Assembly: GCF_001984155.1 (NCBI RefSeq)
Contig: NZ_MTQO01000052.1
Coordinates: forward strand, 248,001 to 312,000
Source of the DNA: Actinosynnema sp. ALI-1.44
Lineage (GTDB): Bacteria; Actinomycetota; Actinomycetes; Mycobacteriales; Pseudonocardiaceae
Length of the DNA stretch: 64,000 bases
Direction of reading: 5' to 3'
A program made the translations under genes and the position numbers. Shown in pieces: positions 1 to 64,000 of the stretch; position 1 is the first letter of the stretch; every line of letters starts with the position of its first letter. A model generated the notes under the pieces. That model saw only the letters and a program-made list of their open reading frames with translations. It did not search any database and was not told where the DNA came from.

Positions 1-1981
1 CCGGTGTCAGAGCGACTGTCTCGATCTTGGTCTCGGCCAACTGCCCGTTGACGAACGAATCCGCCACAACGGTCAACGACGTCGTCAGACGGGCGCGCAT
101 CACGACCGAGCACGTGTACTCCACGGTTTGCTGCGGCGCCAACGTGCCGATCTCACGGGCGCACGCGGAGGGCGACCCGGTCACGCGGACGCCGCTCAGC
201 GCGATCGGCGTCGGGTTGCGCACGGTCACCGTGAACGTCACGGTCTCCCCCGCTCGCGCCGCGCGAGTAGACGGCCGCACGGAGAACTCGACGCGCGGAT
301 GAACGACGGTGAACGCCGCGCTGGCGTCGGCGGTCACCTTCTTGCCGGTCTTGTCGTTGCCGTTGACCGCGACGGCGTTGGTGAAGCCCTCGTCCGCCGC
401 GGTGATCGAACACTTCAGGGATTTCCTCTCGTCCACCCCGAGTGTGCCGAGATCCGGTTTGTCGCAGGCGTCCACTTGCTTGTCGTCGACGGCTACCGCG
501 GACAGCGGTGTGTCACCCGTGTTGCGGATCTCGACGGTGTACCCGACCTCCTGGCCACTGAGAGCGGTGGTGGGCGCTGCCGCCTTGGTCACCGCGATCC
601 CCGGCCGGACGACTTCGAGGAAGGTGGACGCCGCCGCGGTGAGCTGCTCGCCGAGCAGGCTCTTGCCACTCGCCTGCACGGACGGTTTCACGTCGTCGCC
701 GGGTGCGGGGCGGGCGCACGTCGCTTTCGCCTGGTGTCCCGGTTCGACGCGGGGAATGGTCTGGTCGCAGGACGATCCCAGGTCCATGTGCAGCACGACA
801 TCCGTGGCGGGTGCACTGCCTGTGTTCGTCACCGTCACCGATTGGGTGACTTGCTCACCCTCATGCGCGACGGCGGGTTCGACCGAGGTGACCACGGCCA
901 ACTCGGGCCTGCCTGAGGACATCACGACGCCGGACACGAGGTACGCGTCGCTTCCGCTGGTGAACGCCAGGTTCGCGCCGCTCTCGCGTGGTTTGACCAC
1001 GTCGCCGGGCAGCTCGACCGTGCGGGCGTCCACGCTCATGTTGTTGGCGCTCTTGGGATCGAGCTGTCCGTCCGCCGCGGACGCGAAGAAGTTGTCGGTG
1101 CGGGCGACGTTGCGGCCGTTGACCTCGAACCGGTCACCGGTCACCGCCCAGTCTCCTTCGAACCCGGTCACTCCGGCGCGGGTGAGACCGCCCGCCGACC
1201 GGATCGCCTCGAGCCGGGCATGGGCGCTGGGTTTCGTGGTCAGCACCCGGGAATACGTGTCGTAGACGACGACCTGCTTGCGCGCCGGAGCCGAGGACTG
1301 GGGCGCGTCGAACATCCAGACGGCGGTCAACGACCACCCGCCGAAGCAGTCGAAGCCTTGGGGCGTCCAGACATTCCCGACTGTGACGGTCGACGGGCCG
1401 GTGATGCCGCGGAAGTGGTCGGTGACGTCGGCGTTGGCGCTGTAGAACTGGTGATCGGTGTGCGCGATGGCGCCGAGTGGGTCCTCGGTGTACCTGCCGG
1501 GCGCGACCAGCCCGCCCCTGTCCCCGACCTTCAGCGAAACCTGCTGCCGCTCGGGCGACCCGGGCGGGCGGCTCGGCCCGCGTCCGCAGGGGACGCCGGT
1601 CAGCGCGCCGGTGTTCCCAGCCCACGTCAGCTTGGCGAAGGCGATCCGCGCTCCGGCCGGGATGGGCAACCGCGCGCTCGACGAGTTGTAGGTCGCGGGA
1701 TCGGCGTCCACGTCGGCCCACGCCATCGGATGGCCGTTGTTCTGCGCTGGAAGCCCTGTACCGACGCGGTTCTGCGCGTCGAGGCAGCGTTTGACCGGGT
1801 GGTGGCCGGGTTCCCGGGGGCAGGTGGTGACTGTGTTGCCGACCAGCGCGAAGTCACCGTAGATCGTCTGGTCGAAGCTCACCGGCGCGGTGGCCGGTCC
1901 GCCCGCCGAGGTCACCGGTGCGGTGGGGAACGCCGTGAACATGAGCACCGAGAGCGTGCCCACCAAGCCCCTTATCCGCAC
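1..1981 (-). CDS. Secreted DUF11/CARDB-like repeat protein (3' end outside window)
   Basis: A minus-strand frame stays open from a GTG at 1981 to the window edge (660 codons); the stop lies beyond position 1. GGAGG sits six bases before the GTG, which decides the start. The N terminus is a signal peptide (VRIRGLVGTLSVLMFTAFPT, then Ala/Gly-rich). About 300 residues of an unassigned extracellular domain follow (TIYGDFALVGNT, FDCFGGWSLTAVWMFD). After that come at least three Ig-like repeats of the DUF11/CARDB type, each with a core such as VTVTNTGSAP, YTVEIRNTGDTP or FTVTVRNPTP and a paired-Cys pattern. Such proteins are exported and cell-surface associated in actinomycetes; their ligands are generally unknown. 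The anchor, if any, would be in the missing C terminus. The divergent gap 1982-2095 holds the promoters of this gene and the next. Open frames on the plus strand here are shadows. Confidence 0.8.
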   Translation of the reverse strand, partial: MRIRGLVGTLSVLMFTAFPTAPVTSAGGPATAPVSFDQTIYGDFALVGNTVTTCPREPGHHPVKRCLDAQNRVGTGLPAQNNGHPMAWADVDADPATYNSSSARLPIPAGARIAFAKLTWAGNTGALTGVPCGRGPSRPPGSPERQQVSLKVGDRGGLVAPGRYTEDPLGAIAHTDHQFYSANADVTDHFRGITGPSTVTVGNVWTPQGFDCFGGWSLTAVWMFDAPQSSAPARKQVVVYDTYSRVLTTKPSAHARLEAIRSAGGLTRAGVTGFEGDWAVTGDRFEVNGRNVARTDNFFASAADGQLDPKSANNMSVDARTVELPGDVVKPRESGANLAFTSGSDAYLVSGVVMSSGRPELAVVTSVEPAVAHEGEQVTQSVTVTNTGSAPATDVVLHMDLGSSCDQTIPRVEPGHQAKATCARPAPGDDVKPSVQASGKSLLGEQLTAAASTFLEVVRPGIAVTKAAAPTTALSGQEVGYTVEIRNTGDTPLSAVAVDDKQVDACDKPDLGTLGVDERKSLKCSITAADEGFTNAVAVNGNDKTGKKVTADASAAFTVVHPRVEFSVRPSTRAARAGETVTFTVTVRNPTPIALSGVRVTGSPSACAREIGTLAPQQTVEYTCSVVMRARLTTSLTVVADSFVNGQLAETKIETVALTP

Positions 1982-2095
1982 TGTGGACCTCCGTCAGGTT
2001 AGAACGGACAATAGGACAAGCGCATAACTGCCCGCCAGGATGTTCACTCCTCCCGGTACATTTGAAGGCCGACCCATGGCGCTGCCGACGACGGT

Positions 2096-2878
2096 GTGTC
2101 AAACATGGAGGTCGTGCCGGGTTACGCGTATCTCTTCGTCGCCGCTGTAATGGTCATCTCAGCAGGGGTGATGATTGCCCTCGGCCGCAGGAAACGTGCC
2201 AAGGAAGGAACCTACAACGCGGAAGCGTTCGGTTTCATCGGCGGCGTGCTGAACGCGTTGTTCATCGTCGTCATCGCTTTCTACACGGTGATCACGTGGA
2301 CCGAGGCGGACGCGAGCGAGCAGCACGCCGACGAGGAGTCCTCCAGCTTGATCGAAATCTATTGGCAGGTGGCCAACTCGCCTGCGCCGCAGAAGGACCA
2401 GATTCGCGCGCTGGTCAAGGAGTACACGACGGAGGTGATCGACCGCGAGTGGCCGATGCTGGAAGACCAGCAGGCCGATCCGAAGGCCGACGACCTCGTC
2501 GTGGCGCTGCGGGCGGAGATTGCCAAACTCCCCGCCGAATCGGATCGGGACCTGGCCACGCGGGACGAGGCGCTCAAGAGCGTGCGGAAAGTCGCCGACG
2601 AGCGCAGGGGGCGGATCGAACAGGCGACCGGGGACAGTTCGCTGCTGCACCTGCTGTTGTTCGGCACGATCATCGGCGGGGTCATGATGGTGGCCTTCCC
2701 GTTGCTGATGGGGTTCAGCAACGAACTGCGGCACGTCGTCGGACTCGTCGGGCTCGCGGGAATCGTGGCTTTCTCGCTCTACTTCGCGATCGAACTCGAC
2801 GAGCCGTACAACGGCATGATCAAGGTGGAACCCGACGCGTTCAGGACGGCACTGGCCGAGTACGACCGCATTCCCTAA
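2096..2878 (+). CDS. DUF4239 (bestrophin-like) membrane protein
   Basis: A 260-residue integral membrane protein of the DUF4239 family, function unknown. It has an N-terminal helix (YLFVAAVMVISAGVMIAL), a second helix (GFIGGVLNALFIVVIAFYTV), a central charged, partly helical region of about 130 residues outside the membrane, and two C-terminal helices (LLHLLLFGTIIGGVMMVAFP and the segment around LVGLAGIVAFSLYFAIELD). The layout of two helices, a soluble loop and two helices is that of the family. The start is uncertain: GTG 2096 or ATG 2105, neither with a strong ribosome site. The TAA stop overlaps the TAG of the convergent hydrolase gene, so no spacer separates the two genes. Confidence 0.75.
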   Translation: MSNMEVVPGYAYLFVAAVMVISAGVMIALGRRKRAKEGTYNAEAFGFIGGVLNALFIVVIAFYTVITWTEADASEQHADEESSSLIEIYWQVANSPAPQKDQIRALVKEYTTEVIDREWPMLEDQQADPKADDLVVALRAEIAKLPAESDRDLATRDEALKSVRKVADERRGRIEQATGDSSLLHLLLFGTIIGGVMMVAFPLLMGFSNELRHVVGLVGLAGIVAFSLYFAIELDEPYNGMIKVEPDAFRTALAEYDRIP

Positions 2879-4569
2879 TACGGCAGCGCCCAGATCGGGT
2901 TGGTGTAGAACCAAAGATCCCGCCACGGGTCCGCGTCGCCGACGACGTCGATCGCCGGCCCGGCCGGGTCGACCGCGGCGCCGTGAAAGCCGGGCGCGAC
3001 CCGGTTGCCGTCCGTCCCCCGCACCCGCACGTAGACCGGCCGGTCGAGCCGCCCGAGCTGGTAGGTGAACGCCACGGTCCCGGCGGACTTGTTGACCTCG
3101 AAGGACTTGACCACCTTCGTCCGGGGCGCCGCGAACGTGTCCCGGTCGCGCACCGGCCCGGTCACATCGCCCTTGATGACGTCCACACGGGACAGAACAG
3201 GCACGAACCGCGCCCAGTTCGGCCCGTTCGCGAGGTCGATGCTGATCACCAGCTCCACCGGCGTGCCGCGGCGAACGTGCAACGAGCCGCCGAGCGTCGC
3301 ACTGGACAGCCAGCCGCCCTGGCTGCGTAGTCGCACGTCGAGGCCGCTGATCAGCCCGCCGTGGTCGACCCACACCCGGCCCGCCCGGATGCCGTCCATC
3401 ACCGCGCGATACGAGAAGTCAAGCGCGCCAACGTGTGTACGGCTGTAGCAGCCCGGCCAGAAGTCGCCGTCGGTCAGGTTGAGCGCACCGCCGTGCACGG
3501 GGTCGGAGTGCCTGCCGTTGGTGGTGAAGTCGCTGTTCGGGCCGCGCACCGAGGAGTCCGCGTACACGCTGTGCGAATCGGAGTTCGCCGTGATCCACCA
3601 CGGCTTCCCCTCCGCGAGCAGGCTGTCCCACAGTCCACCGACGGTCGCGGTCAGCCAGTCGAAACCACCCCACGTGTAGTAGCTCTCCCGCGGGTAGCCG
3701 GGAAACGCGTTCGAGGCGGGCGAACCCTCGTAGAAACCTCGCGCGCGGCCGCCACCGTGCGGTTTGGGGATGCCGGCCGCCTGGTGTCCTGGCGCGCCTT
3801 CCATCCCGACCGCGATGCCCGGTGCGGCGTCACGCCAGCCACGGATCTCGTGCGGTGAGTCCACGCCTTTGCGGGCAGGGTGGTTCGCGAGCATCAACGC
3901 GTCGTCGACACGGCGGTCGCGCACGCCGTCGGCGAGGAAGTTCACACCCGCGATCGCCAGCGCTTCCTTGTCCGTGACGGTCTCGTTCGTCTGGCCGTCG
4001 TAGCCGAGTTCGAACTCCTTCAGGAACGACGCCTCGTTGCGTCCGGGCGCCACGAAGACCGTGCCGTGCTCCGCACCGGGGATGTTCCATTCCAGTCCCT
4101 GGAACACCAGCGTGCCGTCGTAGCGGTGCCGCGCCTGCTTGATGTCCGGGTTGACCTTGTCGACGCCGATCTTGGCGTGCACCGGTCCGCCGTGGTCGGT
4201 GATCACCATCCAGCCGAGTCCGTAGGCGTTCGCGTGTCGCACGTGGTCCACGACGCGGTACTTGCCGTCGTCGCTGTACTGCGTGTGGACGTGGTGGTCG
4301 CCCGCGAGCCACCGGAACCCGCCGCGCGGCACGCTGTTCTCGGCGACCCCGACGGCGACCGCGGGCGTCGCGTCGAGGACGTTTCCCGCTGTGGCCAGGC
4401 CCGCGCCGAGCAGTCCCGCTCGGCGGAACACCGACCGGCGGGTCAGCTCGTCGCGGTTGAGCTCTTCGTCCGGGACGTCCAGGTCCGCGGCCCGCGGCAG
4501 CTCGTCCGAGTGGATATGGAGGTGGACGTGGGGGTGATCATGGCCGTCATGGTGGTGATGATGTCCCAC
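2875..4569 (-). CDS. Tat-exported CehA/McbA-type PHP metallohydrolase with polyhistidine N terminus
   Basis: A 564-residue PHP-fold metallohydrolase of the CehA/McbA type. Metal ligands are visible in GDHHVHTQYSDDG (about residues 90-102), MVITDHGG, GLEWNIPGAEHG, LANHPARKG and ITANSDSHS, the usual order of PHP metal motifs. A twin-arginine signal (TRRSVFRRAGLLGAGLA, residues 43-59) lies unusually far in. It is preceded by a stretch in which 11 of the first 20 residues are His (MGHHHHHDGHDHPHVHLHIH). The GTG start follows GAGGAGC. Export already folded and metal-loaded by Tat would fit, and the His tract may hold metal before export; that role is inference. The substrate is unknown; family members include esterases and phosphoesterases. 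It is not in an operon with pru genes, since 80 bases separate it from pruB. Confidence 0.8.
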   Translation of the reverse strand: MGHHHHHDGHDHPHVHLHIHSDELPRAADLDVPDEELNRDELTRRSVFRRAGLLGAGLATAGNVLDATPAVAVGVAENSVPRGGFRWLAGDHHVHTQYSDDGKYRVVDHVRHANAYGLGWMVITDHGGPVHAKIGVDKVNPDIKQARHRYDGTLVFQGLEWNIPGAEHGTVFVAPGRNEASFLKEFELGYDGQTNETVTDKEALAIAGVNFLADGVRDRRVDDALMLANHPARKGVDSPHEIRGWRDAAPGIAVGMEGAPGHQAAGIPKPHGGGRARGFYEGSPASNAFPGYPRESYYTWGGFDWLTATVGGLWDSLLAEGKPWWITANSDSHSVYADSSVRGPNSDFTTNGRHSDPVHGGALNLTDGDFWPGCYSRTHVGALDFSYRAVMDGIRAGRVWVDHGGLISGLDVRLRSQGGWLSSATLGGSLHVRRGTPVELVISIDLANGPNWARFVPVLSRVDVIKGDVTGPVRDRDTFAAPRTKVVKSFEVNKSAGTVAFTYQLGRLDRPVYVRVRGTDGNRVAPGFHGAAVDPAGPAIDVVGDADPWRDLWFYTNPIWALPY

Positions 4570-4652
4570 GTCCGCTCCTCATGTGCTCGTCGAAGACGGC
4601 GCAACACTGACCGCAGCAGATGAACGGCCGGGGAACCCGGACTTAACCGACG

Positions 4653-5567
4653 CTACCCCCGTGTTGCCATCGCGCGCAGGAAGAACGCGAGGTTGGCCGG
4701 GCGTTCGGCCAAACGGCGCATGAAGTACCCGTACCACTGCACGCCGTAGGGCACGTACACGCGCATCGTGTCCCCGCGGCCCGCGATCGTTTCCTGCTCC
4801 TGCGGCCGGATTCCGTACAGCATCTGGTACTCGAAGTCGCGCCCGGCGCCCAGTTCCGCGGCGATCGAGATGATCCGGGGGTCGTGCGAGGCGACCATCG
4901 GGTATCCCTGACCCTCCATCAGGACCCGGAGCACGCGCACGTAGTTGCAGTCGACTTCGGTCTTGTCCTGGTAGGCCACCGAAGCCGGTTCGCGGTACGC
5001 GCCCTTGCACAACCGCACCCGCGATCCCGGCCCGGACAGGTCACGCGCGTCGCCCTCGGTGCGGTGGAGGTACGCCTGCAGGACCGCACCGACCCACGGG
5101 AAGTCCGCACGCAGTTCGGACAGGATGTCCAGGGTGGAGTCCGTGGTGGTGTGGTCCTCCATGTCCAGCGTCAGGGTGGCGCCCGCACCGGACGCCGCCT
5201 CGGCGATCAGCCTGGCGTTGTCCAGCGCGATCTTGTGACCGTCGCCGGGCAGTGCCTGGCCGACCGCGGAGAGCTTGACCGACACGTCCGCACCAGCCGC
5301 GAGCCCCTGGTCGGACAGGGCCGACAGCAGTTCGGTGTACGCCTTGACCGTGTGGCTGGCGTCGGCGACCTCGGTGGTGTCCTCACCGAGGTAGTCGATG
5401 GTGACCGCACGGCCGGACTCCACGAGTGCCCTGGTCGCGGCGACCGCGTCGGGCGTCTCGGCGCCGGCGACGAACCGGCTGACCACGGGCTTGGTCAGCG
5501 GGTTGCGCTCGACGAGCTTTCGGGCCAACGGCGAGCGTGCCGCGGCAAGCAGGCTGGTACGCAACAT
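4653..5567 (-). CDS. pruB: Proline dehydrogenase
   Basis: A 304-residue FAD-dependent proline dehydrogenase of the short monofunctional type. It oxidises L-proline to 1-pyrroline-5-carboxylate and passes electrons to the quinone pool. Signature segments are TLDMEDHTTTDSTLDIL, AVLQAYLHRTEGDARDL, RLCKGAYREP, MVASHDP, FEYQMLYGIRP and the substrate-binding YFMRRLAERPAN near the C terminus, where both arginines are kept. Length matches the mycobacterial and Deinococcus enzymes. The gene follows pruA by nine bases on the same strand, so the two are one operon that completes proline to glutamate. Expression should depend on PruC, encoded divergently. The ATG start has AGGAGG-like bases about six upstream in the pruA end. 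Confidence 0.93.
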   Translation of the reverse strand: MLRTSLLAAARSPLARKLVERNPLTKPVVSRFVAGAETPDAVAATRALVESGRAVTIDYLGEDTTEVADASHTVKAYTELLSALSDQGLAAGADVSVKLSAVGQALPGDGHKIALDNARLIAEAASGAGATLTLDMEDHTTTDSTLDILSELRADFPWVGAVLQAYLHRTEGDARDLSGPGSRVRLCKGAYREPASVAYQDKTEVDCNYVRVLRVLMEGQGYPMVASHDPRIISIAAELGAGRDFEYQMLYGIRPQEQETIAGRGDTMRVYVPYGVQWYGYFMRRLAERPANLAFFLRAMATRG

Positions 5568-5576
5568 GTCTACCTC

Positions 5577-7202
5577 CTACCCCTGGTGCGGGTGGCGTGA
5601 AACGGTCGGCGGCACAAAGGTTTCCTTGATCGATCGGGGGCTGACCCAACGCAGCAGGTTCAGCGGGGAACCGGCCTTGTCGTTCGTGCCCGACGCACGG
5701 CCACCGCCGAAGGGCTGCTGACCGACGACGGCGCCGGTCGGCTTGTCGTTGACGTAGAAGTTGCCCGCGGCGAAGCGCAACTGCTCGGAGGCGCGCTCGA
5801 CGGCCGCGCGGTCGTTGGCGATCACAGCGCCGGTCAGGCCATACGGGGACGCGTTCTCCATCTGCGCGAGGACGGTCTCGTACGCGCTGTCCTCGTACAC
5901 GTGCAGGGCGAGGACCGGGCCGAAGTACTCGGTGGTGAACACCTCGTTGGCCGGGTCGGTACCGAGCAGGACGGTCGGCCGGACGAAGAAGCCCTCGCTG
6001 TCGTCGGCGGTCCCACCTGCGGCGACGCGCAGCGACGGGTCCGACTTGGCCCGCTCGAGCACGCCGGACAGCTTGTCGAACGAGCGGCGGTCGATCACCG
6101 CGCCCATGAAGTTGCCGAAGTCGGTGACGTCACCGACGGTCAGCGACTCGACCTCGCTGAGGAAGTCGCCGGACATCCGCTGCCAGACCGACTTCGGCAC
6201 GTAGGCACGGGACGCCGCGGAGCACTTCTGGCCCTGGTACTCGAACGCGCCGCGGACGAGTGCGGTCCGCAGCACGTCGACGTCCGCCGACGGGTGCGCG
6301 AGCACGAAGTCCTTGCCGCCGGTCTCACCGACGATCCGCGGGTAGGACCGGTATCCGGCGATGTTGGCGCCGACCTGGCCCCACAGGTGCTGGAAGGTCT
6401 TGGTCGAGCCGGTGAAGTGGATGCCAGCGAGGTCCGGGTCGGCCAGTGCGACGTCGGAGACCGCGAGGCCGTCGCCGGTGACCAGGTTGATCACACCGGC
6501 GGGCAGACCGGCCTCTTCGAGCAGGCGCATGGTCAGGTGCGCGGACAGCGACTGGGTCGGCGACGGCTTCCACACCACGGTGTTGCCCATCAGCGCGGGC
6601 GCGGTGGGCAGGTTCGCGGCGATCGCGGTGAAGTTGAACGGCGTGATGGCGTAGACGAAGCCCTCGAGCGGCCGGTGGTCGGTGCGGTTCCAGATGCCGG
6701 GCGAGCTGATCGGCTGCTCGGCCAGGATCTGGCGGGCGAAGTGCACGTTGAAGCGCCAGAAGTCGGCCAGTTCGCACGCCGCGTCGATCTCGGCCTGGAT
6801 GGCGGTCTTGGACTGGCCGAGCATGGTGGCGGCGTTGAGCCGGGCGCGCCACGGGCCGGTCAGCAGGTCGGCGGCGCGCAGGAAGATCGCGGCGCGGGCG
6901 TCGAAGGGCAGCGAACGCCACGCGGGTGCGGCGCGCTTGGCGGCGGCGACCGCGGCCTGGGCGTCTTCGTGCGTGGCGTTGGCGAGCGTGCCGAGGACCG
7001 CGCGGTGGTTGTGGGGCTGCACGACGTCGATCCGGGCGCCACCGGCCATCCGCTGCTCACCGTCGATGGTGAGCGTGAACTCATGGGTTTCCTTGGCCTG
7101 CGCGGTGAGCTCGGCTTCCAGCGCGGCGCGCGGCGCGGTGCCCGGCGCGTAGTCGTAGACCTGCTCGTTGACCGGGGCGGGAACTCGAGTCACTGCGTCC
7201 AT
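5577..7202 (-). CDS. pruA: L-glutamate gamma-semialdehyde dehydrogenase
   Basis: A 541-residue class 4 aldehyde dehydrogenase that oxidises glutamate semialdehyde (hydrolysed pyrroline-5-carboxylate) to glutamate with NAD+. Visible are the cofactor segment ITPFNFTAIAANLPTAPAL, WKPSPTQSLSAH, the GSTKTFQHLW turn, the general-base motif VGETGGKDFV, the nucleophile loop GAFEYQGQKCSAASRAYVP (catalytic Cys) and EYFGPVLALHVY. Length is normal for monofunctional PruA. It is the first gene of the pruAB operon and is followed nine bases later by pruB. A perfect palindrome at 7212-7223 lies just upstream of the ATG and may be regulatory. Confidence 0.95.
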   Translation of the reverse strand: MDAVTRVPAPVNEQVYDYAPGTAPRAALEAELTAQAKETHEFTLTIDGEQRMAGGARIDVVQPHNHRAVLGTLANATHEDAQAAVAAAKRAAPAWRSLPFDARAAIFLRAADLLTGPWRARLNAATMLGQSKTAIQAEIDAACELADFWRFNVHFARQILAEQPISSPGIWNRTDHRPLEGFVYAITPFNFTAIAANLPTAPALMGNTVVWKPSPTQSLSAHLTMRLLEEAGLPAGVINLVTGDGLAVSDVALADPDLAGIHFTGSTKTFQHLWGQVGANIAGYRSYPRIVGETGGKDFVLAHPSADVDVLRTALVRGAFEYQGQKCSAASRAYVPKSVWQRMSGDFLSEVESLTVGDVTDFGNFMGAVIDRRSFDKLSGVLERAKSDPSLRVAAGGTADDSEGFFVRPTVLLGTDPANEVFTTEYFGPVLALHVYEDSAYETVLAQMENASPYGLTGAVIANDRAAVERASEQLRFAAGNFYVNDKPTGAVVGQQPFGGGRASGTNDKAGSPLNLLRWVSPRSIKETFVPPTVSRHPHQG

Positions 7203-7264
7203 GCGCCCACCGTAGGGCCCTACTGAGCTGCAATTTTTGTAAGATTGGCTAGGATCCGGCCATC
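7203..7264. promoter_or_regulatory. pruAB/pruC divergent control region with palindrome
   Basis: This 62-bp gap serves both directions. It contains the perfect 12-bp palindrome GTAGGGCCCTAC (7212-7223), ten bases from the pruA start, and a CAAT-N9-ATTG dyad (7231-7247) within an AT-rich stretch unusual for this genome. A TAGGAT close to the pruC start could be its -10. Either dyad could be a PruC site; this is inference from position. Confidence 0.5.
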
Positions 7265-8815
7265 ATGATTAGCCGATCGGACAACACGCTGCGTCAGCTG
7301 CTCCAGGCGCTCGGCGACCCGCTGGTCGACGTGGTCGCGGCACCGCGCGGCCTCGACGGCGTGGTGCGGGACGTGGTGATCCTCGATCCCGAAGACGACC
7401 CCGAGGTACGGCCCGGTGACGTCGTGCTGATCATCGGTGTCCGTGGTCGCGCAGCGGTGGCCACGGTGCGCGCCGCGGCACGACGCGGCGCACTCGCGGT
7501 CGCGGTGAAGGGGCGGGACGAGGCGCTGGAGCAAACGGCCAACGACGCGGGCGTCGCCCTGCTGTCGGTACGGCCCGACGCGCGGTGGGAGCAACTGGAG
7601 TCGGTCGCCCGCGCCAACGTCGGAGCGGACACCGACAGCGAAACGGTCGGCGATCTGTTCTCCCTCGCCCAGACGATCGCCGCGTTGACCGGCGGACTGG
7701 TCAGCATCGAGGACACCGCCAGCCGGGTGCTGGCGTACTCGCGGTCCTCCGACGAGGTCGACGAACTGCGGCGGCTGTCCATCCTCGGCCGCCAGGGCCC
7801 CGAGTCCTACCTGGCCAAACTCCGCGAGTGGGGCGTGTACCGGCGGTTGCGGGAAAGCGAGGCGGTCGAGCGCATCGACGAACGCCCCGAACTGGGCATC
7901 CGGCGGCGGTTGGCGGTCGGGATCCACGCGGGCGGGCAGTCCCTCGGAACCATCTGGGTGCAGGAGGGCGCGACCCCGCTCACCGACCAGGCCGAACGGG
8001 CGTTGCTTGGCGCTGCCCGCGTGACCGCGCTGCACCTGGTTCGCAGCCGCAACAACCCAGCCGCGCCGCTGCGACTGCGGGAGAGTCTGCTTGAAGGCTT
8101 GCTGGACGGGCACACCACGGCCGCGGCCGTCGCGGCGAACATCGGCGCTGATGCCCGTCGCGCGGCGGGGGTGGTGGCTTTCGAGCTCACCGACGAGGCC
8201 GACCGGTCCACTCTGGAGCTCCGAAGGGCCGAGCTGATCAACGTGATCTCCGTGCACGCCGCGGCTTATCGTCGTGCCGCTTTGGTCACCACGCTACGGG
8301 CTCGTATCTACGCGTTGCTTCCCGACCTGCACGCGGGTGACGGGATGACCACCCTCGCCAGGGAAATCGTCGCCGCGGCTCGGCAACACGCCGGTATCGC
8401 CGTTCGCGCTGCTGTCGGGATGGCACCAGACCTGAGTCGTACCGCAGGTGCCCGGCGGGAGGCTGATCGGATACTCGATGCGCGACTGGACGTTCCCGTC
8501 GCTTCGATCAACGACGTGCGCGCGGAGGTCATGGTCGCCGAACTGCTCGGCCTGCTCGCCGAACACGAGGAGATCCGCGACCCGCGGCTGACCGACCTGG
8601 TCGCACAGGACAACAAGGACATCCTGGTGCCTTCTGTTCTGGCATATCTCGAGGCGTTGGGGGATGTTCGGGCTGCCGCGCAGGTCTTGCACATCCACCC
8701 GAACACGCTGCGGTACCGGGTCCGGCGCGCCGCTGAGGTCGCCGGGATGGACCTCGACGACCCGAAACAGCGCCTGATCACCCAGCTACAGCTGATGCTC
8801 CACCGGCAAGGCTGA
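7265..8815 (+). CDS. pruC: PucR-family regulator of proline catabolism
   Basis: A 516-residue PucR-type transcription factor. The N-terminal PucR domain reads RQLLQALGDPLVDVVAAPRG to about residue 130. A central GAF-like/GGDEF-like sensor region includes AAVGMAPDLSRTAGARREAD. The C-terminal PucR helix-turn-helix is LGDVRAAAQVLHIHPNTLRYRVRR, with the conserved HPNTLRYR recognition segment, followed by a helix ending LQLMLHRQG. It is divergent from pruAB with a 62-bp shared control region, the same arrangement as mycobacterial pruC, which activates pruAB in response to proline. Proline-dependent activation here is by analogy. The 3' end overlaps the convergent monooxygenase gene by 38 bp. Confidence 0.85.
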   Translation: MISRSDNTLRQLLQALGDPLVDVVAAPRGLDGVVRDVVILDPEDDPEVRPGDVVLIIGVRGRAAVATVRAAARRGALAVAVKGRDEALEQTANDAGVALLSVRPDARWEQLESVARANVGADTDSETVGDLFSLAQTIAALTGGLVSIEDTASRVLAYSRSSDEVDELRRLSILGRQGPESYLAKLREWGVYRRLRESEAVERIDERPELGIRRRLAVGIHAGGQSLGTIWVQEGATPLTDQAERALLGAARVTALHLVRSRNNPAAPLRLRESLLEGLLDGHTTAAAVAANIGADARRAAGVVAFELTDEADRSTLELRRAELINVISVHAAAYRRAALVTTLRARIYALLPDLHAGDGMTTLAREIVAAARQHAGIAVRAAVGMAPDLSRTAGARREADRILDARLDVPVASINDVRAEVMVAELLGLLAEHEEIRDPRLTDLVAQDNKDILVPSVLAYLEALGDVRAAAQVLHIHPNTLRYRVRRAAEVAGMDLDDPKQRLITQLQLMLHRQG

Positions 8816-9893
8816 TCGCGTTCTTGGCGCGTTCGATCGACTCCTCCGCAGGCGGACCGGCCGGGTTCTCGGTCGCGAGCGCCTGGTTGAGTTCGACGAA
8901 CGGGCGCATCCGCTGCTCATAGGCGCCGAAGTCGTCGCCGAGTTCCTGCGCCAGGACGTATGCCCCGACCAACGCGAGGCTCGTGCCCTGGCCGGACAGC
9001 GGGGACGCGCAGTACCCCGCGTCGCCGACCAGCGCGATCCGGCCCGTGGTCCACGCGTCCATGTGGATCTGGGCCATGGCGTCGAAGTAGAAGGTCGGCG
9101 CGTCCGCCATCGCCGCCAACAACCTGGGCACTTCCCAGCCCGTTCCCGCCATGCGGTCGGCCATGGTTTTCTTCTGCCACTCGACATCCCGGTGGTCGTA
9201 GTCCATCTCCTCCGCCGAGAACCCGAGGGTGACCCTGAGCTCTGTGTTGTCCCGCACGGGGTACACGGCTCCACCGGCGTGGGTTTCCCGGTCCTGGAAC
9301 CACATCTGCCAGTTGTCCAGGGCGAGGAAGTTGCCGGTCGGGAAGATCGCCAGGTACTGGCCGAGGTGCTTGGTGTAGGCCCGCTCCGGCCCGAACGCCA
9401 GCCTGCGCACTGTCGAGTGGGCGCCGTCCGCGCCGATCACGAAGTCGAACGTGCGCCAGCCGCCGTGCTCGAACTCGACCCGCACACCGTGCTCGACCTG
9501 GTCCATGGCCGTGATCTCGTCGCCGAACACGAACTCCACCTTGTCCTCGGTCAGCTCGTGGAGCATCGCGGTCAGGTCCTCGCGCAGCAGTTCGACGTCG
9601 CCGCTGTCCAGCCTTCCGCTGCTCAGCACGTGCTCCTCCGAGCGGAACAGCTCGTTGCCTTCGCCGTCGAGCATGGACATACCCCGCATCCGGGTGCGCG
9701 CCGCGCGCATTCGGTCACCGAGGCCCATCCGGGCCATCACTTCGAGGGCCGCGCCGCGGATGTCGACCGCCTGGCCGCCGGAGCGCAAGCCGGGCGATCG
9801 CTCGACCACTGTCACCGAGAAGCCTGCCTCGCGCACCCAGTGGGCCAGGGTCAGCCCCGCGACGCCTGCGCCGGAGATGAGGACGTTGCGCAT
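8778..9893 (-). CDS. FAD-dependent monooxygenase (aromatic hydroxylase type)
   Basis: A 371-residue single-component flavoprotein monooxygenase of the p-hydroxybenzoate hydroxylase group. Motifs are the Rossmann loop LISGAGVAGLTLAHW at the N terminus, the DG motif VIGADGAHSTVRR near residue 155, and the GD motif IALVGDAGYCASPLSGQG near residue 285. ATG 9893 is preceded by AGGAGG at six bases, so an upstream in-frame ATG (9935) is rejected. Substrate unknown; TetX-like and polyketide or aromatic hydroxylases share this form. It lies divergent from the GntR/TetR hybrid regulator with a perfect inverted repeat between them, so it is the probable target of that regulator. A role in inactivating or tailoring an aromatic compound is inference. 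Confidence 0.85.
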   Translation of the reverse strand: MRNVLISGAGVAGLTLAHWVREAGFSVTVVERSPGLRSGGQAVDIRGAALEVMARMGLGDRMRAARTRMRGMSMLDGEGNELFRSEEHVLSSGRLDSGDVELLREDLTAMLHELTEDKVEFVFGDEITAMDQVEHGVRVEFEHGGWRTFDFVIGADGAHSTVRRLAFGPERAYTKHLGQYLAIFPTGNFLALDNWQMWFQDRETHAGGAVYPVRDNTELRVTLGFSAEEMDYDHRDVEWQKKTMADRMAGTGWEVPRLLAAMADAPTFYFDAMAQIHMDAWTTGRIALVGDAGYCASPLSGQGTSLALVGAYVLAQELGDDFGAYEQRMRPFVELNQALATENPAGPPAEESIERAKNAISLAGGASAVAG

Positions 9894-9970
9894 TGTGTGC
9901 CTCCTGGAACGTTGTCTCTTGGATACGCCGCACACTATGCGTCTAGCTGGGTTTTCTTGCCAATTCTGAC

Positions 9971-9996
9971 CTAGTACAGTTGGCCATCTGTACTAG
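9971..9996. promoter_or_regulatory. Perfect 9-bp inverted repeat, probable operator
   Basis: CTAGTACAG (9971-9979) and CTGTACTAG (9988-9996) are exact reverse complements separated by eight bases, between the divergent monooxygenase and GntR/TetR regulator genes and 15 bases before the regulator GTG. The arms resemble TAGTACA-type sites bound by GntR-family proteins. Position and symmetry make it the likely autoregulatory operator. Confidence 0.7.
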
Positions 9997-10010
9997 CACA
10001 GGGAGCGTCC

Positions 10011-10958
10011 GTGGCCAGGTATCTCACCATCGTCGACGAGCTCAGACGCCGGATCACGGACGGCGAGCTGCCGCCGGGCGCGAAGGTGCCGTCCACGCGC
10101 AAGATCGCCGCCGAATGGGGCGTCGCCATGGCCACCGCGGCCAAAGCACTCGCCACCCTCAGCCACGAGGGGCTCGTCCGTGCCGAACCACGCTCCGGCA
10201 CGGTCGTCGTCGGACCGTCCCGGCCGGTGAACGCGCCGAAGCAGAACACTCCGAAGCAGAACACCCCGCGGCCGCGCACCGGCAACGCGCCGGAGCTGAC
10301 CCGGGAACGCATTGTGCGGGCCGGGATCGTGACGGCCGACGTCGAAGGGATCGACGCGCTGTCCATGCGCGGTGTCGCGGCGCGGCTGTCGGTCGCCCCG
10401 ATGGCGCTGTACAAACACGTTGGGAGCAAAGAGGAACTCGTCATCCTGATGGCCGACGCGGCCTTCGGCGAACGCGGCTACCCGACCGAGCCGCCCGCGG
10501 GGTGGCGCGCGCGGCTCGAACTGTCGGCCCGGACCATGTGGTCGCTGTACCGCCGTCACCCGTGGCTCGCCCAGCTCGCGCCGATCACCCGGCCCCTGCC
10601 GTTGCCGAACCTCCTGACGCACGCGGAGTTCATTCTGTCCACATTGGACGGATATGGCCTCACCCCCGCGGCCATGTGCGACCTGCACGTGCTGCTGTTC
10701 AGCTACGTCCAGGGCATCGCGATCCACCTCGAACGCGAACAGCAGGCCGCGGGGTCGTCCGGACTGTCCGAAGACGACTGGATGGACACGCAGGCGCCCG
10801 CGATGGACACGATCGTCAACGACAGCCGCTACCCCACGTTCAGCCGGGTGCTGGCCACGCTGAACGCCGAGGGATACGACCTCGTTCTGGACAAGCTGTT
10901 CGAACAGGGTCTGCGCGCGTTGCTCGACGGGTTGGGGCTCGGCGAGCTCAGCGCGTGA
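10011..10958 (+). CDS. Hybrid regulator: GntR winged helix fused to TetR domain
   Basis: A 315-residue regulator with two DNA-binding units. Residues 1-68 are a GntR winged helix (YLTIVDELRRRITDGELPPG, VPSTRKIAAEWGVAMATAAK, LVRAEPRSGTVV). A linker holding the tandem repeat PKQNTPKQNTP follows. Residues about 95-140 are a TetR helix-turn-helix (IDALSMRGVAARLSVAPMAL, YKHVGSKEEL). The rest is a TetR_C-like ligand domain (tetracycline-repressor type). This architecture occurs in actinomycetes, often beside resistance or oxygenase genes. The GTG start follows GGGAGC. The perfect inverted repeat just upstream is the probable operator for itself and the divergent monooxygenase. The stop overlaps the convergent espG-like gene by 11 bp. 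Confidence 0.85.
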   Translation: MARYLTIVDELRRRITDGELPPGAKVPSTRKIAAEWGVAMATAAKALATLSHEGLVRAEPRSGTVVVGPSRPVNAPKQNTPKQNTPRPRTGNAPELTRERIVRAGIVTADVEGIDALSMRGVAARLSVAPMALYKHVGSKEELVILMADAAFGERGYPTEPPAGWRARLELSARTMWSLYRRHPWLAQLAPITRPLPLPNLLTHAEFILSTLDGYGLTPAAMCDLHVLLFSYVQGIAIHLEREQQAAGSSGLSEDDWMDTQAPAMDTIVNDSRYPTFSRVLATLNAEGYDLVLDKLFEQGLRALLDGLGLGELSA

Positions 10959-11787
10959 AAGCCGGTTCGGTCGCGCGCGCCAGTTCGCTCGTCAGGTGGC
11001 CGCTCAACGTCAGCAAGGTCCGGTCGATGCACTCGACCAGCATCTTGCCGGTGGCCGGTTCCACAGTGGTCCAGTCACGCCCGTCGGCGGCGCGGTACTC
11101 CTCGATCAGGTAGCGGCCGTTGGGCGAGTCGAAGAAGCCGACCAGTTCGTCGTCCCGCACGGAGTACCCCATGTGGTCGATCACAGCCGCGGTGAACTCG
11201 CCGCGGTCCCCCGCGCCGTAGATGGTCTCGGCCAGCCAGTTGGCCTCTTCGGACCCGATGCGCGGCGCACGCGGCCTGGTCCTGGTGCCGGGTCCCGCGA
11301 TCGACCGGAACCGGGCGTCGGCGATGACCTCGTTGGGCAGCGAAACCGTGCAGCCCGGCCCCGGCGATGCCTCCAGCAGCAACGACACGGGCGCGCGGGC
11401 AACGTCCTGCGGGCGGATGGCGTGGATGTTCACGTAACCGCCGACGTGCACACCGAAAGCGGCCTGGTCGCCCGCTGTCGCGGCGTACGCGCGGACCGGC
11501 CCGCCCAGCCACAGTCGCGCGCCGACGGCCCGGCTGGGCCGAGCCAGGATGTTGAGCAGCGCGACCAGCCGGGGATGGGGAGCGGTCGAGTCGGCCAGAC
11601 CGGCGCGTTGCAGTTCCGCCCACGCCTTGGACACCATGCCGCGCTGGCCGGGGCCGTGGTGCGACACCGTCAGCGTCTCCGGCATGTCCAGCAGGCCGAG
11701 GTACTCCCACAGCACCTGGAACGCCAGGTCGGAGATGGTGAAGACCGGTCCGGGCGCACCCGCCGGTCTGCTTCTTGCGGTTTTCAT
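10948..11787 (-). CDS. EspG-family ESX secretion-associated protein
   Basis: A 279-residue EspG-family protein. EspG proteins are cytosolic chaperones that bind PE/PPE-type substrates of type VII (ESX) secretion in mycobacteria; homologues are widespread in Pseudonocardiales. Recognisable segments are FTISDLAFQVLWEYLGLLDM, the acidic-basic strand region around GGYVNIHAIRPQDVARAP, SLPNEVIADARF and the C-terminal RYLIEEYRAADGRDWTTVEP. The ATG at 11787 has GGGAGGGG about eight bases upstream. A longer frame upstream is antisense noise over the serine hydrolase gene. No ESX core, PE/PPE or WXG100 gene is in view, so it is an orphan here. It is divergent from the serine hydrolase. Confidence 0.8.
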   Translation of the reverse strand: MKTARSRPAGAPGPVFTISDLAFQVLWEYLGLLDMPETLTVSHHGPGQRGMVSKAWAELQRAGLADSTAPHPRLVALLNILARPSRAVGARLWLGGPVRAYAATAGDQAAFGVHVGGYVNIHAIRPQDVARAPVSLLLEASPGPGCTVSLPNEVIADARFRSIAGPGTRTRPRAPRIGSEEANWLAETIYGAGDRGEFTAAVIDHMGYSVRDDELVGFFDSPNGRYLIEEYRAADGRDWTTVEPATGKMLVECIDRTLLTLSGHLTSELARATEPAFTR

Positions 11788-11865
11788 GCACACCCCTCCC
11801 ATCTGCCTTGCTATACGGACACTTGCCACTGTTCGGTTCACCCGTTCGTGGTTTGATCTCCGACC

Positions 11866-12864
11866 ATGGGGTACCGACTCAACAGGCGTGCGGCGTTCGG
11901 TCTGGGGACCGCGGTCGCCGCAGGCAGTGTTCTCGGCAGCGCACCAGCGCTCGCGCAGGAGGAAGAAGCAAGTCCGGCCAGGCCGGACCGGGCCCGCGCC
12001 AGGGTCAAGCGGGTCTACGAGGAGAAGTCCGCCGACGCGGGCGGCACGTGGAACGCGTACATCAGCGTGGCCGACGGGGTCGCGGTCGACCAGGGCTCCG
12101 ACGAGGTGGTCGAGGCGTACAGCGTCAACAAGGTCGCCGTCGCCGTCACGGTCCTTGACAAGATCGACCGTGGTGAGCTGGCGCTCGACCAGCAGGTCGA
12201 GGTGCCCGCCGACATCGTGATCAAGGATGGCGACGGGATCATCCCGCTGGACGGCGCGTACCCGAGCGTGTTCACGGTCGGGCACATCCTCGCCTTGTTC
12301 CTGACCGTCTCGGACGACACGTGCGTCCGGCTGGTCGGGCTGGTCTGCCCGCCCGCGGAGATCAACGCGACCCTGCAGGCGAAGGGGTTCCCGAAGACGC
12401 AGGTCATCCCGGTCGCCAACCCGAAGCGGTACTTCCTCGGCAAGACCACCCCGCGTGAGACGCACGACCTGCTCCAGGGCCTGGTCAAGGGCACGCTGCT
12501 CAGCCAGGCGTCGACCGACTACGCGTTGAGCCTGCTGCGCTCGCAGGTGGCGTTCACCGACGGGATCCGCCGGGTGATGTCGTCGGCCGACCGCGCCCGT
12601 GTCGCCACGAAGGCGGGTTGGCTCAACGACGGCCGCAACGAGGCCGGTGTCGTGTTCGACAAGGCAGGCAAGCCCGTCCTGACGTACGCGCTGTTCGCGC
12701 GCGGGCTGCCGGAGCACGCCGCGGACTTCGGCGGCACGCACCCGTTCGTGGACGCGCGTTCGGAGATGGGGCCGAAGTTCCTCCGCGCGGTGGACAGGAT
12801 CTCCGGTGACAGCACCGCCAGGACGCTGCGCGCGCAGCCGTACCAGCCGTCCAACGGCGGCTGA
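11866..12864 (+). CDS. Exported serine hydrolase, class A beta-lactamase-like
   Basis: A 332-residue exported serine hydrolase of the class A beta-lactamase/transpeptidase fold. The N terminus has a twin-arginine signal (NRRAAFGLGTAVAAGSVLGS, then APALAQ). The SxxK nucleophile is in EAYSVNKVAVAV (about residue 87). The SDN loop is changed to SDD (VSDDTCVRL) and the KTG triad to KAG (ATKAGWLND). These changes make a true beta-lactamase uncertain; a cell-wall or small-molecule esterase is as likely. Disulfide-prone Cys pairs (TCVRLVGLVC) fit an exported protein. A GC-rich hairpin follows the stop. Confidence 0.75.
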   Translation: MGYRLNRRAAFGLGTAVAAGSVLGSAPALAQEEEASPARPDRARARVKRVYEEKSADAGGTWNAYISVADGVAVDQGSDEVVEAYSVNKVAVAVTVLDKIDRGELALDQQVEVPADIVIKDGDGIIPLDGAYPSVFTVGHILALFLTVSDDTCVRLVGLVCPPAEINATLQAKGFPKTQVIPVANPKRYFLGKTTPRETHDLLQGLVKGTLLSQASTDYALSLLRSQVAFTDGIRRVMSSADRARVATKAGWLNDGRNEAGVVFDKAGKPVLTYALFARGLPEHAADFGGTHPFVDARSEMGPKFLRAVDRISGDSTARTLRAQPYQPSNGG

Positions 12865-12873
12865 ACCGCGATG

Positions 12874-12899
12874 GGGCGGGGAACAGCCGTTTCCCGCCC
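12874..12899 (+). terminator. Hairpin after serine hydrolase
   Basis: GGGCGGG and CCCGCCC pair across a 12-base loop ten bases after the stop codon. There is no U-tract, as is common in GC-rich actinobacteria. Confidence 0.45.
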
Positions 12900-13012
12900 G
12901 CTCCCCTGAGAGGGAGCTGATAGCTCTCTGTGAACATCCGGCTGGGGGCACAACTCACCCGTACCTCACGTTCAATGGGATGTACGAACCAACACCCCAG
13001 AGGTGAGAGCAG

Positions 13013-13537
13013 ATGACCACAGCAGCCTTTCGTCCCACGAACTCCATTCCTTCGTTGCCGACGATGCCGAACGGGTGGCCCATCGGCTCATACGACACGT
13101 ACGCCGAGGCCCAGCAGGCCGTCGACTACCTGGCGGACGCCAACTTCCCGGTGCAGGACGTCACCATCGTCGGTGTCGAGCCGTTGCTGGTCGAACGGGT
13201 CGCCGGGCGGTTGAGCTGGAGCCGCGTGCTCAGCGCGGGAGCGGCCAGCGGCGCGTGGTTCGGTTTGTTCGTCGGCCTGTTGCTGAGCATGTTCACGGCG
13301 GGCTTCGCGTGGGGACCGATCCTGGTCGGCCTGCTCGCCGGTACGGTCTTCGGGCTCGCGTTCGCCGCGATGAACTACAGCGCGACCCGTGGCCGCCGTG
13401 ACTTCGTGTCGCACAGCCAGATCGTGGCCAGGCGCTACGACGTGTTGTGCCAGCCGCGCCAGGCCGAGGCGGCGCGCAACCTGCTGGCGAAGCTGTCCAT
13501 CGGGATGCCCGCCAAGCAGGCGGCCACCCACGCCTGA
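13013..13537 (+). CDS. General stress protein 17M-like membrane protein
   Basis: A 174-residue protein with the general stress protein (YflT/GSP17M-like) alpha/beta domain: GSYDTYAEAQQAVDYLADAN, FPVQDVTIVGVEPLL, then two adjacent Gly-rich membrane helices (SAGAASGAWFGLFVGLLLSM and WGPILVGLLAGTVFGLAFAA) and a cytosolic tail ending QAATHA. Homologues are small stress-induced proteins of unknown biochemical role. An AGGTGAGAG ribosome site precedes the ATG. A perfect 28-bp hairpin follows immediately, so the gene is monocistronic. Confidence 0.75.
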   Translation: MTTAAFRPTNSIPSLPTMPNGWPIGSYDTYAEAQQAVDYLADANFPVQDVTIVGVEPLLVERVAGRLSWSRVLSAGAASGAWFGLFVGLLLSMFTAGFAWGPILVGLLAGTVFGLAFAAMNYSATRGRRDFVSHSQIVARRYDVLCQPRQAEAARNLLAKLSIGMPAKQAATHA

Positions 13538-13550
13538 TCCGCACACCCGG

Positions 13551-13581
13551 GGCGGGACCGCGAATTCGCGGTCCCGCCTTT
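13551..13581 (+). terminator. Strong intrinsic terminator
   Basis: A 28-base perfect palindrome (13551-13578; arms GGCGGGACCGCGAA and its complement) is followed by TTT, 13 bases after the stress-protein stop. Downstream to 13723 is AT-rich for this genome and holds no gene; it probably carries the hydrolase promoter. Confidence 0.85.
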
Positions 13582-13723
13582 GTGCTATCATCGAAACCGG
13601 ACCTCACAAGGCCATCTCAGTCATTTCTGTTTCCTTCATTTTTCGCCACCGAAAAGGCGCAATTTTTCGCCCAATAGGGCAATTCCGTCGACGACGGCTT
13701 GACCGATACCCATACTCGGCACC

Positions 13724-14569
13724 GTGATTCCGACATATGTTCTCGTTCATCCATCGGGCAGCAATTCCCGGGTCTGGACCGCCATGCAGCGGGAAATGGC
13801 GTTCCGCGGCCACCGGACGCTCGCGGTCGACCTGCCCGGCCGCGGCACGGGATTCACCAGGGCGTACCAGACGCAGGACCTGGCGGCGTTCGCGGCCGAG
13901 CCCTCGCCGATCGCGGACGTGACCGGGCCGCAGTGGGTCGGACACGTCGTCGACGCCGTGCGCCGGGTACGCGAACACGGCCCGGTGATCCTCGTCGGGC
14001 ACAGCCTCGGCGGCCTGACCATCACGGGCGTGGCCAACGAGATCCCCGACCTGCTCGACCGGGTCGTGTACATCGCGGCGCAGTGCCCGGTCACCATGGC
14101 GGGCGCCGACTACCTCAGCGAGCCGGAATGGGCTTCCAGCGCGCTGTTCCCGGCGACGGCGCGGATCACGATGACCGATCCCGCCGAACGCGGCTACATC
14201 CGGCTCAACTGGCGCACCACTGATCCCGAGGCGTTCGACGCTTTGCACCACGCGCTCGGTGCGGACGCGACGCAGGAAGGATTCTGCGCGACGCTCAACG
14301 GATTCGAGCCCGACGAGGTCTGGTGGCAGACCAACCCGACGTTCGACATCCGCGTCGAGAAGGAGACGTGGGGCCGCGTGCCGCACAGCTTCATCATGCT
14401 GACCGAGGACAAAAGCATGCCTCCCGCCGCACAGGAGCGCTACATCAAGGAAGCGGACGCGTTGACGGCGGAAAACCCGTTCGACGTGCACCACGCGTCC
14501 GGCGGGCACGGCACGTTCCTGAACAAACCCGCAGAAGTGGCCGCCATTCTCAGCGGCTTCAGCGAATAG
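13724..14569 (+). CDS. Alpha/beta hydrolase
   Basis: A 281-residue alpha/beta hydrolase starting at GTG 13724. The oxyanion strand is TYVLVHPSGSNSRVW, the nucleophile elbow is VGHSLGGLT (Ser near residue 92), and the catalytic acid and His are likely in FIMLTEDKSMPP and HHASGGHGTFLNKP. The overall pattern resembles the salicylate-esterase/EstC-like group of actinomycete hydrolases, with a lid region rich in Asp and Trp. Substrate unknown. No good ribosome site is seen before the GTG, so a short-leader message is possible. It converges on the TetR gene with six bases between stops. Confidence 0.75.
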   Translation: MIPTYVLVHPSGSNSRVWTAMQREMAFRGHRTLAVDLPGRGTGFTRAYQTQDLAAFAAEPSPIADVTGPQWVGHVVDAVRRVREHGPVILVGHSLGGLTITGVANEIPDLLDRVVYIAAQCPVTMAGADYLSEPEWASSALFPATARITMTDPAERGYIRLNWRTTDPEAFDALHHALGADATQEGFCATLNGFEPDEVWWQTNPTFDIRVEKETWGRVPHSFIMLTEDKSMPPAAQERYIKEADALTAENPFDVHHASGGHGTFLNKPAEVAAILSGFSE

Positions 14570-14575
14570 CCGCCG

Positions 14576-15181
14576 CTATGCGCGACCGGCGGGTGCGGGA
14601 AACGGCACCTCGCCGGTCCGCAGCAATTCCAACGCCCGGTCGGTCAGCGTGCGCATGCTGGCTTTCCCGCCGCTTTCCACCCATTCGCGGACGCTGACGT
14701 CGATCACGGCACACGCGGTGGACGCCGCCAGCCTCGCGGTCAGGTCGGGAGAACGGCTCCCACCCCGCCGGGCGACCTCGTCCGAGATCTCGTCGCACCA
14801 CCGGTCCCAGATACCGCTGAACTGCGCGTTCACCGACGGCGTGCAGGTGGACATGTCGTACACGGCCAGCACACGGGCTTCGTTGGACACAATCGTGGCG
14901 ATCACGCTGTCGATCAGCGCGTAGAGCGCCTCGGACAACGGCACATCGTCGGGCTGCTCGCGCAACCGTTGCACAGCTGCGGACAAGTGCGTCTCGACGA
15001 AGCTGATGATCAGGGATTCCTTCGTCGGGAAGTACCGGTAGAGCGTGCGCGGGCCGACCTCGGCGGCAGCGGCGATCTGCTCGACGGTGGTCCGGTCGAA
15101 GCCGTGTTCGGTGAACAGCTCGAACGCCTTGTCGGCGATCAGGTGCCGCGTGCGCTCCATCTTGATCTCGCGAAGCCCCAC
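14576..15181 (-). CDS. TetR-family regulator of the P450 cluster
   Basis: A 201-residue TetR/AcrR repressor. The helix-turn-helix is FDRTTVEQIAAAAEVGPRTL followed by YRYFPTKESLI (residues 29-59). The rest is an all-helical ligand domain with a central Cys/Thr-rich stretch (MSTCTPSVNAQF). The start is GTG 15181, with GGAGGAGG eight bases upstream. It is divergent from a cytochrome P450-ferredoxin reductase pair, and several inverted repeats sharing TGGCA/TGCCA lie between. It most likely represses both, with release by the P450 substrate; the ligand is unknown. Confidence 0.85.
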   Translation of the reverse strand: MGLREIKMERTRHLIADKAFELFTEHGFDRTTVEQIAAAAEVGPRTLYRYFPTKESLIISFVETHLSAAVQRLREQPDDVPLSEALYALIDSVIATIVSNEARVLAVYDMSTCTPSVNAQFSGIWDRWCDEISDEVARRGGSRSPDLTARLAASTACAVIDVSVREWVESGGKASMRTLTDRALELLRTGEVPFPAPAGRA

Positions 15182-15252
15182 GGCCGTCCTCCTCCCCGGG
15201 CAAAGATCCAGGCGCCGATGCTACAGCGGGGTCCCGGCCACCGAACGTTGCG

Positions 15253-15299
15253 ACAGTGGCCGCCTACTGGCAGTCTAGTTCTTATGGCACTCACTGCCA
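15253..15299. promoter_or_regulatory. Clustered TGGCA/TGCCA dyads, probable TetR operators
   Basis: Between the divergent TetR and P450 genes lie ACTG-G-CAGT (15266-15274, perfect about its centre), TGGCA-N5-TGCCA (15285-15299), and TGGCAGT (15268-15274) mirrored by ACTGCCA (15293-15299). These overlapping dyads fit cooperative TetR dimer binding over the P450 promoter. The factor is inferred from position. Confidence 0.55.
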
Positions 15300-15321
15300 C
15301 ATTTTGGAAGGGATCTCCCCG

Positions 15322-16545
15322 ATGACCGACCAGTCGACCCTGTCCACCGCGCCGACGTTCCCCACCACGAGGACGCCAGGCTGCCCTTTCGAGCCGCCCG
15401 CCGAGTTCACCGACCTACGCGACCGGGAAGCCATCACCCAGGCCAGCTGCCCCGCGGGCATCGACGCGTGGGTGGTCAGCCGTTACGAGGACGTCCGGAC
15501 GCTGCTGTCGGCACCCGGCATCAGTTCACGAAAGGCGCCGTCGACGCACGTGACGCCCAACGCGGACCTGGACGAACCCATCCAGCCCGGCAACCTGCTC
15601 CAACTCGACGGCAAGGAGCACGCCCGGCTGCGGCGCATGCTGACCGGTGAGTTCACCGTCCGACGGATGGAAGCGTTGCGGCCGTACATCCAACGCGTCG
15701 TCGACGAGCACATCGACGCGTTACTCGCCGGCCCGAGGCCTGTCGACTTCTACGAGCACTTCGCGCTGCCGATCCCGTCGCTGGTGATCTGCGAACTGCT
15801 CGGGGTCCCGTACGAGGACCGCGAGTTCATCCACACCCGCAGCGCCGCGCTGATGCCGGTGGACGGCGACCAAGAAGTCGCATACGCCCACTACGTCGAA
15901 ATACAGGAGTACATGGGCAGGTTGCTCGACGGCAAGCTGGCCGATCCGGGCGACGACCTGATCAGCCGGTTGATCGAGCGCAGTCGCGAGTCCGACGACC
16001 CGATCACCGCGGCCGAGATGGTCGAGCTGAGCACCACCCTGCTCATCGCGGGCCACGAGACGACCGCGAACATGATCGCCCTGAGCACGGCGGTGCTGGC
16101 CCAGCACCCGGACAAACTCCAGGCGCTGCGCGACGACCCCGAGCTCGCGCCGTCCGCCGCCGAGGAGATGCTGCGCTACCTGTCGGTGGTCCAGTTCGGG
16201 CTGCTGCGCTACGCCACCGAGGACCTCGAACTCGGCGGCCGGACCGTCAAGGCGGGCGACTGGCTGGTAGCCGCGCTGAACGCGGGAAACCGCGACGAGC
16301 GCGTCTACGACAACGCCAATGAGATCGACCTCGAACGCAAAGCCAAGACCCACCTGGCATTCGGGTTCGGCATCCACCAGTGCATCGGCCAGCAACTGGC
16401 CCGGATCGAACTCCAGGAGGTGTACGCACGGCTGTTCCGGCGGGTGCCCACCCTCCGGCTCGCGGTGTCCCTCGACCGGATCCCGTTCAAGGACAACACC
16501 CTCGTCTATGGTGTGCACGAGTTGCCGGTCACCTGGGAGGGCTGA
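15322..16545 (+). CDS. Cytochrome P450 (CYP105-like)
   Basis: A 407-residue soluble bacterial P450. Motifs are the I-helix oxygen-activation segment LLIAGHETTANM, the K-helix ExxR in EEMLRYL, and the heme loop AFGFGIHQCIGQQLARIEL with axial Cys354. N-terminal sequence and I-helix style resemble CYP105, whose members hydroxylate xenobiotics and antibiotics. ATG 15322 is preceded by GGAAGG; the longer in-frame extension (from 15256) runs through the operator region and is rejected. The ferredoxin reductase begins six bases after the stop, giving a redox operon, but no ferredoxin gene lies beside it. Substrate unknown. Confidence 0.9.
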   Translation: MTDQSTLSTAPTFPTTRTPGCPFEPPAEFTDLRDREAITQASCPAGIDAWVVSRYEDVRTLLSAPGISSRKAPSTHVTPNADLDEPIQPGNLLQLDGKEHARLRRMLTGEFTVRRMEALRPYIQRVVDEHIDALLAGPRPVDFYEHFALPIPSLVICELLGVPYEDREFIHTRSAALMPVDGDQEVAYAHYVEIQEYMGRLLDGKLADPGDDLISRLIERSRESDDPITAAEMVELSTTLLIAGHETTANMIALSTAVLAQHPDKLQALRDDPELAPSAAEEMLRYLSVVQFGLLRYATEDLELGGRTVKAGDWLVAALNAGNRDERVYDNANEIDLERKAKTHLAFGFGIHQCIGQQLARIELQEVYARLFRRVPTLRLAVSLDRIPFKDNTLVYGVHELPVTWEG

Positions 16546-16551
16546 AAGAGC

Positions 16552-17709
16552 ATGGACCGGATCGTGGTCATCGGGGCGTCGGCTGCCGGGCTCACCGCGG
16601 CGGAAACGCTGCGCAAGGAGGGCTTCGACAGGCAGTTGACGCTCATCGGCGACGAGCTGCACCTGCCGTACGACCGTCCGCCGTTGTCCAAGCAGGTCCT
16701 GACGGGCATGTGGGACACCGGCAAGATCGCCCTGCGCAAGGAGGAGGTCTACGAGCAGTCGGGGATCGACATGCGGCTCGGGACGAGAGCGACGGGCCTG
16801 GACACCGGCGCACGCGTGGTGCGGCTCGACGACGGCAGCGAGATCGGCTACGACGGCCTGATCATCACCACCGGCGTCCGGCCCCGGCTGCTTCCGTCGG
16901 GCCACGATCTGACCGGTGTGCACGTGATGCGCACCCTGGACGACGCCGTCGCGTTGCGGGCCGAGCTGGCCACGTCGGCTCGGCTGGTCGTCATCGGCGC
17001 CGGGTTCCTCGGCTGCGAGGCGGCCGCGTCGGCCCGCAAGCTGGGGCTGGACGTCACGCTGGTCGACCCGCTCCCCCAGCCGATGGTCCGCCAGTTCGGC
17101 GACCGGATCGGCGGCCTGATCGCCCAGCTGCACACGAGCGAGGGCGTCGACGTCATGACCGGCGTCGGCGTGCAGGCCATCCTCGGCGACAGCCGGGTCA
17201 CCGGGGTGCGGCTGACCGACGGAACCCAGCTCGACGCGGACGTCGTCCTGGTGGCGATCGGTGCCGTTCCGGCGACCGACTGGCTGGCCGACAGCGGTGT
17301 CCTGATCGGTGACGGCGTGCTGTGCGACGCCACCTGCCAGGCGCTGCCGGGCGTGTACGCCGCCGGTGACGTCGCCAGCTGGCACCACGAGGGCCTCGGC
17401 GAGCGGGTGCGCGTCGAGCACCGGATGAACGCGACCGAACAGGCAATGGCGGCCGCGCGCAACCTGCTCGGCGCGAACACGCCGTTCAAGCCGATCCCGT
17501 ACTTCTGGACCGACCAGTACGACACGAAGATCGCGGCTTTCGGGCTGCTCGCGCCGGACGCGGACGTGACCGTGGAGCAGGGCGAAGCGGCGGAAGGCAA
17601 GTTCATCGCGCACTACACGCGCGCGGGGAAGCTGATCGGCGTGCTCGCCTGGAACATGCCAAGGGAGCTGCGCAAAGCGCGGGGCCTGCTGGCTGAATCG
17701 ATCGGCTAG
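16552..17709 (+). CDS. NAD(P)H-dependent ferredoxin reductase (rhodocoxin reductase type)
   Basis: A 385-residue FAD oxidoreductase of the rhodocoxin/putidaredoxin/terpredoxin reductase group. It has an FAD loop (IVVIGASAAGLTAAETLR), the conserved YDRPPLSKQVLTG, a second Rossmann loop for NAD(P)H (LVVIGAGFLGCEAAASARKL), the ATG-like segment VLVAIGAVPATDWL and the FAD-contacting VYAAGDVASW. It probably supplies electrons to the upstream P450 through a ferredoxin encoded elsewhere. The TAG stop (17707-17709) straddles the left end of a MITE-like inverted repeat, whose insertion appears to have changed the stop from TAA to TAG. Confidence 0.88.
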   Translation: MDRIVVIGASAAGLTAAETLRKEGFDRQLTLIGDELHLPYDRPPLSKQVLTGMWDTGKIALRKEEVYEQSGIDMRLGTRATGLDTGARVVRLDDGSEIGYDGLIITTGVRPRLLPSGHDLTGVHVMRTLDDAVALRAELATSARLVVIGAGFLGCEAAASARKLGLDVTLVDPLPQPMVRQFGDRIGGLIAQLHTSEGVDVMTGVGVQAILGDSRVTGVRLTDGTQLDADVVLVAIGAVPATDWLADSGVLIGDGVLCDATCQALPGVYAAGDVASWHHEGLGERVRVEHRMNATEQAMAAARNLLGANTPFKPIPYFWTDQYDTKIAAFGLLAPDADVTVEQGEAAEGKFIAHYTRAGKLIGVLAWNMPRELRKARGLLAESIG

Positions 17710-17868
17710 GTCGTGTTTCACATGTCCGGTCGATGAGAGTCGGGATCGGGGCGGTTCCTGGCGTCGCCGCGCGGACGCCGGAATACTGGTTGTCTTTTGG
17801 TGTTCGCGCGGTGGCGTCAGGGACCGCATCCGGCCCGACTATCGCGATCGGGCATGTGAAACGCGGCC
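17709..17868. mobile_element. MITE-like element with terminal inverted repeats and TA duplication
   Basis: A 160-bp imperfect palindrome. The left end GGTCGTGTTTCACATG and the complement of the right end GGCCGCGTTTCACATG match at 14 of 16 bases. The arms stay similar for about 65 bases each (AGTCGGG, CGGT-CCTG, CCGCGCG shared) around a short AT-rich loop. A TA flanks each side (17707-17708 and 17869-17870), as made by IS630/Tc1-mariner insertions. It has no coding capacity, so it would be moved by a transposase elsewhere. Removing it with one TA restores a TAA stop for the reductase gene. An alternative is a REP-like hairpin acting as terminator; the TA flanks favour a transposed element. Confidence 0.65.
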
Positions 17869-17870
17869 TA

Positions 17871-18136
17871 AAACGGTTCAGAGCGCCTCGGCGCGACATG
17901 ACCATGGGTGCAGTGCGGCGGACGCTGCCGCACTCAGCACACACTCACCGATTCGGCGTCCTGCTGGGACGGCCTGCCCACCCGCAGCCTGCCCAGCGCG
18001 CCCCGGGGGGTCCGGACGTGATCCGCGTCATCCTGATCGATCACGCGGGTTACCCCGTCCGTCCACATAGGTACGCAGCCGCGGCGTGCGACCGGCACCG
18101 GGTGCCAGTCCCGTCTATCCGATGTGGACTGTTCGA
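17871..18136. other. Non-coding spacer
   Basis: No plausible gene on either strand between the MITE and the small acidic ORF. Open frames here lack ribosome sites and recognisable protein pattern. With the MITE this gives over 400 bases without a gene downstream of the P450 operon. Confidence 0.5.
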
Positions 18137-18262
18137 CTACTCGCGGCCGCGCACGATGTTCGGCTCGAAGTAGTCGTCATCGTCCAGCTGGACAGGCAGT
18201 TCCAGCTCGTAGGCGCCTTCGGTGTCCTCCTCGAAGGACACTCTGTCCCGCATGGCGGTCAT
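18137..18262 (-). CDS. Small acidic protein, 41 residues, unknown
   Basis: A short minus-strand ORF reading MTAMRDRVSFEEDTEGAYEL and ending LDDDDYFEPNIVRGRE. GGAG lies six bases before the ATG, and codon third positions are mostly G/C, as in real genes here. The product is strongly acidic with no membrane segment. No family is recognised. The length and acidic run could fit a precursor (leader) peptide or a small regulator, but no peptide-modifying enzyme is next to it. A second in-frame ATG at 18253 would give 38 residues. Its promoter region is shared with the divergent E1 gene and contains the palindrome TGATTAATCA. Confidence 0.5.
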   Translation of the reverse strand: MTAMRDRVSFEEDTEGAYELELPVQLDDDDYFEPNIVRGRE

Positions 18263-18442
18263 GGCCCGCTCCGCTCTTCCGTACCAACTGATTAATCAAT
18301 GGAAGCGAAAGCGCAAACCACTCTCAACCCCTATTCCACGTTGTGACACAGATTTCACGACAACTTGTGAAAGCTCAGCGCACTGTTGACAGCATTCGCT
18401 CTTGACAAACCGGTGGGTTGCGTACTCGCGACGATCGCGGCC
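18263..18442. promoter_or_regulatory. Divergent control region with AT-rich palindrome and two TTGACA boxes
   Basis: Contains the perfect palindrome TGATTAATCA (18289-18298), close upstream of the small acidic ORF, and two consensus -35 hexamers TTGACA at 18386-18391 and 18402-18407 reading toward the E1 gene. No clear -10 at ideal spacing is seen for either. The low GC content marks it as a regulatory region. Confidence 0.45.
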
Positions 18443-20560
18443 ATGCTCGGGGTGGTGAGCGAGCCGATCGACGAGCACTTCACCCGTACGGTGCAGGCGC
18501 TGTCCCCCTATGGCGGCAACGACAACGACAACTGCGACGAAGTGCGACTGCTCGATCTGTTCGATTCGCAACTGGGCAGCAGGCACATCGATCTCGTCGC
18601 ACGCGAACTGGGTGGTCAGGGCAAGGGTTTCTACAGCATCGGGTCGTCGGGACACGAAGGGAACGCCGCTGTCGCCGCGGCACTGCGACCGACCGATCCG
18701 GCGCTGCTGCACTACCGATCGGGTGCGTTCCACATCGAACGGGCACGCCAGGTAACCGGCGTCGATCCGCTGCTGGACATGCTCCTCGGGATCACCGCCG
18801 CGGCGGACGAACCGATCTCGGGCGGCAGGCACAAGGTGTTCGGAAACGTGGCGCTGTCGGTCATTCCGATGACGTCGACCATCGCGTCGCACCTGCCGCG
18901 CGCGGTCGGACTGGCACTGGGTGTCCAACGCGCGGCGAAAATCGGCCTGCCCTCGCCGTGGCCGGACGACGCCGTTGTCGTGTGCACGTTCGGTGACGCC
19001 TCAGCGAACCACTCGACCGCGCTCGGCGCCCTGAACGCCGCACGGCACTGCGCCTTCCAGCGACTGCCGCTGCCGGTGCTGTTCGTGTGCGAGGACAACG
19101 GCATCGGGATCAGCGTCCGGACACCACCCGGCTGGGTCGCCGAAGCCCACGCCGGAGCGGGGTTGAAGTACTTCTCGGCCGACGCGACCGACCTGACGTC
19201 GGTCGTGCCGGTCGCGGACGAGGCCGTGTCGTGGGTGCGCGCCAAGCGGGCGCCCGCGTTCCTGCACCTGCGGACAGTCCGGCTGATGGGGCACGCCGGA
19301 TCCGATGTGGAGAGTGCGTACCGGTCGCAGGCCGAGATCACCGCCGACTACCCGCTCGACCCGCTCGTGCGGACCGCTGAGCTGCTGGTGTCGACGGGTC
19401 TGCTGACACCGTCCGAAGTGCTCGAACGCTACGAGGCGAAGCGCGCCGAGGTGCGGGCGCTGGCGCGCGACGCCGTGGCGCGGCCCAAGCTGGCCGGGGC
19501 GAAGCAGATCATGGCCCCGTTGGCCACTTCCCCAGTGGACGCACCGTTCGTGCCGGTGTCCGGCACCCTGGCGCAGGGCATCAACCAGGCGCTCGGCTGG
19601 ATCCTGGCTTCCGACCCCGGCGCGCTGGTGTTCGGCGAGGACGTCGGCCGCAAAGGCGGCGTGTACGGCGTGACCCGCGGCCTGCACAAGAAGTACGGCC
19701 CGGCCAGGGTGTTCGACACCGTCCTCGACGAACAGTCCATTCTGGGCACCGCGCTGGGCACGGCACTGGCCGGGTTCCTGCCGATCCCCGAGATCCAGTA
19801 CCTGGCCTACGTGCACAACGCGCTCGACCAGATCCGTGGCGAGGCGGCGACCATGCGGTTCTTCTCCAACGACCAGTACCGCAACCCGATGATCGTGCGG
19901 CTCGCGGGCCTCGGCTACCAGAAGGGCTTCGGCGGTCACTTCCACAACGACAACTCGATCGCCGCACTGCGCGACATTCCCGGGGTGCTGATCGCCGTCC
20001 CGGCGCGCGCGGACGACGCGGCAGCCATGCTGTACACGTGTGCCAGCGCCGCCCGCACCAACGGCCAGGTATCCGTCTTCCTGGAGCCGATCGCTCTCTA
20101 CCACACGCGTGACCTGCATGAACCCGGCGACAACGGCTGGCTCGCGTCGTCGTCGGAGTCCGCCCCGATCGGTCGTGCCCGGATCTACGGTTCCGGTGCG
20201 GACCTGACCATCGTGACGTTCGCCAACGGCGTTCCGATGTGCCTGCGCGTGGCCCGTCGGCTCGCTTCCCGTGGTGTCGACGCGCGGGTGCTGGACTTGC
20301 GGTGGATCGCGCCGCTGCCGGTCGCGGATCTCCTGGCGCACGCCAACGAGACCGGCCGCGTTCTCGTCGCCGACGAGACCCGCCGGACGGGCGGGGTGTC
20401 CGAAGGCGTCTTCGCTGCGTTGCTCGACGGCGGCTACCGCGGCGCGCTGCGCCGGGTCACCAGCGAGGACTGCTTCATCCCGCTCGGCCCAGCGGCCCAC
20501 CAGGTGCTGTTGGACGAGGACAGCATCTTCAAGGCCGCGCTGGACACGGTCACGGGGTGA
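18443..20560 (+). CDS. Fused E1 alpha-beta 2-oxoacid dehydrogenase (thiamine diphosphate)
   Basis: About 705 residues joining both E1 subunits of a branched-chain or pyruvate-type 2-oxoacid dehydrogenase. The alpha half has GKGFYSIGSSGHEGNAAVAA, HYRSGAF, and the thiamine diphosphate motif TFGDASANHSTALGALNAAR. The beta half starts near VSGTLAQGINQALGWILASD, with FGEDVGRKGGVYGVTRGL, DTVLDEQSILGTALGTALAG, PEIQYLAYVHNALDQI, GGHFHNDNS and a transketolase C domain (VLDLRWIAPLPV, RVLVADETRRTGG). It would decarboxylate a 2-oxoacid and acylate an E2 lipoyl domain; no E2 or E3 gene is in the window, so the partner is encoded elsewhere. The start is ambiguous: ATG 18443, or GTG 18452/18455. It converges with the lipoprotein gene, overlapping 11 bp. 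Confidence 0.85.
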   Translation: MLGVVSEPIDEHFTRTVQALSPYGGNDNDNCDEVRLLDLFDSQLGSRHIDLVARELGGQGKGFYSIGSSGHEGNAAVAAALRPTDPALLHYRSGAFHIERARQVTGVDPLLDMLLGITAAADEPISGGRHKVFGNVALSVIPMTSTIASHLPRAVGLALGVQRAAKIGLPSPWPDDAVVVCTFGDASANHSTALGALNAARHCAFQRLPLPVLFVCEDNGIGISVRTPPGWVAEAHAGAGLKYFSADATDLTSVVPVADEAVSWVRAKRAPAFLHLRTVRLMGHAGSDVESAYRSQAEITADYPLDPLVRTAELLVSTGLLTPSEVLERYEAKRAEVRALARDAVARPKLAGAKQIMAPLATSPVDAPFVPVSGTLAQGINQALGWILASDPGALVFGEDVGRKGGVYGVTRGLHKKYGPARVFDTVLDEQSILGTALGTALAGFLPIPEIQYLAYVHNALDQIRGEAATMRFFSNDQYRNPMIVRLAGLGYQKGFGGHFHNDNSIAALRDIPGVLIAVPARADDAAAMLYTCASAARTNGQVSVFLEPIALYHTRDLHEPGDNGWLASSSESAPIGRARIYGSGADLTIVTFANGVPMCLRVARRLASRGVDARVLDLRWIAPLPVADLLAHANETGRVLVADETRRTGGVSEGVFAALLDGGYRGALRRVTSEDCFIPLGPAAHQVLLDEDSIFKAALDTVTG

Positions 20561-21527
20561 GCCGCGCGCTCGGCAGGATCATGGACCGGGCGTCGAGCCG
20601 CTGGCTGAGCCCGCCGTAGCTGAGCATCAGGTCGGGGACTCGCTGCAACCGCGTCGGGTCGAGGCTCGTGGGGTACCCGACCAGGGTCACCAGCGCGGCC
20701 GTCTGTTCGTCCACGCCCGCGTACCCCCGGATCGACTGTTCGACAGCGGTCCGGTCGGTGACGGCGACCGCCGCGCCGCGGCTGAGCGCACGCTGGAAGG
20801 CGGCGATGGTGTTCGGGTTGTCCGCCGCGAACTTCTCCGTCGTCGCATACCCGGAGATCGGGATTTCCGCGGTCGGCCCGGCGGCGGCGTCGAACAGCGG
20901 TAGGGCGCCGTACCGTTTGGACACGTCAGTGATGTACGGCTCGGACAGCAGTGCCGCGTCCACACGGCGGCTGCGCAACGCTTCCCCCATCTGCGTGTAG
21001 GGCATCTCCACGAATGACGGCACAGTGACGTTGGCACCGCTCGTGCCCAGCACGGACTTGATGGTCAGATCAGCGAGGCTGTTCGCGGTGGTCACCGCGA
21101 CGCGTTTGCCGGACAGGTCAGCGGGCTTGCGCAACGGCGAATCCTTGGCAACAAGCACCATCCACGTGCGTGGGTTCGCGTAGTAGCCGTCGGCGACGAA
21201 GCGGATCGCCGCGGTCCGCTTGGCCTCCGCGGTGAAGAACGACACGTAGTTGCCGAACACGAGGTCCAATTCACCCCTGGCCATCGTGGGAATCGCGGCA
21301 CCGGCGCCCTGGATCGTGACGAACTCGACCTCAAGGCCCTCCGCCGCGAAGTAGCCGCGTTCCGCGGCGAGGAACACCGGTGCCGCGCCGAGAACGGGTA
21401 ACACGCCTAATCTGATCCGCTTCTTCTCCACAGGTGAGCGGTCCGGGGTGGACCCTCCTGTGCATGCCGTCAGAACGACGACCGTCAGCAACGCGATCAG
21501 CCGACCACAACGCCGGAGCCAGCACAC
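20550..21527 (-). CDS. ABC transporter substrate-binding lipoprotein (SsuA/NMT1-like)
   Basis: A 325-residue periplasmic-type binding protein anchored as a lipoprotein: signal RRCGRLIALLTVVVL and lipobox LTAC. The mature part has the SsuA/TauA/NMT1 pattern: IRLGVLPVLGAAPVFLAAER, GYFAAEGLEVEFV, GELDLVFGNYVSFFTA, KDSPLRKPADLSGKRVAVT, RVDAALLSEPYI. Such proteins bind sulfonates, nitrate/bicarbonate or thiamine precursors. No permease or ATPase gene is adjacent, so the ligand cannot be deduced. GTG 21527 is the chosen start; the ribosome site is weak. The following 21528-21734 shows no gene. Confidence 0.8.
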   Translation of the reverse strand: MCWLRRCGRLIALLTVVVLTACTGGSTPDRSPVEKKRIRLGVLPVLGAAPVFLAAERGYFAAEGLEVEFVTIQGAGAAIPTMARGELDLVFGNYVSFFTAEAKRTAAIRFVADGYYANPRTWMVLVAKDSPLRKPADLSGKRVAVTTANSLADLTIKSVLGTSGANVTVPSFVEMPYTQMGEALRSRRVDAALLSEPYITDVSKRYGALPLFDAAAGPTAEIPISGYATTEKFAADNPNTIAAFQRALSRGAAVAVTDRTAVEQSIRGYAGVDEQTAALVTLVGYPTSLDPTRLQRVPDLMLSYGGLSQRLDARSMILPSARLTP

Positions 21528-21734
21528 GTAGACCTACCGCCAATCCAGTCGTCCCCTGTGGAGGAAGACCCAACTCGACCGGTGCCCGGCAGACAAGCAC
21601 AACGTGACCTACAACGCCGTCAGGGCGCGGAAATCGGCCTGGACCAGCGTTCGACCACTATGAACGGAACGCGTGGCGTGTCCACCGCTGCGGGGGATGG
21701 CGTGGCGAAGGGGCCGCATGCCGGTAAGGTGCCT

Positions 21735-22256
21735 TCACGATATACCCGAGCGCCCCTCAAGTGACTGGCGGAGCTTGCCGAACTCGGCCGCCAGCGCGGG
21801 CAGCTGGTAGTGCGCGTTCAGACCGGACGGGTTGGGCAGCACCCACAACCGCGCCGGGCCGAGCCGCTCGTCCTGCGGGCCGATCGTCGCCTTCGGACGG
21901 CCGAACCCGACCCGGTAGGCGCCGATGCCCACGACCGCAACCGTTTGCGGGGCGTATTCGACCGCCAAGGCGGTCAGGATTTCGGCCCCCTGGACGAATT
22001 CCCGACTGGACAGTTCGTCGGCGCGGGCCGTCGGCCGGGCGACCATGTTGGTGATGCCGAGGCCGTAGTCGAGCAAGGTGAACTGCTCGGACGGCTTGAG
22101 CTGCCGCGGCGTGAAGCCGGACAGGTGCAGCGCGGGCCAGAACCGGTTGCCCGGCCGGGCGAAGTGCTGCTTCAACTCGGCAGACAAAAGCCCCGGGTTG
22201 ATTCCGCAGAACAGCACGGAAAGACCCGGGGCGATGATGTCGGGGACGGCCGTCAA
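21735..22256 (-). CDS. mug: G/U mismatch-specific DNA glycosylase
   Basis: A 173-residue Mug-type uracil-DNA glycosylase that removes uracil (and ethenocytosine) opposite guanine. The catalytic loop is VLFCGINPGLLSAE (Asn in GINPG), with ANRFW-like PGNRFWPALHLSGFTPRQL, LDYGLGITNMVARPT and the DNA-intercalating loop VLPNPSGLNAHYQ. It aligns from the start with E. coli Mug. The start is probably TTG 22256, whose bases overlap the TGA of the preceding sufT (TTGA), so it is translationally coupled as the last gene of the suf operon. A longer upstream frame is noise. Confidence 0.85.
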   Translation of the reverse strand: MTAVPDIIAPGLSVLFCGINPGLLSAELKQHFARPGNRFWPALHLSGFTPRQLKPSEQFTLLDYGLGITNMVARPTARADELSSREFVQGAEILTALAVEYAPQTVAVVGIGAYRVGFGRPKATIGPQDERLGPARLWVLPNPSGLNAHYQLPALAAEFGKLRQSLEGRSGIS

Positions 22257-22639
22257 ACGGTGAATCCCAACGCGCGCAACTGCTCGCGGCCGTCCTCGGT
22301 GATCTTCTCCGGGCCCCACGGCGGCATCCAGACCCAGTTGATCCGGAAGTCCTCCACTAGCCCGCCACCCGGGCCACCGGTCAGCGCGGTCCGCGTCTGG
22401 TCCTCGATCACGTCGGTCAGCGGGCACGCCGCCGACGTCAGCGTCATGTCGATCGTCGCGGTGTTGTCGTCCTCGACCTTGATGTCGTACACCAGGCCGA
22501 GGTCGACCACGTTGATCCCCAACTCGGGGTCGACCACGTCACGCATGGCCTCCTCGAGGTCGTCGATCGCCGCGATGTCGGCCTTCGGCGCGACCTCGGG
22601 CATCCCCTCGGCTCCGCGCACCACTTCGGTCTCGCTCAT
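22253..22639 (-). CDS. sufT: Fe-S assembly factor, SufT/DUF59 (MIP18) type
   Basis: A 128-residue MIP18/DUF59 protein with the family core IDDLEEAMRDVVDPELGINV, VDLGLVYDI, MTLTSAACPLTDVIEDQ (conserved Cys) and VWMPPWGPEKITEDGREQL. SufT-like proteins help mature or deliver Fe-S clusters. ATG 22639 has AAGGAG seven bases upstream and overlaps the sufU stop by ATGA, so the two are coupled. This matches the gene order sufR-B-D-C-S-U-T of M. tuberculosis Rv1460-Rv1466. Confidence 0.88.
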   Translation of the reverse strand: MSETEVVRGAEGMPEVAPKADIAAIDDLEEAMRDVVDPELGINVVDLGLVYDIKVEDDNTATIDMTLTSAACPLTDVIEDQTRTALTGGPGGGLVEDFRINWVWMPPWGPEKITEDGREQLRALGFTV

Positions 22640-23079
22640 GCCGAGTCTCCTTCCGCTCGTACGACCGCGTCCTTGAAAGCCATCCACCCCAGGAGAGCAC
22701 ATTTCACGCGTGCCGGGTACTTGGCCACGCCCGCGAACGCCACACCGTCCTCGAGCACGTCCTCGTCCGGCACGATCTGGCCCTTGCCCTGCATGAGCTC
22801 GGTGAAGGCGTCCAGGGTCTTGAACGCCTCCCCCACGCTACGCCCGACCACCAGGTCCGTCATGACGGACGTCGACGCCTGGCTGATCGAGCAGCCCTGG
22901 CCCTCGTACGACACGTCGCTGACCGTCTCGCCGTCCAGCTTCACCCGGAGCGTCACCTCGTCCCCGCAGGTCGGGTTGACCTGGAAGGACTCCGCGTCGA
23001 ACGGGTCACGCAGGCCGCGGCCGTGCGGGTTCTTGTAGTGATCCAGGATGATCTCCTGGTACAGCTGCTCCATCTGCAT
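22636..23079 (-). CDS. sufU: Zn-dependent sulfurtransferase/scaffold SufU
   Basis: A 147-residue SufU of the IscU-like fold. It accepts persulfide sulfur from SufS for transfer to SufBCD. Ligand cysteines are in NPTCGDEV, GQGCSISQAS and RVKCALLGW, with the usual Asp in PTCGD and the SufU-specific insertion between the second and third Cys. The N terminus is MEQLYQEIILDHYKNPHGRG. ATG 23079 starts three bases after the sufS TGA, and the stop overlaps sufT by ATGA. A long upstream extension in this frame is antisense noise. Confidence 0.93.
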   Translation of the reverse strand: MQMEQLYQEIILDHYKNPHGRGLRDPFDAESFQVNPTCGDEVTLRVKLDGETVSDVSYEGQGCSISQASTSVMTDLVVGRSVGEAFKTLDAFTELMQGKGQIVPDEDVLEDGVAFAGVAKYPARVKCALLGWMAFKDAVVRAEGDSA

Positions 23080-23081
23080 CG

Positions 23082-25159
<2,078 letters not shown>

Positions 25160-25190
25160 AACTTCGTCTTCTCCGTTTTGCGCAGTCAGT

Positions 25191-25517
25191 TCAGGGCCGC
25201 GGTTGGTTAACCACGGTGGTGGGGTCGACGTAGACGTCGTCGCCGTCGACGCGAACCGCGTAGACGTCAACGGGTTCGGTCGCGGGCGGGGAGGACGGCT
25301 GCCCGGTGCGCAGGTCGAAACACGAACCGTGCAGCCAGCACTCGATTCCCTTGCGGGTGACCTCGCCCTCGGACAACGACAGCGAAGCGTGCGAGCACTC
25401 GTCTCGCAGGGCGTGCACCTCGTCGCCCTCGCGCACCAGCACGACGGCGACGTCGCCGACCTCGACGGCAAGAGGCTTCTTGTCGTCCAGTTCGGACAGT
25501 GCACATGCCCGTATCAC
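25191..25517 (-). CDS. Rieske [2Fe-2S] ferredoxin of the suf operon
   Basis: A 108-residue Rieske-type ferredoxin of the non-heme oxygenase component kind. The cluster ligands are CSHASLSL (Cys-x-His) and CWLHGSCFD (Cys-x2-His). GTG 25517 overlaps the sufD stop (GTGA), so it is a built-in member of the suf operon. In actinobacterial suf operons such a Rieske protein is common between sufD and sufC; it may donate electrons in cluster assembly or be a preferred client. Function unproven. Confidence 0.85.
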   Translation of the reverse strand: MIRACALSELDDKKPLAVEVGDVAVVLVREGDEVHALRDECSHASLSLSEGEVTRKGIECWLHGSCFDLRTGQPSSPPATEPVDVYAVRVDGDDVYVDPTTVVNQPRP

Positions 25518-26674
25518 GCGCCGACCGCCTCGAGCTCGGCCTCGATCGCCGCTTCGAGCCGCTCGCGCAGCTCGGGGACGCCGATCTTGACCAGGATCTC
25601 GTGGAAGAAGCCGCGCACGACGAGGCGGCGCGCCTGCTCCTCCGGGATTCCCCTGGCCTGCAGGTAGAACAGCTGCTCGTCGTCGAACCGACCGGTGGCG
25701 CTGGCGTGCCCGGCGCTGACGATCTCGCCGGTCTCGATCTCCAGGTTCGGCACCGAGTCGGCGCGGGCGCCGTCGGTCAGGATCAGGTTCCGGTTCAGCT
25801 CGAACGTCTCGGTGCCCTCGGCGGCCGCGCGGATGAGCACGTCACCGATCCACACCGTGTGCGCGCCCTCGCCCTGCAGCGCGCCCTTGTAGACCACATT
25901 GGACTTGCAGTTGGGCACCGCGTGGTCGACGAACGTCCGGTTCTCGAAGTGCTGCCCGGCGTCGGCGAAGTACAGGCCCAGCATCTCGGCGTCGCCGCCG
26001 CGCTCGGTGTACGTCACGGTCGGCGACAACCGCACGACGTCGCCGCCGAGGGTGATCGTCGTGTGCCGCAGCGTCGAGTCCCGGCCCAGCTTGTTGTGGT
26101 GCGACGACACGTGCACCGCGTCGTCCGCCCAGTCCTGCACGGACACCACGGTGAGCCGGGCGCCGTCGCCGACGATGAACTCCACGTTGTCGGCGTACGT
26201 GCCGGAACCGCTGTGGTCGACGACCACGACGGCCTCGGCGAACTGCTCGGCGCGGACCTGCAGGTGCCCGTAGGCCACCTTGCCCGCACCGGGACCGGCC
26301 ACCTTGACGAAGATGGTGTCCGGCCTGGCTTCCTTCGGGATCGTCACGACCGTGGCGTCCACGAAGGACGACCAGGCCTGCGCGGCGATCCGGTCGTCCG
26401 GCGTGCCCGCCGTGCCGAGCCGGGCGTCACCGCGCTGCACGGTCTCGACCTTCACCTCGTCGGCGGCTTCGACCGACACCGTGACGGCGCCGTCGGCGGC
26501 CGCTCCACTGTGGAGGCCACGCAGGCGCTTCAACGGCGTGAAGCGCCAGATCTCCTCGCGACCGCCGGGTACCTCGAACGCGTCCACGTCGAACGATGCG
26601 AACTGCGCCGCACGAGAGGAAGCGGGAACGACAGCGCCCGCGCCGTGCGAGTGCTCCTTGACTAGCTCCGCCAT
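25514..26674 (-). CDS. sufD: Fe-S scaffold protein SufD
   Basis: A 386-residue SufD, right-handed beta-helix partner of SufB. Seen: EEIWRFTPLKRL near the N terminus, repeated beta strands (VVVVDHSGSGTYADNVEFIV, HFENRTFVDHAVPNCKSNVV), ETFELNRNLILTDGARADSV, PNLEIETGEIVSAGHASATG and the C-terminal EEQARRLVVRGFFHEI. The conserved His in AGHASA and Cys in PNCKS are those implicated in SufBD cluster formation. The ATG follows the sufB stop after one base. Confidence 0.95.
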   Translation of the reverse strand: MAELVKEHSHGAGAVVPASSRAAQFASFDVDAFEVPGGREEIWRFTPLKRLRGLHSGAAADGAVTVSVEAADEVKVETVQRGDARLGTAGTPDDRIAAQAWSSFVDATVVTIPKEARPDTIFVKVAGPGAGKVAYGHLQVRAEQFAEAVVVVDHSGSGTYADNVEFIVGDGARLTVVSVQDWADDAVHVSSHHNKLGRDSTLRHTTITLGGDVVRLSPTVTYTERGGDAEMLGLYFADAGQHFENRTFVDHAVPNCKSNVVYKGALQGEGAHTVWIGDVLIRAAAEGTETFELNRNLILTDGARADSVPNLEIETGEIVSAGHASATGRFDDEQLFYLQARGIPEEQARRLVVRGFFHEILVKIGVPELRERLEAAIEAELEAVGA

Positions 26675-26675
26675 G

Positions 26676-28127
26676 TCAGCCGACGGCCCCTTCCATCTGC
26701 AGCTCGATCAGGCGGTTCAGCTCGAGCGCGTACTCCATTGGCAGCTCACGCGCGATGGGCTCGACGAATCCGCGAACCACCATCGCCATCGCCTCGTCCT
26801 CGGTCAGGCCGCGCGACATCAGGTAGAACAGCTGGTCCTCGCTGACCTTCGAGACCGTGGCCTCGTGCCCCATTTGGACATCGTCCTCGCGGATGTCCAC
26901 GTAGGGATACGTGTCGCTGCGCGAGATCTGGTCGACCAGCAGCGCGTCGCACTTCACAGTGGACTTCGAGTGGTGCGCGCGCTTGTTGACCTGGACCAGA
27001 CCGCGGTACGACGTGCGGCCACCGCCACGGGCCACCGACTTCGACACGATGGTCGACGACGTGTGCGGCGCCATGTGCACCATCTTGGCGCCCGCGTCCT
27101 GGTGCTGGCCCTCGCCCGCGAACGCGATCGAGAGGACCTCGCCCTTGGCGTGCTCGCCCATCAGGAACACCGACGGGTACTTCATGGTGACCTTGGAGCC
27201 GATGTTGCCGTCGACCCACTCCATGGTCGCGCCCGCTTCGGCCTTCGCGCGCTTGGTGACCAGGTTGTAGACGTTGTTCGACCAGTTCTGGATGGTCGTG
27301 TAGCGGCAGCGGCCGCCCTTCTTGACGATGATCTCGACGACCGCGGAGTGCAGCGAGTCCGACGAGTAGATCGGCGCCGTGCAGCCTTCGACGTAGTGCA
27401 CGTAGGCGTCCTCGTCGACGATGATCAGCGTCCGCTCGAACTGGCCCATGTTCTCGGTGTTGATCCGGAAGTAGGCCTGCAGCGGGATGTCGACGTGCAC
27501 GCCCTTCGGCACGTAGATGAACGAGCCGCCGGACCAGACCGCGCCGTTGAGCGCGGAGAACTTGTTGTCACCGTGCGGGATGACCGAGCCGTAGTACTCC
27601 TTGAACAGCTCCGGGTGCTCCTTGAGCGCCGTGTCGGTGTCCAGGAAGATGACGCCCTTCTCCTCCAGGTCCTCGCGGATCTGGTGGTAGACGACCTCGG
27701 ACTCGTACTGCGCCGCGACACCGGCGACGAGGCGCTGCTTCTCCGCCTCGGGGATGCCGAGCTTGTCGTACGTGTTCTTGATGTCCTCCGGCAGGTCCTC
27801 CCAGCTCTGGGCCTGCTTCTCGGTCGAGCGCACGAAGTACTTGATCGAGTCGAAGTTGATGCCGGACAAGTCCGAGCCCCAGTTGGGCATCGGCTTGCGC
27901 TCGAAGAGCTGCAGGCCCTTGAGCCTGCTCTCGAGCATCCACTCGGGCTCGCTCTTCTTGGCAGAGATGTCCCGAACGACGTCCTCGTTCAGGCCACGGC
28001 GAGCGCTGGACCCAGCCACATCGTTGTCCGCCCAGCCGTACTCGTAACGACCGAGGGTCGCCAGAGTCTCGTCCTGGGTCATCGGCACAGCTGTGGTGGG
28101 AGTGCGCTGCTCGGCAGCGGCAGTCAT
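26676..28127 (-). CDS. sufB: Fe-S scaffold protein SufB
   Basis: A 483-residue SufB, main scaffold of the SufBC2D complex. Conserved segments: [79 protein letters not shown] (Cys), [37 protein letters not shown] and [19 protein letters not shown]. Length is that of the intein-free protein; the SufB intein known from M. tuberculosis is absent. ATG 28127 overlaps the sufR stop by ATGA. Confidence 0.95.
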
Positions 28128-28834
28128 GCGGGATTCCCTCCATCCGGGATCGGTGGGCCTGATGAGGTGGAATAAGGCTCCACCGGTATGTGCGTCGTGC
28201 ACGCGGCATCGCCACGTGCGATGGTCGCCAGCCGCTGCACGTGGGTGCCGAGCAGGTCGGCGAACGCCGCCGTCTCGACCTCGCACAGCTGGGGGAACTC
28301 GGCCGCGACGTGCGCCACCGGGCAGTGGTGCTGGCACAGCTGTTCCCCCGCCCCGACCTTGCGAGTCGAGGCAGCGTAGCCCTCACGGGTCAACGCGGCG
28401 GCAAGGGCCTCCGCTTTCTCCTGCGGCGTGTCCGCCGAGGTCACGGAAGTCCGGTGTGGATCGACGAGGGTCTTGATCCGGCGCTCGGCGAAGGCCTGCA
28501 CGGCCTCCTGCCCGCCCGTCTCGGCGAGGAACCTGATCGCCGCGACAGCCAGGTCGTCGTACGCGTGCCCGAACCGGGCCCGGCCCGCCTCGGTCAGCAG
28601 GAAGAGCTTGGCCGGACGACCGCGTCCCCGCGCCTTGCGCTGCGGAGCGTCCCTGGTGCACGCCTGGCCGTCGACCAGGAGAGCATCGAGGTGTCGCCGG
28701 ACAGCCGGACCGCTGAGCTTGAGCTGCTCGGCGATCGCCACCGCGCTCACCGGGCCCTGCTCGAGCAGCAGCCGGGCGACGGCGAGCCTCGTGCTGCCGT
28801 CGGCCGCCTGCTGAGCGGGTCCGGTGTTTTTCAC
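28124..28834 (-). CDS. sufR: Fe-S responsive repressor SufR
   Basis: A 236-residue winged-helix repressor of the suf operon. The N-terminal DNA-binding part is [20 protein letters not shown] followed by [13 protein letters not shown]. The C-terminal cluster-binding cysteines are C167, C171 and C184 ([19 protein letters not shown]), the SufR pattern that senses a [4Fe-4S] cluster, with a further Cys in GDAACTTH. The GTG start lies directly against a palindrome and an inferred -10, so the message is probably leaderless. Autorepression when clusters are plentiful is expected from mycobacterial and cyanobacterial SufR. Confidence 0.92.
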
Positions 28835-28871
28835 AACATTGATGTTACCTAATTGGCTCGCGCTCGCTCAA
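28835..28871 (-). promoter_or_regulatory. suf operon promoter with overlapping palindrome
   Basis: On the minus strand TTGAGC (28866-28871), 18 bases, then TAACAT (28842-28847) form a good -35/-10 pair. AACATTGATGTT (28835-28846), a palindrome except for its two central bases, overlaps the -10 and abuts the sufR GTG. Transcription would start at or next to the GTG. Binding by SufR would block the promoter. Confidence 0.6.
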
Positions 28872-28938
28872 CGAGGGCCACCCGTGACTCCAGTCATGTT
28901 CGATGGCGACGAACACGCAACGCTCAGTAGCCTCCGAC

Positions 28939-31335
28939 TCACCTGTGCGTAGTCAGGGCCCTGAGGACTTCACGGGCCTCGGCACGGCACACCTCGCTCC
29001 ACCTGGCGAGTGACCTGGCAGCTTTCACCCGGATGTGCCACGGCGCGGTCTCGTCGTGCGCCACCTCGCGAGCGACGACGGCTGCTTTCTCCCGGTAGTC
29101 ACGGCGTAGTTCGGCCATCGCGGTCGCGGCTCTCAGACGCGTTCCTTGTGTGAGGTCGCGGTCATGTGTCATGTCGGCGAGGAATCTGGCGGCTTCGCTC
29201 GCGGCGATGTCGCCGATGGCTAGGAAGACCTGGATGCGTACCAGGGGATTCTCGGCTGTCCGCAGCCGTCGCAACCTGCGGAGGAGGTCACCGCGGAGGT
29301 CTGGCCTGGCCGTGGTCAACGCCCGAGCGGCATTCACCCGGGTGAGTGTCGGCGTGTCCTCGTCCGCGAGCATCGCCCGCAGGACCGGCACAGCGAGTTC
29401 ACGGCCGCGCTCGCCGAACTTCAGTAGGTCCCGCGCTGCCCGCCACCGCAGCGGACATCGACGTATCGACGTGGCGATGTCGTGCAGGATGTGGGCACCT
29501 TGGGCCCGGTCGGCGATGTCGTACTCGCTCAGCTTGTCAGCGGCGAGCCACCGGACGGCGGCCGAGGCGCGTGGGTCGTCGCGCATTGCCCGCGCGGGAT
29601 TCAGTCCGTCGTGCCCGCCCAGCGCGATACGAATCGTGAGTCTGTCCCTGTCCGAGGTCCGCTGATCCGCGACGACAGCACGCAGAACACCGACCATGGA
29701 CTCCGGGACGTGCGGCATCAGGTACAGCAACCACCGAGCCGCATCGAGTCGTTGTCGCCACGCACCACTGTCCGCCGCAGCCATCGCCTGGTCGATGACC
29801 CGTTGACGCACTGGACGACTCAGGTCGCACAACTCGCGTAATCCGTACCGTTCGTCCGTGCTGCTCATGTCCTCCAACAGGCGCAGCGCCTCGGGAATGT
29901 GCCGGGGCGAGAGCCCGGCCAACGCGACCGCGGCCCTCATCCGCTCGATCGGAGAAGTCTCCACCGCCCCAAGCGTTTCCCGGATCACCATCTCCGCTTC
30001 GCCTGCCAGCCGTGGATTGCCCCACACAGTGATGCCATCGACTCGGTCCCGCACTGGAAGAGTCGAATCGGCAAGCAACGAGCGCCTCGTGACCATAAAC
30101 GGCTTGTTTTGAAGACGCCGGGTGATTCCACTGAGCGTCGCAGCCCTCGTTTCCGGGTGAGCGGCGACGTTGAGTACCAACGCACTGTACTCAGGCGCAT
30201 CAAAGGAACAGACATAGGACAACCATCTCAGGCCGAGCTCGCGGTCATCGGGTGTGCTCTCGAAGCTGGACACGAAGTGCCGAAGCATTGCGGCAGCCCT
30301 CGGAGCGCAGGACGCATCCAGATCAGCCAGTTGGGCCGCCGCCACACAACGATCACTGACCGGCTGCCGCGCGTCGTCCAGAACGGCCTTGTGGATGTGG
30401 ACAGCCCAATCGACAGTGGCACGGTCGACTCCAGCCAGTGCGTAGGCGACGTCGGTGGACCAGTAGAAATCGAGGAACTCATCGCGGGCCTGCGCCCCCA
30501 ACTCCTCCAGCGCCTCTTCACGTGCGGCCTCGTGGTTGCCCGCAAGGAGAAAAGCCGCTTTGTCACGGACCGTTCTGGGAGCGTCCGGATCCGACATCAA
30601 TGTCCGTAGGCGCGGCACCACATTCGCCCCCAGCCTGGCCAGTTCGCTCACTCGTTGGCGCCACGAATACGCGGTCCCGTCGTGGTGGAGTCGCAACACC
30701 AGGTCGGCGGCGGTCTCGAGTTCTTGGGGCACCATGCGGACAAGGGTCACGGCAGCGTCGGCTCGTACCACCGAGTCCAGCACATCGTCGGCGACGATGT
30801 GACGCAGCCGGTCGACGATCTCCGGATCAGCCGGGTTCCCGATTCGCCATAACGCTTCGGCGATCGAGAGCACATCGCTCGCCGTCACATCCGAACGGCG
30901 AAGCCTCGAAAGAACCGCGTCGGCGAGCTCGGTTCGATGCACGGCGCTGAGCGCGGCTGTCAACCCGGACATCACGAACCTCAGCTGGTACGCAGGGAGA
31001 TCGTCCGAGCCGAGCATGTCGATGATCGCGGCAAACGCCAACTGGTGGTACTTCCTGCCAAGCAAGATGAGCCTGTTCGCCGCATTGCCCCGGAACGCCC
31101 CCTTGCGACTGGGGTCGTTGGCCACGCCGGTCATCGCCGAAGCGATGAAGTCACGGGCGCCGTCGTTGTCGGTCAACGACGGCCAGTCGTCATAGTCCTC
31201 CCAGGACGTTACCTCTTCGGGTTCCAGCAGTCCGGGCAGCCAATGTGCGGCGTCCTGCGCGTACTTCGTGCCGGTGTTCCGCAGGATCTGCCATGCCCGC
31301 GTCTGGACGGCGGGATCACTCGATGTTCCACCTGA
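28939..31335 (-). pseudogene. NACHT-HEAT fragment 4: long C-terminal HEAT array
   Basis: About 795 codons open without interruption, from SSDPAVQTRAWQILRNTG through TSWEDYDDWPSLTDNDGARD to the natural stop (REVLRALTTHR). A TTG at 31176 could restart translation. If any part is still expressed this is the longest intact piece, entirely helical repeats. Confidence 0.65.
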
Positions 31336-32350
31336 CCCGTGAGCATCCTCCGCAACGCCACCACGGCCGAGTCCCGGTACGGCTCACCCAATTCGGCGAG
31401 CCTGCCGAGCGCACCTGCCCGTTCGAACGACTCGCTGCGTGGGTCCTCAACCAGACCGAGGTAAACCCCCGCGGCCTCCGCTCGGTACTCACTGCCCAAC
31501 TCAGCGAAGGTCTGGGCCGCCCAGTAACGGTTGTTCGTGGTCGAGGACGGATCCGACAGTGCCTTGCGGAGCAGGTCGGCTGCCTGCACGCGCAGTCCCA
31601 GATCCGCCAGTGCCTCCGCGATGATGCGCAGGGCGTGCGGCCCCGGTGAGAACTCTGCCGCCATCGCACGCACAAGATCGGCTGCGACCTTCCGGTACTG
31701 CGGACCCAACTTGGCGAGGCCTGTTGCCGCTTTGGTGCGATGCATGGCACTGAACCGACAATCACCGGCTGCTTTGGCCAACGCGTCGGCAGCCTCAGCC
31801 AACTGGTCCGCTCCGAGCGCCGCCAACGCGAGTGCGGCATCTCTGAAGGGCGACAGCTCCGATCCGCCAGCGAGCACCGCACGGAACACGTCGGCGCACC
31901 TGTCGTGGAACTCGACCCCGATCTCCACCAGACCGTTGGCCGCTTCGACCAGGTCGCCATCCGGTGTCACAGGGTCATCGAGCAACGCCATCAGCGACTC
32001 GACCGCATAAGCACGGGCGGCGCCATCGAAGTTGGCCAGCACCAACGCCGCGTTCCGGCATTGCCGTGCGGTCGCGGCCGGGTCGGCGAGGACCGCTCGC
32101 AACCCCCGCTCGGCGGTTTCCCTTTCACCGCCACAATCCGACAGGGCCTCCGCCGCGCTGAGGCGGTGCCTGATGGCGATCGACTCGTCATCGACGACCT
32201 GTCGCAAGTGGGCAACAGCCTCGGCGGACTCGTCGCCGCGCAACCGTGTCGCCAGTGCCGTCGCGGCTTCGACACGGGACTCCCAAGGGCTTTCCGTTTC
32301 CCGCATGATCTCGGCAAGCCAGCTGCGATGCCCGGGTGATGTGCCGCCCG
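31330..32350 (-). pseudogene. NACHT-HEAT fragment 3: HEAT repeats
   Basis: Starts near RSWLAEIMRETESPWESRVE and gives about 330 residues of regular HEAT/PBS repeats (AATALATRLRGDESAEAVAH, DAALALAALGADQLAEAADA, RYWAAQTFAELGSEYRAEAA). The frame degrades after ALRRMLTG, where the next fragment takes over with SSDPAVQTRAWQIL. Confidence 0.65.
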
Positions 32351-33325
32351 GCTGGTTTGTTGCAGGATTCGCAAAGCGGGGTACTGGGTGGTTTTCGCCC
32401 ATGCTCTCGCGGTGGTCAGGAACGCGTCGACCACCTCGGTCGAAGCGGGGACATGTCCAGCGAGCAGTCGCGCAGCCAGGAGGTGTTCTTCGGCATTGTT
32501 GGCGCGCAGCCACCGGATCAGCACGTCGGCTTCGGCGGGGTGCAACCTTGTGAAGTGCAGGAGCACCGCTCGGGCGTACCTGCCGCGCTCATCGGGGCGC
32601 GCGGCGTGCAGCAGGCGCGCGAACTCGGGTTGCCCAGGGGCGAACTCGGTGGGCAGGAGACGGGCTTTCGCCGTGGCCGCGAGATGTTCGGCGAAGCTGT
32701 GGTGCAGGAAGCGCAAGTCGTCACCACGGCGGGTGACCGGGCCCACGGCTGCCAGACAGGTGACCAGATCTTCGCCCGGCGAGTCCGGCAGGTGCCGCGC
32801 CGCCCACTCCAGAGTCGCAGCCACCAGCGAGGTGTCGGTTTCCAGACGCACCACGCCCAGGTGCTCAAGCAACGCCCCGCAGGCCTGGTCGAGCGGGCTC
32901 GGCTCGTGAGAACGCGCGGATCGCAGGTACTTCAGATACACCTCGTACAGCGAATACTGGTTGTCCGGCAACGGGCGGTCGCCGTGCTGTTCGAAGATGA
33001 TCGCCGCGATCGTGGCCAGCAGGGGCACACGCACCAGTTCGTCGAGGTGCGCCGCGCGGATCTGCCGCACGAACCGCTCTCCCAGCGACTCGTTCTCGAA
33101 CCAGTTGACGGCGAACTGGCGCAGCGCTTCATGGTCGAACGGTTGCAGCTCGTACCGCGCCGCGCCGATCCGTTGCAGCGGCGCCAACGCCGAGCCCTCG
33201 ATGGGACGGGTCGTGAGCACGATCCGGTAGGGCGAGTTGTCGTCCGACGCCCAATTGGCCAGGACGTTGACGAGCTTGTCCCGTGCCGCGCTGTCCGCGA
33301 CTTCGTCGAGGCCGTCGACCAGCAT
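32340..33325 (-). pseudogene. NACHT-HEAT fragment 2: Walker B and NACHT helical region
   Basis: Begins with ATG 33325 one codon after the TGA, in the same frame, and reads LMLVDGLDEV, LTTRPIEG, then winged-helix-like and helical segments down to RAWAKTTQYPALRILQQTSR. Past about 32340 the frame runs on to 31991 as Arg/Pro-rich nonsense while the true sequence continues in the next frame. Confidence 0.65.
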
Positions 33326-33328
33326 CAG

Positions 33329-34018
33329 TCAACGGCAGCCCGCGACACGTTCCCGCACCACGGCCGGTTCGACCTGCTCGGCCAGCAGTGCGCCGTACTC
33401 CACGTGCACGCACTGCGCGACCGCCTCGGGGAACGGCACGGACAGACGCGTGGCCAGCTCGCGTGCCGTCAGCCGCAGTGGCACCACCGGTTCGGCCAAG
33501 GGGTCCGGTCCGAAACTCGCCCACCGCGCGGCCACGTCCGCCGCCAGCCGCAACGACAGGGTCGACTTGCCCTGGCCTGGGCCTCCGGTGACCAGCAGGT
33601 GGTCGTCTCCGTCCAACGCCGCCCTGACAGTCCGGGACGGCGGTCGGACAGCCAGGCGGGCCACCGGCGGGTTCGGGGAGTCGATCAGCTGCCCTCTGCT
33701 GTCGAGGATAGGTTCCGGACGTGTCTGTTCCGCCGGTTCCTCTGTCCCGGTCCCGAGATCCTGGCGCACGTACACCGTCGCCAACGACGGTCGCCGTGCC
33801 CCGGGCAGCCGGTACGGCAAGTCCTGCGCGGCTTGGACCTGCGCACGCAGCAAGGACCGGATCGGCGACGGGAGTTCGGGCAGGTCCGCCCAGTCGGCCG
33901 GGGGTGGCACCGGTGGCTTCCGCTCCGGTCCCACCGCGTGGAAGTGGACATCGCCGTGGATCTCGCCCGCCTGGACGAAGGGGCCGTGGAACGTGCCATC
34001 CATCCGGTTGCCCGACAC
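33329..34018 (-). pseudogene. NACHT-HEAT fragment 1: RHIM-like motif and Walker A
   Basis: 229 codons up to the in-frame TGA. Holds the N-terminal motif, the linker and the P-loop, but ends just before Walker B, so alone it cannot hydrolyse ATP. Confidence 0.7.
33938..33991 (-). other. RHIM-like bacterial amyloid signalling motif (coding)
   Basis: Encodes residues 10-27, FHGPFVQAGEIHGDVHFH. A hydrophobic-Gln-x-Gly core (VQAG) followed by a Gly-Asp turn and alternating His/hydrophobic residues matches the style of NLR-associated bacterial amyloid motifs (BASS3/PP type related to animal RHIM). Such motifs recruit an effector carrying a matching copy. Assignment is by eye. Confidence 0.5.
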
Positions 34019-34034
34019 ATGACCCCTTCGCGCA

Positions 34035-34071
34035 CGGTCGGATAATCGTGCCACAGTCAGGTTATGGATCT
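34035..34071 (+). repeat. Shared promoter/leader block, copy 1
   Basis: 37 bases from CGGTCGGATAATCGTGCCAC to the ATGGATCT start of the GNAT/ATP-grasp gene; 33 of 37 are identical to 36517-36553. GATAAT could be a -10, with the start codon 18 bases after it. It lies in the 45-bp gap that also drives the NACHT gene on the other strand. Confidence 0.65.
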
Positions 34072-35815
34072 GAGGGCGGCGCGTCCGGACGAAGCCGTGG
34101 CGCTCAGCGAACTGACCATGCGTTCCAAGGCGCATTGGGGTTACGACGCGGCGTTCCTGGCCGACTGCCAGGACGTGCTCCGGCTTCGGCCTGACGACGT
34201 CGTCGCACGGCGCACAGTGGTCGCCGAACGGGACGGCGCGGTCCTCGGTGTGGCCACTTTGGACGGTGAGCCGCCCGGCGGGGAGATCGGCCTGCTGTTC
34301 GTGGCACCGGATGCGATCGGACGGGGCGTCGGGCGTGTGCTGTACCGGCATGTGATGGCCGAGGCGGCGCGGCTGGGGTTCACTCGGGTGCGGATCGAGT
34401 CCGACCCCCACGCCGAAGGGTTCTACCTGGCGATGGGCGCGGAGCGGCAAGACACGAACCGCGGCACGCCTGTGCTGGTGGCGTGGCCGGTTCGGCCGGA
34501 GCCGTCGTGGTCGGTGGCCTGGAGCGGGGCCGGATCGACCGTTCACGTCGGCAATGTCGCCGAGTTCAACGGCCAGTTCACCGGCCGGGTGCGGGGTCCG
34601 GACCACTACTCCTGCATGGCCGCGTTCTGCGGACGGAAGCCCGCGATGATCGTTCTGCCGCAACAGGTCGACGATTGGTGGGTGCGGGACACCGGTGCCG
34701 TGCTCGGTTGGGGCGACGTGGAGGTACACAGCGGAGTCGCCGATGACGGCCGCGTGTCCAGTGCGATCGTCGACCGGCCGGATCTGTTGGAACGTCTCAC
34801 TTCCCGTGGGTCCGCAGTGCTGCCGTGGGGCCGGACGGCTGCTTTCGAACCGATTTCCCCGTCACCCGGTGGCGTGCTGGCGGCCATCAGCCGGTACGAG
34901 TCGAAAAAACACGGGCACGCGCTGTTCAGCGGGTTGGCTGCCGAAATCGACGGGATCATGGTCCCCTTGCAACGGCCTGCCGGGTCACGCCGGGCGCTCG
35001 CCAGGGAACTCGCCAGCGGGGCAAAGGTCGTGCTGAAGCAGGAGTACGGCGTCGGCGGGTCCGGAACGCTGATCGTGTCCCCTGGGGCGCAACGGATTGG
35101 CGCACTGACGCGGCGGTGGGCGGGCAAGCTGCTCGTGGAGGAGTACGTGGACGGATCGGGCCCGTACCGCAACCCCACCTTCGACGCCGTCGTCGACGCC
35201 GCCGGTGAGGTGCACCCGGTCGGCACCGGGCTGATGGACATCGACGGAACCAGCTACCGCGGCGTCACCGTCGGCCCCGGTGTCCTGCCCGAACGGCTCG
35301 CCGACACGGCCGCCGAGTTCGGGATCGCGCTCGGCCACGCCTTGGCCAGGGAACGCTATCGAGGGTGGTACGACGTCGATTTCGTCACCGACCAGTCGGG
35401 CCGCCTCGCCCCGGTCGAGATCAACCTGCGGCTCACCGGACCGGCCGTCGCGTTCCACATCCAAGCCGCACTCGACCGCGTGCGCGGGGGCCACCACCTC
35501 GTCCGCACGATCGACTGGTTACCGCTCGGTGCGCGGCTGCCCTCGGAGGCGCTGCGCGCCCACGTCGCCCGCGTTGCCCGACAGTGCCAGGAGATCGGCG
35601 CGACTCCGCTGGTCACGATTCCGACAGCGGCATTCGATCCCGTCCCCTACCTGGGTGTGGCGATCGCGGCCCGCACCAGCGCGGCACTCGCGGAGGCGGA
35701 AACCGCCATCCGCGGCGCGAACGCGGCACTGAGCGAGATGTTCGGCGACCTGGGGGTCAATCCACGCGACGCTCGCGCAGCGCGAAGGCGACGAGCACGG
35801 CCGCGGCGATCATGA
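34064..35815 (+). CDS. GNAT acetyltransferase / ATP-grasp ligase fusion
   Basis: A 583-residue two-part enzyme. Residues 1-145 are a GNAT N-acetyltransferase (GEIGLLFVAPDAIGRGVGRV with the acetyl-CoA loop GRGVGR, then GFTRVRIESDPHAEGFYLAM). The rest is an ATP-grasp ligase with a pre-ATP-grasp domain (YSCMAAFCGRKPAMIVLPQQ), the ATP-binding VVLKQEYGVGGSGTLIV, hinge KLLVEEYVDGSG and Mg-binding APVEINLRLTGPAV (Glu, Asn). The product is probably an amide or peptide bond on a small molecule, with acetylation by the first domain; substrates unknown. It is divergent from the NACHT gene (45-bp gap) and shares a promoter block with the phosphorylase gene. The last 59 bases overlap the convergent gene and encode an Arg-rich tail. 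Confidence 0.75.
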   Translation: MDLRAARPDEAVALSELTMRSKAHWGYDAAFLADCQDVLRLRPDDVVARRTVVAERDGAVLGVATLDGEPPGGEIGLLFVAPDAIGRGVGRVLYRHVMAEAARLGFTRVRIESDPHAEGFYLAMGAERQDTNRGTPVLVAWPVRPEPSWSVAWSGAGSTVHVGNVAEFNGQFTGRVRGPDHYSCMAAFCGRKPAMIVLPQQVDDWWVRDTGAVLGWGDVEVHSGVADDGRVSSAIVDRPDLLERLTSRGSAVLPWGRTAAFEPISPSPGGVLAAISRYESKKHGHALFSGLAAEIDGIMVPLQRPAGSRRALARELASGAKVVLKQEYGVGGSGTLIVSPGAQRIGALTRRWAGKLLVEEYVDGSGPYRNPTFDAVVDAAGEVHPVGTGLMDIDGTSYRGVTVGPGVLPERLADTAAEFGIALGHALARERYRGWYDVDFVTDQSGRLAPVEINLRLTGPAVAFHIQAALDRVRGGHHLVRTIDWLPLGARLPSEALRAHVARVARQCQEIGATPLVTIPTAAFDPVPYLGVAIAARTSAALAEAETAIRGANAALSEMFGDLGVNPRDARAARRRRARPRRS

Positions 35816-36494
35816 GCGTGACGTTGAACCCGTAGACGAGGGCGGCCTGGCGGCCCCAGTCGGTCTTGGCCGCGAGCCGGTAGAAGTTGTCCTGCGGCCA
35901 CCACGCGACGAGCAGCCAGACCACCGACAGGTGGGCGAGCGTGGTCAACCACGGCGGACGCCCCATCCGGGTCAGTCGCCCGCGGCCCAGGAGCAGGAAA
36001 CCGATCCCCAAGCCGAGTGCCAGGCATTCCGCCGCGTAGAGGCCGGTGAAGAGCCCGGCGTACGGCTGGGGCACCACCGACAGATCCGTGGAGCCCGGCC
36101 AGAAGACGTTGGTCAGCACGAACGCGAGGAACCCGATGAACACCGCGAGGACCAGCACCAACCCCGCCAGCGGCCGGTCGCCCATGTCGAACAGGGCTTC
36201 CTTGCCGCCCGTGGCTCGGCCGGGCAGCACCGGGAGCGGAAGACCGCTGCGGTCCAGCTCACCGGAACTGGTGCGGGGCAGGGTGTCCACCGGGATCACG
36301 GCCTGCGGGATCCGCTTGGCGGGTAACCGGGGCTGCGACAGGAACGCCCGGATCCCAGCCGGATCGGCCGGGCCGGTGGTGACCACGTAGGCGACGAGCG
36401 TGTGCTTGCGCGGCCCGGTCCGGATCTTGGCCACCACGCACGCCCGTACTTCCGGGTGCTTGCGAAGTTCCGCCTCGACATCGTCGTACGCCAT
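35757..36494 (-). CDS. ANL-type C-terminal domain fused to membrane helices, catalytic Lys lost
   Basis: A 245-residue protein starting at ATG 36494. Residues 1-100 look like the C-terminal subdomain of adenylate-forming (AMP-binding) enzymes: DDVEAELRKHPEVRACVVAK, RKHTLVAYVV, IRAFLSQPRLPAKRIPQAVI. The hallmark PxTxxGKxxR is TLPRTSSGELDRSG, with Glu in place of the catalytic Lys, and there is no adenylating N-terminal domain. The rest has four hydrophobic segments (LVLVLAVFIGFLAFVLTNVF, YAGLFTGLYAAECLALGLGI, LTTLAHLSVVWLLVAWWP, LVYGFNVTLMIAAAVLVAFA). It may be a binding or scaffold protein at the membrane; function unknown. It is divergent from the phosphorylase gene. Confidence 0.7.
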   Translation of the reverse strand: MAYDDVEAELRKHPEVRACVVAKIRTGPRKHTLVAYVVTTGPADPAGIRAFLSQPRLPAKRIPQAVIPVDTLPRTSSGELDRSGLPLPVLPGRATGGKEALFDMGDRPLAGLVLVLAVFIGFLAFVLTNVFWPGSTDLSVVPQPYAGLFTGLYAAECLALGLGIGFLLLGRGRLTRMGRPPWLTTLAHLSVVWLLVAWWPQDNFYRLAAKTDWGRQAALVYGFNVTLMIAAAVLVAFALRERRVD

Positions 36495-36516
36495 GTCACC
36501 ACGCCCCCTCGCCCAG

Positions 36517-36553
36517 CGGTCGGACAATCGTGCCACAGTCGGGACATGGATCT
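36517..36553 (+). repeat. Shared promoter/leader block, copy 2
   Basis: CGGTCGGACAATCGTGCCAC to the ATGGATCT of the phosphorylase gene, 33 of 37 bases identical to 34035-34071. As in copy 1, a second gene starts divergently 23 bases away. The remaining flanks are also loosely alike. Confidence 0.65.
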
Positions 36554-37301
36554 TCCGCTGCTGCAGTTCGATTCGACCGGTGCGGGCATGTACTCCCCGT
36601 CGGCGCCGAAGTTGTCGGAGCCATGGCCGGAGAGAGCGGTGCTGTGCTTCTTCCGTGAGCAGATCGCGGCGCTTGTCGAGCGGGGTGCGGCGAGGCGGGT
36701 CGGCCGGTTCACCGTCGAGATGGGCGGCCACGACATCTACATCACCGAGGACTCCGCCGGTGAGCGCGTCGCGCTGTTCCACCCGACGGTTGGCGCGCCG
36801 ACTGCCGTGCACCACCTGGAACGCGCGATCGCCGGTGGCGTGCGCAGCTTCGTGGTCTGCGGCGGCACCGGGGCGTTGGTGGAGCTCGCCATGGGGCACG
36901 TCGTGGTCCCGTCCGGCGCGATCCGGGACGAGGGCACCTCGTTTCACTACGCCCCACCGGGTGTGAGCATCGACACCGACCCGGACGTGGTCGACGCGCT
37001 GGTGGCGTTGCTCGAGGAGCAATCGGTTCCGCACGCGGTCGGCCTGACCTGGACGACCGACGCGCCGTTCCGGGAAACCCCCGCCATGGTGGCCGCCCGG
37101 CGTGACCAGGGCTGCCTCCTCGTCGAGATGGAGGCGTCCGCGTTGCTCGCGGCGGCCCGGTTCCGCGGTGTGAGGCTCGGGCTGCTGCTGTATGCGGGCG
37201 ACGACCTGAGCGGCGGGAAATGGGACCTGCGGAACTGGACCGCGAGCGACGCCCGTGCCCGGCTGCTGCCGCTCGCGATCGAGGCCACCGGCCGGTTCTA
37301 G
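36546..37301 (+). CDS. Nucleoside phosphorylase-like protein (PNP/UDP family)
   Basis: A 251-residue protein of the purine/uridine phosphorylase superfamily. The central motif GVRSFVVCGGTGALVELAMG (phosphate/ribose site), a VVVPSGAIRDEGTSFHY strand and LLVEMEASALLAAARFRGVR (the Met-Glu that binds ribose) are those of the family. The expected reaction is phosphorolysis of a nucleoside. The N-terminal phosphate loop is not obvious (PLLQFDSTGAGMYSPSAPKL), so activity or substrate may differ. ATG 36546 is set by the shared promoter block. PNP-type domains recur next to NACHT NTPases in conflict systems, which makes this position notable. The stop shares bases with a remnant on the other strand. 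Confidence 0.75.
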   Translation: MDLPLLQFDSTGAGMYSPSAPKLSEPWPERAVLCFFREQIAALVERGAARRVGRFTVEMGGHDIYITEDSAGERVALFHPTVGAPTAVHHLERAIAGGVRSFVVCGGTGALVELAMGHVVVPSGAIRDEGTSFHYAPPGVSIDTDPDVVDALVALLEEQSVPHAVGLTWTTDAPFRETPAMVAARRDQGCLLVEMEASALLAAARFRGVRLGLLLYAGDDLSGGKWDLRNWTASDARARLLPLAIEATGRF

Positions 37302-37506
37302 GGCTTCAGTGCCTGCTCGACGTCGGCGATCGCGCCCTGGTAGCGCACCGCGTTGACGTGCGGGTTGCTCCGCGCACGGCGTGGTGGAGATGAACACCCG
37401 GTTGGTGGTGCGCGAGCTCGCGGGCTCGGGCGCTGACGCCGTCACACGACTGCTGGGTTGAGGGTTCCGCCCCTCACCCGGTTGGCCTGCCGATACCCTT
37501 CGGTCC
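37302..37506. other. Spacer with two gene remnants and a hairpin
   Basis: The minus strand (37298-37380) reads SNPHVNAVRYQGAIADVEQA then a stop, without a start. The plus strand (about 37382-37461) reads VEMNTRLVVRELAGSG then ADAVTRLLG and a stop; TRLVVR is typical of the C terminus of LacI-family regulators. Both look like tails of deleted genes. A TGAGGG/CCCTCA hairpin lies at 37459-37476. The mptB promoter must be in the last 40 bases. Confidence 0.35.
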
Positions 37507-39141
37507 GTGGTGGTGAGCGAACCTGCGCCGGTCGACGTGGCGGTCCCGGCTGTCGTGGCGAAGCCACCGCCGCTGGACGAGCAGGACTGCCGTCAGCTCG
37601 ACCTGATCCGGCGGTTCGGCACCATCGGCTCGCTGCTGCTGGTCTTCGGCTCGCTGGGCGCGGGTGCCCTGCCGATCTTCAACCCGTTGCCCAGCGTGCC
37701 CGTGCTCGGCCTCTTCGCCCGCATCCCCGCGGTGTCGCTCGGGATCGGCACGCTCGGCATGGGCATGATCATCACCGGCTGGCTGCTGCTCGGGAAGTTC
37801 GCCAAGCCGGGGCGGCCGCGGCTGATCAGCCGCGCGCAGCTCAACCGGACGCTGATGATGTGGGGCGTCCCGCTGATCTTCGCCATGCCGCTGTTCTCCA
37901 AGGACGTCTACAGCTACCTGGCGCAGAGCTCGATCGTGTCGCTCGGTCTGGACCCATACGAACTGGGCCCGGGCCAGGCACTCGGCCAGGACCACCCGCT
38001 CACCCGCGGCGTGTCCAACATGTGGCGGGACACGCCCGCGCCGTACGGACCGCTGTTCCTCTACCTGGGGCACCTGCTCAACTCCGTGACCGGCAACCAC
38101 GTCGTCACGGGCGTTCTCACGCAACGCCTCCTGGCCATCGTGGGCATCGCCCTGTTCGTCTGGGCGTTGCCCCGGCTCGCGCGGCGTTTCGGGGTTCAGC
38201 CGGTCACCGCGTTGTGGTTCGGCGCGGCCAACCCGCTGGTGCTGTTCCACCTGGTCGGTGGCGGGCACAACGAGGCGCTGGCGATCGGCCTGATGATGGC
38301 GGGCATCGAGATCTCGCTGCGCTACCTGCCGCGGCCCGGTGATCCGCCGATCACGTCGGCACGCCGGGAATGGACGTTCGTCCTGCTCGGCATCGCGGTC
38401 ATCACGCTCGGCGCGGCCGTGAAAGTGCCCGCGCTGGTGGCTGCCGCGTTCGTCGGCGTCCAAGTCACGCGCAGATGGGGCGGTGGCGTGCCACGGTTGT
38501 TCCCGGTCGGCGCGTTGTTCGTGGCCACCGCGGGCGTCACGATGACCGCCGTGTGCCTCGGTACCGGCCTCGGCTTCGGCTGGGTCGGTGCGCTGGACAC
38601 ACCCAGCCTGGTCCGCAGCTGGATGTCCCCGGTGTCCGAGCTGGGCAACCTCGGCGGCGTGCTGGGGATCACGCTCGGCCTCGGCAACCACACCACCGCC
38701 GTGCTGGAGATCTTCACGCTGCTCGGCTACGGCACCGCCGGGCTGATCACCGTGAAGATGATGTGGGACAGCCTCGCGGGCAGGCGCAGCGTGATGACCG
38801 GCCTCGGTGTGTCGCTGGCCGCGTTCCTCATCCTGCACCCCGCCATGCAGCCCTGGTACCTGCTGTTCCCGGCCATCCCGCTGGCCGCGTCGCTCGCCGG
38901 GACCAGGCGGTTCCGGCGCCTGGCCACAATGGGGTGCACGGTCGCGTCGGTGCTGCTGCCGACCACGGGCGGCACGTTCGCGGGCCGGACGTACGTGATG
39001 GCGTTCGCCTACATCGCGGCGATCATCGTGTTGCTCGGGCTGCTTTTCTGGCTCAACCGGAGTGTCCCGCTGCTGCCGCGCAAGGTGACCCCCGTCGCTC
39101 CAGCCGAGGGGTCCGACGACACCGCTCCGGCCAGGCCCTAG
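37507..39141 (+). CDS. mptB: Alpha-(1->6)-mannopyranosyltransferase MptB-like
   Basis: A 544-residue GT-C polytopic transferase using polyprenyl-phosphate mannose, as in lipomannan core synthesis in Corynebacteriales. It has about 12 hydrophobic segments. The GT-C acidic motif is in LFSKDVYSYLAQSS, followed by DPYELGPGQAL and APYGPLFLYLGHLL, then WFGAANPLVLFHLVGGGHNE and LILHPAMQPWYLLFP. The order mptB-ABC exporter-ctaA is the same as in M. tuberculosis Rv1459c-Rv1456c, which supports the name. Three GTGs in a row (37507, 37510, 37513) and no ribosome site suggest a leaderless start. The polymer made in this genus is not known. Confidence 0.85.
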   Translation: MVVSEPAPVDVAVPAVVAKPPPLDEQDCRQLDLIRRFGTIGSLLLVFGSLGAGALPIFNPLPSVPVLGLFARIPAVSLGIGTLGMGMIITGWLLLGKFAKPGRPRLISRAQLNRTLMMWGVPLIFAMPLFSKDVYSYLAQSSIVSLGLDPYELGPGQALGQDHPLTRGVSNMWRDTPAPYGPLFLYLGHLLNSVTGNHVVTGVLTQRLLAIVGIALFVWALPRLARRFGVQPVTALWFGAANPLVLFHLVGGGHNEALAIGLMMAGIEISLRYLPRPGDPPITSARREWTFVLLGIAVITLGAAVKVPALVAAAFVGVQVTRRWGGGVPRLFPVGALFVATAGVTMTAVCLGTGLGFGWVGALDTPSLVRSWMSPVSELGNLGGVLGITLGLGNHTTAVLEIFTLLGYGTAGLITVKMMWDSLAGRRSVMTGLGVSLAAFLILHPAMQPWYLLFPAIPLAASLAGTRRFRRLATMGCTVASVLLPTTGGTFAGRTYVMAFAYIAAIIVLLGLLFWLNRSVPLLPRKVTPVAPAEGSDDTAPARP

Positions 39142-39152
39142 GCTATTTGGTT

Positions 39153-40088
39153 GTGAGCGCTTCCGAAACCCGTCCCGCCGTCGAGGTGTCGGGACTGGTC
39201 AAGCGCTACGGCTCGACCACCGCCGTCGACGGCCTCGAGCTGCGGCTGGCGCAGGGCAAGGTGCTCGCGTTGCTCGGACCGAACGGCGCGGGCAAGACCA
39301 CCACCGTCGAGGTGTGCGAGGGGTTCCTGCGTCCCGACGCGGGCCGCGTGCGGGTGCTCGGCCTCGATCCGCGTGCCGAGGGCGACAAGCTGCGTCCCCG
39401 GATCGGCGTGATGCCGCAGGGCGGCGGCGCGTACCCGGGTGTGCGCGCGGGCGAGATGCTCAAGCTGGTCGCCTCGTGCGCGGCCAACCCGCTGGACACG
39501 GACTGGCTGCTGGACGTCCTCGGGCTGACCAACGCGCTGCGCACCCCGTACAAGCGGTTGTCCGGCGGGCAGCAGCAGCGGCTGTCGCTGGCGTGCGCCC
39601 TGGTCGGCCGCCCGGAGCTGGTGTTCCTCGACGAGCCGACGTCCGGAATGGACCCGCAGGCCAGGCGCCTGGTGTGGGACATGATCTGCGCACTGCGCGG
39701 CGACGGTGTGAGCGTCCTGCTGACCACGCACCTGATGGAAGAGGCCGAGACACTGGCCGACCACGTGGTGATCGTCGACCACGGCAGGGTCGTCGCGGAG
39801 GGCAGCCCCACCCAACTGACCACGGAGGACCCGGACACCCAGCAACTGCGGTTCAAGGCCCGGCCTGGGCTGGACACCTCGCTGTTGACCGCCGCGCTGC
39901 CCGAAGGGTGTCACGTGGCAGAGGCTGCTTTGGGTACATACATCGTTACCGGGCGCGTCGATCCGCAGGTAGTCTCGACGGTGACGGCGTGGTGTGCCCA
40001 ACAAGGAGTGCTGGCCGAGGAACTGCACGTCGGCCGGCGCAGTCTCGAGGACGTGTTCCTCGAGTTGACCGGACGGGAGTTGCGTTGA
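39153..40088 (+). CDS. ABC transporter ATP-binding protein (DrrA-like)
   Basis: A 311-residue ATPase of the DrrA/CcmA exporter class. Walker A LLGPNGAGKTTTVEVCEG, Q loop GVMPQGGGAYPGV, signature KRLSGGQQQRLSLACALV, Walker B LVFLDEPTSGMD, H-loop LLTTHLMEEAE and a C-terminal DrrA-type tail (RRSLEDVFLELTGRELR). GTG 39153 is the start. It is coupled to the following permease (TTGA overlap). The pair corresponds to the Rv1458c-Rv1457c exporter; the substrate is unknown, and a heme-related or cell-envelope role is only suggested by the neighbours. Confidence 0.88.
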   Translation: MSASETRPAVEVSGLVKRYGSTTAVDGLELRLAQGKVLALLGPNGAGKTTTVEVCEGFLRPDAGRVRVLGLDPRAEGDKLRPRIGVMPQGGGAYPGVRAGEMLKLVASCAANPLDTDWLLDVLGLTNALRTPYKRLSGGQQQRLSLACALVGRPELVFLDEPTSGMDPQARRLVWDMICALRGDGVSVLLTTHLMEEAETLADHVVIVDHGRVVAEGSPTQLTTEDPDTQQLRFKARPGLDTSLLTAALPEGCHVAEAALGTYIVTGRVDPQVVSTVTAWCAQQGVLAEELHVGRRSLEDVFLELTGRELR

Positions 40089-40888
40089 CGGCCACAGCCG
40101 CCTCCAACGGTGTCAACTCACGGTTCCCAGCTGGCACGTTCCGCCCCGCGCCCGGTGCCGGGAGCAAGGCACGCATGCTGCTCGCGCACGCGCGTACGGA
40201 AACCAAGCTGACACTGCGCAACGGCGAGCAGGTCCTGCTCACGTTGCTGATCCCGATCGCGTTGCTGGTCGGGCTCACCCTGATCGACATCATCTCGCTG
40301 CCCGAGCCCCGGGTGAACTCGGTCGTACCGCGTGTCTTCGCGCTGGCCGTGATGTCGTCGGCGTTCACCGGGCAGGCGATCGCGCTCGGCTTCGACCGGC
40401 GCTACGGCGTGCTCAAACGCCTGGCCGCGACGGCGCTGCCGCGCTGGATGCTGGTCGGCGGACGAGTCCTCGCCGGGCTCACCGTGGTGGCGATCCAGCT
40501 GGTCGTGCTCGGTGTCGTGGCGCTCGTCCTCGGCTGGTCACCGTCGCTGGGCGGTGTGTTGTGGACCGTGTTGCTCGCGGTGCTCGGCGCGCTGGCGTTC
40601 GGCGCGCTCGGCGTGCTGCTCGGCGGGACGCTCAGGGCCGAGATCGTGCTCGCGCTGGCGAACATCATCTGGTTCGTGCTGTTGCTCGCCGGCGGGATCA
40701 TCGTCCGGGCGGGGTCGATGCCGTCCGGTTTCGCCGGGGTCGTCGAGCTGTTGCCGTCCGGCGCGCTGACCGAGGGCGTCGACTTGGCGCTCAACGGCGG
40801 CGGGCCTGGCTGGCAGCCGCTGGCGGTGCTGGTCGGGTGGGGTGTGGTGGCCGCCGTGGTGGCGGCGCGCACCACTCGGCTGACCTGA
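40085..40888 (+). CDS. ABC-2 type transporter permease
   Basis: A 267-residue ABC-2 permease with six hydrophobic segments: LLTLLIPIALLVGLTLIDII, FALAVMSSAFTGQAIALGF, VVAIQLVVLGVVALVLGW, LLAVLGALAFGALGVLLGG, IVLALANIIWFVLLLAGGII and LAVLVGWGVVAAVVAA. The ABC-2 pattern DRRYGVLKRLAATALPRW between helices 2 and 3 is present. The start is TTG 40085, overlapping the ATPase stop, a coupled start. Works with the preceding ATPase. Confidence 0.85.
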   Translation: MTATAASNGVNSRFPAGTFRPAPGAGSKARMLLAHARTETKLTLRNGEQVLLTLLIPIALLVGLTLIDIISLPEPRVNSVVPRVFALAVMSSAFTGQAIALGFDRRYGVLKRLAATALPRWMLVGGRVLAGLTVVAIQLVVLGVVALVLGWSPSLGGVLWTVLLAVLGALAFGALGVLLGGTLRAEIVLALANIIWFVLLLAGGIIVRAGSMPSGFAGVVELLPSGALTEGVDLALNGGGPGWQPLAVLVGWGVVAAVVAARTTRLT

Positions 40889-40925
40889 TGTCGATCACTC
40901 GGCAGGCTACGCATACCATCGAGGA

Positions 40926-41876
40926 GTGGTGAACCGCAGCGGACTGAAACAGCGCATCGTCCAGGGGCAGTACGGCTTCGCCGTCGCCGCCGTCGTCGCC
41001 AACGTCTGCATCGCGATCACCGGTTCGGTCGTCCGGGTCACCGGCTCCGGCCTGGGCTGCAGCGAATGGCCCAACTGCCTGCCGGGCAGCATGGTCCCGG
41101 TCGAGCACCCCGAGTTGGACATGCTCCACCAGTGGATCGAGTACGGCAACCGGCTGTTGTCCGGCGTCGTCGGCATCATCGGCGGCCTGTGCTTCCTGGC
41201 CGCATTGCTGTCCCGTCCGCACCGCAAGCGCGTGTTGTGGCTGTCCGCCGCGATGATGGGCGGCGTTGTCGTGCAGGCGATCATCGGGGGCATCACGGTC
41301 CGGTCCGGGCTGCTGTGGTGGACGGTGGGCATCCACATGGTCGTCTCCCCCGTCCTGGCGTGGTTCGCGGTGATGCTGGTCCGCTCGTTGCGGGAAAGCG
41401 ACGCCCCGCCACGGCCACGGACGCACCCGTGGGTCCCCCGGCTGCTCGTCGTGCAGACAGTGCTGCTCGTCGGCCTGCTTGTCGTGGGCACGATGGTCAC
41501 CGGCGCGGGGCCGCACGCGGGCGACAAGAACACCCCACGCCTGGATCTGCCGGTGTCCACCCTGGCCCACGTACACGCTGCCTTCCTGTACGCGTTCCTC
41601 GCGCTGCTGCTGCTTGTCGGCTTCCTGCTGTGGCGCGCAACAGCGCCCCGCGACGTCTGGAAGCGGTACTTCATCCTGCTGGCCGTGGTCGTCGCACAGG
41701 GCTCGATCGGGTTCGTCCAGTACTTCACGGGGGTGCCGGGTGTGCTGGTGGTCCTGCACGTCTTCGGCGCGATGCTGGTGACGGTCGCGACCGCCTCGTT
41801 GTGGGCGTGGAGCAGGGAACGACCGGCCACTGTGGAGGCCACTGAGCACGAGCAGTTCGCCGCCGCTTCGCACTGA
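40926..41876 (+). CDS. ctaA: Heme A synthase (COX15/CtaA)
   Basis: A 316-residue polytopic heme A synthase that oxidises heme O to heme A for cytochrome aa3 oxidase. Eight hydrophobic segments form two four-helix halves. Heme-liganding His residues are in LHQWIEYGNRLLSG, VGIHMVVSPVLAW, AHVHAAFLYAFLAL and VVLHVFGAMLVT. The first extracellular loop keeps the Cys pair in GLGCSEWPNCLPG. The start is GTG 40926 or 40929, with GAGGA close upstream. The heme O synthase partner, ctaB, lies 9 kb away on the other strand. Confidence 0.92.
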   Translation: MVNRSGLKQRIVQGQYGFAVAAVVANVCIAITGSVVRVTGSGLGCSEWPNCLPGSMVPVEHPELDMLHQWIEYGNRLLSGVVGIIGGLCFLAALLSRPHRKRVLWLSAAMMGGVVVQAIIGGITVRSGLLWWTVGIHMVVSPVLAWFAVMLVRSLRESDAPPRPRTHPWVPRLLVVQTVLLVGLLVVGTMVTGAGPHAGDKNTPRLDLPVSTLAHVHAAFLYAFLALLLLVGFLLWRATAPRDVWKRYFILLAVVVAQGSIGFVQYFTGVPGVLVVLHVFGAMLVTVATASLWAWSRERPATVEATEHEQFAAASH

Positions 41877-41880
41877 CACT

Positions 41881-42843
41881 ATGCAACCTTCATCGTCAGC
41901 GCCTAATGTCCGGTTCGTGACGACGACCGAATCCGGCCCGGCGCCTCTGCTTGGCGAACGCCGAACAGTCGCTCAGCAACTCGTTCTCAAGGTCTTCCTG
42001 CTGGTGCCGTTCGCGGCGCTGATCGCAGCCGTGCCACTCGCGTGGGGCTGGGGCCTGAGCTGGCTCGACATCGTGCTGACCGTCTCGTTGTACGTGATCG
42101 CCACGCTTGGCGTGACCGTCGGCTACCACAGGTACTTCACGCACGGCGCGTTCAAGGCCAACAGGGCGGTCCGGATCGCACTCGGCATCGCGGGCAGCTT
42201 CGCGGTGCAGGGCTCGGTGATCTTCTGGGTCGCCAGCCACCGCCGCCACCACGCGTACGCCGACCGCGAGGGCGACCCGCACTCGCCGTGGCTGTTCGGC
42301 ACGTCGCCAGGAGCGCTGCTGAAGGGCTTCTGGCACGCGCACATGGGCTGGATGTTCTCCCGCGACGTCACCAACTACGAGCGGTTCGCACCGGACCTGC
42401 TGCGGGACGACGACCTGCGCGTGGTCAGCAAGCTGTTCGGGGTGTGGACGGCAGCCAGCATGGCGCTGCCCGCGCTGCTCGGCGGCCTGATCAGCTGGTC
42501 GTGGTGGGGCGCGCTGACGGCGTTCTTCTGGGCGGGCCTGGTGCGGGTCGCGTTCCTGCACCACGTGACCTGGTCGGTCAACTCGATCTGCCACATGGTC
42601 GGCGCCCGCCCGTTCGCCAGCCGGGACCGCGCGGCCAACTTCTGGCCGCTGGCCATCCTGTCGATGGGCGAGTCGTGGCACAACTCGCACCACGCGGACC
42701 CGACCTGTGCCCGGCACGGCGTCCTGCGCGGCCAGATCGACATCGCCGCACGCACGATCTGGATCTTCGAGAAGCTCGGCTGGGCGTGGGACGTGCGCTG
42801 GCCGACGGCGGAACGACTGGCCCGCCGCAAATTGAACTCATAG
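41881..42843 (+). CDS. Membrane acyl-CoA/fatty acid desaturase
   Basis: A 320-residue delta-9-type desaturase. The three His boxes are GYHRYFTH, ASHRRHHAYAD and ESWHNSHHADP, which ligate the di-iron site. Four membrane segments in two pairs surround them. It introduces a cis double bond into long-chain acyl groups, adjusting membrane fluidity. It starts at ATG 41881, four bases after ctaA; GTG 41917 is an alternative. The His-box order and short length fit actinobacterial stearoyl-type desaturases. It overlaps the convergent aminotransferase gene by six bases. Confidence 0.88.
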   Translation: MQPSSSAPNVRFVTTTESGPAPLLGERRTVAQQLVLKVFLLVPFAALIAAVPLAWGWGLSWLDIVLTVSLYVIATLGVTVGYHRYFTHGAFKANRAVRIALGIAGSFAVQGSVIFWVASHRRHHAYADREGDPHSPWLFGTSPGALLKGFWHAHMGWMFSRDVTNYERFAPDLLRDDDLRVVSKLFGVWTAASMALPALLGGLISWSWWGALTAFFWAGLVRVAFLHHVTWSVNSICHMVGARPFASRDRAANFWPLAILSMGESWHNSHHADPTCARHGVLRGQIDIAARTIWIFEKLGWAWDVRWPTAERLARRKLNS

Positions 42844-43581
42844 GGCCTCGCCGGGCACCGCCTGCTGGGCGGCCTTGAGCAACGCGGCGCACTCCGGGTC
42901 CGGCCGGAAGACGACGTCGTCGATCGACGCGATCGGCACCGGACCGCTGATCGCGTTGGTGCGGAACGCCGAGCGGAAGCCACGCAGTTGCGCGAGCGTC
43001 ACCGCCCCGCGTTCGTCCGGGATGCCCAGCGCCAGGAGCCCGGCGCGCAGCGTGGTCATCTCGACCCCGGGCAGCGCGGGCGCGTCCGGCCAGATGATCT
43101 TCGAGCCGTCGTGGAAGGCGATGTTCCAGAACGAGCCTTCCGAGACGCGGCCGTGCTCGTCGACGAACACCACGTCGTCGTATCCGGCCTGCTGGGCGAG
43201 CCGCACCTGGTGGTACAGGCTGAACGTGCCGATGTGCTTCACTTCGGGCAGATAACGGCTGTACACCGCCGACCGCACCCGCGGCGACGGCCCTTGCCGC
43301 GGCTGCACCGTCCGCACCGTGACGGCGATGTCCGGCGGCTGGAGATCGACCACCCGCCCCGGCGTCGCGTCCCGGGCGAACACGGTGACACGGACGTTGG
43401 CAGGCAGCTCCTGTCCACGCAGGGCGTCCCGCACCCGCTCACGGACCAAGGCCCCGTCGATGCCGTGACCGAAGACCACCCGCGCGTCCCGGTCCAGCCG
43501 CTCGAGGTGCGCGGTGAGCCCCCGTGCACCATCCTGGTCGACCAGGATCGAGGTGTAGTGACCGTAGCTGACGTCTCGCAC
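42838..43581 (-). CDS. Aminotransferase class IV family protein
   Basis: A 247-residue PLP enzyme of fold type IV (branched-chain aminotransferase / aminodeoxychorismate lyase / D-amino acid aminotransferase). The Schiff-base Lys is in EVKHIGTFSLYHQVRLAQQA, followed by YDDVVFVDEHGRVSEGSFWN (the conserved Glu) and PGVEMTTLRAGLLALG. Compared with IlvE it is short and lacks the N-terminal substrate-loop pattern, so a PabC-like or D-amino acid enzyme is more likely. Exact substrate not assigned. The ATG start is supported by a terminal MRDVSYGHYTSILVDQDG. Confidence 0.8.
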   Translation of the reverse strand: MRDVSYGHYTSILVDQDGARGLTAHLERLDRDARVVFGHGIDGALVRERVRDALRGQELPANVRVTVFARDATPGRVVDLQPPDIAVTVRTVQPRQGPSPRVRSAVYSRYLPEVKHIGTFSLYHQVRLAQQAGYDDVVFVDEHGRVSEGSFWNIAFHDGSKIIWPDAPALPGVEMTTLRAGLLALGIPDERGAVTLAQLRGFRSAFRTNAISGPVPIASIDDVVFRPDPECAALLKAAQQAVPGEAL

Positions 43582-43666
43582 AGGGACATGATCGCGCGAA
43601 CCCGGAACAAGTCCGCGCCCGGCGTGGTTGGTCGATGAAAGACGAACAACTCTACGAGGAGGCGGC

Positions 43667-44629
43667 GTGCCGAAAGCAGTGCGGGTTCACCAGACCGGCG
43701 GGCCGGAGGCCCTCGAACTGGTCGACGTGGACGTCGCGGCACCGGGTCCCGGCGAAGTCGCGGTGAACGTGCTCGCGGCGGGCGTGAACTACATCGACAC
43801 GTACCACCGCTCCGGTCTGTACCCGCTGTCCACCCCGATCGGGATAGGGCTCGAAGGCGCCGGGATCGTGACCGACGTGGGCCAGGACGTGACCGGCCAC
43901 AAGGTCGGCGACCGCGTCGCCTGGTACACGGTGCAGGGAAGCTACGCCGAGAAGCTCGTGATACCCGCCGCGTCGGCGATTCCCGTGCCCGACGGAGTCG
44001 ACACGGACATCGCGGCGGCGCTGCTCCTGCAAGGCGTGACAGCCCACTACCTGCTCGCATCGGTGTACCCGGTCCAGAAGGACGACCCGGTCCTCGTCCA
44101 CGCGGCGGCGGGCGGAGTCGGCCTGCTGCTGGTGCAACTGGCGAAGGCCCGCGGTGCCCGAGTCCTGGGGACGGTGTCGACACCGGAGAAGGAACAGCTG
44201 GCGAGGGAAGCCGGAGCGGACGAGGTCGTCGGCTACGAGGACTTCGAGAAGCACGCCCGCGACTTCACCGGCGGCGAGGGCATGGCAGCGGTGTACGACG
44301 GCGTGGGCAAGACGACATTCGACGCCAGCCTCGCCAGCGTCCGGCGCCGCGGCTACATGGTCCTGTACGGCGCGGCCAGCGGCCCGGTCCCCCCGGTGGA
44401 CCCCCAGCGCCTCAACCAGCAGGGCTCGGTCTACCTGACCCGCCCGACCAGCCGCGACTTCTCCAGCCCGGAAGAACTCGCCTGGCGCACCGGGGAGCTG
44501 TTCGACGGAGTCCGGTCCGGCGCGCTGTCGGTGCGCATCGGCGGACGCTACCCGTTGAGCGGCGCGAGCAAGGCACACGAAGACCTGCAAGGTCGCAAGA
44601 CGACAGGAAAGCTCCTGCTGATCCCCTGA
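43667..44629 (+). CDS. qor: NADPH:quinone oxidoreductase (zeta-crystallin type)
   Basis: A 320-residue zinc-free medium-chain reductase. It has the N-terminal AVRVHQTGGPEALELVDVDV, the GVNYIDTYHRSGLYP active-site region, the cofactor loop VHAAAGGVGLLLVQLAKARG and GLEGAGIV. It reduces quinones with NADPH. GTG 43667 is chosen because GAGGAGG lies five bases upstream; the longer frame from 43628 is rejected. It occupies the qor position of the mycobacterial order (Rv1454c). Confidence 0.9.
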   Translation: MPKAVRVHQTGGPEALELVDVDVAAPGPGEVAVNVLAAGVNYIDTYHRSGLYPLSTPIGIGLEGAGIVTDVGQDVTGHKVGDRVAWYTVQGSYAEKLVIPAASAIPVPDGVDTDIAAALLLQGVTAHYLLASVYPVQKDDPVLVHAAAGGVGLLLVQLAKARGARVLGTVSTPEKEQLAREAGADEVVGYEDFEKHARDFTGGEGMAAVYDGVGKTTFDASLASVRRRGYMVLYGAASGPVPPVDPQRLNQQGSVYLTRPTSRDFSSPEELAWRTGELFDGVRSGALSVRIGGRYPLSGASKAHEDLQGRKTTGKLLLIP

Positions 44630-44649
44630 CGCAGGGGGTCACCTGGGCG

Positions 44650-44707
44650 CGGTTGGGGAACTTCAGGGGCTAACGGCTCTGGACAGCCTCAAGGAGTTCC
44701 CCAACCG
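44650..44707. terminator. Long bidirectional stem-loop between qor and the HD gene
   Basis: CGGTTGGGGAACT (44650-44662) and AGTTCCCCAACCG (44695-44707) are exact complements 32 bases apart. The right arm and part of the loop lie in the last codons of the convergent HD gene. It probably terminates transcription from both sides, despite lacking a U-tract. Confidence 0.5.
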
Positions 44708-45329
44708 ACGGGTCGTCGAGACTCTCGACGACACACTGCCAAAGTTCGAGGTTCGCAGTGGCCCACCGCGAGTACATGCCCTTCGCCTCGGCGCTGTAGA
44801 AGTAGAAGCCTTCGTCGTGCTTGCCCTGCTGCTCACCCACGATCTTGTGGGCCAACTGCGCCAACGTGATGCCGTTCTCGCTCAGATACCGGTGGGCGAG
44901 CACGACCGGCGTCACCGGCAGCGCCTTGAACAGCGTGTCCGCGTCGCTCAACGCCTGCGCCGCGAGCGAGATGTCCCGGTGTCGGGTCCGCATCTCGGCC
45001 TCGACGACGATCCGGTCGATCGACTCGGCCACCGCCTCGTCCACACCGGATTTGGCGAGGATGCGCATCCGCAGGTCGCGTCCGGCTGCGGCATCCGAAT
45101 TGCGTTCGACGATGTAGTTCAGGTCGTGCACCAATGCAGCGGTTTCCACAACGGCCGCATCGGACCCATTGGCACGCGCGAACGCGCCCGCCTTGGTCCT
45201 GACGAAGTGCACGTGGTGCCATCCGTGGAACGGCAGGTTGGCGGCGAACCGCTGGCACAGCCGTTTCACCCGTCTTTCCACCTGGTCGACCGCCAGGTCG
45301 CTGACGGAACCCAGCTCCTGGTCAAGCAT
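44670..45329 (-). CDS. HD-domain phosphohydrolase-like protein
   Basis: A 219-residue protein with an HD metal site: FHGWHHVHFVRTKAGAF (first His), ETAALVHDLNYIV (His-Asp pair) and AQALSDADTLFKALPV (last Asp). HD proteins hydrolyse nucleotides or phosphoesters; this one shows no second domain to suggest a substrate. ATG 45329 is preceded by GGGAGGGA, which sets the start. The 3' end carries the arm of a long stem-loop. Confidence 0.75.
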   Translation of the reverse strand: MLDQELGSVSDLAVDQVERRVKRLCQRFAANLPFHGWHHVHFVRTKAGAFARANGSDAAVVETAALVHDLNYIVERNSDAAAGRDLRMRILAKSGVDEAVAESIDRIVVEAEMRTRHRDISLAAQALSDADTLFKALPVTPVVLAHRYLSENGITLAQLAHKIVGEQQGKHDEGFYFYSAEAKGMYSRWATANLELWQCVVESLDDPSVGELLEAVQSR

Positions 45330-45455
45330 CGGTCCCTCCCATCTCGAGCCCCCGCGCAAGTGAGGGCATCGTAGGTGGTGAGACGCCTGATCAGGGTGTA
45401 CATGATGACACTACGACAGGTTTTGGCACCTTTCTACAAAGTCCATCCGCCCACA

Positions 45456-46082
45456 TCACAGCCGGTCGGCGAGGTGGCCGAGGCGTTCCTCGACGGGCAC
45501 GTGCCTGCGGCTGACGCTGGTGGCCGGGTCGAACGACAGGCTCCAGCCGCGCACCGGCCGCGACTTCACCAGGAACGTCATCGTGCCGTCCGCGGCCTTC
45601 GGGATGCGGTGGAACTGCTCGGAGAACATCGTGCCCGCCTCCCCCGTCTCGCACACCCCGCTGTGCACCATCGTGGCCGACTTGATCACCAGGCCGTTGG
45701 TGTCCATCTCGGCGTCGAACCGTTCGTGCACGTAGGACCCACGCAGGATCGTGGTGCAGAAGTGGTAGCGGTGGTTGTGGATCGAGTCGGCGTACCCGAT
45801 GCGCCAGTCCCGCTGCGGCTTGTACTCGTGCAGCCAGAACGAGAACTTGTCGCCCGGTTGGTTGAGCAAGCACCACGCGAAGTGCGTGGTCGTCTCGCGT
45901 GACCGGGAGATCACCGCGGCGGCGACCTCGCCGGACAGGGTCCTCAGGTGGTGTCGTAGTTCGTCACGCAGCTCGTCGCGGCAGGCCCACTCGGTGAACC
46001 GGCCGCTCACGGCGGCCCAGTCGGCCTGGTCGACGGTGCGCAGTTCGCCGGCCAGTTCGGCCAGCGCGGACCTCGTTCGCAT
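45456..46082 (-). CDS. Cupin-like protein of unknown function
   Basis: A 208-residue soluble protein. The segment SIHNHRYHFCTTILRGSYVH has the H-x-H...H spacing of a cupin metal site, with FSFWLHEYKPQRDWRIGYAD before it and GLVIKSATMVHSGVCETG after it, as in cysteine-dioxygenase-like or AraC-cupin folds. No precise family is recognised. It starts one base after the stop of the upstream membrane protein gene, so the two are an operon and probably work together. Metal dioxygenase or sensor roles are both possible. Confidence 0.6.
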   Translation of the reverse strand: MRTRSALAELAGELRTVDQADWAAVSGRFTEWACRDELRDELRHHLRTLSGEVAAAVISRSRETTTHFAWCLLNQPGDKFSFWLHEYKPQRDWRIGYADSIHNHRYHFCTTILRGSYVHERFDAEMDTNGLVIKSATMVHSGVCETGEAGTMFSEQFHRIPKAADGTMTFLVKSRPVRGWSLSFDPATSVSRRHVPVEERLGHLADRL

Positions 46083-46083
46083 T

Positions 46084-47088
46084 TCAGTCCTCCAGCCCGG
46101 CGGCCTTGGTGAATTCTTCCCGGAAGGCGTGGAACTGGCGCTCCAGGCCCGCGAAACCCTCGTCGGACAGCGGTGTTCCCGTGATTTTCTCGAACAGGGC
46201 GAGGAATTCCTGCCGAGTCGTGTCCGGGGTGATGACGAATTTCTGCGCGGCCCTGGTGTCGCGCATGCGCTGGAACTCGGTTCGTTGCATCCCGTAGATG
46301 AACGAGCCTTCCGAGAAACGCAGCGTGCGCGGGTACAACGAGGTCGTGCCGCCGACGTCGCTGTACAGCGTCAGCCACACGCTGTCGTCGAAGATCTCCA
46401 GCCGGTCGAGCGGCGGTTCCGCGATCACCGCGATGTCGACCGAAGTGCACCGGCTGCGGGCGAGGAACAACCCGACGAGGCCGATCGAGATCTCGTCGAC
46501 CAGCTGTGCGCGGATTTTGTCGTAGTCACCGCTCGCGCCTTCACCGCGCAGCAGGTACCTTGCCCGTCCGCTGATCGCCGAGTGCTGCCTCGGGTCGGCG
46601 ACGACCGTGCGCAGTTCCCACTCCGACGAGGTCACCAGCAGCCGCGCGGCCGCGTGCCTGCCGGAGAACCCGCGGAAGAAGTACTGGCGGCTGGCCTTCA
46701 GGTCGGCCATGAGCAGCCGGTTGAACTCCGGGTCGGGTTCGGCGCTGGCCTCGAAGACGTGCGTGGGGAAGAACTCGGTGTTCAACGCCCGGTATTCGGC
46801 CGACAAATCCCGTAAGGCCCGCTTGCTTTCCTCGATCAACGGAGTCACGAGCGCTTTCTGCGACGAGGAAGCCGTGATCAACGTCTGACCGAAACCGACA
46901 ACAGCCGACACCATTGTGCCGGTGCCGAGCGCGGCCACCAGGGTCTTGAAAAGACCGGCGTCCATCGCACTGGATATCCACAGGCTACCGATCGAGATCA
47001 CCAGCAGGACCGCGAGCAACAAGCCGGTCCTCGTCCAGAACATCTCCTGGATCGGGTTCTTGCGGATGCCGTTGGCGTCCGCGGACAC
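46084..47088 (-). CDS. Two-helix membrane protein with large cytosolic domain, unknown
   Basis: A 334-residue protein. GTG 47088 lies seven bases after AAGGAGG, a near-perfect ribosome site. Two helices (TGLLLAVLLVISIGSLWISS and LVAALGTGTMVSAVVGFGQT) are followed by a coiled stretch (EESKRALRDLSAEYRALNTE) and a globular domain with SRQYFFRGFSGRHAAARLLV, LRTVVADPRQHSAISGRARY and YPRTLRFSEGSFIYGMQRTE. The R-F-F-x-G-F-S-G and V-x-A-D-P strands recall phospholipase-D-like folds, but no HKD motif is seen. It is coupled to the cupin-like gene. Function unknown. Confidence 0.6.
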   Translation of the reverse strand: MSADANGIRKNPIQEMFWTRTGLLLAVLLVISIGSLWISSAMDAGLFKTLVAALGTGTMVSAVVGFGQTLITASSSQKALVTPLIEESKRALRDLSAEYRALNTEFFPTHVFEASAEPDPEFNRLLMADLKASRQYFFRGFSGRHAAARLLVTSSEWELRTVVADPRQHSAISGRARYLLRGEGASGDYDKIRAQLVDEISIGLVGLFLARSRCTSVDIAVIAEPPLDRLEIFDDSVWLTLYSDVGGTTSLYPRTLRFSEGSFIYGMQRTEFQRMRDTRAAQKFVITPDTTRQEFLALFEKITGTPLSDEGFAGLERQFHAFREEFTKAAGLED

Positions 47089-47285
47089 CGGGTCACCTCC
47101 TTGACAGGCACCCATACGGACGAACGCGTAGTGTGCCCGTTTGAGTGCGCGCAGTAACTGTACGCGCATCGCGGCGCAGTAGGAATCCGGAAAACGGGGG
47201 ATGCTCCCGATCACAGTGCGGCGCGAACCGACGAGTCGGGCACCCGATGGAACCAGTGTATGACCCGGTTGCCTAGGGTGACCAC

Positions 47286-47888
47286 ATGCGTATTGCAGGC
47301 AAGGTCACGATGGTTTCCGTGGTGCTGGTGGCGGCGGCCACCTTGAGCGCCTGTGCCAACTCCGAGCAGGCCTCGACGGGCACCCTGCCCACCGCCGAGT
47401 CGACTCCGCCGCCGACGACGAAGACGTCCGCCAAGGCGACGTCGACGACGGCACCGGGCAACACCGCGACCGGGCCCGAGTGCACCGCGGAGGACATCAA
47501 GGTCGATGGCGACTTCGGCGCCAAGCCGACGATCACCATCCCGAAGACCTGCCAACCGCCGAAGAAGCTGCTCAGCAAGGACCTCAAGCCGGGCACCGGC
47601 GCCGCGGTCGCCGCCAACAGCAACGTCAGCGTGAACTACCTGCTGCAGACCTGGTCCGACAACAACATCGTCGACAACTCGTACGACCGCGGCAAGCCGC
47701 TGGACGTCGAGGCCCTCGGCCAGTCGACCCTGATCCAGGGGTGGAAGCAGGGTCTGGTCGGAGCCAAGGAAGGCGGCCGCCGCCTGCTGGTCGTCCCCTC
47801 GGACCTCGGGTACGGACCGAACGGGCGCGCACCGATCAAGGGTGGCGAGACACTCGTCTTCGTCGTGGACACGGTCAAGGTCAGTTGA
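47286..47888 (+). CDS. FKBP-type peptidyl-prolyl isomerase lipoprotein
   Basis: A 200-residue lipoprotein: signal VTMVSVVLVAAATL with lipobox LSAC, a 40-residue Thr/Pro/Ser-rich linker, then an FKBP domain (LKPGTGAAVAANSNVSVNYL, SYDRGKPLDVEALGQSTLIQ, GWKQGLVGAKEGGRRLLVVP, DLGYGPNGRAPIKGGETLVF). It should isomerise prolyl bonds and assist folding outside the membrane. Most FKBP active-site aromatics are kept (Y, W, Y, F). The preceding 47089-47285 contains its promoter and that of the divergent membrane-protein operon. Confidence 0.88.
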   Translation: MRIAGKVTMVSVVLVAAATLSACANSEQASTGTLPTAESTPPPTTKTSAKATSTTAPGNTATGPECTAEDIKVDGDFGAKPTITIPKTCQPPKKLLSKDLKPGTGAAVAANSNVSVNYLLQTWSDNNIVDNSYDRGKPLDVEALGQSTLIQGWKQGLVGAKEGGRRLLVVPSDLGYGPNGRAPIKGGETLVFVVDTVKVS

Positions 47889-48011
47889 CGCGCTCCCGAC
47901 AGTGATCAGTCCACGGTAGACCGGCCACTCCTCGCGGGCGAGTTTCGGCTGTGGCACCCTCGGCGTGAAGCCGTGCAACGGGGTCTGTGTCTGCCCCTGA
48001 CCGAATGACCG

Positions 48012-48052
48012 CGTGGGTGCCTCCGTGGAATTTCCACGCAGGCACACCCACG
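48012..48052. terminator. Stem-loop between FKBP and reductase genes
   Basis: CGTGGGTGCCT and AGGCACACCCACG frame an inner CGTGGAA-T-TTCCACG pair, making a long interrupted hairpin between two convergent genes. Bidirectional termination is likely. Confidence 0.55.
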
Positions 48053-48063
48053 ACCGTCGATTC

Positions 48064-48531
48064 TCACCGGGGTGTGAGCCGGAAAACCCGGAGGTCCCGG
48101 GACGTCTTCGACTGGTACGTGTCGTACGCGGGCCACGTCTCGAGCAGGTGCGGCCAGATGTCGGCGCGTTCCTCATCGGACAGCAGCCGAGCGTGCACCG
48201 GGCGCGTACGGCCCTTGACGTTCACGGTCGCGTCCGGTTCGGCCATCAGGTTGAGTGTCCACACCGGATGCCCCGGTCCGCCCCAGTTCGAGCCGACGAG
48301 CAGGATGTCGTCGCCGTCGGGGACGTAGAGCAGCGGGACGTCCCGCTGCACGCCGGACTTGCGGCCCCTGACCCGCAGGACGAGCGACGGCATCCCGGCG
48401 ATGCCGACCACGGTCACCCGTCCCCTGGTCAACCGGAAGAGCACCTTGTCCACGCTCAGCACGACGGGGCGGATCCTGGTCAGCCAGGGTTGGGCCGCGA
48501 TCCACCTCGCGGCTTTGCGCAGCAACTCCAT
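48064..48531 (-). CDS. Deazaflavin (F420)-dependent nitroreductase family protein
   Basis: A 155-residue member of the Ddn/DUF385 family of F420H2-dependent reductases. The split beta-barrel motif VGSNWGGPGHPVWTLNLMAE and the following PDATVNVKGRTRPVHARLLS are diagnostic, with SLVLRVRGRKSGVQRDVPLL before them. Members reduce nitroimidazoles, quinones or other substrates with F420H2. ATG 48531 is chosen over the long frame upstream. The deacetylase gene is 20 bases upstream on the same strand. Confidence 0.85.
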   Translation of the reverse strand: MELLRKAARWIAAQPWLTRIRPVVLSVDKVLFRLTRGRVTVVGIAGMPSLVLRVRGRKSGVQRDVPLLYVPDGDDILLVGSNWGGPGHPVWTLNLMAEPDATVNVKGRTRPVHARLLSDEERADIWPHLLETWPAYDTYQSKTSRDLRVFRLTPR

Positions 48532-48551
48532 GGCAGCCCAACCTACCCTGG

Positions 48552-49316
48552 TCAGGCCAGGAAATCCCACAACGGCACCGGTGTCAGGCCGTCCTGCTTG
48601 GCCCGCTCGACGAACGCCTGGTAGTCGGCGGTGAACGTGTGCCGGAAGTGCATCAGCACGATGTCGCCCGCCTTGAGCTTGCTGCCTGACTGGAACTGCA
48701 CCACGCCGTCGTTGACCGCCGCTGTCCACAGCACGATGGCTTTCATCCCGCACGCGGCGACGGCTTTGCGCGTGTTGTCGTCGTAGTTGCCGAACGGCGG
48801 CCGGAACAACGTCGGGCGCTTGCCGAACGCCTGCTGGATCGCGTCGGAGTCGCCGCAGATCTCCTGGTGCTGGACGTCGTACGGCTTGCCCTTCAGGTTC
48901 GGGTGGGTCATCGTGTGGTTGTTGATCTCGATGCCCGTACCCTGCAGCGCCTTGAAGTAGTCCTCGCTGCCCTTGAAGTACTTCGAGTTCAGGAACAACG
49001 TCGGCTTCGCGCCGGAGTCCCTGATCAGCTGCAGCGCCGCCGGGTCCTTCACCGCGCCGTCGTCGATGGTGATGAACACGTACGGCTTGTCCGTCGGGAT
49101 CTTGCGGACCACCGGCGCCAGACCGTCCACCGTGGCCGGTGCGGTCACCTTCTCGACGGGCGGGCTCGCCGGCGTGTTCGTTGGCGTGTCGGGTGACGGA
49201 CGGGCCTGAGCGTGCACTGTGGACGGATTCTGCGCCTGCGTCTGTGTCCCCGAGCAACTGGCTGTCATGGCCGCCGCCACACCGAGCGCGACGGCCATGA
49301 CCAGCTTCTTCCGCAT
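48552..49316 (-). CDS. Polysaccharide deacetylase lipoprotein (NodB fold)
   Basis: A 254-residue lipoprotein (lipobox MTASC) with a Pro/Thr-rich linker and a NodB carbohydrate esterase 4 domain. Motif 1 is VFITIDDGAVKDP (Asp-Asp), motif 2 NNHTMTHPNLKG (His, His metal ligands), motif 3 RPPFGNYDDNTRK, and motifs 4/5 are in LWTAAVNDGVV and IVLMHFRHT. Expected to N-deacetylate a cell-wall or exogenous glycan outside the membrane. The start ATG (MRKKLVMAV) is clear; GGGTAAAG precedes it weakly. Confidence 0.88.
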   Translation of the reverse strand: MRKKLVMAVALGVAAAMTASCSGTQTQAQNPSTVHAQARPSPDTPTNTPASPPVEKVTAPATVDGLAPVVRKIPTDKPYVFITIDDGAVKDPAALQLIRDSGAKPTLFLNSKYFKGSEDYFKALQGTGIEINNHTMTHPNLKGKPYDVQHQEICGDSDAIQQAFGKRPTLFRPPFGNYDDNTRKAVAACGMKAIVLWTAAVNDGVVQFQSGSKLKAGDIVLMHFRHTFTADYQAFVERAKQDGLTPVPLWDFLA

Positions 49317-49394
49317 TCTTTACCCTCGCTTTTCCTTCCCCGCAAGGAAATTGGCCTCTACCAGAGTAGACGCCCGAGGGGCACCGCGAGTTGC

Positions 49395-50414
49395 CTAAGC
49401 TCCGTCACTCCTGACGATCCGGTCGTCGGCCGCGACCGGGGAGCCACGCCCGTCGCGGTTGCTGGTGGTGAAGTACAGGTTCCCGTCCGGGCCGGCGACC
49501 GGAGTCCGGATCCGCCCGAACTGGCCCTGGTACAGGGCGCGCGGCGTGCCGACACCGGTGGTGGTCACCGGGATCACCCACATCCGCGCGCCACGCAGCG
49601 CCGCCATGTAGAGGTTGTTCTTGTAGTAGGCGATGCCGCTCGGGGACGCCTGCGACGTTGACCACGTCCGCAGCGGGTTGACGAAGCTCGGGTTGTTGCA
49701 CGGCCCCTCGCAGGTCGGCCAGCCGTAGTTGGCGCCGGAGGTGATCTGGTTCAGCTCGTCCAAGGCGTTGTTGCCGAGTTCGGCCGAGAACAGCCTGCCG
49801 TCCGGCGCCCAGGTCAGGCCCTGGACGTTGCGGTGGCCCAGCGAGTAGACCAGCGAGTTGAACGGGTTGCCCGGCGCGGGCTGACCGGCCGGGGTCATCC
49901 GCAGGATCTTGCCGCCGAGCGAGGTGCGGTTCTGGGCGTTGGCCGAGTTGCCCGCGTCACCCGTACCGGCGTAGAGGAAGCCGTCCGGGCCGAACGCGAG
50001 CCGCCCGCCGTTGTGAATGCTCGCCCTCGGGATCCCGGTCACGATCGGCTGGGGCGTCTGCCCGAGCACGACGCGAGCGATCCGGTTGTCCGACGAGCTC
50101 GTGTAGTAGATGAACACGGTCCGGTCCTGCGCGAACTGCGGGGAGACCGCGAGGCCGAGCAGGCCGCCTTCACCTCGCGCGACTACGCCGGGGACCGTCT
50201 GAACGTCGGTCACGACGCCGGTCGGGCTCATCTGACGGATCTTGGCGGTGTTGCGCTCGGTGAACAGGGCGGAGCCGTCGGGCGTGAACCCGAGGCCCCA
50301 GGGCACGGCCAGTTGTGAGGCCACCACGGTCGTCGCCGCCTGTGCGGGGGCCGCGGTAACAAAAAGCCCGGTCAGCGCCGTCGCGGCGATGACCAGGCTC
50401 GTACGGACCTTCAT
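49395..50414 (-). CDS. Secreted PQQ-type sugar/sorbosone dehydrogenase
   Basis: A 339-residue secreted beta-propeller of the glucose/sorbosone dehydrogenase (GSDH, soluble PQQ-GDH-like) family. The signal peptide is SLVIAATALTGLFVTAAPAQ then AA. Blades show VPWGLGFTPDGSALFTERNT, GEGGLLGLAVSPQF, HNGGRLAFGPDGFLYAGTGD, YSLGHRNVQGLTWAPDGRLF (PQQ-contacting region) and GANYGWPTCEGPC. It would oxidise sugars using PQQ in the family's catalytic members. ATG 50414 is chosen because AAGGAGG lies nine bases upstream. Confidence 0.87.
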   Translation of the reverse strand: MKVRTSLVIAATALTGLFVTAAPAQAATTVVASQLAVPWGLGFTPDGSALFTERNTAKIRQMSPTGVVTDVQTVPGVVARGEGGLLGLAVSPQFAQDRTVFIYYTSSSDNRIARVVLGQTPQPIVTGIPRASIHNGGRLAFGPDGFLYAGTGDAGNSANAQNRTSLGGKILRMTPAGQPAPGNPFNSLVYSLGHRNVQGLTWAPDGRLFSAELGNNALDELNQITSGANYGWPTCEGPCNNPSFVNPLRTWSTSQASPSGIAYYKNNLYMAALRGARMWVIPVTTTGVGTPRALYQGQFGRIRTPVAGPDGNLYFTTSNRDGRGSPVAADDRIVRSDGA

Positions 50415-50503
50415 TGGTCTTGTCCTCCTTGACTGCAGGGTCAGAGGTACAGACCAACTATGTCGCAACGATCACATCGTTGGGGAACAGACTTTCGGGT
50501 GGT

Positions 50504-51436
50504 TCAGAAAATGTTCGTCACGGGCAGTCCGATCGCGGAGTCCACCGCGACCATCACGAACACCGCGCAGAGGTACGTGTTCGACAGGTGGAAGACCTTC
50601 ATCGGATTGCTCTCGCCACCACGTCGGTACACGTTGTGCAGCTTGTGCACCGCGGTGAGGAAGATCGCTCCGAGCACCGCCGCGGACAGCGCGTAGATCC
50701 AGCTCGTCGCGGGCACGAGCAGCAGCCCGCACAGGACCATCGCCCACGAGTAGAGCACGATCCGGAACGACACCTGGCGCGGTGTGGCCACCGCGGGCAG
50801 CATCGGCACACCGGCCCTGGCGTAGTCGTCGCGGAACTTCATCGCCAGCGCCCACGAGTGCGGCGGCGTCCAGAAGAAGATCACGCCGAACAGGACGAAC
50901 GCGGGCCAGCCCACGTCACCGGTGACCGCCGCCCAGCCGATCACCACGGGCATGCATCCCGCGATGCCACCCCAGACGATGTTCTGTGAGGTACGACGCT
51001 TGAGCAGCATCGTGTACACGAGCACGTAGAACAGGATCGCGCCGACGCACAACACCGCGGCCACCCAGTTCGTGGTCAGCCACAGGAATCCGCAGGAGAC
51101 CACACCGAGGACGACGCCGAAGACCAGCGCGTTGCGGACCGGGACCTCGTGCTTGACCAGCGGCCGCGCGCTGGTGCGCTTCATCACCGCGTCGATGTCG
51201 GCATCGACGACGCAGTTCAGCGCACCGGCGCTGCCTGCCGCCAACGTGCCGCCGACCAGCGTGGCCAGCACCAGCCACGGCGACGGGATCCCGCGCTGAG
51301 CCAGCAGCATGGCGGGAATGGTGGTGACGAGCAGTTGCTCGATGATGCGCGGCTTGGTCAGCGCGATGTACGCACGGACGACGTCCTGGAACCTGCGTCG
51401 CGGAGTGGTGGTGGGTGCGTCAGCGGTGATGCTCAC
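50504..51436 (-). CDS. ctaB: Protoheme IX farnesyltransferase (heme O synthase)
   Basis: A 310-residue UbiA-superfamily prenyltransferase that farnesylates heme B to heme O. The Asp-rich motifs are ALNCVVDADIDAVMKRTSAR and the conserved YTMLLKRRTSQNIVWGGIAG; TPPHSWALAMKFRDDYARAG is the second Asp site. There are nine hydrophobic segments. GTG 51436 has GGGAG four bases upstream. An antisense frame running to 53860 is noise over tkt. It works with ctaA to supply heme A. Confidence 0.92.
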   Translation of the reverse strand: MSITADAPTTTPRRRFQDVVRAYIALTKPRIIEQLLVTTIPAMLLAQRGIPSPWLVLATLVGGTLAAGSAGALNCVVDADIDAVMKRTSARPLVKHEVPVRNALVFGVVLGVVSCGFLWLTTNWVAAVLCVGAILFYVLVYTMLLKRRTSQNIVWGGIAGCMPVVIGWAAVTGDVGWPAFVLFGVIFFWTPPHSWALAMKFRDDYARAGVPMLPAVATPRQVSFRIVLYSWAMVLCGLLLVPATSWIYALSAAVLGAIFLTAVHKLHNVYRRGGESNPMKVFHLSNTYLCAVFVMVAVDSAIGLPVTNIF

Positions 51437-51742
51437 AGCGCTCCCTGCGCGAAGCACACCGGCGACATGACGCTCCTTGTGTGAATGGAAAACGTTCGGG
51501 TACGGACGGAATAGTAGACGGGCTACGTACGGAGACCTGCGGCGGGTACTCCCCTGTCGAACCGTCCGAACGGTTCCGTCCGTGAATGAAGGAAGAACAC
51601 ACCCCTGTCCAGCCGCGTCCGGCTCGCAAGGGCCGAAAGGATGACTACGCTGAGGCAAGGGACGAGGCAAACCAGCGGGAACACCGTTTCGCGTGGCAAG
51701 ACGTGGTTCCCGCACGAGCAGGGAAAGTGGGAGCACAAGCCC
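51437..51742. promoter_or_regulatory. ctaB/tkt divergent intergenic region
   Basis: 306 bases with no supported gene. They must hold the ctaB promoter and the promoter of the tkt-tal-pgi-zwf-opcA operon. An open plus-strand frame from 51641 joins tkt in frame but lacks conserved protein pattern before GTG 51743. No clear operator was found. Confidence 0.5.
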
Positions 51743-53839
51743 GTGTCCGTAGACGACATCACCCGCCTGACCACGGCAAACGTTCCGGCCGACTGGACGG
51801 ACCTCGACAAGCGGGCGGTGGACACGATCCGCGTGCTCGCCGCCGAGGCCGTGCAGAACGCCGGCAACGGCCACCCCGGCACCGCGATGAGCCTCGCGCC
51901 GCTGGCCTACACGCTGTTCCAGCGGACCATGCGGCACGACCCCGCGGACGCCGACTGGGTCGGCCGGGACCGGTTCGTGCTGTCGGCTGGCCACTCCAGC
52001 CTGACGCTGTACCTGCAGCTGTTCATGTCCGGGTACGGGCTGGAGATCGAGGACATCGAGCAGCTGCGCAAGTGGGGCTCCAAGACCCCCGGCCACCCCG
52101 AGCACGGCCACACCCGCGGTGTGGAGATCACCACAGGCCCGCTGGGCCAGGGCCTGGCTTCCGCGGTCGGCATGGCGATGGCCGCCCGCCGCGAGCGCGG
52201 CCTGTTCGACCCGGACGCCGCGCCGGGTGAGAGCCCGTTCGACCACCAGATCTACGTGATCGCCTCCGACGGTGACATCGAGGAGGGCGTGACCTCCGAG
52301 GCGTCGTCGCTCGCCGGGACCCAGCAGCTGGGCAACCTGACGGTGATCTACGACGACAACAAGATCTCCATCGAGGACGACACCGCGATCGCCCTGTCGG
52401 AGGACACCGCCAAGCGCTACGAGGCCTACGGCTGGCACGTCCAGGTCGTGGAGAGCGGCGAGAACGTCACCGGCATCATCGAGGCGCTGGACGCCGCCAA
52501 GGCCGAGACCGGCCGCCCGTCGTTCATCCTGCTCCGCACGATCATCGGTTTCCCCGCCCCGACCAAGCAGAACACCGGCAAGGCGCACGGCGCCGCGCTG
52601 GGTGACGACGAGGTCGCCGAGGTCAAGAAGATCCTCGGCTTCGACCCGGCGAAGAAGTTCGTGGTCGAGCCGGAGGTGCTGGCCCACGCGCGCGAGGTCG
52701 TCAAGCGCGGCGAGCAGGCCAAGGCCGAGTGGCAGCCGAAGTTCGACGCGTGGGCGAAGGCCAACCCGGAGCGCAAGGAGCTGTTCGACCGGCTGGTGGC
52801 CCGCCAGCTCCCCGACGGCTGGGACGCCAAGCTGCCGAGCTGGGAGCCGGACGCGAAGGGCATCGCCACCCGCAAGGCATCCAACGAGGTGCTCAACGCG
52901 GTCGCCGACGTGCTGCCCGAGCTGTGGGGCGGCTCGGCCGACCTGGCCGAGAGCAACAACACCACGATGAAGGGCGCGGACTCGTTCGGCCCGACCTCGA
53001 TCGCCACCAAGGAGTGGAACGCCACGCCGTACGGCCGTACGTTGCACTTCGGCGTGCGCGAGCACGCGATGGGGTCGATCCTCAACGGCATCGCGCTGCA
53101 CGGCCCGACCCGCCCGTACGGCGGCACCTTCCTGGTGTTCAGCGACTACATGCGGCCCGCGGTCCGGCTCGGTTCGCTGATGAAGTCCCCGGTGATCTAC
53201 GTGTGGACGCACGACTCGATCGGTCTCGGCGAGGACGGCCCGACACACCAGCCGATCGAGCACCTCGCCGCGCTGCGCGCGATCCCCGGTCTGACCGTCG
53301 CCCGCCCGGGTGACGCCAACGAGACGGCGGCCGTCTGGAAGGCGGCGATCGAGCGGCCGAACGGCCCGATCGGGATCGCGCTGACCAGGCAGAACCTGCC
53401 GGTGCTCGAAGGCACCGACGCCGAGGGTGTCGCCAGGGGCGGTTACGTGCTTGCCGACGCCTCGAACGGGGACCCCAAGGTGGTGCTCATCGCCACGGGC
53501 TCGGAGCTGCAGATGGCGGCCGAGGCCAGGAAGGTTCTCGAGGCCGACGGCGTTGCCACGCGTGTGGTCTCGATGCCGAGTGTGGAGTGGTTCGACGCGC
53601 AGGACCAGGCGTACCGCGACCAGGTCATCCCGCCGTCGGTCCGCGCTCGTGTGTCCGTCGAGGCAGGCATCGCGCAGCCGTGGTACCGCTTCATCGGCGA
53701 CGCCGGTGAAGCGATCTCGATCGAGCACTACGGCGCGTCCGCCGACTACCAGACTTTGTTCCGCGAGTTCGGTTTCACGACCGAGGCCGTTGTCGACGCG
53801 GCACGGCGCTCGCTGCAGCGAGTGGAGGAAGGCAAGTGA
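51743..53839 (+). CDS. tkt: Transketolase
   Basis: A 698-residue thiamine-diphosphate transketolase that moves two-carbon units in the non-oxidative pentose phosphate pathway. Motifs: [38 protein letters not shown], thiamine diphosphate motif [20 protein letters not shown] with [32 protein letters not shown], and [23 protein letters not shown] 51743 follows GGGAGCAC. It is the first gene of a five-gene operon; the stop overlaps tal (GTGA). Confidence 0.95.
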
Positions 53840-54948
53840 GCAACAACAACCTGACCGCACTGTCCGGCGCGGGTGTCTCCATCTGGCTGGACGACCTGTC
53901 CAGGGACCGGCTCAACACCGGCAACCTGGCCGACCTCATCCGTGACTGGAACGTCGTGGGGGTCACGACCAACCCGACGATCTTCGCCGGTGCGCTGAGC
54001 AAGGGTGAGGCGTACGACGAGCAGGTGCGTGAGCTCGCCGCCCGTGGGGCCGACGTGGACGCGACCGTCCGCGAGATCACCACCACCGACGTGCGCAACG
54101 CGTGCGACCTGTTCCGCGACGTCTTCACCGCCTCCGGCGGCGTGGACGGCCGGGTGTCGATCGAGGTCGACCCGCGGCTGGCGCACGACGCCGAGCGGAC
54201 CGCCGCCGAGGCGCAGGACCTGTGGAAGGCCGTCGACCGGCCGAACCTGCTGATCAAGATCCCGGCGACGCAGGACGGCCTGCCCGCGATCACCCGGACG
54301 CTGGCCGAGGGCATCAGCGTCAACGTGACGCTGATCTTCTCGCTGGAGCGCTACGAGGCGGTGATGGAGGCCTTCATCGACGGCGTCGAGCAGGCCAAGG
54401 CCAACGGGCACGACATCTCGCGGCTCCACTCGGTGGCCTCGTTCTTCGTGTCCCGCGTGGACAGCGAGATCGACAAGCGGCTCGACGCGCTGGGCACCGA
54501 CGAGGCCAAAGCGCTGCGCGGACAGGCCGCGATCGCCAACGCGCGGCTCGCCTACGCCGCCTACGAGCGGATCTTCGCCACCGATCGCTGGAAGGCGCTG
54601 GCGGACGCGGGCGGCAACGCACAGCGTCCACTGTGGGCGTCCACCGGCGTGAAGGACCCGTCCTACTCGGACACCAGGTACGTCGACGAGCTGGTCGTGG
54701 CCAACACCGTCAACACGATGCCGGAGAAGACCCTGCAGGCCGTGGCCGATCACGGCAAGATCGACGGCGACAAGGTCACCGGCACCGAGGAGCAGGCGCA
54801 GGAGGTGTTCGACGCGCTCACCGAGGCGGGCGTCAACCTCGATGACGTGTTCCTCGTGCTCGAGTCCGAGGGCGTCGAGAAGTTCGAGAAGTCCTGGACC
54901 GAGCTGCTGGAGACCGTTTCGGGCCAACTCGACAAAGCAAAGGGCTGA
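53836..54948 (+). CDS. tal: Transaldolase
   Basis: A 370-residue transaldolase of the larger actinobacterial class. Key segments: [51 protein letters not shown], the Schiff-base region [16 protein letters not shown] (catalytic Lys), [20 protein letters not shown] and [18 protein letters not shown]. It transfers a dihydroxyacetone unit between sugar phosphates. It is translationally coupled to tkt and followed nine bases later by pgi. Confidence 0.95.
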
Positions 54949-54957
54949 GATTCCCCG

Positions 54958-56565
54958 ATGATCGAGATCTCCGTCGACATCGTCGACGACAAGCTCGCGG
55001 AGGAGACCGCGACGCTGGTCGAGACGCTGGTGGCCGACAAGGTCGCCAGCCGGATCGCCGCACAGGACGCGACGCTGTGGGGCGCCGACGCCCAGTCCGA
55101 GGCGGCCATCCGCCTCGGCTGGACCGCGTTGCACGAGACGTCCCGGCCGTTGCTCGCGGAGATCGACGCACTGCGCGCCGACCTGCACTCCGAGGGCGTC
55201 GACCGGGTCGTGCTCGCCGGGATGGGCGGCTCGTCACTCGCGCCCGAGGTGATCACCGCGACCGCGGGCGTGCCCCTGGTCGTGCTGGACACCACCGACC
55301 CGGCTCAGGTCGCCGACGCGCTGGCCGGTGACCTGACCAGGACCGTGCTGGTCGTGTCGTCGAAGTCCGGCGGCACGGTCGAGACCGACAGCCACCGCCG
55401 GATCTTCGAGAAGGCCTTCGCCGCGCAGGGCATCGACGCCGCGTCCCGGATCGTCGTCGTCACCGACCCCGGTTCGCCGTTCGAGAAGCTGGCGGGTGAG
55501 GCCGGGTACCGCAAGGTGTTCCTGGCCGACCCGAACGTGGGCGGCCGGTACTCCGCGCTGACCGCGTTCGGCCTGGTGCCGTCCGGTCTCGCCGGTGCGG
55601 ACATCGCGACGCTGCTGGACGAGGCAGCCGCCGCGGCCTCGGTGCTGTCCAAGGACGAGGACACCAACGCCGGGCTGGCGCTGGGCGCCGCGCTGGGCGT
55701 GCGGCACTCGGAAGGCGCCGAGAAGGTCGTCTTCGCCAACACCGACACGAGCGTGAAGGGCTTCCCCGACTGGGTGGAGCAGCTGATCGCCGAGTCGACC
55801 GGCAAGCAGGGCACGGGGTTGCTCCCGGTGGCCACGGAAGGCACCGACGCACCCGGCTTCGCCGACGCCGGTGACGACGCCACCGCGACCGCGATCGGCA
55901 CCCCGGGCGGCGTGGCCCGCATCTCCACGTCCGGCTCCCTCGGCGGCCTGTTCCTGTTGTGGGAGTACGCCACCGCGATCGCCGGGCGGCTGCTGGGCAT
56001 CAACCCGTTCGACCAGCCGGACGTGGAGGCCGCCAAGAAGGCCGCCCGTGCGCTGCTCGACCAGCCGCAGGGCTCCGGCCACGACGAGAAGCCGTCCCTT
56101 GTGGACGGACCGGTGGAGGTGTACGGCCACTTCGAGGGCGGTTCGCTGCCCGAGGTGCTGCGGTCCTTCGTGGCCTCGGTGCCCGCGGCGGGCTACATCT
56201 CGGTGCAGGCGTACCTGGACCGGCTGGACGACGCGTCGGCCGCGCTGCTGCGGCCGGAACTGGCCAGGCGCACCGGTTTCCAGACCACCTTCGGCTGGGG
56301 GCCGCGGTTCCTGCACTCGACCGGGCAGTACCACAAGGGCGGCCACCAGAACGGGGTCTTCCTGCAGATCACCGGTGCGGTCGACGACGACCTCGAAGTG
56401 CCCGACCGGCCGTACACGCTGGGCGTGTTGCAGCGGGCGCAGGCGTTGGGCGACGGCCAGGTGCTCAAGGAGCACGGTCGTCCGGTGCTGCGGCTGCACC
56501 TGACCGACCGGGCAGCGGGCCTTGCCCACCTGGTGAAAGCCGTGCAGGAGGTGCAGAAACCGTGA
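54958..56565 (+). CDS. pgi: Glucose-6-phosphate isomerase
   Basis: A 535-residue phosphoglucose isomerase interconverting glucose-6- and fructose-6-phosphate. It has two SIS subdomains: LAGMGGSSLAPEVITATAGV, then VVSSKSGGTVETDSHRRIFE, and later FGWGPRFLHSTGQYHKGGHQ with the active-site Lys/His. The sequence is of the compact type found in tal-pgi operons (Streptomyces-like), not the longer E. coli form. The stop overlaps zwf (GTGA). Confidence 0.92.
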   Translation: MIEISVDIVDDKLAEETATLVETLVADKVASRIAAQDATLWGADAQSEAAIRLGWTALHETSRPLLAEIDALRADLHSEGVDRVVLAGMGGSSLAPEVITATAGVPLVVLDTTDPAQVADALAGDLTRTVLVVSSKSGGTVETDSHRRIFEKAFAAQGIDAASRIVVVTDPGSPFEKLAGEAGYRKVFLADPNVGGRYSALTAFGLVPSGLAGADIATLLDEAAAAASVLSKDEDTNAGLALGAALGVRHSEGAEKVVFANTDTSVKGFPDWVEQLIAESTGKQGTGLLPVATEGTDAPGFADAGDDATATAIGTPGGVARISTSGSLGGLFLLWEYATAIAGRLLGINPFDQPDVEAAKKAARALLDQPQGSGHDEKPSLVDGPVEVYGHFEGGSLPEVLRSFVASVPAAGYISVQAYLDRLDDASAALLRPELARRTGFQTTFGWGPRFLHSTGQYHKGGHQNGVFLQITGAVDDDLEVPDRPYTLGVLQRAQALGDGQVLKEHGRPVLRLHLTDRAAGLAHLVKAVQEVQKP

Positions 56566-58088
56566 CTACATGGCAGAACCCGCTCCGCGACGAGCGGGAC
56601 AAGCGGCTGCCGAGGATCGCCGGGCCGTGCGGCCTGGTGATCTTCGGGGTCACCGGTGACCTGTCGCGCAAGAAGCTGATGCCCGCGATCTACGACCTGG
56701 CCAACCGCGGCCTGCTGCCGCCGGGCTTCGCGCTGACCGGGTTCGCCCGCCGCGACTGGGAGAACGAGGACTTCGCCCAGGTCGTCTACGACGCGGTCAA
56801 GGAGCACGCGCGGACCCCGTTCCGCCAGGAGGTCTGGGACCGGCTGGCCGAGGGCATCCGGTTCGTGCAGGGCACGTTCGACGACGACGAGGCGTTCGAC
56901 CGGCTCGCCCAGACCGTCCGCGAACTGGACGAGGAACGCGGCACCGGTGGCAACCACGCGTTCTACCTGTCCATCCCGCCCGCCGCGTTCCCCGTGGTGT
57001 GCAAGCAGCTCGCCCGCTCCGGACTGGCCAACCAGGACGGTGAGAGCTGGCGGCGCGTCGTGATCGAGAAGCCGTTCGGGCACGACCTGGAGAGCGCGCG
57101 CGAGCTCAACGGGATCGTCAACGAGGTCTTCCCCGAGGAGTCGGTGTTCCGCATCGACCACTACCTCGGCAAGGAGACCGTGCAGAACATCCTGGCGCTG
57201 CGGTTCGCCAACCAGCTGTACGAGCCCATCTGGAACGCCAACTACGTCGACCACGTGCAGATCACCATGGCCGAGGACATCGGTCTCGGTGGCCGCGCTG
57301 GGTACTACGACGGCATCGGCGCGGCGCGGGACGTCATCCAGAACCACCTGTTGCAGCTGATGGCGTTCACCACGATCGAGGACCCGGTGTCGTTCTCGCC
57401 GCAGTCGCTGCGGACCGAGCGGATCAAGGTCCTGTCGGCGACCAAGCCGGCGGAGCCGTTCGGCGAGACGACCGCGCGCGGGCAGTACACCGGTGGCTGG
57501 CAGGGCGGCAAGAAGGTGCCCGGCCTGCTGGAGGAGGAAGGCTTCCCGCCGGACTCCACGACCGAGACGTTCGCCGCGATCACGCTCGAGGTGAACACCC
57601 GCCGCTGGGCCGGTGTGCCGTTCTACCTGCGGACCGGCAAGCGGCTCGGCCGCAGGGTGACCGAGATCGCGGTGATGTTCAAGCGGGCGCCGCACCTGCC
57701 GTTCGACCAGACGTCGACCGAGGAGCTCGGGCAGAACGCGGTCGTCATCCGGATCCAGCCCGACGAGGGCATCACCATCCGGTTCGGCTCGAAGGTGCCG
57801 GGCACGACGATGGAGGTCCGCGACGTCACGATGGACTTCAGCTACGGCCGGGCGTTCACCGAGTCGTCGCCGGAGGCCTACGAGCGGCTGATCCTGGACG
57901 TGCTGCTCGGCGAGCCGTCGCTGTTCCCGGTGGCCGGTGAGATCGAGCGGTCGTGGGAGATCCTCGACCCGATCCTGGATTTCTGGACCAAGCAGGGCAA
58001 GCCGGACCCGTACGCGCCGGGCGAGTGGGGCCCGCCGTCGGCGGAGAAGATGCTGGGCCGCACCGGCCGCACGTGGAGGCACCCGTGA
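56562..58088 (+). CDS. zwf: Glucose-6-phosphate 1-dehydrogenase
   Basis: A 508-residue enzyme that oxidises glucose-6-phosphate to 6-phosphogluconolactone, giving NADPH (or F420H2-independent reducing power). The cofactor loop is LVIFGVTGDLSRKKLMPAIY, the substrate signature FRIDHYLGKETVQNILALRF (catalytic His/Lys region), then GAARDVIQNHLLQLMAFT and RRWAGVPFYLRTGKRLGRRV. GTG 56562 overlaps the pgi stop and the stop overlaps opcA (GTGA), so all five genes are coupled. Confidence 0.95.
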   Translation: MTTWQNPLRDERDKRLPRIAGPCGLVIFGVTGDLSRKKLMPAIYDLANRGLLPPGFALTGFARRDWENEDFAQVVYDAVKEHARTPFRQEVWDRLAEGIRFVQGTFDDDEAFDRLAQTVRELDEERGTGGNHAFYLSIPPAAFPVVCKQLARSGLANQDGESWRRVVIEKPFGHDLESARELNGIVNEVFPEESVFRIDHYLGKETVQNILALRFANQLYEPIWNANYVDHVQITMAEDIGLGGRAGYYDGIGAARDVIQNHLLQLMAFTTIEDPVSFSPQSLRTERIKVLSATKPAEPFGETTARGQYTGGWQGGKKVPGLLEEEGFPPDSTTETFAAITLEVNTRRWAGVPFYLRTGKRLGRRVTEIAVMFKRAPHLPFDQTSTEELGQNAVVIRIQPDEGITIRFGSKVPGTTMEVRDVTMDFSYGRAFTESSPEAYERLILDVLLGEPSLFPVAGEIERSWEILDPILDFWTKQGKPDPYAPGEWGPPSAEKMLGRTGRTWRHP

Positions 58089-59029
58089 TCATCGACATGC
58101 CGACGACGAACACGGCGAAGGTGAACGCCAAGATCGTCGAACTGCGCCAGCAGGGCGGCGCGGTCGCGCTGGGCCGCGTGCTGACCCTGGTGATCGTCAC
58201 CGACGACGGCGAGAAGACCGAGGAAGCCATCGAGGCGGCCAACGAGGCCAGCCGCGAGCACCCCTGCCGCGTGATCGTGGTGGCGCGGGGCGCGCGGGAG
58301 GCCGCGGCACGGCTGGACGCGCAGATCCGCGTCGGCGGCGACGCGGGTGCGTCCGAGGTGGTCGTCCTGCGGCTCTACGGCGAACTGGTGGAGCACGGGG
58401 ACACGTGCGTGATCCCGTTGCTGCTGCCGGACGCGCCGGTGGTGGCGTGGTGGCCGTTCGAGTCGCCGGACAAGCCGTCGGAGGACCGGATCGGTCAGCT
58501 GGCGCACCGCAGGATCACCGACGCGGCGACCGACAAGGACCCGGTGCGGGCGCTTGCCTGCCGTCGGTCGTCCTATTCGGACGGTGACACGGATCTGGCG
58601 TGGACGCGGCTGACCCAGTGGCGCGCTTACCTGGCCGCGGCACTGGACCTGCCGCCGTACGAGGAGATCACCGGCGCCACGGTGTCCGGTGAGGCGGACT
58701 CGCCGTCGACGGACCTGCTGGCCGGGTGGCTGGCGGCGTACCTGAAGATCCCCGTCCGCAGGCTGCCGCCGCAGCGCAACGCGCCCGGGATCAACTCCGT
58801 CGTCCTGGAACGGAAGTCCGGTCCGGTCGAGCTGTCCAGGCTCGACGGCAAGGTCGGCACCCTGCGTCAGCCGGGCCAGCCCGACCGCCGCGTGGCGCTC
58901 GCGCGCCGCAACGTGAAGGACTGCCTGGTGGAGGAGTTGCGCAGGCTCGACCCCGACGAGATCTACGAGGCCACGCTCGAAGGCCTCACCCAGGTCGAGG
59001 CGGACGCGCCGGAAGGCGCTCCGGCCTAG
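58085..59029 (+). CDS. opcA: Glucose-6-phosphate dehydrogenase assembly protein OpcA
   Basis: A 314-residue OpcA, which binds and activates Zwf in cyanobacteria and actinobacteria and acts as a redox-linked subunit. Pattern: ALGRVLTLVIVTDDGEKTEE, ANEASREHPCRVIVVARGAR, VVVLRLYGELVEHGDTCVIP, PVVAWWPFESPDKPSEDRIG, HRRITDAATDKDP and QRNAPGINSVVLERKSGPVE. Coupled to zwf. In mycobacteria pgl follows; here the operon ends at a terminator instead. Confidence 0.93.
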   Translation: MIIDMPTTNTAKVNAKIVELRQQGGAVALGRVLTLVIVTDDGEKTEEAIEAANEASREHPCRVIVVARGAREAAARLDAQIRVGGDAGASEVVVLRLYGELVEHGDTCVIPLLLPDAPVVAWWPFESPDKPSEDRIGQLAHRRITDAATDKDPVRALACRRSSYSDGDTDLAWTRLTQWRAYLAAALDLPPYEEITGATVSGEADSPSTDLLAGWLAAYLKIPVRRLPPQRNAPGINSVVLERKSGPVELSRLDGKVGTLRQPGQPDRRVALARRNVKDCLVEELRRLDPDEIYEATLEGLTQVEADAPEGAPA

Positions 59030-59040
59030 GAGATCGCATA

Positions 59041-59565
59041 TCAGCCGGTGGGGTTCTCGCCCCACCGGCTTTGTGTTGCCCGCTTGGCCTGGGCGGCCCG
59101 CTCCCGCTGCCGCGCGGCCGTCGGCACGAAGACGAACGCGAGAGCCAACGACATCAGGACCAGCAGGGGTCCGCCCAGCAAGGAAACCTCGCCACGGGCC
59201 ACGATGGCGAGGACTGTCGAGGTCCCGCCCAGTGCGAACATCAGTCCGGCCGCGACCCGCATGAGCGTGGGTGAGAAAGGTATGGCGAGTGTCGCGTCGA
59301 CCAGTTCGGTCAACGGGCGCGCGAGTTCCGGGTCGTCCATCGCCTCCCCGCTGCGCATGGTGCGGGTGACGTGTCTGCGTTGGACTCGGTCAAGTCCCTT
59401 GAGCGGCCTGGGTTCCCACCCGGGCCGCATGAACACCGCCATCCCGACGCCGAAGAACACGCCGCCGACGACAGCGACCCACAGGTTGTCGTCAAAGAAG
59501 GCCATCATCACGCCGAACAACACGGCACTGAACAGTCCCAACCCGACAACACGCGCCATCGTCAC
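59041..59565 (-). CDS. Small membrane protein, paralogue A
   Basis: A 174-residue protein with four hydrophobic segments (VVGLGLFSAVLFGVMMAFFD, VAVVGGVFFGVGMAVFM, LMRVAAGLMFALGGTSTVLA, LLGGPLLVLMSLALAFVFVP). The middle has KGLDRVQRRHVTRTMRSGEA and ELARPLTELVDA; the tail is KRATQSRWGENPTG. All three features recur in the next gene upstream, so they are tandem paralogues. Function unknown. Its last codons double as the terminator of the opposing opcA operon. Confidence 0.65.
   Translation of the reverse strand: MTMARVVGLGLFSAVLFGVMMAFFDDNLWVAVVGGVFFGVGMAVFMRPGWEPRPLKGLDRVQRRHVTRTMRSGEAMDDPELARPLTELVDATLAIPFSPTLMRVAAGLMFALGGTSTVLAIVARGEVSLLGGPLLVLMSLALAFVFVPTAARQRERAAQAKRATQSRWGENPTG
59043..59073 (+). 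terminator. Terminator of the tkt-opcA operon
   Basis: AGCCGGTGGGG and CCCCACCGGCT pair across a six-base loop, then TTT. It lies 13 bases after the opcA stop and inside the 3' coding end of the convergent membrane gene. Confidence 0.8.
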
Positions 59566-59647
59566 TCCTTTCTGGGAGGACTACCCCAGAAACGGATCAG
59601 GCTCGCGCGTCGGACGCGAATTGCTCCGAACGCACCAACCCGGTTGG

Positions 59648-60109
59648 CTACGACTTGACCGGGCCGTTGCCCCAGCCCCACCGGTTCTCCGTCGCCCGCA
59701 TGGACTGCTCGGCACGTGCTTTCCGCCTGCTGTCAGCGACGAAGGACAGCAGCAAGGCGGCAAGGACGGCGATCGGTGCCAGATCCAGCCAGTCGAAGGC
59801 CCCTTCGCCCAAGGAACCCAGCAGCACGAGAACCGCGCCACAGGCGACGAACGCGAAGGCCACGATCCGCCACACCCGCATCGAGGCGTGCCACCGCAGG
59901 ACCGCCGACGCGTACGTCACCAACGGGTTCGCGAGTTCGAGGTTGTCCGCCGCGTCCCCGCGCTGGACAGCTCGGACGACACGTTTGCGCTGGTCCGCGT
60001 CGAGTCCCGTGAGCGCAGTGGCAGGCGGACTGAACGAGGTGGTCCAACGCGGCAAAACTATCCTCCTGACGAACCCCACCAGCGGAAATCCGCCGGTCAC
60101 GATCGACAA
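59648..60109 (-). CDS. Small membrane protein, paralogue B
   Basis: A 153-residue protein with two hydrophobic segments (MRVWRIVAFAFVACGAVLVL and LDLAPIAVLAALLLSFVAD). It shares with its neighbour the block TGLDADQRKRVVRAVQRGDA, ELANPLVTYAS and the tail MRATENRWGWGNGPVKS. It lacks the first helix pair of paralogue A. Function unknown; the duplication and conserved polar block suggest a real family. Confidence 0.6.
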   Translation of the reverse strand: MSIVTGGFPLVGFVRRIVLPRWTTSFSPPATALTGLDADQRKRVVRAVQRGDAADNLELANPLVTYASAVLRWHASMRVWRIVAFAFVACGAVLVLLGSLGEGAFDWLDLAPIAVLAALLLSFVADSRRKARAEQSMRATENRWGWGNGPVKS

Positions 60110-60165
60110 GCATAGTCAGGCCGATCGCCGTGAGCGAACGGCGGAATTGTTCGTCGATCTACGTA

Positions 60166-60186
60166 GTTGAGCGAGTCAGACTCAAT
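60166..60186 (+). promoter_or_regulatory. HAIR element (HspR site) before lon
   Basis: GTTGAGC-N7-ACTCAAT matches the HspR-binding inverted repeat CTTGAGT-N7-ACTCAAG except at the outermost bases and one inner base, with the exact seven-base spacing. In Streptomyces lon is a member of the HspR regulon, so heat-shock control is expected here. Confidence 0.75.
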
Positions 60187-60211
60187 CTTCTTCGTAGAGG
60201 GTGTGACAGCC

Positions 60212-62561
60212 GTGAGCGAGACGTTGAACCTCCCCGTTCTGCCGCTGGATGACGTCGTCGTGCTGCCAGGGATGGTCGTGCCGATCCGGCTTTCCGAGGC
60301 CGACGCGCGGGCCGCCATCGACGCGGCGCAGGCCGCGGGCCAGTCGAAGATCCTGCTGGTCCCGAAGCTGGGACGGGAAGTACGCCAAGGCGGGCACGGT
60401 CGGCGAGATCGAACAGATCGGCCGCCTGCCCGGCGGGCAGAAGGCCGCCGTCATCCGCGGCATCTCCCGTGCCCGGATCGGTGCCGCCACCAGCGGCCCC
60501 GGCGCGGCACTGTGGGTCGAGGCCACCGAACTCGACGACGTCGTCGACGAGCGGGCGCGTGAGCTCGCCAAGGAGTACAAGAACCTGACCACCGCGATCC
60601 TGCAGCGCCGGGGCGCGTGGCAGGTCGTCGACCAGGTGCAGCAGGTGAGCGATCCGGCACAGCTGGCCGACCTGGCCGGGTACGCGCCGTACCTCACCGA
60701 GGAGCAGAAGCTGTGGCTGCTGGAGACGGCGGACGTCACCGAGCGGCTGGCCCAGCTCGTCACGTGGGCGCAGGAGCACATCGCCGAGCTCGACGTCGCC
60801 GAGACGATCAACAAGGACGTCAAGGAAGGCGTCGAGAAGCAGCAGCGCGAGTTCCTGCTGCGCCAGCAGCTCGCCGCGATCCGCAAGGAACTGGCCGAAC
60901 TGGACGGCAAGCCCGCGTCCGAGGAGCAGGACTACCGCGCCCGCGTCGAGGAGGCGGACCTGCCGGAGCACGTCGCGAAGGCGGCGCTCGCCGAGGTCGA
61001 CAAGTTGGAGCGCACCTCGGAGCAGTCACCCGAGGTCGGCTGGATCCGCACGTGGCTGGACACGGTCCTGGACATGCCTTGGAACAACCGCACCGAGGAC
61101 AGCTACGACATCAAGGGCGCGCGGGCGGTGCTCGACGCCGACCACGCGGGCCTGGACGACGTGAAGGAACGCATCGTCGAGTACTTGGCGGTTCGCCGCC
61201 GCCGCGCTGACCGCGGCCTCGGCGTCGTCGGTGGACGGCGCAGCGGCGCGGTGCTCGCGCTGGTCGGGCCGCCCGGCGTCGGCAAGACGTCACTGGGTGA
61301 GTCCGTCGCACGGGCGATGGGACGCGAGTTCGTCCGGGTCGCGCTGGGCGGTGTCCGCGACGAGGCCGAGATCCGGGGCCACCGCCGGACGTACGTCGGC
61401 GCGCAGTCCGGCCGGATCGTGCGTGCCATCAAGGAAGCCGGTTCGATGAACCCGGTCGTGCTGCTCGACGAGATCGACAAGGTCGGCGCGGACTACCGCG
61501 GCGATCCGACCGCCGCGCTGCTGGAAGTGCTCGACCCGGCGCAGAACCACACGTTCCGCGACCACTACCTGGAAGTCGAGCTCGACCTGTCCGACGTGGT
61601 GTTCCTGGCGACGGCCAACGTGCTGGAGTCCATTCCCGGCCCGTTGCTCGACCGGATGGAGCTGGTGCAGCTCGACGGCTACACCGAGGACGAGAAGGTC
61701 GTCATCGCCCGTGACCACCTGCTGCCGCGTCAGCTTGACCGGGCGGGCCTGACCACCGACGACGCGAAGTTCGACGACGAGGCGTTGCGGTTGCTGGCTG
61801 CCGAGTACACCCGCGAGGCCGGTGTCCGCCAGCTGGAGCGGGCGATCGCCCGGGTGCTGCGCAAGGTGACCACCAAGCTGGCGCTCGGCGAGGACCCCAC
61901 CTCCGTCCACATCGGACCGGCGGATGTCCGGGAGTACCTCGGCAGCCCGAAGCACAAGCCGGAGTCCGGCGAACGCACCTCGGTGCCCGGTGTGGCAACG
62001 GGTCTCGCGGTCACCGGGATCGGCGGGGACGTGCTGTTCGTCGAGGCTTCACTGGCGGACAAGGAAACCGGGCACACCGGCGTGACGTTGACCGGGCAAC
62101 TGGGCGACGTCATGAAGGAGTCGGCGCAGATCGCGCTGTCGTACCTGCGGTCGCGCGGCGCCGAACTCGAACTGCCGGTCGGTGATCTGTCGGAGCGCAA
62201 CATCCACATCCACGTTCCGGCCGGCGCGGTTCCGAAGGACGGTCCGAGCGCGGGTGTCACGATGACGACCGCGTTGGCGTCGCTGCTGTCGGGCCGCCCG
62301 GTGCGCTCGGAGGTCGCGATGACCGGCGAGGTGTCGCTGACCGGCCGGGTGCTGCCGATCGGTGGCGTGAAGCAGAAGCTGCTCGCCGCCCACCGCGCCG
62401 GGCTGACCACGGTCCTGCTGCCCAAGCGCAACGAGCCGGACCTGGAGGACGTGCCGGAGACCGTGCTGAAGGAGCTGACCGTGCACCTGGTCAGCGACGT
62501 CCGCGAAGTGCTGGACCTGGCGCTGGAACCGGCCACGTCCACGGCCGCGATCGCCGCCTGA
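60212..62561 (+). pseudogene. lon: ATP-dependent protease Lon (La), with a one-base frameshift
   Basis: About 780 residues of Lon. The first 53 codons from GTG 60212 read SETLNLPVLPLDDVVVLPGM and end LLVPKL. The rest continues in another frame from DGKYAKAGTVGEIEQIGRLP to the end. The joint CTGGGACGGG (60368-60377) has one G more than the expected CTGGACGGG, so a single insertion in 60370-60372 breaks the gene. All later parts are intact: Walker A GPPGVGKTSLGES, Walker B PVVLLDEIDKVG, the catalytic Ser in PKDGPSAGVTM and Lys in GGVKQKLLAAHR. Because the remainder shows no decay, a sequencing error or a very recent mutation is likely. A HAIR element controls it and a hairpin ends it. Confidence 0.88.
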
Positions 62562-62575
62562 CCAGCAGGAAAACC

Positions 62576-62608
62576 AGCCACCCGCGTCACGTGCGCGGGT
62601 GGCTTTCC
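62576..62608 (+). terminator. Intrinsic terminator after lon
   Basis: AGCCACCCGCG (62576-62586) and CGCGGGTGGCT (62594-62604) pair across a seven-base loop, 14 bases past the stop, followed by TTCC. Confidence 0.8.
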
Positions 62609-62625
62609 ACTACCCTTTGCCTGTA

Positions 62626-62640
62626 ACCCCAGACAGGGGT
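62626..62640. promoter_or_regulatory. Inverted repeat before the RHH/Clp-N gene
   Basis: ACCCC-AGACA-GGGGT, extended outward by TGTA on the left and ACA on the right with a one-base bulge, 13 bases before the ATG. A related GGGGGTAT follows. This is a good candidate site for the RHH domain of the adjacent protein. Confidence 0.5.
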
Positions 62641-62652
62641 ACAAATGGGGGT

Positions 62653-63342
62653 ATGCCGAAAATCAACGTCTACGTCCCTGACGAACTCGCGGACGCGATC
62701 AAGGCGGCCAGCCTGCCGGTGTCCGCGATCTGCCAGCGCGCGCTGGAGCAGTCGGTGCGGCGGGTCAGCGCGATCCGCGCGATGACGCTGGACGACGTCG
62801 CCGATTTACAGCTTTCCCAGTTCACCGAACGGATGCGCACCGTGATCCGGCTCGGCATCGCGCGGTCGAGCGGCGCCGATGCCGTCGGCACCGAGCACCT
62901 GCTGCACGGCATGCTCAGCGAGGGCAGCAATCTGGCTTTGCAGGTCCTGCGGGCGATGGAGATCGACCCCCTGCTTGTGGAGCGAGCGCTGGCCGCGCAC
63001 TTACCCGCCGCCGAGGGTCCGCGGGCGAAGCAGTTCAGCGGTCCGGCCGCGAACGCGCTGGAGCTGACCGTGACCGAGGCGCTCGCGTTGGGCCACAACT
63101 ACGTGGGCTGCGAGCACCTGTTGCTCGGCCTGTTGAGCGAACCGGCCGGAATCGCGGGAGACGTCTTACGCGAGGTGGGCGTGGACCTGCGTTCCGCGCG
63201 GAAGACGGTCGTCGCCGCGCTCACGGGGTACGTCCATCTGCGTGCACAGGCCGGAATGGATCCGATCGTGGCCGCCATCCGCCAGGAGTTGAAGCCGGTC
63301 ATCGAACGGATCGAACGCCTGGAAAACCGTCCGGACGCCTGA
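62653..63342 (+). CDS. Ribbon-helix-helix / Clp N-terminal domain protein
   Basis: A 229-residue protein without any ATPase. Residues 1-45 look like a ribbon-helix-helix DNA-binding unit (PKINVYVPDELADAIKAASL, PVSAICQRALEQSV). Two Clp-N repeats follow: FTERMRTVIRLGIARSSGAD with VGTEHLLHGMLSEGSNLALQ, and ALELTVTEALALGHNYVGCE with HLLLGLLSEPAGIAGDVLRE. A C-terminal helix (ELKPVIERIERLENRPDA) ends it. Clp-N domains bind substrates or adaptors of ClpC, so this may be a DNA-bound adaptor or a regulator sensing Clp partners; that is inference. It lies after lon and is coupled (TGATG) to a 19-residue peptide ORF. Confidence 0.7.
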   Translation: MPKINVYVPDELADAIKAASLPVSAICQRALEQSVRRVSAIRAMTLDDVADLQLSQFTERMRTVIRLGIARSSGADAVGTEHLLHGMLSEGSNLALQVLRAMEIDPLLVERALAAHLPAAEGPRAKQFSGPAANALELTVTEALALGHNYVGCEHLLLGLLSEPAGIAGDVLREVGVDLRSARKTVVAALTGYVHLRAQAGMDPIVAAIRQELKPVIERIERLENRPDA

Positions 63343-63401
63343 TGGTCCGAGTCATCGTGCTCGTGATTGTGCTGGCATTCCTGTTAGGAGCTTTGGTGTG
63401 A
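63342..63401 (+). CDS. 19-residue hydrophobic membrane micropeptide
   Basis: ATG 63342 shares its A with the preceding TGA. The product MVRVIVLVIVLAFLLGALV is one transmembrane helix with a positively charged start. Its TGA overlaps the GTG of the next gene (GTGA). Coupling at both ends and a clean helix argue for translation; an alternative is that it only carries ribosomes to the asparaginase-like start. Confidence 0.5.
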   Translation: MVRVIVLVIVLAFLLGALV

Positions 63402-64000
63402 GGCGTGTGCTGCTGATCACGACTGGCGACATGATGGCGTACTTGAGCGACCCGCCTGGTGTCGCGACAGGTGCACAGCTGGTGCGAGGTGTCGCCGATG
63501 TGCCGGGCGCGGAGGTCACGGTCGAGGACGTGATGGCCGAACCCAGCTGGGACACGTCACCCGCCACGATGCTGGCCATCGCCCGCCGAGCTCGGTCGGC
63601 GCTGACCGAGGGTTTCAACGGTGTGGTGGTCACGCACGGCGTCGACACGTTGGAGGAGACCGCATTTCTCACCGAACTCGTCGTCGGTCAGGTGCGTGGC
63701 GCCGTCGTGTTCACGGGCGCGACAGCGTGCTTCGACGAACCCGGCAGCGACGGCCCCGGCAATCTGGGCAACGCGATCACCGCCGCCGCTGATCCGAGCG
63801 TGGACAGCACGGTCGTGTGTTTCGGGGGCGAGCTCCATGCCGCGAGATGGGCGCGATTAACGACCGCGACGGCGTTCGAGTCGAGTCCGGTTCTCGGTTA
63901 CGTCAGCCGCGGTGAGGGTGTCCGCACTGTCGCCGCTCCCCCGCGTCGCACGCCGGACATCGACGGTGTGCCGGAAACCGACGTGGCGCTGATCAAGGCA
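63398..64000 (+). CDS. Asparaginase-like protein with altered active site (3' end outside window)
   Basis: 201 codons from GTG 63398 (TAGGAG eight bases upstream) to the window end. The fold and spacing are those of L-asparaginase: LLITTGDMMAYLS, VVVTHGVDTLEETAFLTELV, GAVVFTGATACFDEPGSDGP, NLGNAITAA. In active enzymes the first motif is TGGT and the second THGTDT. Here they are TGDM and THGVDT, so both catalytic threonines are missing while the Asp of the second motif is kept. It may be inactive or have another function. Confidence 0.8.
   Translation, partial: MRRVLLITTGDMMAYLSDPPGVATGAQLVRGVADVPGAEVTVEDVMAEPSWDTSPATMLAIARRARSALTEGFNGVVVTHGVDTLEETAFLTELVVGQVRGAVVFTGATACFDEPGSDGPGNLGNAITAAADPSVDSTVVCFGGELHAARWARLTTATAFESSPVLGYVSRGEGVRTVAAPPRRTPDIDGVPETDVALIKA

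Follow-up and report, generated by a model that had tools for sequence, protein, structure and literature searches.

The disrupted gene and its predicted architecture

The window (the whole stretch of 64,000 nucleotides analysed, from a soil actinomycete) carries on its minus strand a disrupted NACHT-HEAT gene (28939–34018), which starts with GTG at 34018, stops at 28939 and encodes a short motif at the N-terminus, followed by a NACHT domain and then by a long solenoid of helices. The gene was compared with an intact syntenic orthologue from the same genus (L029, 1716 aa), which revealed three lesions, all on the minus strand. The first is an in-frame TGA (33329–33331) directly ahead of the Walker B strand, the second a one-base frame slip (32325–32326) with one nucleotide missing near 32325, and the third a frame shift (31318–31320) where 97 nt are missing near 31319. 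The remaining five indels are multiples of three. This confirmed the coordinates, the length of about 5 kb and the three lesions given in a preliminary description of the locus. As its first piece stops immediately before the Walker B strand, the window copy cannot work as it stands.

The NACHT domain (33089–33598, minus strand), with a Walker A motif (GGPGQGKST) and a Walker B motif, scored above the cut-off of PF05729 (G000:C49:281089-281598). Against a cut-off of 26.7 bits, the read-through of the gene matched at 37.5 bits (E 1.3e-8) over a stretch that includes one TGA, and intact L029 scored 29.5 bits. The second piece (32325–33325, minus strand) comprises the remainder of NACHT, a winged-helix region and the start of the solenoid, with the fold taken from the model of an intact relative. 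The third (31341–32336, minus strand) is the middle of a HEAT-type solenoid and is 74% identical to L029, and the fourth (28939–31176, minus strand; 745 aa, in a frame that extends up to ~31330) is the C-terminal HEAT solenoid. HEAT_2 scored above the cut-off in this last piece (30.3 vs 27.7 bits), whose 745 codons, the only part modelled from the window itself, were predicted to form 44 helices and zero strands (mean pLDDT 92.7). The two solenoid pieces aligned to L029 sum to ~1,118 codons (332 + 786). Profiles and the all-helical model thus show both the NACHT domain and the HEAT solenoid, and the order first proposed, i.e., motif, NACHT and more than 1,000 residues of HEAT repeats, holds.

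When compared with known structures, the predicted model of the intact relative resembled animal NLRC4, NLRP3 and NOD2, with the winged-helix region following NACHT in an NLR-like arrangement. Unlike in animal NLRs, a HEAT-type solenoid replaces the leucine-rich repeats, no CARD or PYD was seen, and identity is 13–18% over the aligned parts. The features of an NLR-like STAND NTPase (a NACHT profile match with Walker A and B, a winged helix, and C-terminal repeats) were all found, which supports an NLR-like NACHT-HEAT architecture.

A 19-nt element (34037–34055) lies between the gene and a divergent GNAT/ATP-grasp gene, with a second copy at 36519–36537. It was rejected as the mark of a regulon, given only two sites (≤1 mismatch) in each of the window's genome (G000) and a second genome, G027. 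In both genomes the NACHT-HEAT gene adjoins genes that, by their look, we take to be suf genes.

A motif shared with an unlinked small protein

The N-terminal motif (33929–34012, minus strand; family consensus approximately N...G.V.G..VQAG.I.GDVHFH) is conserved across the NACHT-HEAT relatives, and its sequence supports an amyloid-type assignment, with amyloid formation as the predicted property; it is probably self-sticking. The RHIM core tetrad is (I/V)-Q-(I/V/L/C)-G. The window motif reads VQAG and falls outside it, whereas four relatives (L035, L120, L144 and L231) have a matching VQVG, and the tetrad positions vary among relatives. Of the initial labels, "amyloid-type" stands and "RHIM-like" is loose.

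Elsewhere in the window's genome lies a gene for a small protein that carries this motif at its end, and such a protein was found in 129 of 249 family genomes. This orphan protein keeps the motif at its extreme C-terminus in the 30 best-scoring copies, and most copies read VQAR or VLQAG at the tetrad. A search with the receptor motif only also matched it, and a comparison of the receptor and orphan profiles, which are not fully independent, gave 98.3% (E 1.9e-14). Going by their published description, the orphan resembles the "Bell" effectors. The NACHT-HEAT gene and the orphan co-occur positively, in a count that ignores kinship and takes in broken copies, two weak effector matches (G045 and G244, ~6e-6) and an effector match that contains a stop (G231).

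The window holds no motif-bearing neighbour of the NACHT-HEAT gene. A pattern search of 13–20 kb around 40 homologues, sensitive enough to detect the homologues' own motif in just 23 cases, found no convincing motif-bearing gene; its two matches, both chance-like, fell within a frame of 433 aa (L052 and L056), and an adjoining partner gene was rejected. One adjacent sensor/orphan pair, missed by this pattern, was found later, which is only mildly unexpected (~0.04 such pairs expected). When the neighbours at 52 loci were clustered, the 25 largest clusters showed no adjacent gene conserved across genera, save for synteny in Lentzea and loosely placed enzymes.

The motif common to receptors and to small proteins encoded elsewhere suggests a bacterial counterpart of the receptor-to-effector relay found in fungi and animals. 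A possible, less favoured alternative is that the NACHT-HEAT protein signals by itself or to non-Bell partners, i.e., that the motif only drives oligomers or recruits other motif proteins and that its presence in the orphan marks no working pair. Consistent with this, the motif is widespread: one genome (G183) had 16 matches with E no higher than 1, where inspection by eye placed the motif at the N-terminus of several STAND-like proteins and of one kinase-like protein, and in Lentzea it occurs, again by eye, on STAND-like proteins and ahead of hydrophobic segments. Across 11 genomes, the sensor and orphan motifs of the same genome showed no co-variation (p 0.28). The co-occurrence also fails in Lentzea (3 of 10), which mostly lacks the orphan. 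A Lentzea-specific orphan was sought with profile A6 and rejected: it matched STAND-like and membrane-segment proteins instead, with no Bell-like protein by eye among the matches listed, which do not include every locus. The terminal position of the orphan's motif, the positive co-occurrence and the one adjacent pair, however, argue against this alternative.

The motif is replaced by a helix-turn-helix in 8 of 61 rows. HTH_31 scored above its cut-off in both such members scanned, and the starred branches of the tree require at least two exchanges between helix-turn-helix and motif. These exchanges, and the neighbouring candidate suf genes, would fit a role as a regulator of transcription or development for this large NACHT/HEAT ATPase, in place of immune sensing. 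We consider this unlikely, as the family does not behave like a core regulator: its presence is patchy (45 of 249 family genomes), copies are broken at 10 of 53 loci by different lesions, and dN/dS peaks at solenoid residues 890–1400 in 11 of 11 intact pairs. Such fast divergence of the HEAT region is as expected of a sensor.

Known systems and the proposed relay

As described in PMC7889193 and PMC8086366, the bacterial amyloid NLR/Bell pairs BASS 1–10 (Dyrka et al. 2020) have adjacent or overlapping genes, and descriptions of bacterial amyloid NLR systems have been of local gene pairs. Like these pairs, the family studied here is found in filamentous actinomycetes, and its motif opens an NLR and recurs at the end of a small protein whose first segment is hydrophobic. 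Unlike the published pairs, its two genes are adjacent at just one of the loci seen. The motif differs from the BASS3 peptide in Table 2 of PMC8086366. In effector-associated domain (EAD)-coupled conflict systems, as described by Kaur et al. 2020 (PMC7159879), a small module is likewise common to an NTPase and its effectors, with some copies elsewhere in the genome. EADs are folded domains, whereas the motif here is apparently unstructured and ~25 residues long. A general Pfam listing for L029 (E 0.1) included no EAD family.

The NACHT core is shared with bNACHT antiphage proteins and EruA, and two pieces of the window gene had weak similarity to EruA (18.5 and 16.3 bits). These scores are far below the equivalog cut-off of NF058535 (1000 bits), and intact L029, L031 and L055 had no match at E 0.01, so identity with EruA was rejected. 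Beyond this, the defence profile libraries returned only P-loop matches and one marginal match to RT_UG21 (E 0.023) for the window gene. Neither the NACHT-HEAT family nor coupling in trans was described in the titles and abstract openings of the best matches of a literature search.

The best explanation, to which we give a probability of about one half, is that the gene belongs to a lineage-wide bacterial NLR (STAND NTPase), recently inactivated in the window, whose intact relatives template an orphan Bell-like effector in trans. The HEAT solenoid of the intact proteins most likely holds the NACHT/winged-helix core closed and would sense a ligand derived from an invader or from stress. Binding would free the core for nucleotide exchange and oligomerisation, and the oligomer would gather the flexible N-terminal motifs. 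Stacked in this way, the motifs may serve as a template for the corresponding motif at the C-terminus of the small Bell-like protein, which would act on the membrane so that the cell is stopped or killed, potentially in defence against phages.

More tentatively, the Pseudonocardiaceae may have a one-to-many amyloid relay, in which dispersed sensors trigger, in trans, an unlinked Bell-like executor whose motif they share and which is typically encoded once per genome. The NACHT-HEAT proteins, with their fast-evolving HEAT solenoids, would be one arm of it. Sensors could arise, recombine or, as in the window, be lost while the executor stays unchanged, and they could exchange their motif for a domain that binds DNA. 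If the family does signal to an unlinked effector, the many-sensors-to-one-executor logic of plant and animal immunity would also exist in bacteria, and the orphan, present in roughly half the family genomes searched, would be the executor. The HEAT-centred divergence offers a starting point for finding out what these receptors recognise.

Probable decay of the window copy

The preliminary description took the gene to be either newly decayed or mis-sequenced. Sequencing or assembly errors in a gene that is intact in the strain are an improbable source of the lesions as a set. Compared with G027, the window has two further one-base slips, one of them inside a gene that, by its look, we take to be lon, and the one-base lesion alone could therefore be an assembly error; the near-normal overall evolutionary rate of the copy would also fit an intact gene. 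However, 97 nt are missing at a single site, and a separate in-frame stop falls at a conserved place. Furthermore, 31 of the 36 G027 frames compared (those passing a composition filter) map to the window in one stop-free frame; among the five flagged frames, three are of doubtful status or sit upstream of a gene. Programmed frameshifting or stop read-through is out, because intact relatives use a single frame and one of the lesions is a 97-nt deletion.

The window gene is best read as a recently inactivated copy, i.e., a recent pseudogene, a reading favoured by the 97-nt deletion and by the near-normal rate, which indicates that the decay is recent. In relative rate comparisons with four outgroups there was no total excess (chi-square 0.02 to 3.06), and accelerated evolution of the broken copy was rejected. 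Compared separately, the last piece had a higher rate against two of the outgroups (4.3 and 4.45), and the first a lower rate against one (4.45).

The disrupted gene and the age of its lesions

In the 11.7-Mb genome (54 contigs), the NACHT-HEAT gene lies on contig 49, within 248001–312000, and opens on the minus strand with a GTG at 34018. The frame from this codon encodes MSGNRMDGTFHGPFVQAGEIHGDVHFH, a conserved linker, the Walker A motif GGPGQGKST and the first half of the NACHT domain. A TGA at 33331–33329, immediately N-terminal of the Walker B strand, interrupts it; the same frame then continues to about 32325, and a second (about 32336–31341) and a third frame (about 31330–28939) follow on the minus strand. 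The intact orthologue in the same-genus genome G027 (L029; 1716 aa, single frame) served as the reference. Comparison with it bore out the three lesions of the preliminary description, i.e., the TGA, 1 nt missing near 32325 and 97 nt missing near 31319, and the remaining five indels are all multiples of three. This anatomy is well supported. The NLR-like NACHT-HEAT architecture proposed earlier also held: by the features tested, the window protein belongs to the NACHT STAND class and works like an NLR, and from this class we infer a putative role of the family in phage defence.

More than one frame or an internal stop was detected in 10 of the 53 loci examined, the window included; among these, the change in L054 is confined to the final 45 residues, and L049, L235 and L237 are remnants or fragments. 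Unique amino-acid changes in the window copy and the orthologue numbered 108:93, 106:97, 101:99 and 106:82 with four outgroups. Judged from such rates, inactivation of the window copy is recent, because the copy is overall no faster than the orthologue and dN/dS between them is 0.15 for the motif plus NACHT, 0.24 for the middle and 0.36 for the last piece. The last piece was faster with two outgroups and the first piece slower with one.

As a control for sequencing error, G027 frames were mapped to the window; of the 36 that matched it after a composition filter, 31 did so in one frame without a stop. The five flagged frames comprised two one-base slips, one case upstream of a gene start and two doubtful frames. 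One slip is near 60372, in a gene at about 60167–62561 (+), presumably Lon, with its first 88 residues in another frame. The other is near 51706, in a frame at about 51586–53839 (+); on the antisense strand, a frame of 1118 aa is likewise open there, and either strand may code. Given these two other one-base slips, the one-base lesion near 32325 may be a sequencing error; the 97-nt deletion is a different kind of lesion. Of the two options first raised, newly decayed or mis-sequenced, the rates and the 97-nt deletion favor recent decay, and error may apply to the one-base lesion alone. We conclude that the gene is a genuine member of an NLR family of the Pseudonocardiaceae and was broken recently.

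Distribution and divergence of the family

With a threshold of E 1e-10, the 745-aa HEAT piece of the window gene matched 45 of the 249 genomes in the taxonomic family (11 of 46 genera). A contig profile scan with a 16-sequence alignment retained 78 loci, about 50 of which align over almost the whole length, starting within the first 50 residues and ending near residue 1710. The titles of these near-full-length loci are nearly all of Pseudonocardiaceae genera, the exceptions being one Catenulispora, one titled Nocardia and one titled, doubtfully, Rhodococcus (L150); the remaining loci have mainly the NACHT half in common. In a NACHT-region tree of 61 rows, the N-terminal motif is present in 52, a helix-turn-helix in 8 and neither in 1, and the starred branches require at least two exchanges between motif and helix-turn-helix. 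The helix-turn-helix replaces the motif at the N-terminus of L048, L055, L058, L059, L066, L068, L143 and L152, and HTH_31 was above cut-off in both such forms scanned.

The window gene has the lowest identity per kb in the 62 kb common to the window and G027 (74, 66, 74, 82 and 83% between 29 and 34 kb); the rest is mostly 82 to 98% identical, with other low spots at 1–3 kb (77–79%) and 59 kb (77%). Along the gene, values for synonymous divergence are 0.62, 0.75 and 0.90; the upstream GNAT/ATP-grasp and phosphorylase genes have 0.31 and 0.46, and three more distant genes 0.085 to 0.15, which suggests exchange of a diverged allele. The raised stretch spans 28939–37300, i.e., NACHT-HEAT and the next upstream genes, and the flanking genes are closely similar. 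Among 11 intact pairs, residues 890–1400 were the top dN/dS bin in all 11 (0.32 to 0.72), and the NACHT bin (residues 130–560) had 0.07 to 0.30; single values are rough because pairs have members in common and several show synonymous divergence above 1. The pattern appears sensor-like.

The N-terminal motif and a candidate effector

RHIMs are defined by a core tetrad, which the window motif lacks. The label RHIM-like is loose for the window motif, though four relatives have the tetrad and read VQVG, as does the BASS3 peptide in Table 2 of PMC8086366. Identity of the window protein with EruA was considered and rejected.

A pattern search of the window and of 13–20 kb around 40 homologues revealed no second gene that convincingly carries the motif. 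The reach of this search is limited, because the pattern recovers the motif of only 23 of these 40 homologues. Four whole genomes (G000, the window's own, G027, G064 and G183) were searched with a profile built from 20 receptor-side motifs. Besides NACHT-HEAT, inspection by eye indicated matches at the N-termini of other STAND-like proteins and one kinase-like protein, and at the extreme C-terminus of small proteins. The kinase-like protein (L196, 4811–5944, in G183) recalls RIP kinases. In L246 and L247 (Lentzea), the motif precedes a hydrophobic segment that may span the membrane, again by eye.

The small protein of the window's own genome (contig C41, 59259–59597; 114 aa) begins with a hydrophobic segment and ends with the motif. 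No Pfam family was above cut-off for three such proteins. A profile of four detected them in 129 of the 249 genomes at 1e-5 (33 of 46 genera) and, across the class, in 21 of 394 genomes at 1e-8; each of the 30 best-scoring copies terminates in the motif. The motif profiles of receptor and effector matched at 98.3% (E 1.9e-14), a match not fully independent because the first four effector sequences came from the receptor-motif search.

Of the 38 genomes that have a motif-type NACHT-HEAT gene, intact or broken, 28 contain the small protein, as do 1 of the 7 with the motif-less form and 100 of the 204 that lack the gene (Fisher p 0.007 and 0.005, kinship ignored; p 0.07 for any NACHT-HEAT versus none). 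Presences include weak matches in G045 and G244 (near 6e-6) and a copy with a stop in G231. With the motif-type gene, it is found in 25 of 28 genomes outside Lentzea (g8) and 3 of 10 within it. Receptor and small-protein motifs showed no within-genome co-variation (11 genomes, p 0.28). Amycolatopsis azurea (L039, L124) has the small gene immediately downstream of NACHT-HEAT, in convergent orientation; chance alone would give about 0.04 such cases.

A relay from NACHT-HEAT to an orphan Bell-like effector is our best hypothesis. BELL domains, as described in PMC7889193, are small bundles of helices that include a hydrophobic one and carry the motif C-terminally, and the small protein fits this description in its hydrophobic segment and C-terminal motif. 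The window's NACHT-HEAT protein resembles amyloid NLR signalosomes but lacks their gene adjacency, the BELL genes of that account adjoining receptor genes. Coupling in trans is not new in kind, because EADs, as presented in PMC7159879, already couple partners that have a module in common and are encoded at separate places in the genome; our literature searches on the family and on trans coupling found no published account of such coupling by an amyloid-type motif.

Other features of the window

A 19-nt element with one variable base lies at 34037–34055 and 36519–36537, each time between a divergent gene pair, and is present at two matching places in G027; neither genome has further sites at up to one mismatch. 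At 34064–35815, a GNAT acetyltransferase is fused in one frame to a region of weak ATP-grasp similarity.
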